DNA from: Bacteroidota bacterium
GTDB lineage: Bacteria; Bacteroidota; Bacteroidia; UBA7662; JAIXUI01
NCBI GenBank assembly: GCA_027484125.1
Contig: JAIXUI010000072.1
Location: 1 to 37,602, forward strand
Length of the DNA stretch: 37,602 bases
Direction: 5' to 3'
A model generated the notes under the pieces. That model ran no database searches. It saw only the letters and a program-made list of their open reading frames with translations, and had not been told where the DNA came from. Numbering within the stretch: the stretch's first letter is position 1; every line of letters begins with the position of its first letter. Of the stretch, positions 1 through 37,602 are shown in pieces. Made by a program: the position numbers and the translations under genes.

Positions 1-696
1 CTCAACTTTCTCTACGGACTAGTCATTCTCCCCGAATCTCTGAAGCCTGAGAACCGTCGAAAGTTCAACTGGAAACGTGCCAATCCTGTTGGTTCTTTGC
101 TCCACCTCAGAAAATACCCCGTGATTTCCGGAATGGTGGCTTCCTTGGTTTTTATCTACATCGCCTCACATGCTGTTCAAAGCACCTGGTCTTTTTTTAC
201 TATCGCACGCTTCAATTGGACAGAAAAGGAAGTAGGCTATTCTCTCGGCTTTGTAGGCATATTGGTTGCTTTGGTACAAGGAGGACTTATTCGATGGATC
301 AATCCTCGCTTGGGCCCTAACAGAAGTGTTTACTTAGGCATTCTCCTTTATGCTCTTGGGTTGATGTTATTCGGTTTTGCCAGCTCCGGTTGGATGATGT
401 ACGTGTTCTTGATTCCATATTGCTTAGGTGGCATTTGCGGCCCTTCACTTCAAGGCATTTTATCGGCGCAAGTGCCGGCTGATGAACAAGGCGAGCTTCA
501 AGGGGCACTTACCAGCTTGGTGAGCCTTACGGCCATAGTTGGACCGCCGCTGATGACCGGACTTTTCTCTTACTTCAGCAGCCCAAAAGCTCCCTTTCAA
601 CTGCCGGGAGCACCGTTTTTATTAGGGGCGCTCTTGTCGGTAATAAGCCTTTATCTGGCCTGGCAAGCGTTGAGCGGCAGACGTAAAAAAGCCTAG
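1..696 (+). CDS. MFS transporter, TCR/Tet type (C-terminal part, cut by window start)
   Basis: The reading frame is open from base 1, so the gene begins outside the window; only the last 231 codons are present. The visible part has about six hydrophobic helices. It starts in the central cytoplasmic loop, where the motif LPESLKPENRRKFNWKRANP is typical of the TCR/Tet branch of the major facilitator superfamily, and ends in a basic tail (GRRKKA). Family members are inner-membrane proton antiporters that export small molecules such as tetracycline; the substrate here cannot be read from sequence. The internal TTG at 97 is not a plausible start because homology-like sequence continues upstream of it. 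No hairpin terminator is evident in the 145 bases before the tRNA. Confidence 0.85.
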   Translation, partial: LNFLYGLVILPESLKPENRRKFNWKRANPVGSLLHLRKYPVISGMVASLVFIYIASHAVQSTWSFFTIARFNWTEKEVGYSLGFVGILVALVQGGLIRWINPRLGPNRSVYLGILLYALGLMLFGFASSGWMMYVFLIPYCLGGICGPSLQGILSAQVPADEQGELQGALTSLVSLTAIVGPPLMTGLFSYFSSPKAPFQLPGAPFLLGALLSVISLYLAWQALSGRRKKA

Positions 697-787
697 GCGA
701 TAGTAAAATCAGATGCCTCTGAACAGCCGAACCCAAGATAACCTACCACCGAAAGACGGAGTAAAAGATAATTGGTTGGCCTAGGCA

Positions 788-819
788 TTGGCCATTGCAT
801 ACAACCTTGGTTATATTTG
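788..819 (+). promoter_or_regulatory. Putative promoter of tRNA-Arg (Bacteroidota type)
   Basis: TATATTTG at 812-819 fits the Bacteroidota -7 element TAnnTTTG. A TTG at 788-790 lies 21 bases upstream as a possible -33 element. The tRNA begins 22 bases after the -7 box, leaving room for a short leader. Confidence 0.5.
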
Positions 820-841
820 CGCCCGCTGCCACGCAGCAACT

Positions 842-913
842 GGCTCCATAGTTCAACGGATAGAATAGAAGTTTCCTAAACTTTAGATGTGGGTTCGATT
901 CCCGCTGGAGCTA
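842..913 (+). tRNA. tRNA-Arg (anticodon CCT)
   Basis: A full cloverleaf can be folded by hand. The acceptor stem is 842-848 with 906-912, with one G-U closing pair. The D stem is 851-854 with 863-866, and the D loop contains GG. The anticodon stem is 868-872 with 880-884, with loop TTCCTAA and anticodon CCT at 875-877. The variable loop is four bases. The T stem is 889-893 with 901-905, with loop TTCGATT. The discriminator base is A at 913, and CCA is not encoded. It reads the AGG arginine codon. Confidence 0.95.
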
Positions 914-914
914 C

Positions 915-950
915 AAAGGCCGCCTTTAATACTTTTGAAGGTGGCCTTTT
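915..950 (+). terminator. Intrinsic terminator of tRNA-Arg
   Basis: A 13-bp stem (915-927 with 937-949, two G-U pairs) closes a 9-base loop and ends in TTTT. It starts one base after the tRNA 3' end, so it both terminates the transcript and defines the tRNA precursor end. Confidence 0.85.
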
Positions 951-1056
951 GCATGAATTGGGATTGAAATTTTTAGCTTTTGAGCGCATTTTTTTGTACT
1001 GTTGGCCTGTTGGTTGGCACTTTTATCTCATTCATCTGAGGATTCTCCACCTTCCC

Positions 1057-1143
1057 TTCGACGAATATTACAAAAACCACGTGTTCGTCGTGAAATACCC
1101 CATTATTCGTCCATTAGAAACACTCTAATATCCCGTTCGTCGT
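1057..1143. repeat. TTCGTCG-type motifs upstream of the LruC gene
   Basis: The 312-base gap between the tRNA terminator and the lipoprotein gene holds no gene. It does contain the palindrome TTCGACGAA (1057-1065) and two copies of GTTCGTCGT (1083-1091 and 1135-1143). They lie 60-170 bases upstream of the promoter and could be operator-like sites or chance; no function is known to me. Confidence 0.35.
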
Positions 1144-1203
1144 ACTTATTAGCCTACTTAAAGAGTGGCGTTTGGTACTAATCTAAAGCAAGGTGTTGCC
1201 CCA

Positions 1204-1233
1204 TTGTCGGGAATGAATACCGCCCTACATTTG
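1204..1233 (+). promoter_or_regulatory. Promoter of LruC-domain lipoprotein gene
   Basis: TTG at 1204-1206, a 19-base spacer and TACATTTG at 1226-1233 match the Bacteroidota sigma-ABfr consensus (-33 TTG, -7 TAnnTTTG) very well. The start codon follows 30 bases later, giving a leader of roughly 20-25 bases without a clear Shine-Dalgarno sequence, as is common in this phylum. Confidence 0.7.
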
Positions 1234-1262
1234 TTTCAGAAACAAAGAACAAAGAACCATAT

Positions 1263-3335
1263 ATGAAAACAACACTTAAAACACTTTTGATGGCATTCGC
1301 AGCCGGCGCGGTGATGACTTCCTGCCAAAAGGATGATAACATTACCACTCCAGGTCAGCCATCTACCATGCAGGAATTGAACATCCCGCAAGGATTTAAA
1401 TTCAATACCCAGCGCGAAGTAAATCTCGATCTTCAAATCAGAGACGTGGCCAATGTCCCTTATCGTGGTGTTGCTTTCGATATTCTTAGTAAACCTCTTG
1501 ATTTAGGCGGTGTTGTGCTTGCCTCTGGCCGAGCCGACATGAACGGACGCTTTGTAGGAACTGTTAACCTGCCTACTTACTTCGACGAAGTAGTGCTTCA
1601 AGTGTATGGCGCTAGTGTTCCTGCCAACTTGGTCATGCCGGTAACCAACACCAACCTGAATTTTACAGTAGGTGGTTCCTCTCCATCTAGTTTAGTGAGC
1701 TATGAAGTAGCTTATCCAAACGCATACAACAACCTCCGAATTCTTGCTGGTGCAAGAACTGAGAACACTTATCTAACCAAGGTTTCTTACCGCTTAGGTA
1801 CTTTCAACAACGATGGTCGTCCGAACTACTTGGAAACCATCAATGATCCAATGCCTCAGCAGTTCTTGAACAACATCAACACCAACTTACCTGAATCACG
1901 CCCGGTCCCTTCTTTCAATCCTGAATACTTGGATGACCGTTACGAGCGTAACATCAACATCACCGAGCTTTCTGATGTGTTTGTAACCTTCGTTACTGAA
2001 GGTGCAGGTTACCGCAACGCGTTATTCTATTATGTCTATGACAAGAATAACCCACCTGCAACTGCCAACGACATCGACTCTTTGATCGCAGTTTTCCCTA
2101 ATGCTTCTTTAGCAGGTTCAGGCGGAAGCATGGTAGCAGGTAACAAAGTCAATATTGGCCGTTTCCCTGCTAACAAAACCATTGGTTTCGCGCTCATCGC
2201 CGACGGCTGGAGAGGTGGTCCACGTGTAGCAGCCGGTAACTGGATTGTTTACTCGAACAAAAACTTCAACACTGCCGTTACTAATCCTAACAACCGCCAG
2301 CAAACTGTTGTGCTTTATGACGCACAAACCCAGCGCTTCATCTTCGGTATGGAAGACATCCTACGCAATGGAAGCTCTGACCAAGACTTCAACGACTGCG
2401 TATTCTATGTGACTTCTAACCCGGTTCGTGCCATCGATACTACCAACATCATCGTCACTCGTCCGGCTGTTGATACCGACAACGATGGTGTATTCGACAC
2501 CTTCGATGAATATCCAACGGATCCAACCAAAGCCTACAACAACTACAGCCCATCCATCAATGGAAACTCTACCCTCGCTTTTGAAGACTTATGGCCTAGC
2601 CAAGGCGACTACGACTTCAACGACCTCGTAGTAGCTTACCGCTTCAACCGCGTCACCAACGCTCAGAACAACGTAGTAGAATTGCAAGGTAAAGTTTGGT
2701 TGAAAGCCATCGGAGCCAGCTTCAAAAATGGATTCGGAATTGAACTTGGCAACGTAGCACCTAATCAAGTGGCTAGTGTATCCGGGCTTCGCAGAAGTGA
2801 AACTTACATCAACGACGCATCCAATGGTTTAGAGCAAGGCCAAAGCAAAGCTACCATCGTAGTATTCGACAATGCTTTCTCGGTTCTTCGTCCGGTAGGT
2901 GCAGGCTTTGTGAACACCGAAGTTGGAAGACCAAAATCTAACAGCGATACCATCAACTTTGTAGTACGCTTTACCAACCCGATCTCGCAAAACACTTTAG
3001 GTACTGCACCGTTCAATCCCTTCTTGATTCAAAATGGAAACCGTGGTGTTGAAGTACACCTTCCAGACCGCGCTCCTACCTCACTCGCTAATCAGAACTT
3101 GTTGGGCACCAATGCTGATAAATCTGTAGCAGCAAATGGAATTTACTACCGCACTTCCAACCGCCTCCCTTGGGCCATCGACATCGCCGGCGACTTCGCT
3201 TACCCGGTTGAGAAAGTGGCGATTATCAACGCTCACCTCCGCTTCGCAGCATGGGCACAAAGTGGTGGCACTCAGTTCCGCGATTGGTTCCTCAACAACA
3301 GCGGATACCGCAACAATACCAACATCTACCGCTAA
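1263..3335 (+). CDS. LruC domain-containing (DUF4114/DUF4842) lipoprotein
   Basis: This is a 690-residue exported lipoprotein. Residues 1-21 form a type II signal peptide with lipobox MTSC, Cys21 being the lipidated residue, followed by QKDDN. The middle carries a DUF4114-like block around residues 359-387 (FGMEDILRNGSSDQDFND). A calcium-loop-like segment DTDNDGVFDTFDEYPTDP follows near 404-421, then the second aspartate block FEDLWPSQGDYDFNDLVVAY near 439-458, which is typical of LruC/DUF4842 proteins. Clustered Asp/Asn residues suggest Ca2+ binding. Such proteins are surface-exposed or periplasmic lipoproteins of Bacteroidota and some other bacteria; their precise role is unknown. The ATG at 1263 is chosen because it gives the complete signal peptide and sits behind a good promoter. 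The gene stands alone, with its own promoter and terminator. Confidence 0.88.
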   Translation: MKTTLKTLLMAFAAGAVMTSCQKDDNITTPGQPSTMQELNIPQGFKFNTQREVNLDLQIRDVANVPYRGVAFDILSKPLDLGGVVLASGRADMNGRFVGTVNLPTYFDEVVLQVYGASVPANLVMPVTNTNLNFTVGGSSPSSLVSYEVAYPNAYNNLRILAGARTENTYLTKVSYRLGTFNNDGRPNYLETINDPMPQQFLNNINTNLPESRPVPSFNPEYLDDRYERNINITELSDVFVTFVTEGAGYRNALFYYVYDKNNPPATANDIDSLIAVFPNASLAGSGGSMVAGNKVNIGRFPANKTIGFALIADGWRGGPRVAAGNWIVYSNKNFNTAVTNPNNRQQTVVLYDAQTQRFIFGMEDILRNGSSDQDFNDCVFYVTSNPVRAIDTTNIIVTRPAVDTDNDGVFDTFDEYPTDPTKAYNNYSPSINGNSTLAFEDLWPSQGDYDFNDLVVAYRFNRVTNAQNNVVELQGKVWLKAIGASFKNGFGIELGNVAPNQVASVSGLRRSETYINDASNGLEQGQSKATIVVFDNAFSVLRPVGAGFVNTEVGRPKSNSDTINFVVRFTNPISQNTLGTAPFNPFLIQNGNRGVEVHLPDRAPTSLANQNLLGTNADKSVAANGIYYRTSNRLPWAIDIAGDFAYPVEKVAIINAHLRFAAWAQSGGTQFRDWFLNNSGYRNNTNIYR

Positions 3336-3360
3336 TCCATATTCTTCATAGTTTGGTTGA

Positions 3361-3393
3361 AGCCGGCTCCTTAAAAGGGCCGGCTTTTTTTTT
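3361..3393 (+). terminator. Intrinsic terminator after LruC gene
   Basis: The stem AGCCGGC (3361-3367) pairs with GCCGGCT (3379-3385), extended by a G-U and a C-G pair. It is followed by an uninterrupted T run to 3393. Confidence 0.85.
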
Positions 3394-3547
3394 GAGCAGC
3401 TTGTTTGTTTTTGGGAGATACAAAATCGCCAACCATTGAGTTAAAAGGCGCTCGGCTTGGCAGGTTTCTGGCTCAAGTGATAGGGAAAACGGTGCTGTAA
3501 ATTTTAATAGGACTTTTATAGAAGTGTAACTCCTTGTTTTTATTTGG

Positions 3548-3820
3548 CCACGAAAGCCACGAAGGGCACGAAAGGTTTTTTGTGTTTATGAGGGGCCCGG
3601 GGGTTCTTTTTATATCCACGAAAGGCACGAAGGGCACGAAAGGTTTTTTGTGTTTATGTGGGGCCCGGGGGTTCTTTTTATGTCCACGAAAGGCACGAAG
3701 GGCACGAAAGGTCTTTTAGTCTATATAAGGCACTAAGGGCAGGAGTTTTCTTTTTTGGCTATGTAATGCATGGAAGTGATTTAACTCTCATTTTTTCGTG
3801 TTTTTCGTGCCTTTCGTGGA
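3548..3820. repeat. 68-bp tandem repeat of CACGAAGG type with inverted end
   Basis: Two nearly identical 68-bp units (3548-3615, 3616-3683) are followed by a third, partial unit from 3684 that degenerates after about 3712. Each unit has a head of short CACGAARG-type words, then a T-rich stretch and a GC block GGGGCCCGGGGG. An inverted copy of the head (TTTTTCGTGCCTTTCGTGGA, ending at 3820) closes the element, so the transcript could fold back on itself. Short ORFs crossing it are repeat-encoded and not credible proteins. From memory, CACGAAGG-word repeats are widespread in environmental bacterial genomes; their function is unknown. Together with 3394-3547, where I see nothing, this fills the gap between the LruC gene and the hip remnants. 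Confidence 0.8.
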
Positions 3821-3866
3821 CTAATTGTTTTAACACAACCTTCCCCTCGGCAATAGGAAAATATTA

Positions 3867-4007
3867 TTGAAGGCCGCCTTTGTAAAGGCAAGAAGGAGGC
3901 AATTGGGTTACACCCAGGAAGTATTTGCGGAGAAGGCTGGGGTTGCTCTTACCGTTATCAGAAAGATTGAGCAAGGCAAAGAAAACCATGAGACAGGGAA
4001 TCGTTAA
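3867..4007 (+). pseudogene. hipB-type XRE antitoxin remnant
   Basis: A 46-codon open stretch encodes a clear helix-turn-helix of the HipB/XRE kind: RRRQLGYTQEVFAEKAGV, then TVIRKIEQGKEN. The frame is open back to 3834 but offers no ATG, only a TTG at 3867, and the CACGAAGG repeat lies directly upstream, so the 5' end is probably lost. After KEN the frame runs out in HETGNR-stop, where HipB proteins normally continue. The ATG of the next gene (hipA-N) lies inside this end at 3988, suggesting a deletion fused hipB to the hipA-N start. An intact antitoxin would bind the operator and the HipA kinase; this copy probably does neither. Confidence 0.7.
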
Positions 4008-4312
4008 GTATAACAACATTCAAGCGGGTCTCCTTACAGAAGACGATCATGGAGAATATCGGTTTGTTTACGACGAGGCTTATGTAGCAAACTATCCTAA
4101 CCAATTCATCACCTTTACCATGCCGGTAAGCCCAAGGCCCTACCGAAGCAATCGGCTTTTTCCGTTTTTTGATGGGCTTATTCCGGAAGGATGGTTATTG
4201 AATATTGCCGCTGAAAGCTGGAAAATTAACAAGAATCACCGCAAGGGCCTGTTGCCAAAATACCATTGGTGCCGAAAGTGTACATCCAGTAAAGCCCGAA
4301 TCTTTTGCATAA
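3988..4312 (+). pseudogene. HipA N-terminal subunit, frameshifted
   Basis: In Bacteroidota, HipA is usually made as two proteins, a ~110-aa N-terminal domain protein and a kinase. From ATG 3988 the product begins MRQGIVKYNNIQAGLLTEDD and contains the family motif FFDGLIPEGWLL, so this is the N-terminal subunit. Near 4249 the frame breaks: after HRKGL the homology continues in another frame as CCQNTIGAESV, then VKPESFA and a stop at 4310-4312. A few bases appear to be missing between GGC (4246-4248) and TGT (4250-4252). The intact form would overlap the kinase start at 4305 by 8 bases. In its own frame the broken product would run on to 4374. Confidence 0.75.
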
Positions 4313-5078
4313 ATGTCTTTACTGTTATGAAGGGCTGGAAGAATCACAAGTTGACTATCACCCTCAATGTGTAAAAGCCTTTTGGGGGACTAAGCATCCA
4401 CCTGCTTTTCCTTATCAGCTGGAAGAAATGGAAAAGTTGGCCAAAAAAACCGCACAACATTCCATAACTATTCCGGGTGTGCAACCCAAATTGTCATTAG
4501 GATGGATAAAAACAGCATGGGATAACGGCCATCAAAATCGGTTGACCAATATTGATGCGCTGGAAGGGCGATACATGCTAAAACCACAAAATGCTAAATA
4601 TCCGCAGATGCCCGAGAATGAGCATCTTTCTATGAAACTGGCCGCATTGTTTGGGATAAGCATTGTGCCGGTAAGCATGATTCGTTGGTTATCCGGTGAA
4701 TTATGCTTCATCACCAAACGCATTGACCGCAACACCGACGGATCTAAAAATCACAAGATTGATTTTTTACAAATCTTAGAGTTATCTGATAAATACTTAG
4801 GCACTATGGAAACACTAGGCCAAACCATTGGTGATTTATCAGTAAATACTTTGCTTGATAAGTTGCGTTTTTTTAAATTGTCGGTCTTTAATTACATCAT
4901 TGGAAACAACGATATGCACTTGAAAAATTACTCCATGATTTTGATTGAAATGGGGTGGGTGCTTTCGCCTTTTTATGATTTATTAAATGTAAAACTGATC
5001 TCACCTAAGGATAAAGACGATTCCGCTTTGATGCTTGGAGGTAAAAAATCGAACTTCAATATTTATAGTGCTACATGA
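4305..5078 (+). pseudogene. HipA kinase subunit, C-terminally truncated
   Basis: This 257-aa product starts at a TTG overlapping the hipA-N stop. It opens with the Cys-rich head CLYCYEG...YHPQC found in split HipA kinases. The ATP-binding loop GVQPKLSLG is at residues 58-66, the catalytic loop NNDMHLKN at 201-208 (Asp203 the expected base, Asn208 metal ligand), and FYDLLN at 223-228 (Asp225 metal ligand). HipA is a Ser/Thr kinase that inactivates glutamyl-tRNA synthetase in E. coli; targets of the Bacteroidota branch may differ. The protein stops at YSAT, about 50 residues short of the usual ~310, so the C-terminal helical part is missing. All active-site motifs remain, but with the partners broken I treat it as a decaying gene. 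The following 256 bases to the next gene hold no recognisable HipA tail. Confidence 0.7.
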
Positions 5079-5334
5079 AAAGACCACCTGTAAGCGGCTT
5101 ACTTCACAACAAAACCCTTTTTCAATAAGTTGTCCATGCTAGAGCATTAATCTTGAAGTTCTGAGCAAATAAGTGCGAAGCCTTTAAACCAATTCGCCTA
5201 AGTGAATTTTTAAATTTGTTTGAAAATCTGGTCAAAAAGATTCATATTCATCTCAGAGAACAGGATTAATTTTACTAAAAAGCACGTTGATTTTTCCCTC
5301 TCAATGTCAATTTTGCTGTCGTCACCGATTCTCA

Positions 5335-6039
5335 ATGAAAACCAAAATGAAAATTAGCCATATTAGTAAAAAAGAAATTGCAAAAGGCGAAGAAATAATC
5401 GGTCAAGACCTAAGAGAAGGCATTTTCAACCTTATAAAATCCGAGTATCCCGACTTTGATGCTAACAGCTACATCAGCTTAGCAGAGCTCAACCAGTACA
5501 GGCGCCATTACCTGACCTCATTAATCATTCAAGAAAAAGGGGAATTAGCCATCATCGACAGTGATGTGATGAAGGCAATACAAGATAACGCCATCCTTTC
5601 AGAGAATATTCAAGATGAGATAGAAGCTGAGATAACCTTTGGGCAAAAAATTGCAGACAAAGTGGCTGCATTTGGCGGCAGCTGGACCTTCATTATCACA
5701 TTCTTTTCCTTTATACTCCTCTGGATAGCCATTAACATTTGGATATTAACCACAAAACCCTTTGATCCTTTTCCGTTTATTCTTTTAAATCTAATCCTAT
5801 CTTGTTTGGCTGCAATACAAGCTCCCATTATTATGATGAGTCAAAACAGACAAGAACAAAAGGATCGACAAAGAAGTGAACATGATTATAAGATTAATCT
5901 AAAAGCAGAGCTTGAAATAAAATTGATAAGTGAAAAAATTGACCATTTGCTAGTTCATCAAAATAAAAAACTATTGGAAATACAAGAAGTTCAAATAGAC
6001 TATTTGGAGGACTTGCTTAAAGAATTAAAGAAAAAATGA
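5335..6039 (+). CDS. DUF1003 family membrane protein
   Basis: This 234-aa protein is of the DUF1003 family. The N-terminal ~90 residues are soluble and charged. The block IADKVAAFGGSWTFII leads into two transmembrane helices (roughly residues 105-130 and 138-160) separated by the short conserved loop around PFDPFPFI. The family signature LNLILSCLAAIQAPIIMMSQ follows, then RQEQKDR and a charged coiled-coil tail ending in LLKELKKK. The molecular function of DUF1003 proteins is unknown. ATG 5335 is chosen because upstream codons (TTG 5287 onward) look non-coding; ATG 5347 is an equal alternative. It overlaps the next gene by four bases (ATGA), which implies translational coupling. Confidence 0.85.
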   Translation: MKTKMKISHISKKEIAKGEEIIGQDLREGIFNLIKSEYPDFDANSYISLAELNQYRRHYLTSLIIQEKGELAIIDSDVMKAIQDNAILSENIQDEIEAEITFGQKIADKVAAFGGSWTFIITFFSFILLWIAINIWILTTKPFDPFPFILLNLILSCLAAIQAPIIMMSQNRQEQKDRQRSEHDYKINLKAELEIKLISEKIDHLLVHQNKKLLEIQEVQIDYLEDLLKELKKK

Positions 6040-6392
6040 AATTAGAAAACCGGAGGCAACAAGTAACCCCGTTGCCTAAATTCCTTTTCAGATTAGGACG
6101 CTATGCAATTTTTGCGCTAGGCTTAATCGTGTTTTCAGTATTACTTGGGACGATAGGATATCATCAATTTGGAGAAATATCATGGCTCGACAGTTTTCAC
6201 ATGGCTTGCATGATCCTTACTGGTATGGGACCTGTTATGACCATGACTACACCGGCGGCCAAATTGTTTTCCTCTTTTTATGCCTTGTATAGCGGTGTTG
6301 CATTTTTAAGTATTACTGCTGTTTTCTTCGCCCCAATTATCCATAGGTTGTTGCATATCTTACATGTAGAACAAGACGACCGTCAATACTGA
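6036..6392 (+). CDS. Small two-helix, pore-like membrane protein
   Basis: This 118-aa protein has a first membrane helix around residues 20-42 and a second around 80-105. The segment between them (SWLDSFHMACMILTGMGPV) resembles the pore helix plus a degenerate selectivity filter of two-TM ion channels (Ion_trans_2-like), with TGMGPV in place of TVGYG. The second helix block FYALYSGVAFLSITAVFFAP supports that comparison. I recall similar ~120-130-aa proteins in Bacteroidota and cyanobacteria without a known function. Because the filter does not match a potassium channel, ion selectivity is open. It is translationally coupled to the DUF1003 gene, so the two products may act in one membrane complex. 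Confidence 0.7.
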   Translation: MKLENRRQQVTPLPKFLFRLGRYAIFALGLIVFSVLLGTIGYHQFGEISWLDSFHMACMILTGMGPVMTMTTPAAKLFSSFYALYSGVAFLSITAVFFAPIIHRLLHILHVEQDDRQY

Positions 6393-6709
6393 CTAAAAAA
6401 GAAGGATATGCACTTTTGTAAAAAAACGAAGTAACCTTCCCAAACTATCGTTTCTCAGCTGTATTTTTTTTCGTGAGTTTACACTGATCTATCCCCTCGA
6501 ACAGCCTGTTACAAATCTTCGGAAAAACTGTTTCAATGAAAGTCTTATATCGTAGTGTATATCCCTATTAAATCGAGTAGGAAGGTGGGGATTACTCCCC
6601 TATTGTAGTGGCTATTTTTCTCCTACATCAGTTTCTCTTCATTGGCATTCGCGCATACCTCCTACAGCGTGTGAACTCAGCCCTCTCAGGGTAAGTGTCT
6701 GCTTGCTAT
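6393..6709. other. Intergenic region, no gene recognised
   Basis: There are about 317 bases between the two-helix protein gene and the left xre fragment. I see no convincing ORF, RNA gene or terminator. The sequence stops resembling its right-hand counterpart exactly at 6717/6718, where the duplicated segment begins. Confidence 0.6.
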
Positions 6710-6778
6710 TCATGCGCGGTTGGCCATGTCTTGCTGACTCAAGCCTATTTTATTGCGCATGGTTTTCAGAATGTCCAT
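6710..6778 (-). pseudogene. xre 5' fragment (22 codons), left copy
   Basis: Reading leftward from ATG at 6778, the product is MDILKTMRNKIGLSQQDMAN followed by RA and a stop. The first 20 residues are identical to the start of the intact regulator at 11926-12441, after which unrelated sequence begins. It keeps the same upstream promoter (CAAAACTA on the plus strand, 6804-6811, i.e. TAGTTTTG on the minus strand) and palindromic array. It is a by-product of the direct duplication and cannot bind DNA by itself. Confidence 0.85.
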
Positions 6779-7059
6779 ATCCAATACTTAATGGAGCTTG
6801 TGGCAAAACTAAATTTTTCACCACATTTTGCCACAACCTTGTGGCAAAAGTTATTGTGGCAAAAAAAATTGCCACAGGTAAAAATGCCACAGCCTTGTGG
6901 CAAAAGTGTCTGTGGCAAAATAAATTGCTACAGGGAAAAATGCCACAGCTTTGTGGCAAAAGTTGTTGTGGCAAAAAAAATTGCCACTGGGCAAGTTGAT
7001 ACAGCCTTGTAGCAGAATGAAATTTTTCTTTGTAACAGTGTTGGAGATTACGCACCTCA
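6718..7059. repeat. Left copy of ~342-bp direct duplication
   Basis: This segment matches 12381-12723 in the same orientation, with a modest number of substitutions. Shared content, left to right, is the first 20 codons of xre (minus strand), its leader and promoter, the palindromic array, and a short tail (GAATGAARTTTTTCTTT onward). The two copies bracket about 5.3 kb that contains the restriction-methylation locus. Confidence 0.85.
6830..7013. repeat. 56-bp palindromic array, left copy
   Basis: Units start at 6830, 6886 and 6942, with a 16-base partial unit at 6998-7013; the period is exactly 56. Each unit contains the perfect or near-perfect palindrome GCCACA-N4-TGTGGC and a second inverted repeat TGTGGCAA...TTGCCACA around an A-rich centre. 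There are no unique spacers, so this is not a CRISPR array. ORFs reported across it on both strands are repeat artefacts. Confidence 0.9.
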
Positions 7060-7175
7060 GTTCCCTGCTGGGGGGAAACCAACAGCTTCTACTCGATGCG
7101 GAACGCACAAAAGCTTAATCTTGGCGGAGTCTCGACCTCATTGCGCTTGACCTCCTGTTATGCCCTATGATTCTG

Positions 7176-7282
7176 TCATTCGATAGCTATTTTGTCTATC
7201 TCTTTCATCAGTCTATCCGTTTCTGTCAAGGCTACGATGATTTTCTGATAATGTTTAATATCGTCAAACTCTAATTCAATGG
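7176..7282 (-). pseudogene. C-terminal fragment of a second type ISP-like enzyme
   Basis: Read from about 7282 leftward, the frame gives IELEFDDIKHYQKIIVALTE, then TDRLMKEIDK and a stop at 7176-7178. This matches the C-terminus of the full enzyme encoded at 7883-10966 (KLEFEDIFHYQKIIVALTE, TDRLMKEIDR). At the DNA level, 7194-7250 equals 7904-7960 with a single mismatch. Only the last ~35 codons remain, directly abutting the DUF1016 remnant. Confidence 0.85.
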
Positions 7283-7286
7283 TTTT

Positions 7287-7801
7287 TTATGCTTCTGCAA
7301 GTTCCTCCAGTGTGGGCAACTCTGTATATCGGTATTCGCTCACGCCAATGGGTTTGTTTACATCTTTCAAAGCAAATTCTACTTCAAATTTATCTATGCA
7401 ACTTGTTTCGCAACTACAAATGGCTGTTCATTCAATTGCGAAGCAACTTGTTTCGCAATTACAAATGGCTGTTGCTTCAATTGCGAAGCAACTTGTTTCG
7501 CAATTGAAGCAAAAGTAGCGGAATAGCATAAACTCCATTGTCTGATCAATTCCAAATTGCGCTTTGAAAACCCAGATACTGCCTGGAAATCAGCCATTAA
7601 ATCCTTGCTTAATTGTCCTATGAAATTACTTCCCCAAGAGGTGTTTTCTTGTTTGTGTATAATTTGCATTCTCAGTCCAAAATAAAATGCTGTCAATTCC
7701 TTGTTGACTTGCAAGGCAGCTTTGCTTTGTGTATTGCTAAACTTTTCTTTTAGTTGAGAAAGCCCATAGCGGTACTACTCATCACGGATTAATTTGCTCA
7801 T
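7287..7801 (-). pseudogene. DUF1016 (YhcG-type PD-(D/E)XK) gene, dead
   Basis: From ATG 7801 the product reads MSKLIRDE, then an in-frame TAG at 7775-7777, then YRYGLSQLKEKFSNTQSKAA and QVNKELTAFYFGLRMQII. It continues with GFSKRNLELIRQWSL, which is a typical DUF1016 N-terminal domain. Three copies of a 15-residue repeat follow. A large deletion then removes the middle of the gene, and the sequence resumes in another frame as FEVEFALKDVNKPIGVSEYR and LPTLEELAEA-stop (7287-7289), the usual DUF1016 C-terminus. Intact relatives are nuclease-fold proteins often found beside restriction systems. The nonsense codon, the deletion and the frame change leave no functional product. Confidence 0.8.
7398..7511. 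repeat. 45-bp in-frame repeat inside DUF1016 remnant
   Basis: Units start at 7398, 7443 and 7488 (partial), with a period of 45 bases. On the minus strand each unit encodes a 15-residue block such as IAKQVASQLKQQPFV. The block probably expanded from a single IAKQ-type segment of the original protein. Confidence 0.8.
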
Positions 7802-7806
7802 ATCAT

Positions 7807-7895
7807 CTATTTTTTCATCACAAAAATGTTGATGCTAACGCCTTGCATGATGTCAAATACGCTTGGAAGCACTTGAATTTCATCACCATTCAGTT
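7807..7895 (-). pseudogene. Internal fragment of a third, diverged type ISP-like gene
   Basis: In a frame different from the end of the full enzyme, the minus strand reads LNGDEIQVLPSVFDIMQGVS, then INIFVMKK and a stop at 7807-7809. The core VFDIMQGVSINIFV equals VFDIQQGVSINIFV of the full enzyme except for one residue, but the DNA is clearly diverged, so it derives from another homologue. It overlaps the last codons of the full gene and the 80-base gap before the DUF1016 remnant. Confidence 0.65.
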
Positions 7896-10800
7896 TCAAC
7901 TCGGTCTATCTCTTTCATCAGTCTATCCGTTTCTGTCAAGGCCACGATGATTTTCTGATAGTGGAAAATGTCTTCGAATTCAAGTTTGCGGTCTTTACGG
8001 TCTTTCAGCCATTTTTGGGCGGGTTGGTAGCCGCCAATGTAAAACTCCCAAGCGGTTTGCGGCACATTGTCAAAATACTGGGTGTCGTTGATATACACTT
8101 TCCCGTTTTCGTATTTCGTTTTTACTACTCCATTATCTCCGTCAATGGGATATTGGGTGATGTATTTCTCCACTATAGGACTATCCAATAAATGGATTTC
8201 TCTGATTTCTCCGCCTAATTTTACGAGTTGCCAAAATGTATTGGCGTCTTTTGGATAGGGTACTCTAGGAAAATCTATTTTTAGAAACTCCTTGTATTTC
8301 TCCCGATAAGTGGGCGAATGTAAGACGGCATAGATGTAATCTAACAGGTCTATGGGGGCTATTTCGACAGGCTCAATGGCCGGTTTGGATGTTGAAGTTA
8401 GTTTCTCCGGTACAAATGTTAAACCCAATTTATCGGCTATTTGCTGGACGATTTCAAGGTTGAGGTTGGGCATTCTTTCAGTTGCTTGACCTATGGTTTG
8501 TTGGGCGGTGGTTTCGGGATAGATGTACAGGGGAAAAATAGATGAAATGCCTTTATAGCTGAAATGGTATCGATTGTCAATTATGTAGGAGCTTATTTGT
8601 ACATTACACCAATACTCGTCAGTAGATTGTCTTCCAACAATTAATCCGAAGTTTTTTCCTTTTAGGAAATGTTGCATGACTTTTTCTCTTGCCCTCTCAA
8701 TTAATTTAGTGTCAAAGTAAACAAACTTATCATCAAATGGGCGGTAGGATATTTTTTTTATTAAATTTTTATCTGCTTCTATTGAATAAAACTCTTCAAT
8801 GCTATTAACTAATGACTCTTTATTTTCGTTTATCAAAATCGCATCTTTTGATGTTACAATTCCCACATTGTTTAAGGTAAACAATTCACTTACAGAAATC
8901 CCTTTATCATATTCTCTTTGATCTTCAAAGTCTTTGATTGAAAAAAAATAGTTTGGTGCAATGTTTGGCAACTCTTTGTAAGGAATAGTTTTGAGCGAGT
9001 TTTCATTTAAAAAATCATACTTCATTTCTCTTTTTCCGAATAAATCGAAATGAAATACTTTTCCTAATTCGTTAACCTTCTTTTTTCTTGTTTTAACAAA
9101 AATGTTTATTGAAACACCTTGTTGAATATCAAATACATTTATGTCAACACTTCCGTCAGGTGCGGTTTCTTTCTTTTTGCTGTTACCGTGTAAATCAATT
9201 GTATAGATTTTATCATACGTTTTAAGCAAGTTCCAACGCATTCCTCTAAAAGTTGGGTTATCCAAATAACCGTGAGGATTTATAAACGCCAAAACACCAC
9301 TTCCATTCTTCTCAATAAAATGCTGACCGTAACGCAAAAACTTCACATAATCGTCATTGATCCATTTTGGATTTCTTTCTTTTAATTTTTCTTTTCCGCC
9401 CGGCTCTTTTTTATAATCTTCCATTAAACCCATAATCCACTCGCCCTTATTGGCACTTTCCCCACTATACGGCGGATTTCCAATTACACACATCACTGGT
9501 GTATCTCGTTTGATGTGATTGGCTTCATTGGCTTCGGTACTTAACCAGTTGGCAAATAAAGTTCCTGTATCGGGGTGGCTTTCTTCTAAGCTATTGGTGA
9601 GATAAACCCTAAATCGTTGGTTGGTGGTGGGTTTATATCCTGTTTCTTTTAGTAGTAAATCCAGTTTAAGGTGGGCCATGGCATAACTGGCCATGAGCAA
9701 TTCAAAGCCGTTTAAACGGGGCACCAAATGGCTTTCTACATAATTGCTCCAAATACCCTGTTGGCCTTCAAATTTTTTGTGAATGTGTTTGATGGTTTCA
9801 GCGAGAAAGGTTCCAGTTCCAGCTGCGGGGTCTAAAATTTGAACTTTGTGCACTTCTTGCTCAAGTATTTTGCCTTGCACGTTCACCTTAATCTTGGTTT
9901 TGCTGGTATCGGCTAAACCTTGAGGCAAATCAAATTCTGCTTTCAAAATATCGTCAACCGCCCGAACGATAAAATTGACAACGGGTTGCGGGGTGTACCA
10001 AACGCCTCTGGCTTTACGAAGTTTTGGGTCGTATTCACTTAGAAAGGTTTCATAAAAATGGATAATGGGGTCTTCCATTTTTGTTGACTTCCCGTAATTC
10101 TTCAATATTTCTTCTACGTTGCAATGGAGAAAAACATCTACCAGGCTATCTACTATCCATTTTATACGGTCGTCAATATCGGGTCCGGCAATGTACCCAA
10201 ACAGTTTTCGTAAAAAGGGATTGGATTTAGGAATTAGTTCTGCCGCTTCTTGTCTGCTAAACGTTGGCAAGGTAGGGTCGTGTAAACGCGCTGCAAACAT
10301 CCCGTAAGCAATGGTTTGGGCATAAACGTCTGCAAACCCTTTGGGAGTAATATCGTGAATCAAAATTTCTTTGAAAGCCTTCATTTGGTCTTTCAGCGTG
10401 CTGTCTTCGTGATTGGTTTCATCACTCGTCAACGATTTTTCAATCACTTCAGAAAGCAGACGTGCTTTGCCTGCCATCATTTCTGCCAATCTTTTTGAAC
10501 TCTTTATGGTCTGCCCAATGTGGGTGCAAAAGTCTTTGATGAAGTTTTCAAAACTTGAAAAATTCTCTGTCAGTGGTTTGATGCCTTTGTCGGTAATTTC
10601 ACCAATGGCGATTTTCATTACAAACTGCCCGTCACGATATAAATGAAAGTCGAGATAGTCTGTAAAAATGAGGTTGTTTAGCGAAGCTTTATAACGGTCA
10701 AACTGTTCTTTGTTTCCAGTTTTCTTTGCCCCTTCAAGGTCTTTGTCTCCGATGTCTTTCGCTTCAATAAATCCAACCGGAATATCTTTTTTAGTGAGAA

Positions 10801-10966
10801 TATAGTCTGGTGCTCCGCAGCTTTGTCTTTTGGGTTCGTTGGTGGCTCTAATGGTGGGCACTAAACTTTCCAATAGTTGTTGTAAGTCGCCCCGAAAAGT
10901 ATGTTCGGTTGCGTTACCAAGTTTATAGCGTTTACTGATGTTGTCGATATACTGGTCTAAAGTCAT
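7883..10966 (-). CDS. Type ISP-like restriction-modification enzyme (nuclease-methyltransferase fusion)
   Basis: This 1027-aa single-chain enzyme carries an N-terminal PD-(D/E)XK nuclease domain, with GAPDYIL at residues 51-57 and FIEAK at 66-70. A helical linker spans about 130-310. The N6-adenine methyltransferase has RGVWYTPQPVV at 320-330, the SAM-binding motif DPAAGTGTF at 379-387 and the catalytic NPPY at 497-500. The C-terminal ~500 residues correspond to the target-recognition and Type ISP C-terminal region (DINVFDIQQGVSINIF, ILDYIYAVLHSP). It should methylate adenine in a specific site and cleave unmodified DNA. Classical type ISP enzymes (LlaGI, LlaBIII, ~1570 aa) carry a RecA-like helicase between nuclease and methylase. 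Here the linker is too short and I see no Walker motif, so the architecture is closer to type IIG. Base composition is AT-richer than the flanks. Confidence 0.85.
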   Translation of the reverse strand: MTLDQYIDNISKRYKLGNATEHTFRGDLQQLLESLVPTIRATNEPKRQSCGAPDYILTKKDIPVGFIEAKDIGDKDLEGAKKTGNKEQFDRYKASLNNLIFTDYLDFHLYRDGQFVMKIAIGEITDKGIKPLTENFSSFENFIKDFCTHIGQTIKSSKRLAEMMAGKARLLSEVIEKSLTSDETNHEDSTLKDQMKAFKEILIHDITPKGFADVYAQTIAYGMFAARLHDPTLPTFSRQEAAELIPKSNPFLRKLFGYIAGPDIDDRIKWIVDSLVDVFLHCNVEEILKNYGKSTKMEDPIIHFYETFLSEYDPKLRKARGVWYTPQPVVNFIVRAVDDILKAEFDLPQGLADTSKTKIKVNVQGKILEQEVHKVQILDPAAGTGTFLAETIKHIHKKFEGQQGIWSNYVESHLVPRLNGFELLMASYAMAHLKLDLLLKETGYKPTTNQRFRVYLTNSLEESHPDTGTLFANWLSTEANEANHIKRDTPVMCVIGNPPYSGESANKGEWIMGLMEDYKKEPGGKEKLKERNPKWINDDYVKFLRYGQHFIEKNGSGVLAFINPHGYLDNPTFRGMRWNLLKTYDKIYTIDLHGNSKKKETAPDGSVDINVFDIQQGVSINIFVKTRKKKVNELGKVFHFDLFGKREMKYDFLNENSLKTIPYKELPNIAPNYFFSIKDFEDQREYDKGISVSELFTLNNVGIVTSKDAILINENKESLVNSIEEFYSIEADKNLIKKISYRPFDDKFVYFDTKLIERAREKVMQHFLKGKNFGLIVGRQSTDEYWCNVQISSYIIDNRYHFSYKGISSIFPLYIYPETTAQQTIGQATERMPNLNLEIVQQIADKLGLTFVPEKLTSTSKPAIEPVEIAPIDLLDYIYAVLHSPTYREKYKEFLKIDFPRVPYPKDANTFWQLVKLGGEIREIHLLDSPIVEKYITQYPIDGDNGVVKTKYENGKVYINDTQYFDNVPQTAWEFYIGGYQPAQKWLKDRKDRKLEFEDIFHYQKIIVALTETDRLMKEIDRVETEW

Positions 10967-11330
10967 TTGTTTGTTGGTGTATTTATTTCAGTACTAATAG
11001 CGTTTTTTCTGTCGGTCTGATGTTGTTTTTACCGTCTTCAACGCATGGGGCATTACCTCCCTACCTACGTCATACGCCAATATCGCTTTCATCTGATGAG
11101 GAGTTAAGAGCTTCAGGTGTATGCAGAATATTCGGTAGTGAATATGCTTTTCGGCTCCTGTCGTCGCAATATCGTTTTTTCTCAAGTTTCTTCCAAAGTC
11201 CGAAAGAAGCTTGGGGGCTTCCGCTACAACTCCCTTCTAAAATCAAATCCATCAACCTGCCAACTCCTTACTATTGATTTGCGGGATGTCTTAATCATTA
11301 AAATAAAATCGCTCCTTTCAGTACCCCCCC
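10967..11330. other. Intergenic region upstream of the restriction gene
   Basis: About 360 bases separate the restriction gene from the coiled-coil gene terminator. Several short overlapping ORFs exist on both strands (for example minus 10994-11185 and 11070-11255), but none shows a recognisable domain, a good start site or coding character. It may hold the restriction gene promoter; I could not find a clear TAnnTTTG box close to 10966. Confidence 0.5.
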
Positions 11331-11365
11331 AAAAAAAACAACCACCCTGTTGCGAGGGTGGTTGT
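11331..11365 (-). terminator. Intrinsic terminator of the coiled-coil gene
   Basis: A perfect 11-bp stem (11338-11348 with 11355-11365, loop GTTGCG) is followed on the minus strand by a T run. It lies 24 bases beyond the stop at 11389 and separates xre/coiled-coil transcription from the restriction gene. Confidence 0.9.
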
Positions 11366-11388
11366 GGAATTTCAACGAGCCATTATAA

Positions 11389-11802
11389 TTAAGCGAGTGC
11401 AGCTTTACGGGCTTCCAAGCCGGTAATAAAGGTATTCAATGCGGCTATTTGTGCCTCTGCAACTTCTTTGCGCATTTCCATAAGCAGCAGTCCGCTGTTG
11501 CCGGAGTTGGTCAGTTTTTCTTCCAGATTATCTTTACGATCGTTTAATCGGCGAATGCGTCCTGCCATCTTGGTTTTTTCATCGCCTTCTGGCAGGGCAT
11601 TCAGGGCAGCAGTGAACGCCGTGATTTGAATGTTCACCGAAGTGAGGTCGGCTTGTGCTTGGGCAACTGACTTGGCAGTGGACGCCGAATCGAGTTCAAA
11701 GCCGGAGACTTCATGGGTAAGTTCCGCTTTTTCATGGTTAGCACGGTCAAGGAGCAGGTCACATTCCGCAATAGTTGCGAGTTTGTCGTAAGAGTACGCC
11801 AT
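11389..11802 (-). CDS. Small coiled-coil protein, function unknown
   Basis: This 137-aa acidic protein begins MAYSYDKLATIAECDLLLDR and is predicted almost entirely helical. Heptad-like stretches run through residues 10-60 and 75-137, rich in Ala, Leu, Glu and Lys. It has no signal peptide or membrane segment, so it is cytoplasmic. A break around ALPEGDEKTKM suggests a helical hairpin. I do not recognise a characterised family. It lies 123 bases downstream of the xre gene on the same strand and ends at a strong terminator, so the two probably share a transcript unless the gap contains its own promoter. A structural or partner protein of the regulator is possible but is inference. Confidence 0.75.
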   Translation of the reverse strand: MAYSYDKLATIAECDLLLDRANHEKAELTHEVSGFELDSASTAKSVAQAQADLTSVNIQITAFTAALNALPEGDEKTKMAGRIRRLNDRKDNLEEKLTNSGNSGLLLMEMRKEVAEAQIAALNTFITGLEARKAALA

Positions 11803-11925
11803 TTGTTATTAATTAGGTTGATTAAGTGTTATCCCAAAAAAATAAAGCAAAAAATTAAAAGTCAAGATTCCATATAGGATATTTTTATCAATAATTCGAC
11901 TTTCAACTAAGGATTTATTTTATTC

Positions 11926-12441
11926 TTATTCCCGCAGCCTATCCGCATAAACTGCAACTGCATTTTTACACAGTTCTAATTGGGTTTCACTATGCAGCCA
12001 TCGGGTAATGAGTTGCTCTAAGTGCGCCTGTTGCTGGTATTGTGTAAGATGACTGATGAACTGCTGCCCTCTACTCGTAAATTCAAGCTCGGTTAAACCG
12101 TTGATTTGCTCCAGGAAGTAAAGAAGGTGCTGATGCTGTTTTACTTCTTCAAAGCAGGTTTTCGCGGCCTTTTCGGCTTTGAATAAATCTTGTTGGGCTT
12201 TTTTTAGTAGTTGCTCGGTTTCTAAGCGCAGCCTATCGGGAACTTGGTTAGGGATTGTTGGAGGGGGTAACTCTTGCATTAAAATCGGCAATAAAGCGGC
12301 AAACCTTAACGCAGCCTCTGCAGGAAGTGTCCTTTTGCAGGTCTCCACCATGGAATATAGCTGGCGAGTAACCCCCAACAGGTTGGCCATGTCTTGCTGA
12401 CTCAAGCCTATTTTATTGCGCATGGTTTTCAGGATGTCCAT
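11926..12441 (-). CDS. XRE-family transcriptional regulator
   Basis: This 171-aa protein has an N-terminal helix-turn-helix of the XRE/Cro type (residues 3-57: MRNKIGLSQQDMANLLGVTR then SMVETCKRTLP). A long helical C-terminal region (about 75-171) follows, rich in Gln, Glu and Leu, and probably dimerises. ATG 12441 is chosen over TTG 12447 because the left duplicate shares the same ATG and a -7 box TAAATTTG lies 26 bases upstream. The promoter's -33 position overlaps the first GCCACA/TGTGGC palindrome, so the protein may bind the array and control itself. It could also act as a controller protein for the nearby restriction gene, but a terminator lies between them, so that is speculative. Confidence 0.85.
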   Translation of the reverse strand: MDILKTMRNKIGLSQQDMANLLGVTRQLYSMVETCKRTLPAEAALRFAALLPILMQELPPPTIPNQVPDRLRLETEQLLKKAQQDLFKAEKAAKTCFEEVKQHQHLLYFLEQINGLTELEFTSRGQQFISHLTQYQQQAHLEQLITRWLHSETQLELCKNAVAVYADRLRE

Positions 12442-12466
12442 ATCCAATACTTATCGGAGCTTGTGG

Positions 12467-12499
12467 CAAATTTAAATTTTTCACCACATTTTGCCACAA
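12467..12499 (-). promoter_or_regulatory. Promoter of xre, overlapping palindromic array
   Basis: On the minus strand TAAATTTG (12474-12467) fits the -7 consensus TAnnTTTG. A TTG at 12499-12497 is a candidate -33, with a 22-base spacer, slightly long. The -33 lies inside the first array palindrome (12493-12508), so a protein on the palindrome would be expected to block RNA polymerase. Confidence 0.55.
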
Positions 12500-12676
12500 C
12501 CTTGTAGCAAAAGTTATTGTGGCAAAAAAAATTGCCACAAGGTAAAATGCCACAGCCTTGTGGCAAATGTTGCTGTGGCAAAAAAAATTGCCACAGGGTA
12601 AAATGCCACAGCCTTGTGGCAAAAGTGTCTGTAGCAAAAAAAATTGCTACAAGGAAAAATGCCACAGCCTTGTGGC
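12493..12676. repeat. 56-bp palindromic array, right copy
   Basis: Units start at 12493, 12549 and 12605, with a terminal 16-base partial unit at 12661-12676; the period is exactly 56. The full palindrome is GCCACAGCCTTGTGGC. The alternating inverted repeat joins TGTGGCAA and TTGCCACA, or the variant TGTAGCAA with TTGCTACA. In the last full unit both arms changed together (TGTAGC/GCTACA), so base pairing is kept. Confidence 0.9.
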
Positions 12677-12726
12677 TGAATGAAGTTTTTCTTTAATAAC
12701 TGAGTTAGAGATTCCGCACTTCAAAC

Positions 12727-12783
12727 TTCCACTCGGCACTTCCACCCTAGAGTTGATACACATGCCTGATGCGCAAAAAAAAA
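12727..12783. repeat. 57-bp repeat next to terminator, copy 1
   Basis: This sequence matches 13831-13887 with only a few substitutions. The shared core includes CGGCACTTCCACCCTAGAG and ATGCCTGA, ending in GCGC plus an A run. On the minus strand it begins with the terminator T run and extends downstream of it. Confidence 0.8.
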
Positions 12784-12803
12784 CTCCCGGCGAATGCCGA
12801 GAG
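12775..12803 (-). terminator. Terminator of the 12826-13491 lipoprotein gene
   Basis: CTCCCGGC (12784-12791) pairs with GCCGAGAG (12796-12803) around the loop GAAT, with one G-U pair. On the minus strand a run of nine T follows. Confidence 0.85.
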
Positions 12804-12825
12804 CTTTTATGTTTAATTGAGATTT

Positions 12826-13491
12826 TTAAGGGGTATAGGATTTTAACTCTCTTGCGAAAAACAAAGATCCAGATGGAGAATAGTTTAAAAATAGGATGGT
12901 TCCTATGTTGTTAGAAAAATAATAAACCGATCTGGTACTGCCACTGACACTGCTTGTAGCAATACTGGTGAGTTTCATTACGTTGGTATAGTTAACTCCT
13001 CTAATCGTCCTTGTTAACCCAACAGAGTCAACATTCCAATCATACTTAGTTGGAATAGTTCCAAGGCCCGGAAAGGTCACGTTGATGGTTTCAGACCATT
13101 TTTTACCGGCAAACACCCTTCCAACTTGAATATTGTTCTCAATAAAGACTTGAGAACCAGGATTAATATAGGCACGCTGAACAACATCCCCGGTACTGGG
13201 AACAATGTAGAAATAGGATTCCCCCAACTTAGTTCCTGAGCGAAATTCTTGCACAATTTTAAAAGTGTTGGTGTTTCCGCTAAAAACAGTATCCCCAGTA
13301 ATTCTTTGAGTTCGTTCTTCAACTGAACCTCCCGATGTTGTAACATCATATACCCAAGTGGCACCTGTTCTGGTTGGAAATGCATTAAACGGCGTGCCTT
13401 GCGGCTGTGCATTTTCGTCATCCTTGCTACAAGAAGTAAACAATGTACTAGCTAATAGCAGATAAATTATTGATTTAGGTAGCTTCATCAT
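12826..13491 (-). CDS. Hypothetical lipoprotein
   Basis: This 221-aa protein has a type II signal peptide with lipobox FTSC (Cys21) followed by SKDDE. The mature part is rich in beta-strand, Thr and Ser. Its start, FPTRTGATWVYDV, and later TGDTVFSGNTNTFKI resemble the repeated pattern of Bacteroidota lipoproteins that begin with a tight beta-barrel or lipocalin-like fold. I do not recognise a named family. It is expected to be attached to the outer membrane. It stands as a single gene with its own terminator. The upstream 400-base gap contains no gene. Function is unknown. Confidence 0.8.
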   Translation of the reverse strand: MMKLPKSIIYLLLASTLFTSCSKDDENAQPQGTPFNAFPTRTGATWVYDVTTSGGSVEERTQRITGDTVFSGNTNTFKIVQEFRSGTKLGESYFYIVPSTGDVVQRAYINPGSQVFIENNIQVGRVFAGKKWSETINVTFPGLGTIPTKYDWNVDSVGLTRTIRGVNYTNVMKLTSIATSSVSGSTRSVYYFSNNIGTILFLNYSPSGSLFFARELKSYTP

Positions 13492-13830
13492 GTTACAATT
13501 TTAATAACTGATTTTAACAAACAAAAACTTCTTGCCCTGTTTTTATCATTAATTATTTATTAAATGCCACTTTTTCACAGTACTTACACAGATTCTCCTA
13601 GTTCGATTTTATTGCAAGCTTATCATTTTTTATAAAACACCGTCTTTTGCCCCTTGTTTCTACCCATCTGTTTGCAACTACTTGCCAATCGAGCAAATGG
13701 CTGGGATTCATTCCCTACCTGGCCACTCACACCACCGGAAGAAGCTGCTAGAATCAGTGGTGTGAGTGGAAGTGCAAGGACGTGCATCACAACGCATACC
13801 CTCAAGATGGACTAACGGCAAGTACTGCAA
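13492..13830. other. Intergenic region with perfect 13-bp inverted repeat
   Basis: About 340 bases hold no convincing gene. A 60-codon ORF on the minus strand (13623-13805) lacks recognisable features. The notable element is CCACTCACACCAC (13723-13735) and its exact reverse complement (13757-13769), separated by 21 bases. The hairpin has no T run, so it is not a standard terminator. Confidence 0.65.
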
Positions 13831-13887
13831 CTCCCACCCGGCACTTCCACCCTAGAGCTGAAACAGATGCCTGAGGCGCAAAAAAAA
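13831..13887. repeat. 57-bp repeat next to terminator, copy 2
   Basis: This is the counterpart of 12727-12783 in the same orientation. It again sits immediately beyond a minus-strand terminator and shares its T run. Confidence 0.8.
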
Positions 13888-13913
13888 GGGGCTGCCACTT
13901 AAGTGACAGCCCC
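13880..13913 (-). terminator. Terminator of the lpd-tkt operon
   Basis: A near-perfect 13-bp inverted repeat (13888-13900 with 13901-13913, one C-A mismatch) is followed on the minus strand by a run of eight T. It lies 24 bases beyond the transketolase stop. Confidence 0.88.
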
Positions 13914-13937
13914 TTTTAGTTTGACCTCTTGGCTGGT

Positions 13938-15893
13938 TTACATAGCAGCTAAGGTGTTCAGGATATTTTCAACGGTGAAGCCGAATTGAACCGCGAGTAC
14001 TTCCGCAGGCGCGGAAGCACCGAAGGTGTTGATGCCGATGTTGCGGCCTTCTAATCCGGTGAAGCGCTCCCAACCGAGGGTGGTTCCTGCTTCGATAGAA
14101 ACGCGGCGCTTGGCACTCATGCTCATCACCTCTTGGCGGTAAGCTTCGTCTTGCTCGAAGAAGAGCTCCCAACAGGGCAGACTCACTACCCTAACTGGTG
14201 TGGCAGTATTGGCCGCATAAGCTTTTCCTGCTTCAATCGCCAGGCTCACTTCCGAACCGGAGGCAAACAACACGGTTTCAGGTTGGCTACCCGGATGGCT
14301 CTCCCAGCAGATGTAACCACCGCGTTTAGCGTCGGCGGAGTAGGGCAGCGTTGGCAAGTTTTGGCGGGTTAAAGCCAAGAGCGAAGGGCGGTGAGTTTCT
14401 TGTAGGAATGCCTCCATACAAGCCTTGGTTTCGTTGGCATCAGCCGGGCGGAATACCAACAAATCCGGGATGGCGCGAAGGCTCATCACGTGTTCGATAG
14501 GCTGGTGGGTTGGGCCGTCTTCTCCCAGGAAAATAGAGTCGTGGGTGAAAACGTACAGCACCTGCAATTGCTGAATGGCGCTCATGCGAATGGCATTGCG
14601 GCAATAGTCGGCGAAGGTGAGGAAGGTTGCGCCAAAGGGCAGCAGTCCGCCATGGAGGGCCATACCATTCATCATGGTAGCCATCGGGAATTCGCGAACT
14701 CCGAATGCTAGGTTGCGACCATTTCGGTTGGCTTTGTCGAACTCGCCAACTTTGGCAGCAAATGCTGCGGTATTGTTAGAAGGCTCTAAGTCGGCACTTC
14801 CTCCGATAAGACCGGGAATTTGGGTTGCCCACGCTTCCAGCACCTTACCAAAAGCAGCGCGGGTAGCCAGCTTCTCGCCTTCGGTGAAGTCGGGAGAAGT
14901 AACGGCAGGAAGTTGTTCGTAGAGGGCCGTGTATAGCGCGTTGAAATCTGCGTCAGAGGCACGGCGGTCGGCCAACTTCTTGCTCCAAGCTTCAGCCACT
15001 TGGTTGAACTGATTCATGCGAGCGCAGAAGTCAGCTTTCACTTCAGCAGAAACATAGAACTGTTTGTCAGGGTCGAGGCCTAGTTTCGCTTTGGTAGCGG
15101 CAATTTCTTCGACTTTCAAAGGCTCACCATGGGTTTTGTGGCTGCCTTCCATAGAAGCAGTTCCTTTGGCGATGGTGGTATTGCCGATAATCAGCAGCGG
15201 TTTGCCGGTATTGTTTTGTTGAGCGAAATCGAGGCAACGACGAATTTCAGCATGTTTATGACCATCAATTTCCATCACTTCCCAGCCCAATCCTTGGAAG
15301 ACTACGTGGTAGTCGGTAGAGTCGGAGCGAGACGTTTTACCGGAAATCTGAATGTCGTTTTTATCATAGAAAACCACCAGGTTGTCGAGGCCAAGGTGGC
15401 CGGCTAAAGCCGAAGTACCGAGTGCAACGGGTTCCTGAAGGTCGCCATCAGAGGCGAGGACGTATATTTTGTGGTTGACCAGTTCTTCGCCCAACTGGCT
15501 TTTCAGTTGTTTTTCAGCGGCGGCCATGCCCACTGCCATGGAGATACCCTGACCCAAAGGACCAGTGGTAGCTTCCACACCGGGAGTGAGGTGGCTTTCA
15601 GGGTGGCCAGGGGTAAGGCTGCCCCATTGTCTGAAGTTCTGAACTTCTTCAATAGGGAGTAAGTCCATGAAATGGAGTAAGCTGTATAAGAGCATCGACT
15701 CGTGGCCGGCAGAAAGCACGAAGCGGTCACGGTCAGGCCATTGAGGGTTTGCCGGCGCAAAGCGCAGGTAATCACGGAAAAGGATAACGGCAAAGTCGGC
15801 TGACGACATGGCTCCCCCTGGGTGGCCTGAGTTGGCCTTTCGGGTCGCATCCATTACGAGGCCCTTGAGTTGGGCTAAAATCTGTTCAGTCAT
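13938..15893 (-). CDS. tkt: Transketolase
   Basis: This 651-aa full-length transketolase moves two-carbon ketol units between sugar phosphates in the pentose phosphate pathway, using thiamine diphosphate and Mg2+. Motifs are KANSGHPGGAMSSADF (substrate and cofactor His24), GSLTPGHPESH, TTGPLGQGISMAVGMA and the ThDP/Mg motif SDGDLQEP (148-155, in place of the usual GDG). FLGEDGPTHQPIEH lies in the pyrimidine-binding domain. ATG 15893 is chosen because it gives the normal N-terminus MTEQILAQLKGLV; the longer frame to 15932 would overlap the lpd stop. It lies 22 bases downstream of lpd on the same strand, so they form an operon, and it ends at a strong terminator. Confidence 0.97.
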   Translation of the reverse strand: MTEQILAQLKGLVMDATRKANSGHPGGAMSSADFAVILFRDYLRFAPANPQWPDRDRFVLSAGHESMLLYSLLHFMDLLPIEEVQNFRQWGSLTPGHPESHLTPGVEATTGPLGQGISMAVGMAAAEKQLKSQLGEELVNHKIYVLASDGDLQEPVALGTSALAGHLGLDNLVVFYDKNDIQISGKTSRSDSTDYHVVFQGLGWEVMEIDGHKHAEIRRCLDFAQQNNTGKPLLIIGNTTIAKGTASMEGSHKTHGEPLKVEEIAATKAKLGLDPDKQFYVSAEVKADFCARMNQFNQVAEAWSKKLADRRASDADFNALYTALYEQLPAVTSPDFTEGEKLATRAAFGKVLEAWATQIPGLIGGSADLEPSNNTAAFAAKVGEFDKANRNGRNLAFGVREFPMATMMNGMALHGGLLPFGATFLTFADYCRNAIRMSAIQQLQVLYVFTHDSIFLGEDGPTHQPIEHVMSLRAIPDLLVFRPADANETKACMEAFLQETHRPSLLALTRQNLPTLPYSADAKRGGYICWESHPGSQPETVLFASGSEVSLAIEAGKAYAANTATPVRVVSLPCWELFFEQDEAYRQEVMSMSAKRRVSIEAGTTLGWERFTGLEGRNIGINTFGASAPAEVLAVQFGFTVENILNTLAAM

Positions 15894-15915
15894 GTATGGT
15901 TGAAGAATTCGATGA

Positions 15916-17313
15916 TTACATGTGCAAAGCACGGTTAGAAGTGGCTGCGAGGCAGGCTTCCTTGAGCGCTTCGGTGTAGGTGGGATGAGCGTGGCTCATT
16001 CGGGCGATATCTTCAGCAGAAGCGCGGAATTCCATGGCTACTACCGCTTCAGCAATCATATCAGCAGCACGTGGGCCGATGATGTGAACGCCGAGAATTT
16101 CGTCTGTTTCTTTGTGTGCATACACCCGAACTTGTCCGTCAAGATCCATAGAAGCGCGGGCACGCCCGGAAGCTTTAAATGGAAATGCTCCTGCTTTGAA
16201 TGGAATGCCTTGGGCTTTCAGTTCTTGCTCGGAATAGCCAACACCAGCCACTTCCGGCCAGGTGTAAACCACATTAGGAATGAGCAGGTAGTTGATGTGC
16301 GGCTTTTGACCTGCGATGTACTCAGCTACGAAAACGCCTTCTTCTTCCGCTTTGTGGGCCAACATGGCGCCCTTTACTACGTCGCCGATGGCGTAAATGC
16401 CAGGGACGCCGGTTTCGAGGTGTTCATTGACCGGAATTCTACCTCTTTCGTCAGTAGTAATGCCGATGTTTTCAAGCCCTAAACCTTCGGTATAAGGTTT
16501 TCTTCCTACAGAAACCAAGCAGTAATCGGCCTCGATGACCAAAGGTTCACCTCCTTTGAGTGGGTCTGCTTTTACAGTTACACCTTTTTTGGTTGCTTTT
16601 ACTTCTGTAACCTTATGGCTTAGGTGGAAAGTAAAGCCGAGTTTACCCAATACCTTTTGGAGCTCCTTGCCCATGCTGGTATCCATAGAAGGAATGAGAG
16701 AATCGGCGTATTCGAGGACTGAAATTTTGGTACCGAGGCGACCGAAGACGGAGCCCATCTCCATGCCGATAACCCCGCCACCAATGACCACCATGCTGCC
16801 GGGAACCTTATCGAGGTTGAGGGCTTCGGTAGAAGTGATGATGCGTTGTTTGTCGGGTGTGATGCCGGGGAGGCTGGCTGGTTTAGAGCCGGTCGCTATC
16901 ACCACCTTCGCAGAGGTGATGGTTTCCTCCTTCTCTCCGCTGATTTTGATGGTATTGGCATTGACAAAACTTCCATGACCATGATAGACATCAATTTTGT
17001 TTTTCTTCATAAGAAAACGGATGCCGTCAACATTGGCTTGTACCACCTCATTTTTGCGGCTAATCATCTGGGGCATGTTCACCTTGAGGCCGGAGAGGTC
17101 GATGCCATGCGTTTTAAACGTATGGGCGGCGTTATGATAATGTTCCGAAGAATCAAGAAGGGCCTTAGATGGAATACAACCTACATTGAGGCAAGTGCCT
17201 CCGAGGGTATTGTATCGTTCAATGATGGCGGTTTTAAGTCCTAACTGGGCAGCGCGGATTGCTGTAACATATCCGCCGGGCCCGGAGCCGATGACAGTAA
17301 GGTCGTATTGCAT
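15916..17313 (-). CDS. lpdA: Dihydrolipoyl dehydrogenase
   Basis: This 465-aa FAD-dependent disulfide oxidoreductase is the E3 subunit of 2-oxoacid dehydrogenase complexes. It reoxidises dihydrolipoamide with NAD+. The FAD-binding GSGPGG is near residues 9-14, the redox disulfide GGTCLNVGCIPSK (Cys41, Cys46) follows, and the NAD-binding VVIGGGVIGMEMGS comes next. The second FAD motif is GIYAIGDVV, and the catalytic His443-Glu448 pair lies in HAHPTYTEALKEA. Length and all active residues are normal. It is first in an operon with tkt and is transcribed divergently from the T9SS gene at 17440. No E1 or E2 genes are in the window. Confidence 0.97.
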   Translation of the reverse strand: MQYDLTVIGSGPGGYVTAIRAAQLGLKTAIIERYNTLGGTCLNVGCIPSKALLDSSEHYHNAAHTFKTHGIDLSGLKVNMPQMISRKNEVVQANVDGIRFLMKKNKIDVYHGHGSFVNANTIKISGEKEETITSAKVVIATGSKPASLPGITPDKQRIITSTEALNLDKVPGSMVVIGGGVIGMEMGSVFGRLGTKISVLEYADSLIPSMDTSMGKELQKVLGKLGFTFHLSHKVTEVKATKKGVTVKADPLKGGEPLVIEADYCLVSVGRKPYTEGLGLENIGITTDERGRIPVNEHLETGVPGIYAIGDVVKGAMLAHKAEEEGVFVAEYIAGQKPHINYLLIPNVVYTWPEVAGVGYSEQELKAQGIPFKAGAFPFKASGRARASMDLDGQVRVYAHKETDEILGVHIIGPRAADMIAEAVVAMEFRASAEDIARMSHAHPTYTEALKEACLAATSNRALHM

Positions 17314-17333
17314 GGTTCAGTTCCGATTGGGCG

Positions 17334-17341
17334 CAAAGGTA
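17334..17341 (-). promoter_or_regulatory. -7 box of the lpd-tkt operon
   Basis: On the minus strand TACCTTTG matches TAnnTTTG and lies 20 bases before the lpd ATG. No clear -33 TTG is seen at the right distance. Confidence 0.5.
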
Positions 17342-17397
17342 CACGCTTTCCCTGAAACGGTTAAGATTGGAATCAGGTTAATTCCCTGTAACCCCCC

Positions 17398-17426
17398 TTG
17401 GTACAGGAGAATTAAGACTAACTTTG
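17398..17426 (+). promoter_or_regulatory. Promoter of the 1330-aa T9SS protein gene
   Basis: TTG at 17398-17400, an 18-base spacer and TAACTTTG at 17419-17426 match the Bacteroidota consensus. The first ATG is only 13 bases beyond the -7 box, so the leader is very short. Confidence 0.65.
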
Positions 17427-17439
17427 CAGCGCTCAAATC

Positions 17440-20400
17440 ATGAACATGAAGCGACTTAACATTTTGATGCTGCTTGCCTTTCTTTTTAGCACGCAAGTGC
17501 TAATGGCACAAACAGTTATCACCCGTTGGACATTCAACTCCAACCCGCCTGACAATGCCGTAAGTTCTGGAGACAGTCTTCCTGCAATTGGCAATGGCGT
17601 ACTTACAGGCATTGGCGGCGTGAGCCGTTCTTATGCAACCGGTGGCGGACTTGATACTGCCACTGCTGACAACTCTGGGTTAAGCCTTACCGGTTTTCCA
17701 TCCGGATCGGCTAACAACAAGACCGCGGGTATTCAAATCAACATCAGTACCGTTGGTTTGCAGGACTTAAAATTTAGCTGGAGCCAAAGACACAGCAATA
17801 CGGCGGGAAATACCACGGTATTTCAGTATTGCACGGATGTTACAGCTGCCTCTCCAGTTTGGGTAGATCATACCACGTTCCGTCTTCAGCCAGACACCAA
17901 TACGGCGCTTCGTTTCCACAACAGGTCAGTTAATCTCAATGCTGTTACAGCTTTAAACAACAACCCCCATGCTGGTTTCCGCATTGTGTTGGCCGTTGAT
18001 TCTGTTACTGGAGTTTATACCGCAACTGCAGCGGGTTCAAATTATGGCGCAACTGGTGCCTGGAGATTTGATTGGGTAACCTTGGCCTCTGATACTTCTG
18101 CCGGAAGCGGTGGCAGTACCGGCGGCGGCGGTGGTGGTGGCGGAAATCCCGTTACTACTACAGTGCCTTTGTACAATCCTGCGCTACTTCGTGGTGCAAA
18201 CGCGAATGGCGGCCCCGATTCTGTAGGCGTTTACTGCCGCGTTCGTGGTGTGGTTCATGGCATTAATTTCCGTCCGGCTGGCTTACAGTTTACAATCATC
18301 GATCCGACCGGCGGAATGGGCGTTTTCCGAAATACTGGAACAGTAAATAATTATACGGTTACCGAAGGTGACCAAGTGGAAGTGTTCGGAACGGTTGCTG
18401 TTTTCCGTGGTTTAGCTCAAATTAATGCGGACTCCATCTTCGTTTTAAGCTCCGGAAATGCGGTTAACACCCCCGTGGTAGTTCCAGCTGCTGACACCTT
18501 GAACGAAAGCCATGAGTCGCAATTGATTCGCATCAACGGCTTGTCCATCACTGGCGGAACCTGGCCTGCTTCAGGAGCTTCTGCCAACATCACCGTTTCA
18601 AACGGAACCAACTCTTATTTGCTTCGTATCGTAAATGCTACCGACATTGACGGAAGCACAGCCCCAACCGGCACTTTCGACCTTATCGGACTTGGAAGTC
18701 AGTTTGCAGGAACCGCCTCCCCTTTCGTTGGCGGGTACCAAATTCAACCCAGAAGTTTGGCTGATATCCTTCCTGCCGGTGGAGTTCAAACTTCTTCCGT
18801 ACGTTTCAACCAAGCGGGAAGCAGTGTACTCGCTTCTGCCGGAACACACAACATCAACCTTCGCATTACTCCAGCGGCCATTGCTGCCGGATTTGTGAAA
18901 GTTGCTCTTGCAAACAGCACAGGCGCTGCTTACGGAACTGATTACACCAGTACCCCGGCAGCAAGCAACGATACTATCACCCTGTCCGTAGCCGCCGGAG
19001 ACACCAGCGCACGAATCAGCTTAAACATCGTCAATAACAATGCCTCCGGCCAAAACGACACCATTCGTTTCCGAATTGCAGCCGTTGACACTTCGTTGAA
19101 CATTGGCGCTAATAGCCTTCATACTTTGATTATTCAAGGCCCTAATGCTTCAGGTGGCGGGGTACCACTTTACACCATCGCTCAAGTAAGAGGAAACAAC
19201 ACCAATGGTGGCCCTGACTCTTTGAACGCTTACTGCCGTGTTCGAGGAATCGTTTATGGCATTAATTACCGTCCGGCAGGTTTGCAATTTACATTGGTTG
19301 ATGCCACTGGAGGAATTGGCGTATTCCGTAATACTGGGACTGTTAATGGATATAGCGTTACCGAAGGTGACGAAGTAGAAGTTTTCGGAACGGTAGCCAC
19401 CTTCCGTGGTCTTGCACAAATTAATGTGGATACCATCCGAGTATTGAGTGCAGGCAACCCACTTCAAGCTCCACAAGTATTGGCTGCCGCTGATACGCTT
19501 GGTGAAATTCATGAATCCAGATTGGTACGCATCAATGGGCTTACCATCACTGGCGGAACCTGGCCAGCGGCTAATGCTTCTGCCAATATCACCGTTAGCA
19601 ATGGTACGAACTCCTATTTAATGCGCATTGTGAATGCGACTAACATTGATGGAACTCCTGCACCAACCGGAACATTCGACCTAATCGGAATCGGTAGCCA
19701 GTTTGCAGGAAGTGCTGCTCCTTTTGTTGGTGGATACCAAATTCAGCCAAGAAGTACCAGCGACCTCATCGTTGGTTCTACTCCAACTACCGGAACCGTT
19801 CGTTTCTTATCTAACGGACAGGCAGTTTCTCAAAACCAAGGTACTCGTACAGTTGATTTAAGACTTTCTCCTGCTGCAACTGCTCCAATTACCGTAGTTG
19901 TAAAAGCACAAAACCTTGGTAATGTAGTTTACGGAACCGACTACACTACCGCACCCGCTATGCAGGGAGACTCTTTGACGTTGACCTTTGCGGTAGGAGA
20001 TACCAGCAGAAACTTTACCGTTAACATCATTCCTAATAACGCTCCTAACCAAACCGACTCCATCCGCTTCAGCTTAAATAGTTTGACCAGCGGTGTAACA
20101 GTTGGAACACCTAACACGCATTTATTCCGCATTACCAATCCGGTAGCGGTTGCAATACCAACTTATTCTATTGCGACCCTCCGCGGCAGCAATGCCAACG
20201 GAGGTCCGGATTCTCTTGGAGTAGTGTGTAAAATCCGTGGTGTTGTTTATGGCATTAACTATCGTTCCTCAGGGCTACAGTTTACTGTCCGAGATAACAC
20301 AGGCGGTATGGGCGTATTTAGAAATACAGGTACTGTGAATGGTTACTCAGTGATGGAAGGAGACTCCGTAGAAGTAGCCGGAACTGTGGCCGTATTCCGT

Positions 20401-21432
20401 GGACTATCTCAAATGAATGTTGACTCTATTCAAGTATTGGCTATAAACCGTACGTTGAAAACCCCTACTGTACTTGGAGTAAGTGATACCCTTGGAGAAA
20501 TACATGAGTCTGACTTGGTTCGTATCAATGGTTTAACCATCGTTAGTGGCACTTGGCCGGCAGCCGGCGCCTCTGCCAACATCACTGTAACCAACGGAAC
20601 CAGAAACTATGTCCTTAGAATTGTTAATGCAACCAACATTGGTGGAACAACTGCACCAACCGGCAGTTTTGATTTAATTGGTATCGGAAGTCAATTCTCT
20701 TCCACCACCACGGCTCCTTTTGTTGGTGGATTCCAAATTCAGCCCCGCAGCACCAATGACATCATCAGCAATACCATTTCACTTTCACCATTTACGTTGA
20801 TAGCTCCTGCCAACAACACCGCTTACACCGTAAGTGGCAGCCCCACCTCCAGCATCAACGCTACTTGGAATGCTTCTGTAGCGAGCAACAACGGAGCCGT
20901 AACCTATGAGTTCCTGATTGATAACATTGCCGGAAACTTTGTCACACCTCCATCTGTAGTGATACTTCCATCCAACAACGGTGGAACCGCTACTGTAATT
21001 ACGCTTACTTATGCTCAAATCAATACATTGCTCACCAATGCTGGTGCTCAAATTGGTGTTGCAGTACCCATGAAGTGGACAGTGAGAGCTACATCTGGCA
21101 ATACCAACTTATTGGCAACTACTCCATTCAACATCACCCTTACCAGGGGCGTATTCACCGGTGTGAATGAGAAGAGCTTGAACCAGTCTGTAGTGATGTT
21201 CCCGAATCCGGCTACTACTTCAACACAGCTGTTGTTTGGCTTTGAGCAAGCACAAGATTTGAATATCAGTGTCGTTGATTTGCAAGGACGCACCATCAGC
21301 CGTCAAGTGGTGAATGGAGTAACCAGCCAGTCTGTGAACCTAAATGTAGAAAACCTGAAGAGCGGTTTGTACCTGATTCGCATTGAAACTGCAAACGGCG
21401 ACCAAGCAACACTTCGCCTGATCCGCAACTAA
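17440..21432 (+). CDS. T9SS-sorted surface protein with three OB/DUF5689-like repeats
   Basis: This 1330-aa secreted protein has a signal peptide spanning about residues 1-24 (MKRLNILMLLAFLFSTQVLM then AQ); ATG 17446 is an equally good start. An N-terminal jelly-roll-like domain (WTFNSNPPDNA onward) is followed by a glycine linker at 222-236. Three copies of a ~200-residue module follow, near 240-445, 575-780 and 905-1115. Each has an RGxNxNGGPDS head, a CRVRGVV and GMGVFRNTGTV core, and an end in IQPRS, resembling OB-fold or DUF5689 domains. Calx-beta-like domains lie between the copies. After a fibronectin-like stretch comes a type A T9SS sorting domain from about 1253 (MFPNPATTSTQ ... LKSGLYLIRIE). 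It should cross the outer membrane by T9SS and be anchored or released. Its substrate is unknown. It is a paralogue of the next gene. Confidence 0.88.
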   Translation: MNMKRLNILMLLAFLFSTQVLMAQTVITRWTFNSNPPDNAVSSGDSLPAIGNGVLTGIGGVSRSYATGGGLDTATADNSGLSLTGFPSGSANNKTAGIQINISTVGLQDLKFSWSQRHSNTAGNTTVFQYCTDVTAASPVWVDHTTFRLQPDTNTALRFHNRSVNLNAVTALNNNPHAGFRIVLAVDSVTGVYTATAAGSNYGATGAWRFDWVTLASDTSAGSGGSTGGGGGGGGNPVTTTVPLYNPALLRGANANGGPDSVGVYCRVRGVVHGINFRPAGLQFTIIDPTGGMGVFRNTGTVNNYTVTEGDQVEVFGTVAVFRGLAQINADSIFVLSSGNAVNTPVVVPAADTLNESHESQLIRINGLSITGGTWPASGASANITVSNGTNSYLLRIVNATDIDGSTAPTGTFDLIGLGSQFAGTASPFVGGYQIQPRSLADILPAGGVQTSSVRFNQAGSSVLASAGTHNINLRITPAAIAAGFVKVALANSTGAAYGTDYTSTPAASNDTITLSVAAGDTSARISLNIVNNNASGQNDTIRFRIAAVDTSLNIGANSLHTLIIQGPNASGGGVPLYTIAQVRGNNTNGGPDSLNAYCRVRGIVYGINYRPAGLQFTLVDATGGIGVFRNTGTVNGYSVTEGDEVEVFGTVATFRGLAQINVDTIRVLSAGNPLQAPQVLAAADTLGEIHESRLVRINGLTITGGTWPAANASANITVSNGTNSYLMRIVNATNIDGTPAPTGTFDLIGIGSQFAGSAAPFVGGYQIQPRSTSDLIVGSTPTTGTVRFLSNGQAVSQNQGTRTVDLRLSPAATAPITVVVKAQNLGNVVYGTDYTTAPAMQGDSLTLTFAVGDTSRNFTVNIIPNNAPNQTDSIRFSLNSLTSGVTVGTPNTHLFRITNPVAVAIPTYSIATLRGSNANGGPDSLGVVCKIRGVVYGINYRSSGLQFTVRDNTGGMGVFRNTGTVNGYSVMEGDSVEVAGTVAVFRGLSQMNVDSIQVLAINRTLKTPTVLGVSDTLGEIHESDLVRINGLTIVSGTWPAAGASANITVTNGTRNYVLRIVNATNIGGTTAPTGSFDLIGIGSQFSSTTTAPFVGGFQIQPRSTNDIISNTISLSPFTLIAPANNTAYTVSGSPTSSINATWNASVASNNGAVTYEFLIDNIAGNFVTPPSVVILPSNNGGTATVITLTYAQINTLLTNAGAQIGVAVPMKWTVRATSGNTNLLATTPFNITLTRGVFTGVNEKSLNQSVVMFPNPATTSTQLLFGFEQAQDLNISVVDLQGRTISRQVVNGVTSQSVNLNVENLKSGLYLIRIETANGDQATLRLIRN
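18160..20766 (+). repeat. Three long internal coding repeats (OB/DUF5689-like)
   Basis: The copies are near 18160-18780, 19165-19767 and 20155-20766, each about 600 bases and roughly 1 kb apart. They are similar at protein and DNA level: for example GGCGGAACCTGGCC recurs in copies 1 and 2, and the surrounding codons align. A related single copy is in the next gene (about 22716-23335). Confidence 0.8.
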
Positions 21433-21450
21433 AACGTTATTAACAGAAAA

Positions 21451-21488
21451 CAAAAGCCCTTGCCAGAAATGGCAGGGGCTTTTGTTTT
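21451..21488 (+). terminator. Terminator after the 1330-aa T9SS gene
   Basis: A 15-bp stem (21451-21465 with 21470-21484), with one G-U pair and loop GAAA, is followed by TTTT. Confidence 0.9.
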
Positions 21489-21666
21489 AGTATACCTTCC
21501 TAATTCACAGGTTTATAACAGGCAACTTGCTGTTGCCTAAAAATTAAACATAAATTTTTCTTCCCTTTCTTTTGATTTTAACTCGTATGAGTGGATTAGA
21601 AAGGTAGAACTTCCCCCATTCCAGCAACAACAAGTTAAAGCCTATAAGAACACATTAAGTATGTTC

Positions 21667-21674
21667 TAATTTTG
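21667..21674 (+). promoter_or_regulatory. -7 box of the giant T9SS gene
   Basis: TAATTTTG matches TAnnTTTG and overlaps an upstream in-frame TTG at 21672. This argues that the real start is ATG 21690. No clear -33 TTG is seen. Confidence 0.55.
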
Positions 21675-21689
21675 AAGCATCTCAACCTT

Positions 21690-24600
21690 ATGGCAAGATT
21701 TTACCTTTTTCTATGGGCTTTTTTAGTCCTCCTTGGTAGCGCAACTGCGCAAAACACCTTGGTGCAATGGACCTTCAACTCGGTGGTACCCGATAATAAT
21801 ACCGCCACTGGAGATTCACTTCCGAGTACTGGATCCGGAACTTTATCCCGAATTGGAGGAGTGAGCTGGACATTCGCCTCTGGAACAGGCGGGGGTGACG
21901 TAGTTTCCGCCGACAACTCAGCGATTAATCTTACTGGCTTTCCTGCAGCTCCAGCTGTGAATCCGCAAACCGCTGGATTACAATTGGATTTCAACAGCAC
22001 TGGTTATTCCAATTTAGTGCTGGCATTTAGCCACAGGCCCTCAAGTTCATCAGCCAACACCATGGTAATTCAATACAATTTGAATCGCAACAGTGGCAGT
22101 TGGGTTAACTTCAGAACCATCCGCATAGAGCCAACTGCCAGTTCAGGCAATGTTTTTTACTTCAGAAACATTGACTTAACCTCAGTAGCAGGCCTCAACA
22201 ACAATGCGAATGCTTCCATCAGGATTGTGTCAGACGTTGACTCTGTAACCGGCAACTACCGGCCTTCTTCCTCTACAACCAATTATGCCACCAACGGCAC
22301 TTGGCGTTTCGATGTGCTACGCCTCACCGATGGAGGTGGAGTTACCGTACCAACAACGATAAGTTTTTCTAACCCTCAAACAACCGTAGCCCAGGGTGCA
22401 GGCCAGCAATTCATAAGAGTTCAATTGTCGCAACCGGCTCAAGTCGGCGATTCTGTTACCTATGCTGTTAGCTATGCGCCCAGTAGCAACAGTGGAGATA
22501 TCACCTTGGGAAGTGGATTTTCTTCCAATCAATGGGTTCGGGCGCTTACCGTTGGCGCCCTGCTCGATTCATTCGCGTTCACCCCGGTAGCCAACAATGT
22601 AGTAGGTGAAAACGACTCCATTTACTTCAACTTAACGCAACTTAAAGGCAACCTTCAATTAGGCACCACCACCCAACATCTGGTTGTAATAACAGGGCCT
22701 AGTCAGACTTCCACTTCGGTTCCACTTTATACAACGGCACAAGTAAGAGGAATGAATGTTAACGGCGGGCCTGATTCATTAGGAGTTTACACGCGATTGA
22801 GAGGCGTTATCTACTCGCCTACCCAACGCCCTACCGGAAATGCCGGCTTTCAAACTGTGTTGAAAGACGCGAGTGGTGGAATTACCTTGTTTAGAAATAC
22901 CAATGGCCTGAATTATCTACCTGTAGTGGGCGATTCTGTAGAAGCATTCGGAACGGTAGCTGTTTTTCGAGGGCTGGCTCAGCTTAATGTAGATTCTATT
23001 TTCCTCTTAGGTACAGGAAGAGCTTTAGCTTCTCCCAAAATTCTTCCCACCAATGACACACTTGACGAAAGGACTGAATCGGATTTTATCCGTATCAACC
23101 ATTTAACCATCACTTCCGGAACATGGCCAACTGCAGGAAATTCTGCCACACTAACCGTAAGCAATGGTTCTCGACCGTACACATTAAGGATTGTCAATTC
23201 TACAGATATTGACGGAAGTGCCGCACCTACCGGCCCCTTTAGCGTAATTGGTTTAGGCTCGCAATTTTCTTCCGGAACTACAGCTCCGTTCACTGGCGGT
23301 TATCAAATCCTTCCACGGAACACTCAGGATATTATTCAAACTCAAGTAGATCTTTACCCAGGGCGAGTATTACAATTTCCGGATAGCTTGTTGGCCGGAA
23401 AAGACACCAGCTTCCAAATTTATGTGCATAATCAAGGGAATACGCCCTCCTCTGATTACGATGTTTTATTGACTGTGAATGGCTTTAGAGTAGATAGCGT
23501 TAGAGTGAATACTGGGATAGCACCCGGCGACTCAGCCTTGGTCACTTTAACATTACCTGCCTCATCTTCCCCATGTGGTGTTTATCAGGCAATGACTACT
23601 GTCAAGCATATTGGAGATGTAAATTCCGGTAACGACAGTTTTATTAAAGCCTTTATGATTTATCAGCCTGTACCAACGATTTCTCTATCATCAGATACGA
23701 TATTCTGCTCTAATGACAGTTTGGTATTCAGCGTACAGGCATCCCCTTACAATCCTCAATGGCAACTCAACGAGCAGGATATTCCAGGAGCCATTGGTCT
23801 TGCCTACACCGCACGCCAGTCGGGCAGCTACCGACTTAAGTGGACTGGTGTGAATAACTGTCAATCGTTCAGTCGGGCTTATCAGGTGACGGTTAATCCT
23901 TCTCCAGCCATCCCTACAATTAGTGCGTCAGGCCCCACCACCTTTTGTGCGGGCAGCCAGGTAACCTTTACCGCTACATCAGCCAGTGCTTATGCCTGGT
24001 TCAGAAATGACACTTTGATTGGTGGAGCAGTCAATCAAACCCTGATAGCCAATCAAACAGGAAATTACCGCGTAATCGTGAGTACTGCCGCAGGTTGTCA
24101 AGCAGCCTCAGCGGTGAGCACAGTTACCGTAAATCCTATCCTTCCTGTAAGCGTTTCTATCAGCACAAACAACAATACTGTTTGCCAGAACAGCCAAGTA
24201 CAATTTACCGCACAAGTCACCAATGGTGGGTCAGCTCCTATTTATCAATGGAAAGTAAACAATGTGAATGTTGGGCCAAACAATGCGGTTTTCACCACCA
24301 ATACCCTGGCCAACAACGACATAGTTACAGTACAAGTTACCAGCAATGCGACCTGCGCACAACCAGTAACCGCGCAGTCCAACTCTTTGGTAATGACGGT
24401 GAATCCACAAGTGACTCCGGCAGTAACCATTTCAGCCAGCCAGCCAGCCATTTGCGCCGGAAGTACGGTTTCTTTTTCAGCTAATGTTTCCAATGGCGGC
24501 ACCAGTCCACAGTACCAATGGACAAGAAACCGCCAAACAGTAGGTTCTGGACTTGCCTTTAGCAGTTCCACCTTAGTTGATGGCGACACCATAGGGCTAA

Positions 24601-27600
24601 CCATCGTTTCCAATGCCACATGTGCTCAACCCATTTCGGTTACTTCCAACCTTGTTCGGATTACCGTAAATCCGGTGCTTACGCCATCCGTTAGCATAGC
24701 AGCCAATTCAACCAGCCTATGCGTTGGTGGAACAGCATTTTTCACTGCAACCCCTGTTAATGGTGGCACCAATCCTTCGTACCAATGGCAAGTGAATGGA
24801 CAAAATGTTGGAACCAATAGCCCCACTTTTAATACCACCACCCTACTCGACGGGCAGACGGTTACAGTGAATATGCTGAGCAACGCCGTATGTGCTCAAC
24901 CTCAACAAGTTACATCAAATGGTATAACCGTAACTGTATCTCCATTGGTTAGCCCAACCGTAACCGCTGCTGTATCAGCCAACCCAATTTGCCAAGGAGC
25001 AACAGCCAGCTTCAGTGTAGGTTCAAGCACCGGAGGTGGCAGCAATCCTACCTACCAATGGCTGGTAAACGGACTTCCCCGCTTTACCGGTGCCAACTTC
25101 AACGCCAATAATCTTGGAAACGGCGATAGCGTTAGGGTTTTAATGACCTCCTCTTTTGCCTGCGCCAATCCATCAGTAGTGCTATCTGAGGCCATAGTTA
25201 TTCAAGTTACACAGCCTGTACTTCCGGCAGTATCCATAACCTCTCAGAATCAAGCCATTTGCCCCGGGCAAACAGCTGTTTTTCAAGCCATTCCGGTGAA
25301 TGGCGGCAGTGCTCCGCTCTATCAGTGGTTTGTAAATGGAAATAGCCAAGGTGCAGCCAGTTCCGTTAGCACATTTAGCACCGCTAGTTTGGCCAATAAC
25401 GATCGGGTGAGGGTTCAAATTACCAGCAATGCTGGATGCTTGAGTGCAACACAAGCATTAAGTCAAGAACTCACCATTCAGGTTTTGCCTAGTGCCGCAG
25501 CCACCGTACAATTATCCGCAAGCGCCACCAATCTATGTGGAGCTTCACCGGTAGTGTTTAGAACAATAGCCGGTTTAGGAGGAGCAAATCCTCAATATCA
25601 ATGGTTTGTTAACGGCCAAGTAATTGCCCATACAGCGGACTCTCTAGTCTTATCCAATCCATCCAACCTCGATAGCGTCCGTGTGGTAATGACCTCAAGT
25701 GCAAGTTGCGCCACTCCAGCCGTAGCTTCTTCTACCACTATTGTATTAAACGTATTTACTATCCCTACTGCGCCATCTATTTCAGCCAATGGAAACCTAA
25801 GCCTTTGTTCGGGAGAGCAAGTAACACTCGCTACAGCCTCCGGAACTAATCTCCAGTGGATCAGAAACAATGTGGATTTACCAGCTGAAACGGGTACATC
25901 CCTTACGGTGAATCAAGCAGGCACTTATACCTTGAAAACCACCGGAAATGGCGGCTGCACTGCGATTTCCAATCCATTAACAGTAGTGGTCAACAGCCTT
26001 CCTGCTACGCCAACCATTAACGTTTCCGGCTCTTTAACCTTCTGCCTTGGCGGTAATGTTCTCCTTACCTCTTCCGCATTGAGTGGCAATCAATGGCTTT
26101 TAAACAATGCGCCTATTTCCGGAGCCACCGCCACCAGTATAAATGTCCAAAATTCCGGGCAGTATCGTGTGCAAGTCACCAATGGGAACGGGTGTAAAGC
26201 CACTTCTTCAGCGGTAGCGGTAACTGTAAACAGCTTACCTGCAATCCCCATCATCAACAATTCAGGGGCTAATAGCATTTGCCAAGGAGATTCAGTGACC
26301 TTAAGCACAGGACCCGCTCAAAGTTATCAATGGCTCGAAGGCGGACAACCTCTAGCCGGCTCCCTTGGTTCTAGCCTAACAGTTTCTCAAACGGGCTCCT
26401 ATAGCGTTCGCATTACCAATTCTACAGGATGTGAGCGCACCTCCTCTCCATTTAGTATAGTGGTGAATGCCCGCCCGAACATTCCTCAACTGATTCCCCA
26501 AAGCAATACCACCTTCTGTCAAGGCGGTCAGGTCATTATCCAATCTTCTGAATCAACAGGAAACCAGTGGTTGAGAAATGGCAATCCAATAGTTGGAGCC
26601 AATGCAGATTCTTTGACGGCCACACAAACCGGTTCGTATTCCGTGGTTGTAACCAATTCCGCCGGTTGCTCCTCCATATCTGCATCATTAGGAGTCCAAG
26701 TGAACCCGCTTCCTGATGTCCCACAAATTACCAGCAGTGGACCTTTGAGCTTCTGTGCAGGAAATCAAATTACCCTGCGTAGCAGTGCTCCTACCGGCAA
26801 CCAATGGCTTTTAAATGGACAACCCATCGTCGGAGGACTGGCGGATTCTTTAGAAGTTAGCATTGGCGGAAGCTATGGATTGCGAGTTACCAATAGCAAT
26901 GGCTGTCAGCAAATTGCTGCTCCAGCGGCAGTAACGGTAAAAAGTCTTCCTTCAATTCCTACCATCAACGCCTCGAGCACCTCCATTTGTAATGGCCAAC
27001 AAGCTTGGTTGGTAAGCAGTCCTGCCGCAAGTTACCTGTGGTTATCCAACGGTCAACCTATCGCCAATGCCACCAATGACAGCTTAGAGGTGACCAATTC
27101 CGGCCAATATTCGGTAACAGTAACCAATGCTGAAGGCTGTTCCTCAACCTCCGCTATGGTTGCTGTAGTAGTTCATCCACTGCCATCCATTCCGGTAGTA
27201 ACTGCGGGTGGTGCCACCACCTTGTGTGCCGGGCAGAAAGTAGCCTTATTTTCAAGCGTTTCCAGTGGCAATCAATGGTGGAGAAATGGCAGCCCGATTG
27301 CCGGAGCAATTACTGACTCGCTACAAGCTGACCAAGCTGGAAGCTACCAAGTTGAAGTGACTTCCGCACAAGGCTGTAAATCTATCAGCCTTCCTCAGGC
27401 CATTCAAGTGAACCCGATTCCCTCAGTGCCAACCCCTGGAATTAATGGGTCACTAAGCTTTTGCCAAGGGGATACTGTTAAACTAGGTATTTCCTCCTCG
27501 CTTAGCAAACAATGGCTGCTCAACCAGGCTGCAATCCCTGGAGCAACCGGCGACAGCCTGCAAATTCAGTCAACCGGAGCTTATAGCGTTCTCCTTACCG

Positions 27601-29324
27601 ACAACAATGGCTGCCAAAATCAATCGGCAGCTTTCAACTTCACCGTTAGACCAACTCCGGCAACCCCGCAGATTTCCGCATCAGGACCACTCAGTTTTTG
27701 TCAAGGCGTAGGCGGAGTTACCCTACGGTCTTCGGCTGCAGCCAACAACCAATGGTTCCTTGATGGCCTGCCCGGATTTGGTCTTACCCTTGACTCTTTG
27801 GTTATAACCACCACCAGTTTGGTGAAAGTAAGTGTTACCAATGCCCAAGGGTGCACAGCTTATTCGGCGCCGGTACAAGTCACCGCGTTCGCTCCACCAA
27901 CCACTCCAACTATCTCCGCGCTTGGCAACACCAGCTTCTGTTCAGGTGCGCAACTGCCGCTAGTTTCTTCTCAGCTTTCCGGTAACCAATGGTTCTTGAA
28001 TGGCCAACCCATTTCAGGGGCTACATCCGACACCCTGTATGCGGTCGCAACCGGACTCTACACTGTAAACGTCACCAATGCACAAAATTGCAGTGCTGTA
28101 TCTGCTCCTACCTCTGTGACAGTGAATCCGTTGCCTAATACGCCAACCATTACGCCTTCAGGCAGTATCGCACTTTGTGACGGTGCATCCGTTCGATTAA
28201 CGTCTTCGTTAACGGGCGGTAATCAATGGCTTTTGAATGGACAGCCTATATCCAATGCCATTCAAGACACCTTGAGGGTGAATGCAACAGGAGTTTATAC
28301 CGTTAGGTTTACCAACACCTTCGGTTGTGCTAAAGAATCAGCGGCGGTTAACGTTCAAGTAAACGCACTTCCATCGGCTCCATCGGTTACCTCATCAGGG
28401 GCACTCACTTTCTGTCAGGGAGGCCAAGTGGTTTTAAGGGCTTCCGGAGCAGCTTCCGCTTACCAATGGTGGTTGAATGGACAGACCATTACAGGGGCCA
28501 CCTTTGACAGTTTGGTGGTCACACAATCAGGTAATTATGTGTTGCAAATCTTCAACGCTGCTGGATGCACCAACCAAAGTGCCGCGGTTTCTGTAATAGT
28601 CAATCCCTTACCAGCAGCGCCTTCACTCAATCTAAGCGGTTTGCAAGCGATCTGTACTGGCAATAGCCTTTTACTCACCACAACAGCAAGCGGGCCTTAT
28701 CAGTGGTTGCTAAACGGAGTGCCCCTTGTAGGTGCTACCAACGATAGCCTCACTGCAACGACGGCAGGTGCTTACGCAGTTCAAGTAAGCAATGCCAATG
28801 GTTGCAGCAATTCATCCGGTGTAGTTCAGGTAACCCTTATTCCATTGCCACCAAAACCAAACGTAATTCGGGTGAACGACACCTTGTTATCGAGCGCTCC
28901 TGCCGGCAACCAATGGTATCTTGTAGGATTTGGTCCATTCCCTAATGGAAACGGACAAGCCTTCACCCCTACTACGGCAGGGTCCTATTATGTTGTAGTT
29001 ACAGTCAATGGTTGTTCTTCTGTTCCTTCTGATACCATTGCTTTTGTGGGAAGTGCGGTCAGTAATTTGAATAGTAGTTTGCCGGTTACCGTTTGGCCGA
29101 ATCCATCACGCGGTCTATTCCAAGTGAAGGTAGAACAGGTTGCGAGTGATGGCGTCACCTTCGAATTAATGGATCTTTCCGGAAGAACATTAAAACGTGA
29201 GGTAAGTCTTGCAACTCAAGACCTCTACGAACTCCATGCGGAAACACTTGCTTCCGGCATGTATCTGTTACGCATCAGCAGTGGAAACAAAGCAGCCACG
29301 GTAAGAGTCCAGATAACGCAATAA
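21690..29324 (+). CDS. Giant T9SS-sorted surface protein with ~22 Ig-like modules
   Basis: This protein has about 2544 residues. The signal peptide MARFYLFLWAFLVLLGSATA is followed by the same jelly-roll-like N-terminal domain as the preceding gene (LVQWTFNSVVPDNN). A Calx-beta-like domain, one OB/DUF5689-like module and a CARDB-like domain (QIYVHNQGNTPSSDYDVLLT) come next. Then follow tandem Ig/PKD-like modules: two of class B, six of class A (~90 residues, TPSVSI ... YQWQVNG ... VNP) and about fourteen more of class B (~78 residues, LPxxPTI ... FCxGxxVxL ... NQWLLNGxPI ... NxxGC ... VNP). Nearly every module keeps one Cys pair. The C-terminal type A sorting domain begins WPNPSRGLFQVKV and ends in VRVQITQ. 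The family suggests an adhesin or filament-like cell-surface stalk; no catalytic domain is seen. ATG 21690 is preferred over TTG 21672, which lies in the promoter. Confidence 0.87.
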   Translation: MARFYLFLWAFLVLLGSATAQNTLVQWTFNSVVPDNNTATGDSLPSTGSGTLSRIGGVSWTFASGTGGGDVVSADNSAINLTGFPAAPAVNPQTAGLQLDFNSTGYSNLVLAFSHRPSSSSANTMVIQYNLNRNSGSWVNFRTIRIEPTASSGNVFYFRNIDLTSVAGLNNNANASIRIVSDVDSVTGNYRPSSSTTNYATNGTWRFDVLRLTDGGGVTVPTTISFSNPQTTVAQGAGQQFIRVQLSQPAQVGDSVTYAVSYAPSSNSGDITLGSGFSSNQWVRALTVGALLDSFAFTPVANNVVGENDSIYFNLTQLKGNLQLGTTTQHLVVITGPSQTSTSVPLYTTAQVRGMNVNGGPDSLGVYTRLRGVIYSPTQRPTGNAGFQTVLKDASGGITLFRNTNGLNYLPVVGDSVEAFGTVAVFRGLAQLNVDSIFLLGTGRALASPKILPTNDTLDERTESDFIRINHLTITSGTWPTAGNSATLTVSNGSRPYTLRIVNSTDIDGSAAPTGPFSVIGLGSQFSSGTTAPFTGGYQILPRNTQDIIQTQVDLYPGRVLQFPDSLLAGKDTSFQIYVHNQGNTPSSDYDVLLTVNGFRVDSVRVNTGIAPGDSALVTLTLPASSSPCGVYQAMTTVKHIGDVNSGNDSFIKAFMIYQPVPTISLSSDTIFCSNDSLVFSVQASPYNPQWQLNEQDIPGAIGLAYTARQSGSYRLKWTGVNNCQSFSRAYQVTVNPSPAIPTISASGPTTFCAGSQVTFTATSASAYAWFRNDTLIGGAVNQTLIANQTGNYRVIVSTAAGCQAASAVSTVTVNPILPVSVSISTNNNTVCQNSQVQFTAQVTNGGSAPIYQWKVNNVNVGPNNAVFTTNTLANNDIVTVQVTSNATCAQPVTAQSNSLVMTVNPQVTPAVTISASQPAICAGSTVSFSANVSNGGTSPQYQWTRNRQTVGSGLAFSSSTLVDGDTIGLTIVSNATCAQPISVTSNLVRITVNPVLTPSVSIAANSTSLCVGGTAFFTATPVNGGTNPSYQWQVNGQNVGTNSPTFNTTTLLDGQTVTVNMLSNAVCAQPQQVTSNGITVTVSPLVSPTVTAAVSANPICQGATASFSVGSSTGGGSNPTYQWLVNGLPRFTGANFNANNLGNGDSVRVLMTSSFACANPSVVLSEAIVIQVTQPVLPAVSITSQNQAICPGQTAVFQAIPVNGGSAPLYQWFVNGNSQGAASSVSTFSTASLANNDRVRVQITSNAGCLSATQALSQELTIQVLPSAAATVQLSASATNLCGASPVVFRTIAGLGGANPQYQWFVNGQVIAHTADSLVLSNPSNLDSVRVVMTSSASCATPAVASSTTIVLNVFTIPTAPSISANGNLSLCSGEQVTLATASGTNLQWIRNNVDLPAETGTSLTVNQAGTYTLKTTGNGGCTAISNPLTVVVNSLPATPTINVSGSLTFCLGGNVLLTSSALSGNQWLLNNAPISGATATSINVQNSGQYRVQVTNGNGCKATSSAVAVTVNSLPAIPIINNSGANSICQGDSVTLSTGPAQSYQWLEGGQPLAGSLGSSLTVSQTGSYSVRITNSTGCERTSSPFSIVVNARPNIPQLIPQSNTTFCQGGQVIIQSSESTGNQWLRNGNPIVGANADSLTATQTGSYSVVVTNSAGCSSISASLGVQVNPLPDVPQITSSGPLSFCAGNQITLRSSAPTGNQWLLNGQPIVGGLADSLEVSIGGSYGLRVTNSNGCQQIAAPAAVTVKSLPSIPTINASSTSICNGQQAWLVSSPAASYLWLSNGQPIANATNDSLEVTNSGQYSVTVTNAEGCSSTSAMVAVVVHPLPSIPVVTAGGATTLCAGQKVALFSSVSSGNQWWRNGSPIAGAITDSLQADQAGSYQVEVTSAQGCKSISLPQAIQVNPIPSVPTPGINGSLSFCQGDTVKLGISSSLSKQWLLNQAAIPGATGDSLQIQSTGAYSVLLTDNNGCQNQSAAFNFTVRPTPATPQISASGPLSFCQGVGGVTLRSSAAANNQWFLDGLPGFGLTLDSLVITTTSLVKVSVTNAQGCTAYSAPVQVTAFAPPTTPTISALGNTSFCSGAQLPLVSSQLSGNQWFLNGQPISGATSDTLYAVATGLYTVNVTNAQNCSAVSAPTSVTVNPLPNTPTITPSGSIALCDGASVRLTSSLTGGNQWLLNGQPISNAIQDTLRVNATGVYTVRFTNTFGCAKESAAVNVQVNALPSAPSVTSSGALTFCQGGQVVLRASGAASAYQWWLNGQTITGATFDSLVVTQSGNYVLQIFNAAGCTNQSAAVSVIVNPLPAAPSLNLSGLQAICTGNSLLLTTTASGPYQWLLNGVPLVGATNDSLTATTAGAYAVQVSNANGCSNSSGVVQVTLIPLPPKPNVIRVNDTLLSSAPAGNQWYLVGFGPFPNGNGQAFTPTTAGSYYVVVTVNGCSSVPSDTIAFVGSAVSNLNSSLPVTVWPNPSRGLFQVKVEQVASDGVTFELMDLSGRTLKREVSLATQDLYELHAETLASGMYLLRISSGNKAATVRVQITQ
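23680..29040 (+). repeat. Tandem Ig-like module array in coding sequence
   Basis: There are about 22 modules by hand count. Class A spans about 24145-25755, with class B modules on both sides. Neighbouring class B modules share DNA phrases such as AATCAATGGCTTTTAAA, consistent with growth by unequal recombination. Confidence 0.8.
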
Positions 29325-29345
29325 GAATTTTGGATTAGATGAAAT

Positions 29346-29381
29346 AAAAAAACCAGAGTTTTAAAAAGCTCTGGTTTTTTT
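29346..29381. terminator. Bidirectional terminator between convergent genes
   Basis: AAAAAAACCAGAG (29346-29358) pairs with CTCTGGTTTTTTT (29369-29381). The A run on the left and T run on the right let it serve the T9SS gene (plus) and the pentapeptide protein gene (minus). Confidence 0.85.
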
Positions 29382-29431
29382 ATGCCTTTTTGGGAAAGTA
29401 AGGAACTCCTTATCCTAATGAAGCCACAAAG

Positions 29432-31363
29432 TCAATGAGCATTCAACTGCTTAATTAAAGAATCAAAATATTTGCGATTTTCCTCATAAAGATTTGATTT
29501 AAAAAAGGCCAAATATTTAGGTTTTACATGGTCATATGAAAACTTAAGTAGTTCCAAATTAATTGCATTTATACTGCTATGACTTTGAGATGAATGGGTA
29601 TCAATAATCATAAGATTTTCCAATTTCATGTGGTCAGATTCACTCTTTAGCAATGCCTTCCTTGCGGCCAAGCATGGAAGCACGCCATTGCTAGATAAAT
29701 TTAAAGTGTCTTGAATTCGATTTTCAGCTCTATTCATCCTTCTCCTGAATGAGGTAGTCAGTTTTCCTTTAACCAAGGGAATGCTTTTCCAATTTTCACT
29801 CCAGCTGTAATTCACTTGATTAATCCATGCGCTATCTAATCCGGATAAATTACTAGACTTCCACTTAGAAAGATTGACCCTATTTAAACAAGCACCAGCC
29901 AAAGAAACTTTCGTTAATTCAATTCCTTGAAGATGGTTGTCATTAAAATTAACCCCCTCTAATTGCGATTCTTTAATCATAGAACCCGTTAAATCAACTG
30001 AACTAACATTTGCACCCTTCATATTCGTCAGAAAAATAATGGCCCCTTGCATCTGAGCGCCTTTTAAATGTGCACTTTGGATGTTTGATTCGAATAGATG
30101 AACACCTTGTAACACGACATTTGGCCAATACACTTCACTTAAATTTGAATAGATAATAAAGGCATACTTAAACTCAAGTTGCTTTCCTTTGGAAGGTTGA
30201 TGTGTCACAAAAGACCCTGAAAAATCAGTTCCTGATGCATCTGCAAAAGAGAAATTGGCACTGTCTAATTGCGCCTGAGCTAGAACCGTTTCTCTCAATT
30301 TGCATTTCTCTGCATGAACCCCTTGAAGCTTAGCAGCCGTAAGTTTTGAATAGCTCAAATCGCTGTACCTGAGGTACCGACCTTGCAGATTCAAGGTGCT
30401 TTTGCTGACAAAGCCAGCCTTTTCTTCACCAGTTGCAGCCTGTTCTGTAAGCACTTGATTAGTCACTTCAAGTACCGGCAAATGAATCCAAGGAGAATTT
30501 TCATTGATCCAGGGTTCTACACTTAGAAAATCAGCACCGGTAATTTGATGAACCAGGAATAAGTTAAAACAGGACTGAGCAATGGCTCCCCAAAATATCA
30601 GATTAATCAACAACAATCCCGGAAGTTGTTTAATCCCTTTTTTTAATTGACTTATACGAAATCTTTCCTTTTGAAAACGGAATAGCGGAATTCGGAGCCA
30701 ACACAACAATCCGTTTTTAATATTTTGAACAAGGAAACTTCTTGAATTAAAATTAATGTGTACTGATTCCGCAATATGGGAATCTGATATTGTTGGAATT
30801 TGCTGAAAAATGATGGGGCGGAAATAAAAAACCAAAACCGCATCTAAGCAGAGTACAAGTGCATGGTAAGCAGTAAGATCAAAACTTTGATAGTCAGAAA
30901 ACCGAAGCTGAATGCTTACGAACAGCACAAGTGGAAGAAAAAATACCAATGCCTCCAGAGCCATGCGTTTTAACCAAGCTTTCAGGCTATGTGTGGAAGG
31001 ATAGATAAGGATAGGCGCCAAAAAAGGGAGGTTGCCATGAGCAATCAGGTAAGATTTCTCCTCTTCCTCCAATCCGGCAAGGCGGCTGACGATTTGTTTA
31101 CTTGCTTGCGCCAGTTGCTTGACAGCGAAGTAATGCACCAAAAACACCAAGATGGGAACTGCCAAGAAACCATCGAGGACTGAAAAACTAAGCCCCAGCG
31201 AAGGCAGTTCCAGCCACTGGTCTAAGGTTAACAAAGACCGGTCGGTAACCATCCGGAGGCTCCATGTTACCAAGCCAAGTAGAAGAGCAAAAGTGCACCC
31301 AAGCAGGTAGAGCCCCCGAGAGGTTATGCTTTGTACGGCCACGCCAGGTTGATCGGGTTCCAT
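29432..31363 (-). CDS. Membrane protein with pentapeptide-like repeats
   Basis: This protein has about 643 residues. The N-terminal half has about five transmembrane helices (for example LLGCTFALLLGLVTWSL, LDGFLAVPILVFLVHYFA, LPGLLLINLIFWGAIAQ). The second half contains runs of pentapeptide-like A(D/N)LxG repeats (YSDLSYSKLTAAKLQGVH; LKGAQMQGAIIFLTNMKGAN; LEGVNFNDNHLQGIELTKVS). These should form a right-handed quadrilateral beta-helix. A charged helical tail of about 120 residues ends the protein. Pentapeptide proteins fused to such membrane domains occur in several phyla and have no settled role. ATG 31363 (MEPDQPGV) is chosen; ATG 31405 or GTG 31432 would add 14 or 23 residues. It stands alone, convergent with the giant T9SS gene. 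Confidence 0.75.
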   Translation of the reverse strand: MEPDQPGVAVQSITSRGLYLLGCTFALLLGLVTWSLRMVTDRSLLTLDQWLELPSLGLSFSVLDGFLAVPILVFLVHYFAVKQLAQASKQIVSRLAGLEEEEKSYLIAHGNLPFLAPILIYPSTHSLKAWLKRMALEALVFFLPLVLFVSIQLRFSDYQSFDLTAYHALVLCLDAVLVFYFRPIIFQQIPTISDSHIAESVHINFNSRSFLVQNIKNGLLCWLRIPLFRFQKERFRISQLKKGIKQLPGLLLINLIFWGAIAQSCFNLFLVHQITGADFLSVEPWINENSPWIHLPVLEVTNQVLTEQAATGEEKAGFVSKSTLNLQGRYLRYSDLSYSKLTAAKLQGVHAEKCKLRETVLAQAQLDSANFSFADASGTDFSGSFVTHQPSKGKQLEFKYAFIIYSNLSEVYWPNVVLQGVHLFESNIQSAHLKGAQMQGAIIFLTNMKGANVSSVDLTGSMIKESQLEGVNFNDNHLQGIELTKVSLAGACLNRVNLSKWKSSNLSGLDSAWINQVNYSWSENWKSIPLVKGKLTTSFRRRMNRAENRIQDTLNLSSNGVLPCLAARKALLKSESDHMKLENLMIIDTHSSQSHSSINAINLELLKFSYDHVKPKYLAFFKSNLYEENRKYFDSLIKQLNAH

Positions 31364-31849
31364 TAACTTTAACTTACGCCACGAATCTAAAGAGTAAACC
31401 AACATGAATGCTAACTCCAAGCTACATTCCACCTTCCATTAGATGAAGTGTATTTAATTCATCATAGAAGGTATTCAAATTCAGAAGTTCAAGCATATGA
31501 TGTGCCTTGGAATAATAGAAGTTGGCCAGCAAGCTCAGCCCATACGCTGAAGAAATTAGTGATAAGCAGCTTTTAAAATGGACTTATTGGGAAGTCGTTT
31601 CTTAGTCTTACAAAGCATAGGAAAACCATTGGAGATACATGCGAAACACGCTCTATTCCTGCTAAAAAACGCACTCCCCGGCTGTTACATCCTCGTTATT
31701 TGGAGGGCGCGTATTCTTTACTTACAGGTTGTGTGGGTTTTATGAAAAACATTCAATATTTGTAACCCTTCACGTGTAATGATGATATAGGCCTATTTAA
31801 CCTATGGCTTACCATTTTTTATTTAAAAGGATAACATATTCTCCCCCCC
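31364..31849. other. Intergenic region, no gene recognised
   Basis: About 490 bases lie between two minus-strand genes. No ORF of coding character, RNA gene, repeat or clear hairpin terminator was found. It presumably holds the promoter of the pentapeptide protein gene and the 3' untranslated end of the esterase gene. Confidence 0.6.
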
Positions 31850-33259
31850 TTACTGCTTCTGCAAACTAATCCTATACCGTTGGCCGGCATCGTCGAAGAC
31901 GAGGAGGTATAGGCCGGCGGGAACGCCTTCGAGTTGGAAGCTGCTGTTGGCTTGAAGGGTCACTGATTTGATTTTTCTGCCATCCACACCGTAAATCACG
32001 CCTTCTACACTGTCTCCGGACAAAGCCGCAGAAAAGTAGAATAAGCGCGTAGATGGATTGGGCCAAACTTCCGGCCTTGCCCTTCCGGGTGTTTCCACCG
32101 CGGTTGTTGGTTGAGCCGTGAGCCACTGGTAGGCAGCCCCAAATTCCGCACGCCAGAACGATTCCGTATGCTGACCTGCTGGTCGCAACACATATTGCAA
32201 CGCGGCTGCCGGATAGCCTGAAGCCTGTTGCAAGCTGTCGCGCATGCGCACTACGTCGGCAACTTGCGCTTGTGGGTTGCTGCCTTCCGAGCCACCTGTG
32301 AGCAAGTACAGTTTGTTGCCTGGGCGGTAAGGTGAAGTGCGAGGCTGCAACCAGGAGTTATTCGAAAACCAGAAAGCAGGCGAAAAAATCCCGGCTTTGC
32401 CAAACACTTGTGGCTCGCGCAAATGCGCATACTGGCTGATGAGCCCGCCCATGGAGCTGCCCATTACCAGCGTATTGGATGGGCCACTCAAGGTGCGATA
32501 GGCCGAATCTACATACGGCTTCAGGGTATTCACCATAAAATCCACATAAGCTGCGCCTTGGCCGCCTCCATATTGGGCATTCACCCAGGGTGAATATTCG
32601 TTGAGGCGCTGCGAACCGCCATTGTCAATACCGACTACAATGGCGCCGTAATCGCCATTTTGATGCAATGCCGTAAGGGTTTCATCTACTTGCCACTCTC
32701 CGCTGAAGGAAGTGGTTTGGTCGAAGAGATTCTGACCATCCTGCATATAAATAACCGGATAGCGCTTTTGCGGCTGGCTTGCATAATCCGGAGGAAGATA
32801 CAACCAGAGGCGGCGGCTGCGATTGAGTTGGGGGAGAAAGAAATTATTGCTGAGGACGCTCACTTGCGCATTCGCCGTGGAACTGCTGCCGCCACCTCCT
32901 GTCAAGTCTAACCAACCGGCCACAGAAAGCGAAAGATTGGCCGGTCCGGAAGTCCAGGTGTAACTGCGGTTGCCCACATTCTGGCCATTGGCGGTTGACT
33001 CTACTTTCTGCCAATTGCCACGGGTAAACTTAAACAGCATATTGCCACTGCCTTGCGGTAGGGTAATGGAGTAAGTGCCGTTGGGTTGGCGGGTAAGGCG
33101 GTGCGTTGTTGAGCCTGCATTCCAGCCGTTGAAGGTGCCGGCAATGAAAATACTGTCTGAAATTGGCGTATTCGCTGGAACGGAAAGGTTGATGGTTAGC
33201 TGAGCAAACGCCTGAGCCATCATTATTGAGCCTAAAACACAAAACAACAGTCGCTTCAT
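31850..33259 (-). CDS. T9SS-secreted esterase (esterase D/Fes-like) with starch-binding-like domain
   Basis: This 469-aa protein has a signal peptide MKRLLFCVLGSIMMAQAFAQ. Residues ~22-120 form a CBM20/48-like beta-sandwich (IFIAGTFNGWNAGS, NMLFKFTRGNWQKVE). A glycine linker is followed by an alpha/beta hydrolase of the esterase D/enterochelin esterase family. The oxyanion region is YPVIYMQDGQNLFD, the nucleophile elbow GSSMGG, and the C-terminal His is in GQHTESFW; the acidic residue is not assigned with certainty. Relatives hydrolyse ester bonds on sugars, siderophores or acylated polysaccharides. The last ~75 residues are a T9SS sorting domain (VWPNPSTRLFYFS ... VPAGLYLLVF). It is divergent from the lptF-like gene, with start codons only 45 bases apart. 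Confidence 0.87.
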   Translation of the reverse strand: MKRLLFCVLGSIMMAQAFAQLTINLSVPANTPISDSIFIAGTFNGWNAGSTTHRLTRQPNGTYSITLPQGSGNMLFKFTRGNWQKVESTANGQNVGNRSYTWTSGPANLSLSVAGWLDLTGGGGSSSTANAQVSVLSNNFFLPQLNRSRRLWLYLPPDYASQPQKRYPVIYMQDGQNLFDQTTSFSGEWQVDETLTALHQNGDYGAIVVGIDNGGSQRLNEYSPWVNAQYGGGQGAAYVDFMVNTLKPYVDSAYRTLSGPSNTLVMGSSMGGLISQYAHLREPQVFGKAGIFSPAFWFSNNSWLQPRTSPYRPGNKLYLLTGGSEGSNPQAQVADVVRMRDSLQQASGYPAAALQYVLRPAGQHTESFWRAEFGAAYQWLTAQPTTAVETPGRARPEVWPNPSTRLFYFSAALSGDSVEGVIYGVDGRKIKSVTLQANSSFQLEGVPAGLYLLVFDDAGQRYRISLQKQ

Positions 33260-33292
33260 GCGGTGAAATTACCACCGCCCGTTGACTTTCGT

Positions 33293-33300
33293 ATTTTTGA
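33293..33300 (+). promoter_or_regulatory. -7 box immediately before the lptF-like start
   Basis: TATTTTTG matches TAnnTTTG. The preferred TTG start codon is at 33305, only four bases further, so transcription would begin at or very near the start codon. No -33 TTG is seen at 19-21 bases. Confidence 0.45.
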
Positions 33301-33304
33301 CCGC

Positions 33305-34384
33305 TTGAAACTCCTCGACCGATACATCCTCAGAAAATTCCTGGGCACCTTCTTCTTCGCCATTGCCGTGCTTTCGGCCATCATCGTGGTGTTTGATGTG
33401 TCTGAGAAAATCGATGATATGATCGAAAAACGAGCTCCTTTCTCGGAAATCGCTTTCGATTATTACCTCAACTTCATCCCCTACTACGCTACCCTCCTCA
33501 GCCCATTATTCGTTTTCATTGCGGTTATCTTCTTCACTTCCAAAATGACCTTGAAGAGTGAGATTGTGGCCATCATGAGCGGTGGCGTCTCGTTTTATCG
33601 CATGTTGCGGCCTTATATGATAGGGGCGCTCTTCCTGGCGTTGCTGTCTTATACGTTCACCGGATGGATTTTACCTCCTGCCAATGCCAGACGCATTTCA
33701 TTTGAGAATAAATACATCCGAGATAAATACATCTTCAACAAACGCAACATCCATTTCCAAACCAATAAGGAAACTTACATCTTCCTGGAAAGCTATTCCA
33801 ACATAGACTCAGTGGGATTTCGGTTATCGGTTGAACGCATGGTAAATGGAAAGTTGATGAAGAAGCTAATGGCGGAGCGCTTGAGCTGGAACCGCGAAAA
33901 ACGATGCTGGCGCATCGAAAACTACTACATCCGAAACCTGGAAAGCGGCAAGGAGCAACTCTATGAAGCCGCGTATGTGGACACTGTTTTCGGCTTCAAG
34001 CCTGACGATTTTGAGCGTCCACTGGTAGAAGATGTCAGCTTGATGAATAATGCCGAACTCGACCGGTACATCGCCTGGCAGGAGCTGAAAGCCACCGGAC
34101 AGGTAACGCCCTTCTTACTAGAGAAATACAGCCGCATCGCAATTCCGTTTTCTACCTTCATCCTCACATTGATTGGCGTTTCCGTATCTTCCAAAAAAGC
34201 GAGAGGTGGAATGGGCGTTCAGCTCGGAATCGGTATAGGAATCAGCTTTGTTTATGTAGTCATGATGCGTTTTACTATGATTTTCGCTACTCAGGCAGAC
34301 CTACCGCCTTTGCTGGCCGCCTGGATTCCCAATATTTTCTTCGGCATTGTCGCGATTATCATGGTAAGATTAGCTCCTAAATAA
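33305..34384 (+). CDS. LptF/LptG family permease (YjgP/YjgQ)
   Basis: This inner-membrane permease of about 359 residues belongs to the lipopolysaccharide export ABC complex (LptB2FG). That complex pulls LPS from the inner membrane towards the LptC/LptA bridge. The N-terminus MKLLDRYILRKFLGTFFFAI is characteristic. Three N-terminal helices are followed by a periplasmic beta-jellyroll region (about residues 125-250) and three C-terminal helices (ending FFGIVAIIMVRLAP). YSRIAIPFSTFILTLIGVSV is the conserved segment before the last helices. TTG 33305 is preferred because it gives the family N-terminus; the GTG at 33263 would add 14 unusual residues. It forms an operon with the EamA gene 9 bases downstream. 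Whether it is LptF or LptG cannot be decided from this gene alone. Confidence 0.88.
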   Translation: MKLLDRYILRKFLGTFFFAIAVLSAIIVVFDVSEKIDDMIEKRAPFSEIAFDYYLNFIPYYATLLSPLFVFIAVIFFTSKMTLKSEIVAIMSGGVSFYRMLRPYMIGALFLALLSYTFTGWILPPANARRISFENKYIRDKYIFNKRNIHFQTNKETYIFLESYSNIDSVGFRLSVERMVNGKLMKKLMAERLSWNREKRCWRIENYYIRNLESGKEQLYEAAYVDTVFGFKPDDFERPLVEDVSLMNNAELDRYIAWQELKATGQVTPFLLEKYSRIAIPFSTFILTLIGVSVSSKKARGGMGVQLGIGIGISFVYVVMMRFTMIFATQADLPPLLAAWIPNIFFGIVAIIMVRLAPK

Positions 34385-34393
34385 CCCCATCAC

Positions 34394-35296
34394 ATGGCCG
34401 AATACGGATACAAGGGTGCGTTAGCCAGGCTCCACCTGATAGTTTTCATCTGGGGCTTCACCGCCATTCTTGGCAAGCTCATCACCTTAACAGCCGTCCC
34501 CCTGGTTTGGTGGCGGGTGCTCATTGCCGGGTTGGGAGTGGGCGCCTGGTTGTGGTGGAAGAAAATCCCCTTTCGCCTTAACCTGAAGGATGTTTTGCTG
34601 CTGGTAGGCGCCGGGCTCATCATTGCCCTGCACTGGATTACCTTCTACCATGCTATCAAGATTTCCAACATTTCTGTCACCCTTGCATGCTTTTCTTCCG
34701 GGGCTTTTTTCGTGAGCCTGATTGAGCCTGTTTGGCACAAACGCAAGCCCGTTTGGTACGAAATGCTGCTTGGATTACTCTCTATGGCGGGTTTAGGACT
34801 CATTTTCAAGGTAGAAACCCAATACGCAGCCGGAATTTTCACCGCTTTATTCTCTGCCTTTCTTTCCGCTTTGTTTTCAGTGGTGAATGGACAACTCAGC
34901 AAACGTCTTCCACCCGAACAAATCTCCTTTTACGAACTCTGGGGAGGTTGGGGCGGAATCACGATTTTTCTTTTGGCCACTGGCGCTTTTAATATGGAAT
35001 TTTTCCGGTTGAGTCAGGGCGATACGCTTTGGTTGCTGCTTTTGGGCACCATTTGTACGGCTTTCGCTTTCATCATGAGCGTGCAATTGCTTAAGCATCT
35101 TTCGCCCTACACCATGGTGCTGACCATCAATTTGGAGCCAGTTTACGGAATCATTCTCGCCTATTTCATCTTCGGACAAAGTGAACACATGAGTCCTGCC
35201 TTCTATGGCGGAGCCGGAATCATCCTGCTTACACTCTTTGGAAATGCCTGGTTAAAGCAACGATTGAGCAAGAAAGCCGAAACAAAGCAGGCCTAA
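34394..35296 (+). CDS. EamA/DMT-family transporter
   Basis: This 300-aa inner-membrane protein has about ten hydrophobic helices in two EamA repeats (residues ~8-140 and ~150-285). Typical motifs are FIWGFTAILGKLI in helix 1 and LEPVYGIILAYFIFGQSEHM in the second repeat. Drug/metabolite transporters of this kind export amino acids or other metabolites; the substrate is unknown. It ends in a basic tail KKAETKQA. It starts 9 bases after the lptF-like stop and is probably cotranscribed with it. The next gene (metG) begins 47 bases later and may have its own weak promoter. Confidence 0.88.
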   Translation: MAEYGYKGALARLHLIVFIWGFTAILGKLITLTAVPLVWWRVLIAGLGVGAWLWWKKIPFRLNLKDVLLLVGAGLIIALHWITFYHAIKISNISVTLACFSSGAFFVSLIEPVWHKRKPVWYEMLLGLLSMAGLGLIFKVETQYAAGIFTALFSAFLSALFSVVNGQLSKRLPPEQISFYELWGGWGGITIFLLATGAFNMEFFRLSQGDTLWLLLLGTICTAFAFIMSVQLLKHLSPYTMVLTINLEPVYGIILAYFIFGQSEHMSPAFYGGAGIILLTLFGNAWLKQRLSKKAETKQA

Positions 35297-35343
35297 TTCA
35301 AATGGGGCTTCCCCTTTAGCCCCCCGATTTCGCATATTTGCGC

Positions 35344-37392
35344 ATGCTTTCCCCCGAACGCTATACCGTGACCGCGGCGCTCATTTACGCCAATGGTCCT
35401 ATTCATATTGGCCATTTGGCCGGCTGTTACCTTCCCGCCGACATTTATGTTCGTTACCTCCGCGCTTGTGGTAAGGATGTCGCGTTTATCTCCGGCACCG
35501 ATGAACATGGAGTTCCCATTACCTTAAAGGCCCGTAAAGAAGGTAAAACTCCTCAAGAAGTGGTGGACCATTTCTACGGCATAATCAAACAATCGTTTGA
35601 GGATTTCGGCATCAGCTTCGACATTTACTCCCGCACCAGTTCGCCTCACCACCATCAAGTGGCTTCTGATTTCTTCCTTAAACTCTACAACGATGGCGTT
35701 TTTACGGAAGAAGTGAGCGAACAGTATTACGATGCGGAAGCCAGCCAGTTTTTGGCAGACCGTTATATTATGGGAACTTGCCCGAATTGTTCGAATGAAA
35801 ATGCCTATGGCGATCAGTGCGAACGTTGTGGCAGCACCCTCAGCCCGAAAGAGCTCATCAACCCACGTTCTACGCTCAGTGGCAGCGTGCCGGAGCTGCG
35901 TACCACCCGCAATTGGTCTTTGCCGCTCGATAAACTTCAGCCTGCATTAGAAACTTACATCGCTTCCCATCCGGAATGGAAGAGCAATGTAAGCGGGCAA
36001 TGCCGGTCGTGGTTGCAGCAAGGTCTTCAACCCCGCGCCATGACCCGCGACCTCGACTGGGGCGTTAAAGTGCCGGTTGAAGGAGCCGATGGGAAAGTGC
36101 TTTATGTCTGGTTTGATGCACCTATTGGCTACATCACCTTCACCCAAGAGTGGGCGCAACAGCAAGGCAAACCTTGGGAACCCTACTGGATGGACGATAA
36201 AACGCAAATTGTTCACTTCATCGGGAAAGACAATATTGTATTTCACTGTCTCATCTTCCCGGCGATGCTGATGACGCATGGCGGCTATGCTTTGGCCGAC
36301 AACGTTCCGGCTATGGAGTTCATGAACCTAGAGGGCGATAAAATCTCGACTTCCCGCGATTGGGCCGTTTGGCTCCATGAATACCTGGAAGAATTCCCCG
36401 GCCAACAAGACGTACTGCGTTACGCTTTGTGCTCGGCCATGCCCGAAACCAAGGACAACGATTTCACCTGGGCCGATTTTCAAGCGAGAAACAACAACGA
36501 GCTGGTGGCTATTCTTGGAAATTTTGTCAACCGCGTTTTGGTGCTTACCCAGAAGTATTTCGATGGAAAAGTGCCGGCGGCTAACACGCTTTCCGCAGAA
36601 GACCAGGCAGTGCTTCAAGCTATGAGCGGCTTTCCGCATAAAATTGGGGAAGCCATCGACCAATACCGATTCCGCGAAGCCTTAGGCGAATTGATGAACC
36701 TGGCGAGACTCGGCAATAAATACTTGGCCGATGCTGAGCCTTGGAAGTTGATCAAAACCGATGAAGCAGCAGTGGCTTCAATTCTGCACGTGGCCTTACA
36801 ACTTTGTGCTTCGCTGAGTAGCCTCATGGAGCCCTTTATGCCATTTACCGCCAAGAAACTGGCAGATATGCTCGCTCATAAGCCCTTGGCATGGGCAGAG
36901 GCAGGAAGAGCGGACCAGCTTGTCGCCGGACACCAGCTTGGTCAAGCAGGTTTACTTTTCAGCAAAGTTGAAGATAGCGTAGTACAACAGCAGACCGAAA
37001 AGCTACAAGCCCGAAAAGCTGCCAGAGAAGCTGCACAGCAAGAAGCGCCAGTAAATCCGCTCAAAGAAACCATCCAATACGACGATTTTGGAAAAATGGA
37101 CCTTCGAGTGGGCACGGTACTAGAAGCGGAAAAAGTGGCTAAAACCAAGAAACTGCTCAAGCTTCTGGTGGACACCGGCGTTGATCAGCGCGTAATAGTG
37201 AGTGGAATTGCGGAATATTATACACCTGAGAGTTTGGTCGGACAGCAAGTGCTGGTGTTGGCCAATCTAGCACCTCGTGCACTCAAAGGCATCGACTCTC
37301 ATGGGATGCTGTTGATGGCCGAAGATTCAGACGGCAGCCTCCGACTGATGCAACCTCAAAACGGAGCAAGAAACGGCAGCGTAGTGGCCTAA
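35344..37392 (+). CDS. metG: Methionyl-tRNA synthetase
   Basis: This 682-aa class I aminoacyl-tRNA synthetase charges tRNA-Met. The HIGH motif is at residues 21-24 ([12 protein letters not shown]). The zinc knuckle is Cys146-x2-Cys149 and Cys159-x2-Cys162 (CPNC ... CERCG). The KMSKS motif is present as KISTS from Lys333. An anticodon-binding helical domain is followed by a C-terminal OB-fold tRNA-binding domain (about residues 580-682, [17 protein letters not shown] ... [12 protein letters not shown]) that also dimerises the enzyme. ATG 35344 is preferred; TTG 35338 would add only two residues and lies in a CATATTTG near-consensus -7 box. Length and motifs are complete. Confidence 0.97.
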
Positions 37393-37395
37393 GTT

Positions 37396-37602
37396 CCTCG
37401 CAAAGGCGCGAAGGCGCAAAGTATATTTAAAAAAACTCACCGCTCTCTGCGAAACCGTCGCGCCCTCCGCGTGAAAAAAACCTCGCAAAGACGCGAAGGC
37501 GCAAAGTTTTTATTGTTTTATAGAGAAGGTATTGCCTAATCTAATCATTTGAAAAAACCACTCGCCGAGCTCTGCGTGAACTCTATGCCATCCGCGTGAA
37601 AA
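37396..37602. repeat. Dispersed repeat of CGCAAAGGCGCGAAGG type, two units
   Basis: Element A (CCTCGCAAAGRCGCGAAGGC plus GCAAAG) occurs at 37396-37421 and 37481-37507. Element B (CTCTGCGNRAA ... TCCGCGTGAAAA) occurs at 37443-37479 and 37570-37602. The order A-B-A-B continues to the window end, so the repeat may go on. A and B are partly complementary (CGCAAAG against CTCTGCG-like). No ORF is credible here. From memory, such repeats are common in intergenic DNA of Bacteroidota and other phyla; their function is unknown. Confidence 0.75.

What the first reader, a model, noticed from the sequence alone, without database searches (positions are those of the whole stretch)
12461..12680. 56-bp-period GCCACA/TGTGGC palindrome array overlapping the xre promoter
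Three exact 56-bp steps plus a terminal half-unit are present in both copies. Each unit carries two alternating inverted repeats, and changes in one arm are matched in the other (TGTAGC with GCTACA), which implies selection on the paired structure or on a dimer-binding site. The -33 of the xre promoter lies inside the first palindrome. The spacing is 5.3 helical turns per unit. It could be a cooperative operator for the adjacent regulator, or a structured 5' leader or hairpin array. I know of no described element like it.
Basis: partly seen in the sequence, partly recalled or inferred. Interest (0 to 1): 0.68.

Follow-up and report, generated by a model that had tools for sequence, protein, structure and literature searches.

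The report
Private operator array beside DNA-binding regulator
A block of repeated mirror-image DNA in front of a small regulator gene is most likely that regulator's own binding array, and dozens of related genes in Bacteroidota, mainly Hymenobacter, each carry a differently spelled array that changes together with the regulator's DNA-reading helix, often beside an unknown coiled-coil partner gene.

Summary
The 56-bp array is real. Window 12462-12676 holds 15 half-sites (TGTGGC/GCCACA) spaced 31,10,15,16,15,10..., and a duplicate at 6799-7013 repeats the spacing exactly. Best reading: a cooperative operator array for the adjacent Xre-type regulator. The gene belongs to an undescribed family (HTH_3 head, helical tail) in Bacteroidia, up to 18 copies per genome in Hymenobacter. 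In 52 of 76 members a 7-mer recurs at least four times within 300 nt upstream (3 of 23 generic HTH_3 controls), and the word differs between members. Operator similarity follows the recognition helix (Mantel rho 0.23, p 0.0002), not helix 1, helix 2 or the C-terminus. Spacing is kept although sequence is not. 41 of 76 have an uncharacterised ~137-aa coiled-coil partner, 40 of them directly downstream; the window's is 11389-11802(-). Caveats: gene-free arrays exist. Of five strict GCCACA arrays in 395 genomes only two adjoin an intact xre. One gene-free site elsewhere has two adjacent arrays in which all six half-sites differ in concert (TGTGGC/TGTGTC). Binding, repression and the partner's role are inferred, not tested. 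The closest functional parallel is KfrA/KfrC of plasmid RA3; membership of that family is not supported.

The parts
12462..12676 (.). Operator array: 15 half-sites TGTGGC/GCCACA (three carry the variants TGTAGC/GCTACA); unit of 56 bp = inward pair (10) + tandem (15) + outward pair (16) + tandem (15), plus an xre-proximal half-site 31 bp away
12467..12474 (-). Inferred -7 box TAAATTTG of the xre promoter, overlapping the xre-proximal half-site; -33 TTG at 12497-12499 inside the next half-site; in the duplicate copy only the two free positions differ (TAGTTTTG)
   Evidence: sequence, copy alignment; Bacteroidota promoter consensus from own knowledge; not tested
11926..12441 (-). xre gene, 171 aa from ATG (TTG start at 12447 possible): HTH_3 head with recognition helix VTRQLYSM, helical tail
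   Evidence: Pfam HTH_3 3.4e-7; AlphaFold2 mean pLDDT 72, head above 85, long helix 69-102; Foldseek HipB, C.BclI, CylR2
11389..11802 (-). Partner gene, 137 aa, three-helix antiparallel coiled coil, conserved directly downstream of many family xre genes
   Evidence: AlphaFold2 pLDDT 93; no convincing family hit in Pfam, PHROGs, NCBIfam or PADLOC
6799..7013 (.). Duplicate array with identical half-site spacing, decaying at the distal end
6704..6784 (-). Truncated start of a duplicated xre (first 27 codons, 78% identical, one stop)

Best explanation
The array is a cluster of binding sites for the product of the adjacent xre gene. An Xre dimer is expected to read each GCCACA-N4-TGTGGC palindrome (half-site centres 10 bp apart, as in 434-type operators). 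The tandem half-sites 15 bp away and the long helical tail would allow neighbouring dimers to bind cooperatively. Because the xre-proximal half-sites cover the -33 and -7 boxes, occupancy should switch off the xre promoter (autorepression). The gene is one member of a radiated Bacteroidota family in which most regulators keep their own operator word, so that paralogues in one cell do not cross-talk. It often sits upstream of a conserved coiled-coil partner with which it may form the active complex. Shown by computation: the array, the family, the private words, co-variation with the recognition helix, conserved geometry, the partner. Inferred: binding, cooperativity, autorepression, contact with the partner.
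For: 52 of 76 family genes against 3 of 23 generic HTH_3 genes have a 7-mer at least four times in the 300 nt upstream; 50 of the 76 are never matched in 60 dinucleotide shuffles. With the looser test (strong inverted repeat or repeated 7-mer) 66 of 76 against 7 of 23. Operator similarity correlates with recognition-helix similarity (exposed residues rho 0.23, p 0.0002, n=55) and not with helix 1, helix 2 or the C-terminus; it survives removal of proteins over 50% identical (p 0.005) and 40% (p 0.03, n=24, where helix 2 also reaches p 0.04). Met at recognition-helix position 33 goes with TGTG operators: 10 of 12 against 3 of 44, counted by eye, Fisher 5e-7. Geometry recurs across different sequences: direct period 40-43 bp, inward 11-13, tandem 14-15; 31,10,15,16,15 identical in the window and in another genome. 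Exact window palindromes occur in their own genome only in the two arrays; a second member's palindrome in G203 occurs only at its own locus.
Against: No binding data. Gene-free arrays exist: window copy 1 (xre truncated), G068:C4 (double array in a convergent gap) and G136:C23, a genome with no family hit, so the array is not only a promoter element. The Bacteroidota -7 motif is visible in only 6 of 52 members. Ten members show no strong array by my tests. Palindromes upstream of XRE genes are common in general, so part of the signal is generic.
Confidence: 0.8

Rival explanations
1. Array-binding complex with a role beyond its own promoter, working like plasmid KfrA/KfrC: Xre plus the coiled-coil partner assembles on clustered sites (gene-linked and gene-free) to bridge, position or stabilise DNA; autoregulation is secondary.
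For: HTH plus helical tail and a helical partner gene; gene-free arrays, one in a convergent gap where it is not an obvious promoter element, with six of six half-sites switched together (16 of 57 spacer bases differ, no other half-site change). KfrA of RA3 is an autorepressor on five 9-bp repeats, binds the helical KfrC and acts in plasmid stability (PMC7783346); KfrA proteins form filaments on cognate sites (PMC7821693).
Against: No ParA/ParB-like neighbour among the window genes scanned; no plasmid, phage or viral match; about half of the members lack the partner nearby; gene-free arrays known from only three places.
Confidence: 0.15
2. Toxin-antitoxin-like pair: Xre is the antitoxin and autorepressor, the partner the toxin, and private operators insulate the many copies.
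For: Two-gene unit with an HTH of HipB/Y4mF type (best NCBIfam hits, below cut-off), autoregulatory architecture, patchy distribution, many copies.
Against: Partner is a plain coiled coil with no convincing toxin, TA or defence family hit; 35 of 76 xre genes have no partner nearby; the gap between the genes is 63-172 nt in most, wide for such operons.
Confidence: 0.08
3. RNA hairpin array: structured leader or tandem intrinsic terminators.
For: Strong RNA fold (z -8.5), four terminator-like sites in the array on the minus strand, one gene-free array in a convergent gap.
Against: Hairpin models do not predict co-variation with the Xre recognition helix, private words, or conserved 10/15/16 spacing; the inferred start site lies downstream of the array.
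Confidence: 0.05
4. Neutral tandem or inverted duplication (a minisatellite or REP-like repeat) with no role.
For: Duplication of the whole segment in the window; window copies show no significant excess of half-site conservation (p 0.29).
Against: Conserved geometry and helix co-variation across genera; the motif is not dispersed in the genome.
Confidence: 0.03

Closest known systems
XRE (HTH_3) autoregulators and their palindromic operators (434 Cro type, R-M controller proteins, HigA/HipB, RES-Xre PMC12204516; large-scale motif survey PMC12565409)
   Same: HTH fold, palindromes in the gene's own upstream region, half-site centres one helical turn apart
   Different: Arrays of about four to fifteen half-sites with a conserved composite spacing; a helical tail of about 110 aa; a family in which operator word and recognition helix diversify together; an unknown coiled-coil partner
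KfrA/KfrC of IncU/IncP plasmids (PMC7783346, PMC7821693)
   Same: HTH head, alpha-helical tail, autoregulation on a repeated operator overlapping the promoter, helical partner, low sequence conservation with cognate sites
   Different: Different HTH type (HTH_3 here), shorter tail, inverted and tandem half-sites instead of direct repeats, no plasmid match, several copies per genome
Paralogous XRE radiation of Caulobacter (PMC10688885)
   Same: Radiation of XRE paralogues within a genus
   Different: Those paralogues control a common gene set; here members have private arrays, and a coiled-coil partner gene

Membership tests
XRE / HTH_3 regulators | HTH_3 domain above curated cut-off | tested here: met
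   30.6 bits against cut-off 23
XRE / HTH_3 regulators | Fold match to solved XRE proteins | tested here: inconclusive
   HipB, C.BclI, CylR2 head the list with probability 1.0, but the best E-value is 0.004
XRE autorepressor with cognate operator | Operator in own upstream region whose sequence follows the recognition helix | tested here: met
XRE autorepressor with cognate operator | Protein binds and represses its promoter | not testable with these tools
   needs EMSA and a reporter
KfrA family | KfrA N-terminal DNA-binding domain | tested here: not met
   Pfam scan at E 0.01 lists HTH_3 and related HTH models, no KfrA model
KfrA family | Plasmid-borne, next to partition genes | tested here: not met
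   no plasmid hit for partner or xre relatives; no ParA/ParB among the window genes scanned
Type II toxin-antitoxin | Adjacent toxin gene of a known toxin family | tested here: not met
   partner has no convincing family hit
Type II toxin-antitoxin | Partner is toxic, Xre neutralises it | not testable with these tools
   needs expression tests
R-M controller (C) protein | Linked to and controlling an R-M operon | tested here: not met
   a type ISP R-M gene lies nearby in the window (7883-10966), but R-M genes are not a consistent neighbour of other members (read by eye)
REP/BIME-RAYT | Dispersed REP copies and an HUH transposase | tested here: not met
   palindrome confined to two arrays in the genome; no transposase domain in xre or partner

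The most novel reading that the evidence does not exclude
A new two-protein DNA-array system of Bacteroidota: a radiating family of Xre proteins with coiled-coil partners, each with a private address. It binds gene-linked and gene-free arrays of fixed geometry to bridge or position chromosomal DNA, with autoregulation as a by-product; addresses are switched by concerted change of all half-sites in an array.
Probability: 0.15. Interest if true: 0.82.

Novelty: new variant of a known kind. Interest (0 to 1): 0.6.

Why it matters
It offers a natural set of more than 50 regulator and operator pairs of one fold, with clear recognition-helix differences and multi-site operators, in which a DNA-recognition code, its insulation between paralogues and its switching can be tested directly. 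It also defines an unknown conserved coiled-coil protein that often follows these regulators, and gene-free arrays that ask for a function beyond autoregulation.

Tried and rejected
Rfam over the window: only a tRNA. Search of the window xre alone in genome contigs: no close relative. Search in plasmids, phages and viral contigs for partner or xre: none. The array pattern in viral contigs gave 29 stretches; the few with five or more half-sites close together are other repeats with different spacing. Selection on pairing from the two window copies alone: not significant. Operator-like words in the gap between xre and partner: 11 found, about 10.7 expected, so the partner shows no operator of its own there. 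Bacteroidota -7 motif as a general feature: only 6 of 52. Literature searches found no description of this family; only open-licence full texts were searched.

Full report
Observation. TRF and repeat search give a 56-bp period at 12492-12676 and again at 6829-7014. Read as half-sites, both copies show the same offsets, 31,10,15,16,15,10,15,16,15,10,15,16,15,10. Copy 1 is a partial duplicate that keeps the array, the promoter-like region and only the first 27 codons of xre. In the 3.3-Mb genome exact copies of the two palindromes of the unit occur only in these two arrays.

The gene. The neighbouring gene encodes a 171-aa protein with an HTH_3 head and a helical tail. The seed profile was built from full-length relatives found by protein similarity. 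It finds few members in most Bacteroidia but many in one family of genomes: 18 in G203 and 13 in G441. A named search with the partner places this in Hymenobacter, with one Tenacibaculum.

Private operators. Of 76 family genes, 52 have a 7-mer at least four times (both orientations counted together) within 300 nt upstream, against 3 of 23 generic HTH_3 genes; for 50 of the 76 no shuffle of 60 reached it. The words differ: TGTGGCA, TTGTACC, TGTGACG, TTGTCTC, GTATACC, TGTTACC and so on. For a second member the palindrome was checked genome-wide and occurs only at its own locus.

Link to the protein. I compared operator matrices with protein segments. Similarity of operators follows similarity of the recognition helix (exposed residues rho 0.23, p 0.0002) and not helix 1, helix 2 or the C-terminal tail. 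It holds when proteins above 50% identity are removed (p 0.005); at 40% the sample is small (n=24, p 0.03) and helix 2 is also nominally significant. A Met at position 33 of the recognition helix goes with TGTG operators (10 of 12 against 3 of 44). This is the main evidence that the arrays are read by the adjacent protein.

Geometry. Across members with different words the spacing recurs: direct period 40-43 bp, inward pairs 11-13, tandem half-sites 14-15. The window's 31,10,15,16,15 is found unchanged in another genome. This suits a protein lattice on DNA and not a drifting repeat.

Partner. 41 of 76 family genes have a conserved ~137-aa gene beside them, 40 directly downstream and one divergent; none of the 23 controls has it. 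In the reverse direction most partner loci have a family xre just upstream; exceptions were seen in G022 and G208 (no xre next to it) and in G317 and Tenacibaculum, where the order is reversed. AlphaFold2 gives a confident three-helix coiled coil (pLDDT 93); no family library knows it and fold matches are generic coiled coils.

Gene-free arrays. A sequence-only scan of 395 Bacteroidia genomes for the half-site triple found five array sites: two in the window, one upstream of the family xre in G068, and two with no xre within about 10 kb (G068:C4 and G136:C23). At G068:C4 two arrays stand side by side in a convergent gap with identical geometry. One reads TGTGGC, the other TGTGTC, and all six half-sites differ at the same position and nowhere else, while 16 of 57 spacer bases differ. 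Such a concerted switch is hard to explain without selection by a binding protein, even where no xre is present. Whether these are remnants, trans targets or something else is open.

Mechanism and limits. I take the array to be a cooperative operator through which the Xre represses its own promoter. The -7 and -33 boxes under the proximal half-sites fit, but they are read from consensus, and the -7 motif is not general in the family. Binding, repression and partner contact are inferred. KfrA/KfrC is the nearest working parallel (PMC7783346, PMC7821693), though the protein carries an HTH_3 domain and was not shown to belong to that family.

Noticed in passing
7394-7714 (repeats 7398-7506): Remnant of a DUF1016 (YhcG-type) gene with a 45-bp tandem repeat that itself contains palindromes (TTGCGAAGCAACTTGTTTCGCAA) and encodes repeats around KQVASQL.
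   Followed up: no
3925-5078: HipA N-terminal and C-terminal domains lie in two overlapping frames, as if the gene were split or frameshifted.
   Followed up: no
3548-3717: 68-bp tandem repeat, 2.5 copies, 96% matches.
   Followed up: no
L189:9955-10210 (G068:C4): Two adjacent gene-free arrays with identical geometry, TGTGGC and TGTGTC, in a convergent intergenic gap.
   Followed up: partly
L188:9929-10034 (G136:C23): Gene-free GCCACA array with spacing 14,16,14,10,14,16,14 in a genome with no family xre found.
   Followed up: partly
L121, L116, L110, L113, L143 upstream regions: In several Hymenobacter members not only the half-sites but the whole unit with its spacer is inverted, giving long near-perfect inverted repeats.
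   Followed up: no
L014 (G000:C140): The own-genome paralogue has a different array (57-bp period, TGACAC/TGTGTC) and its own partner gene.
   Followed up: partly
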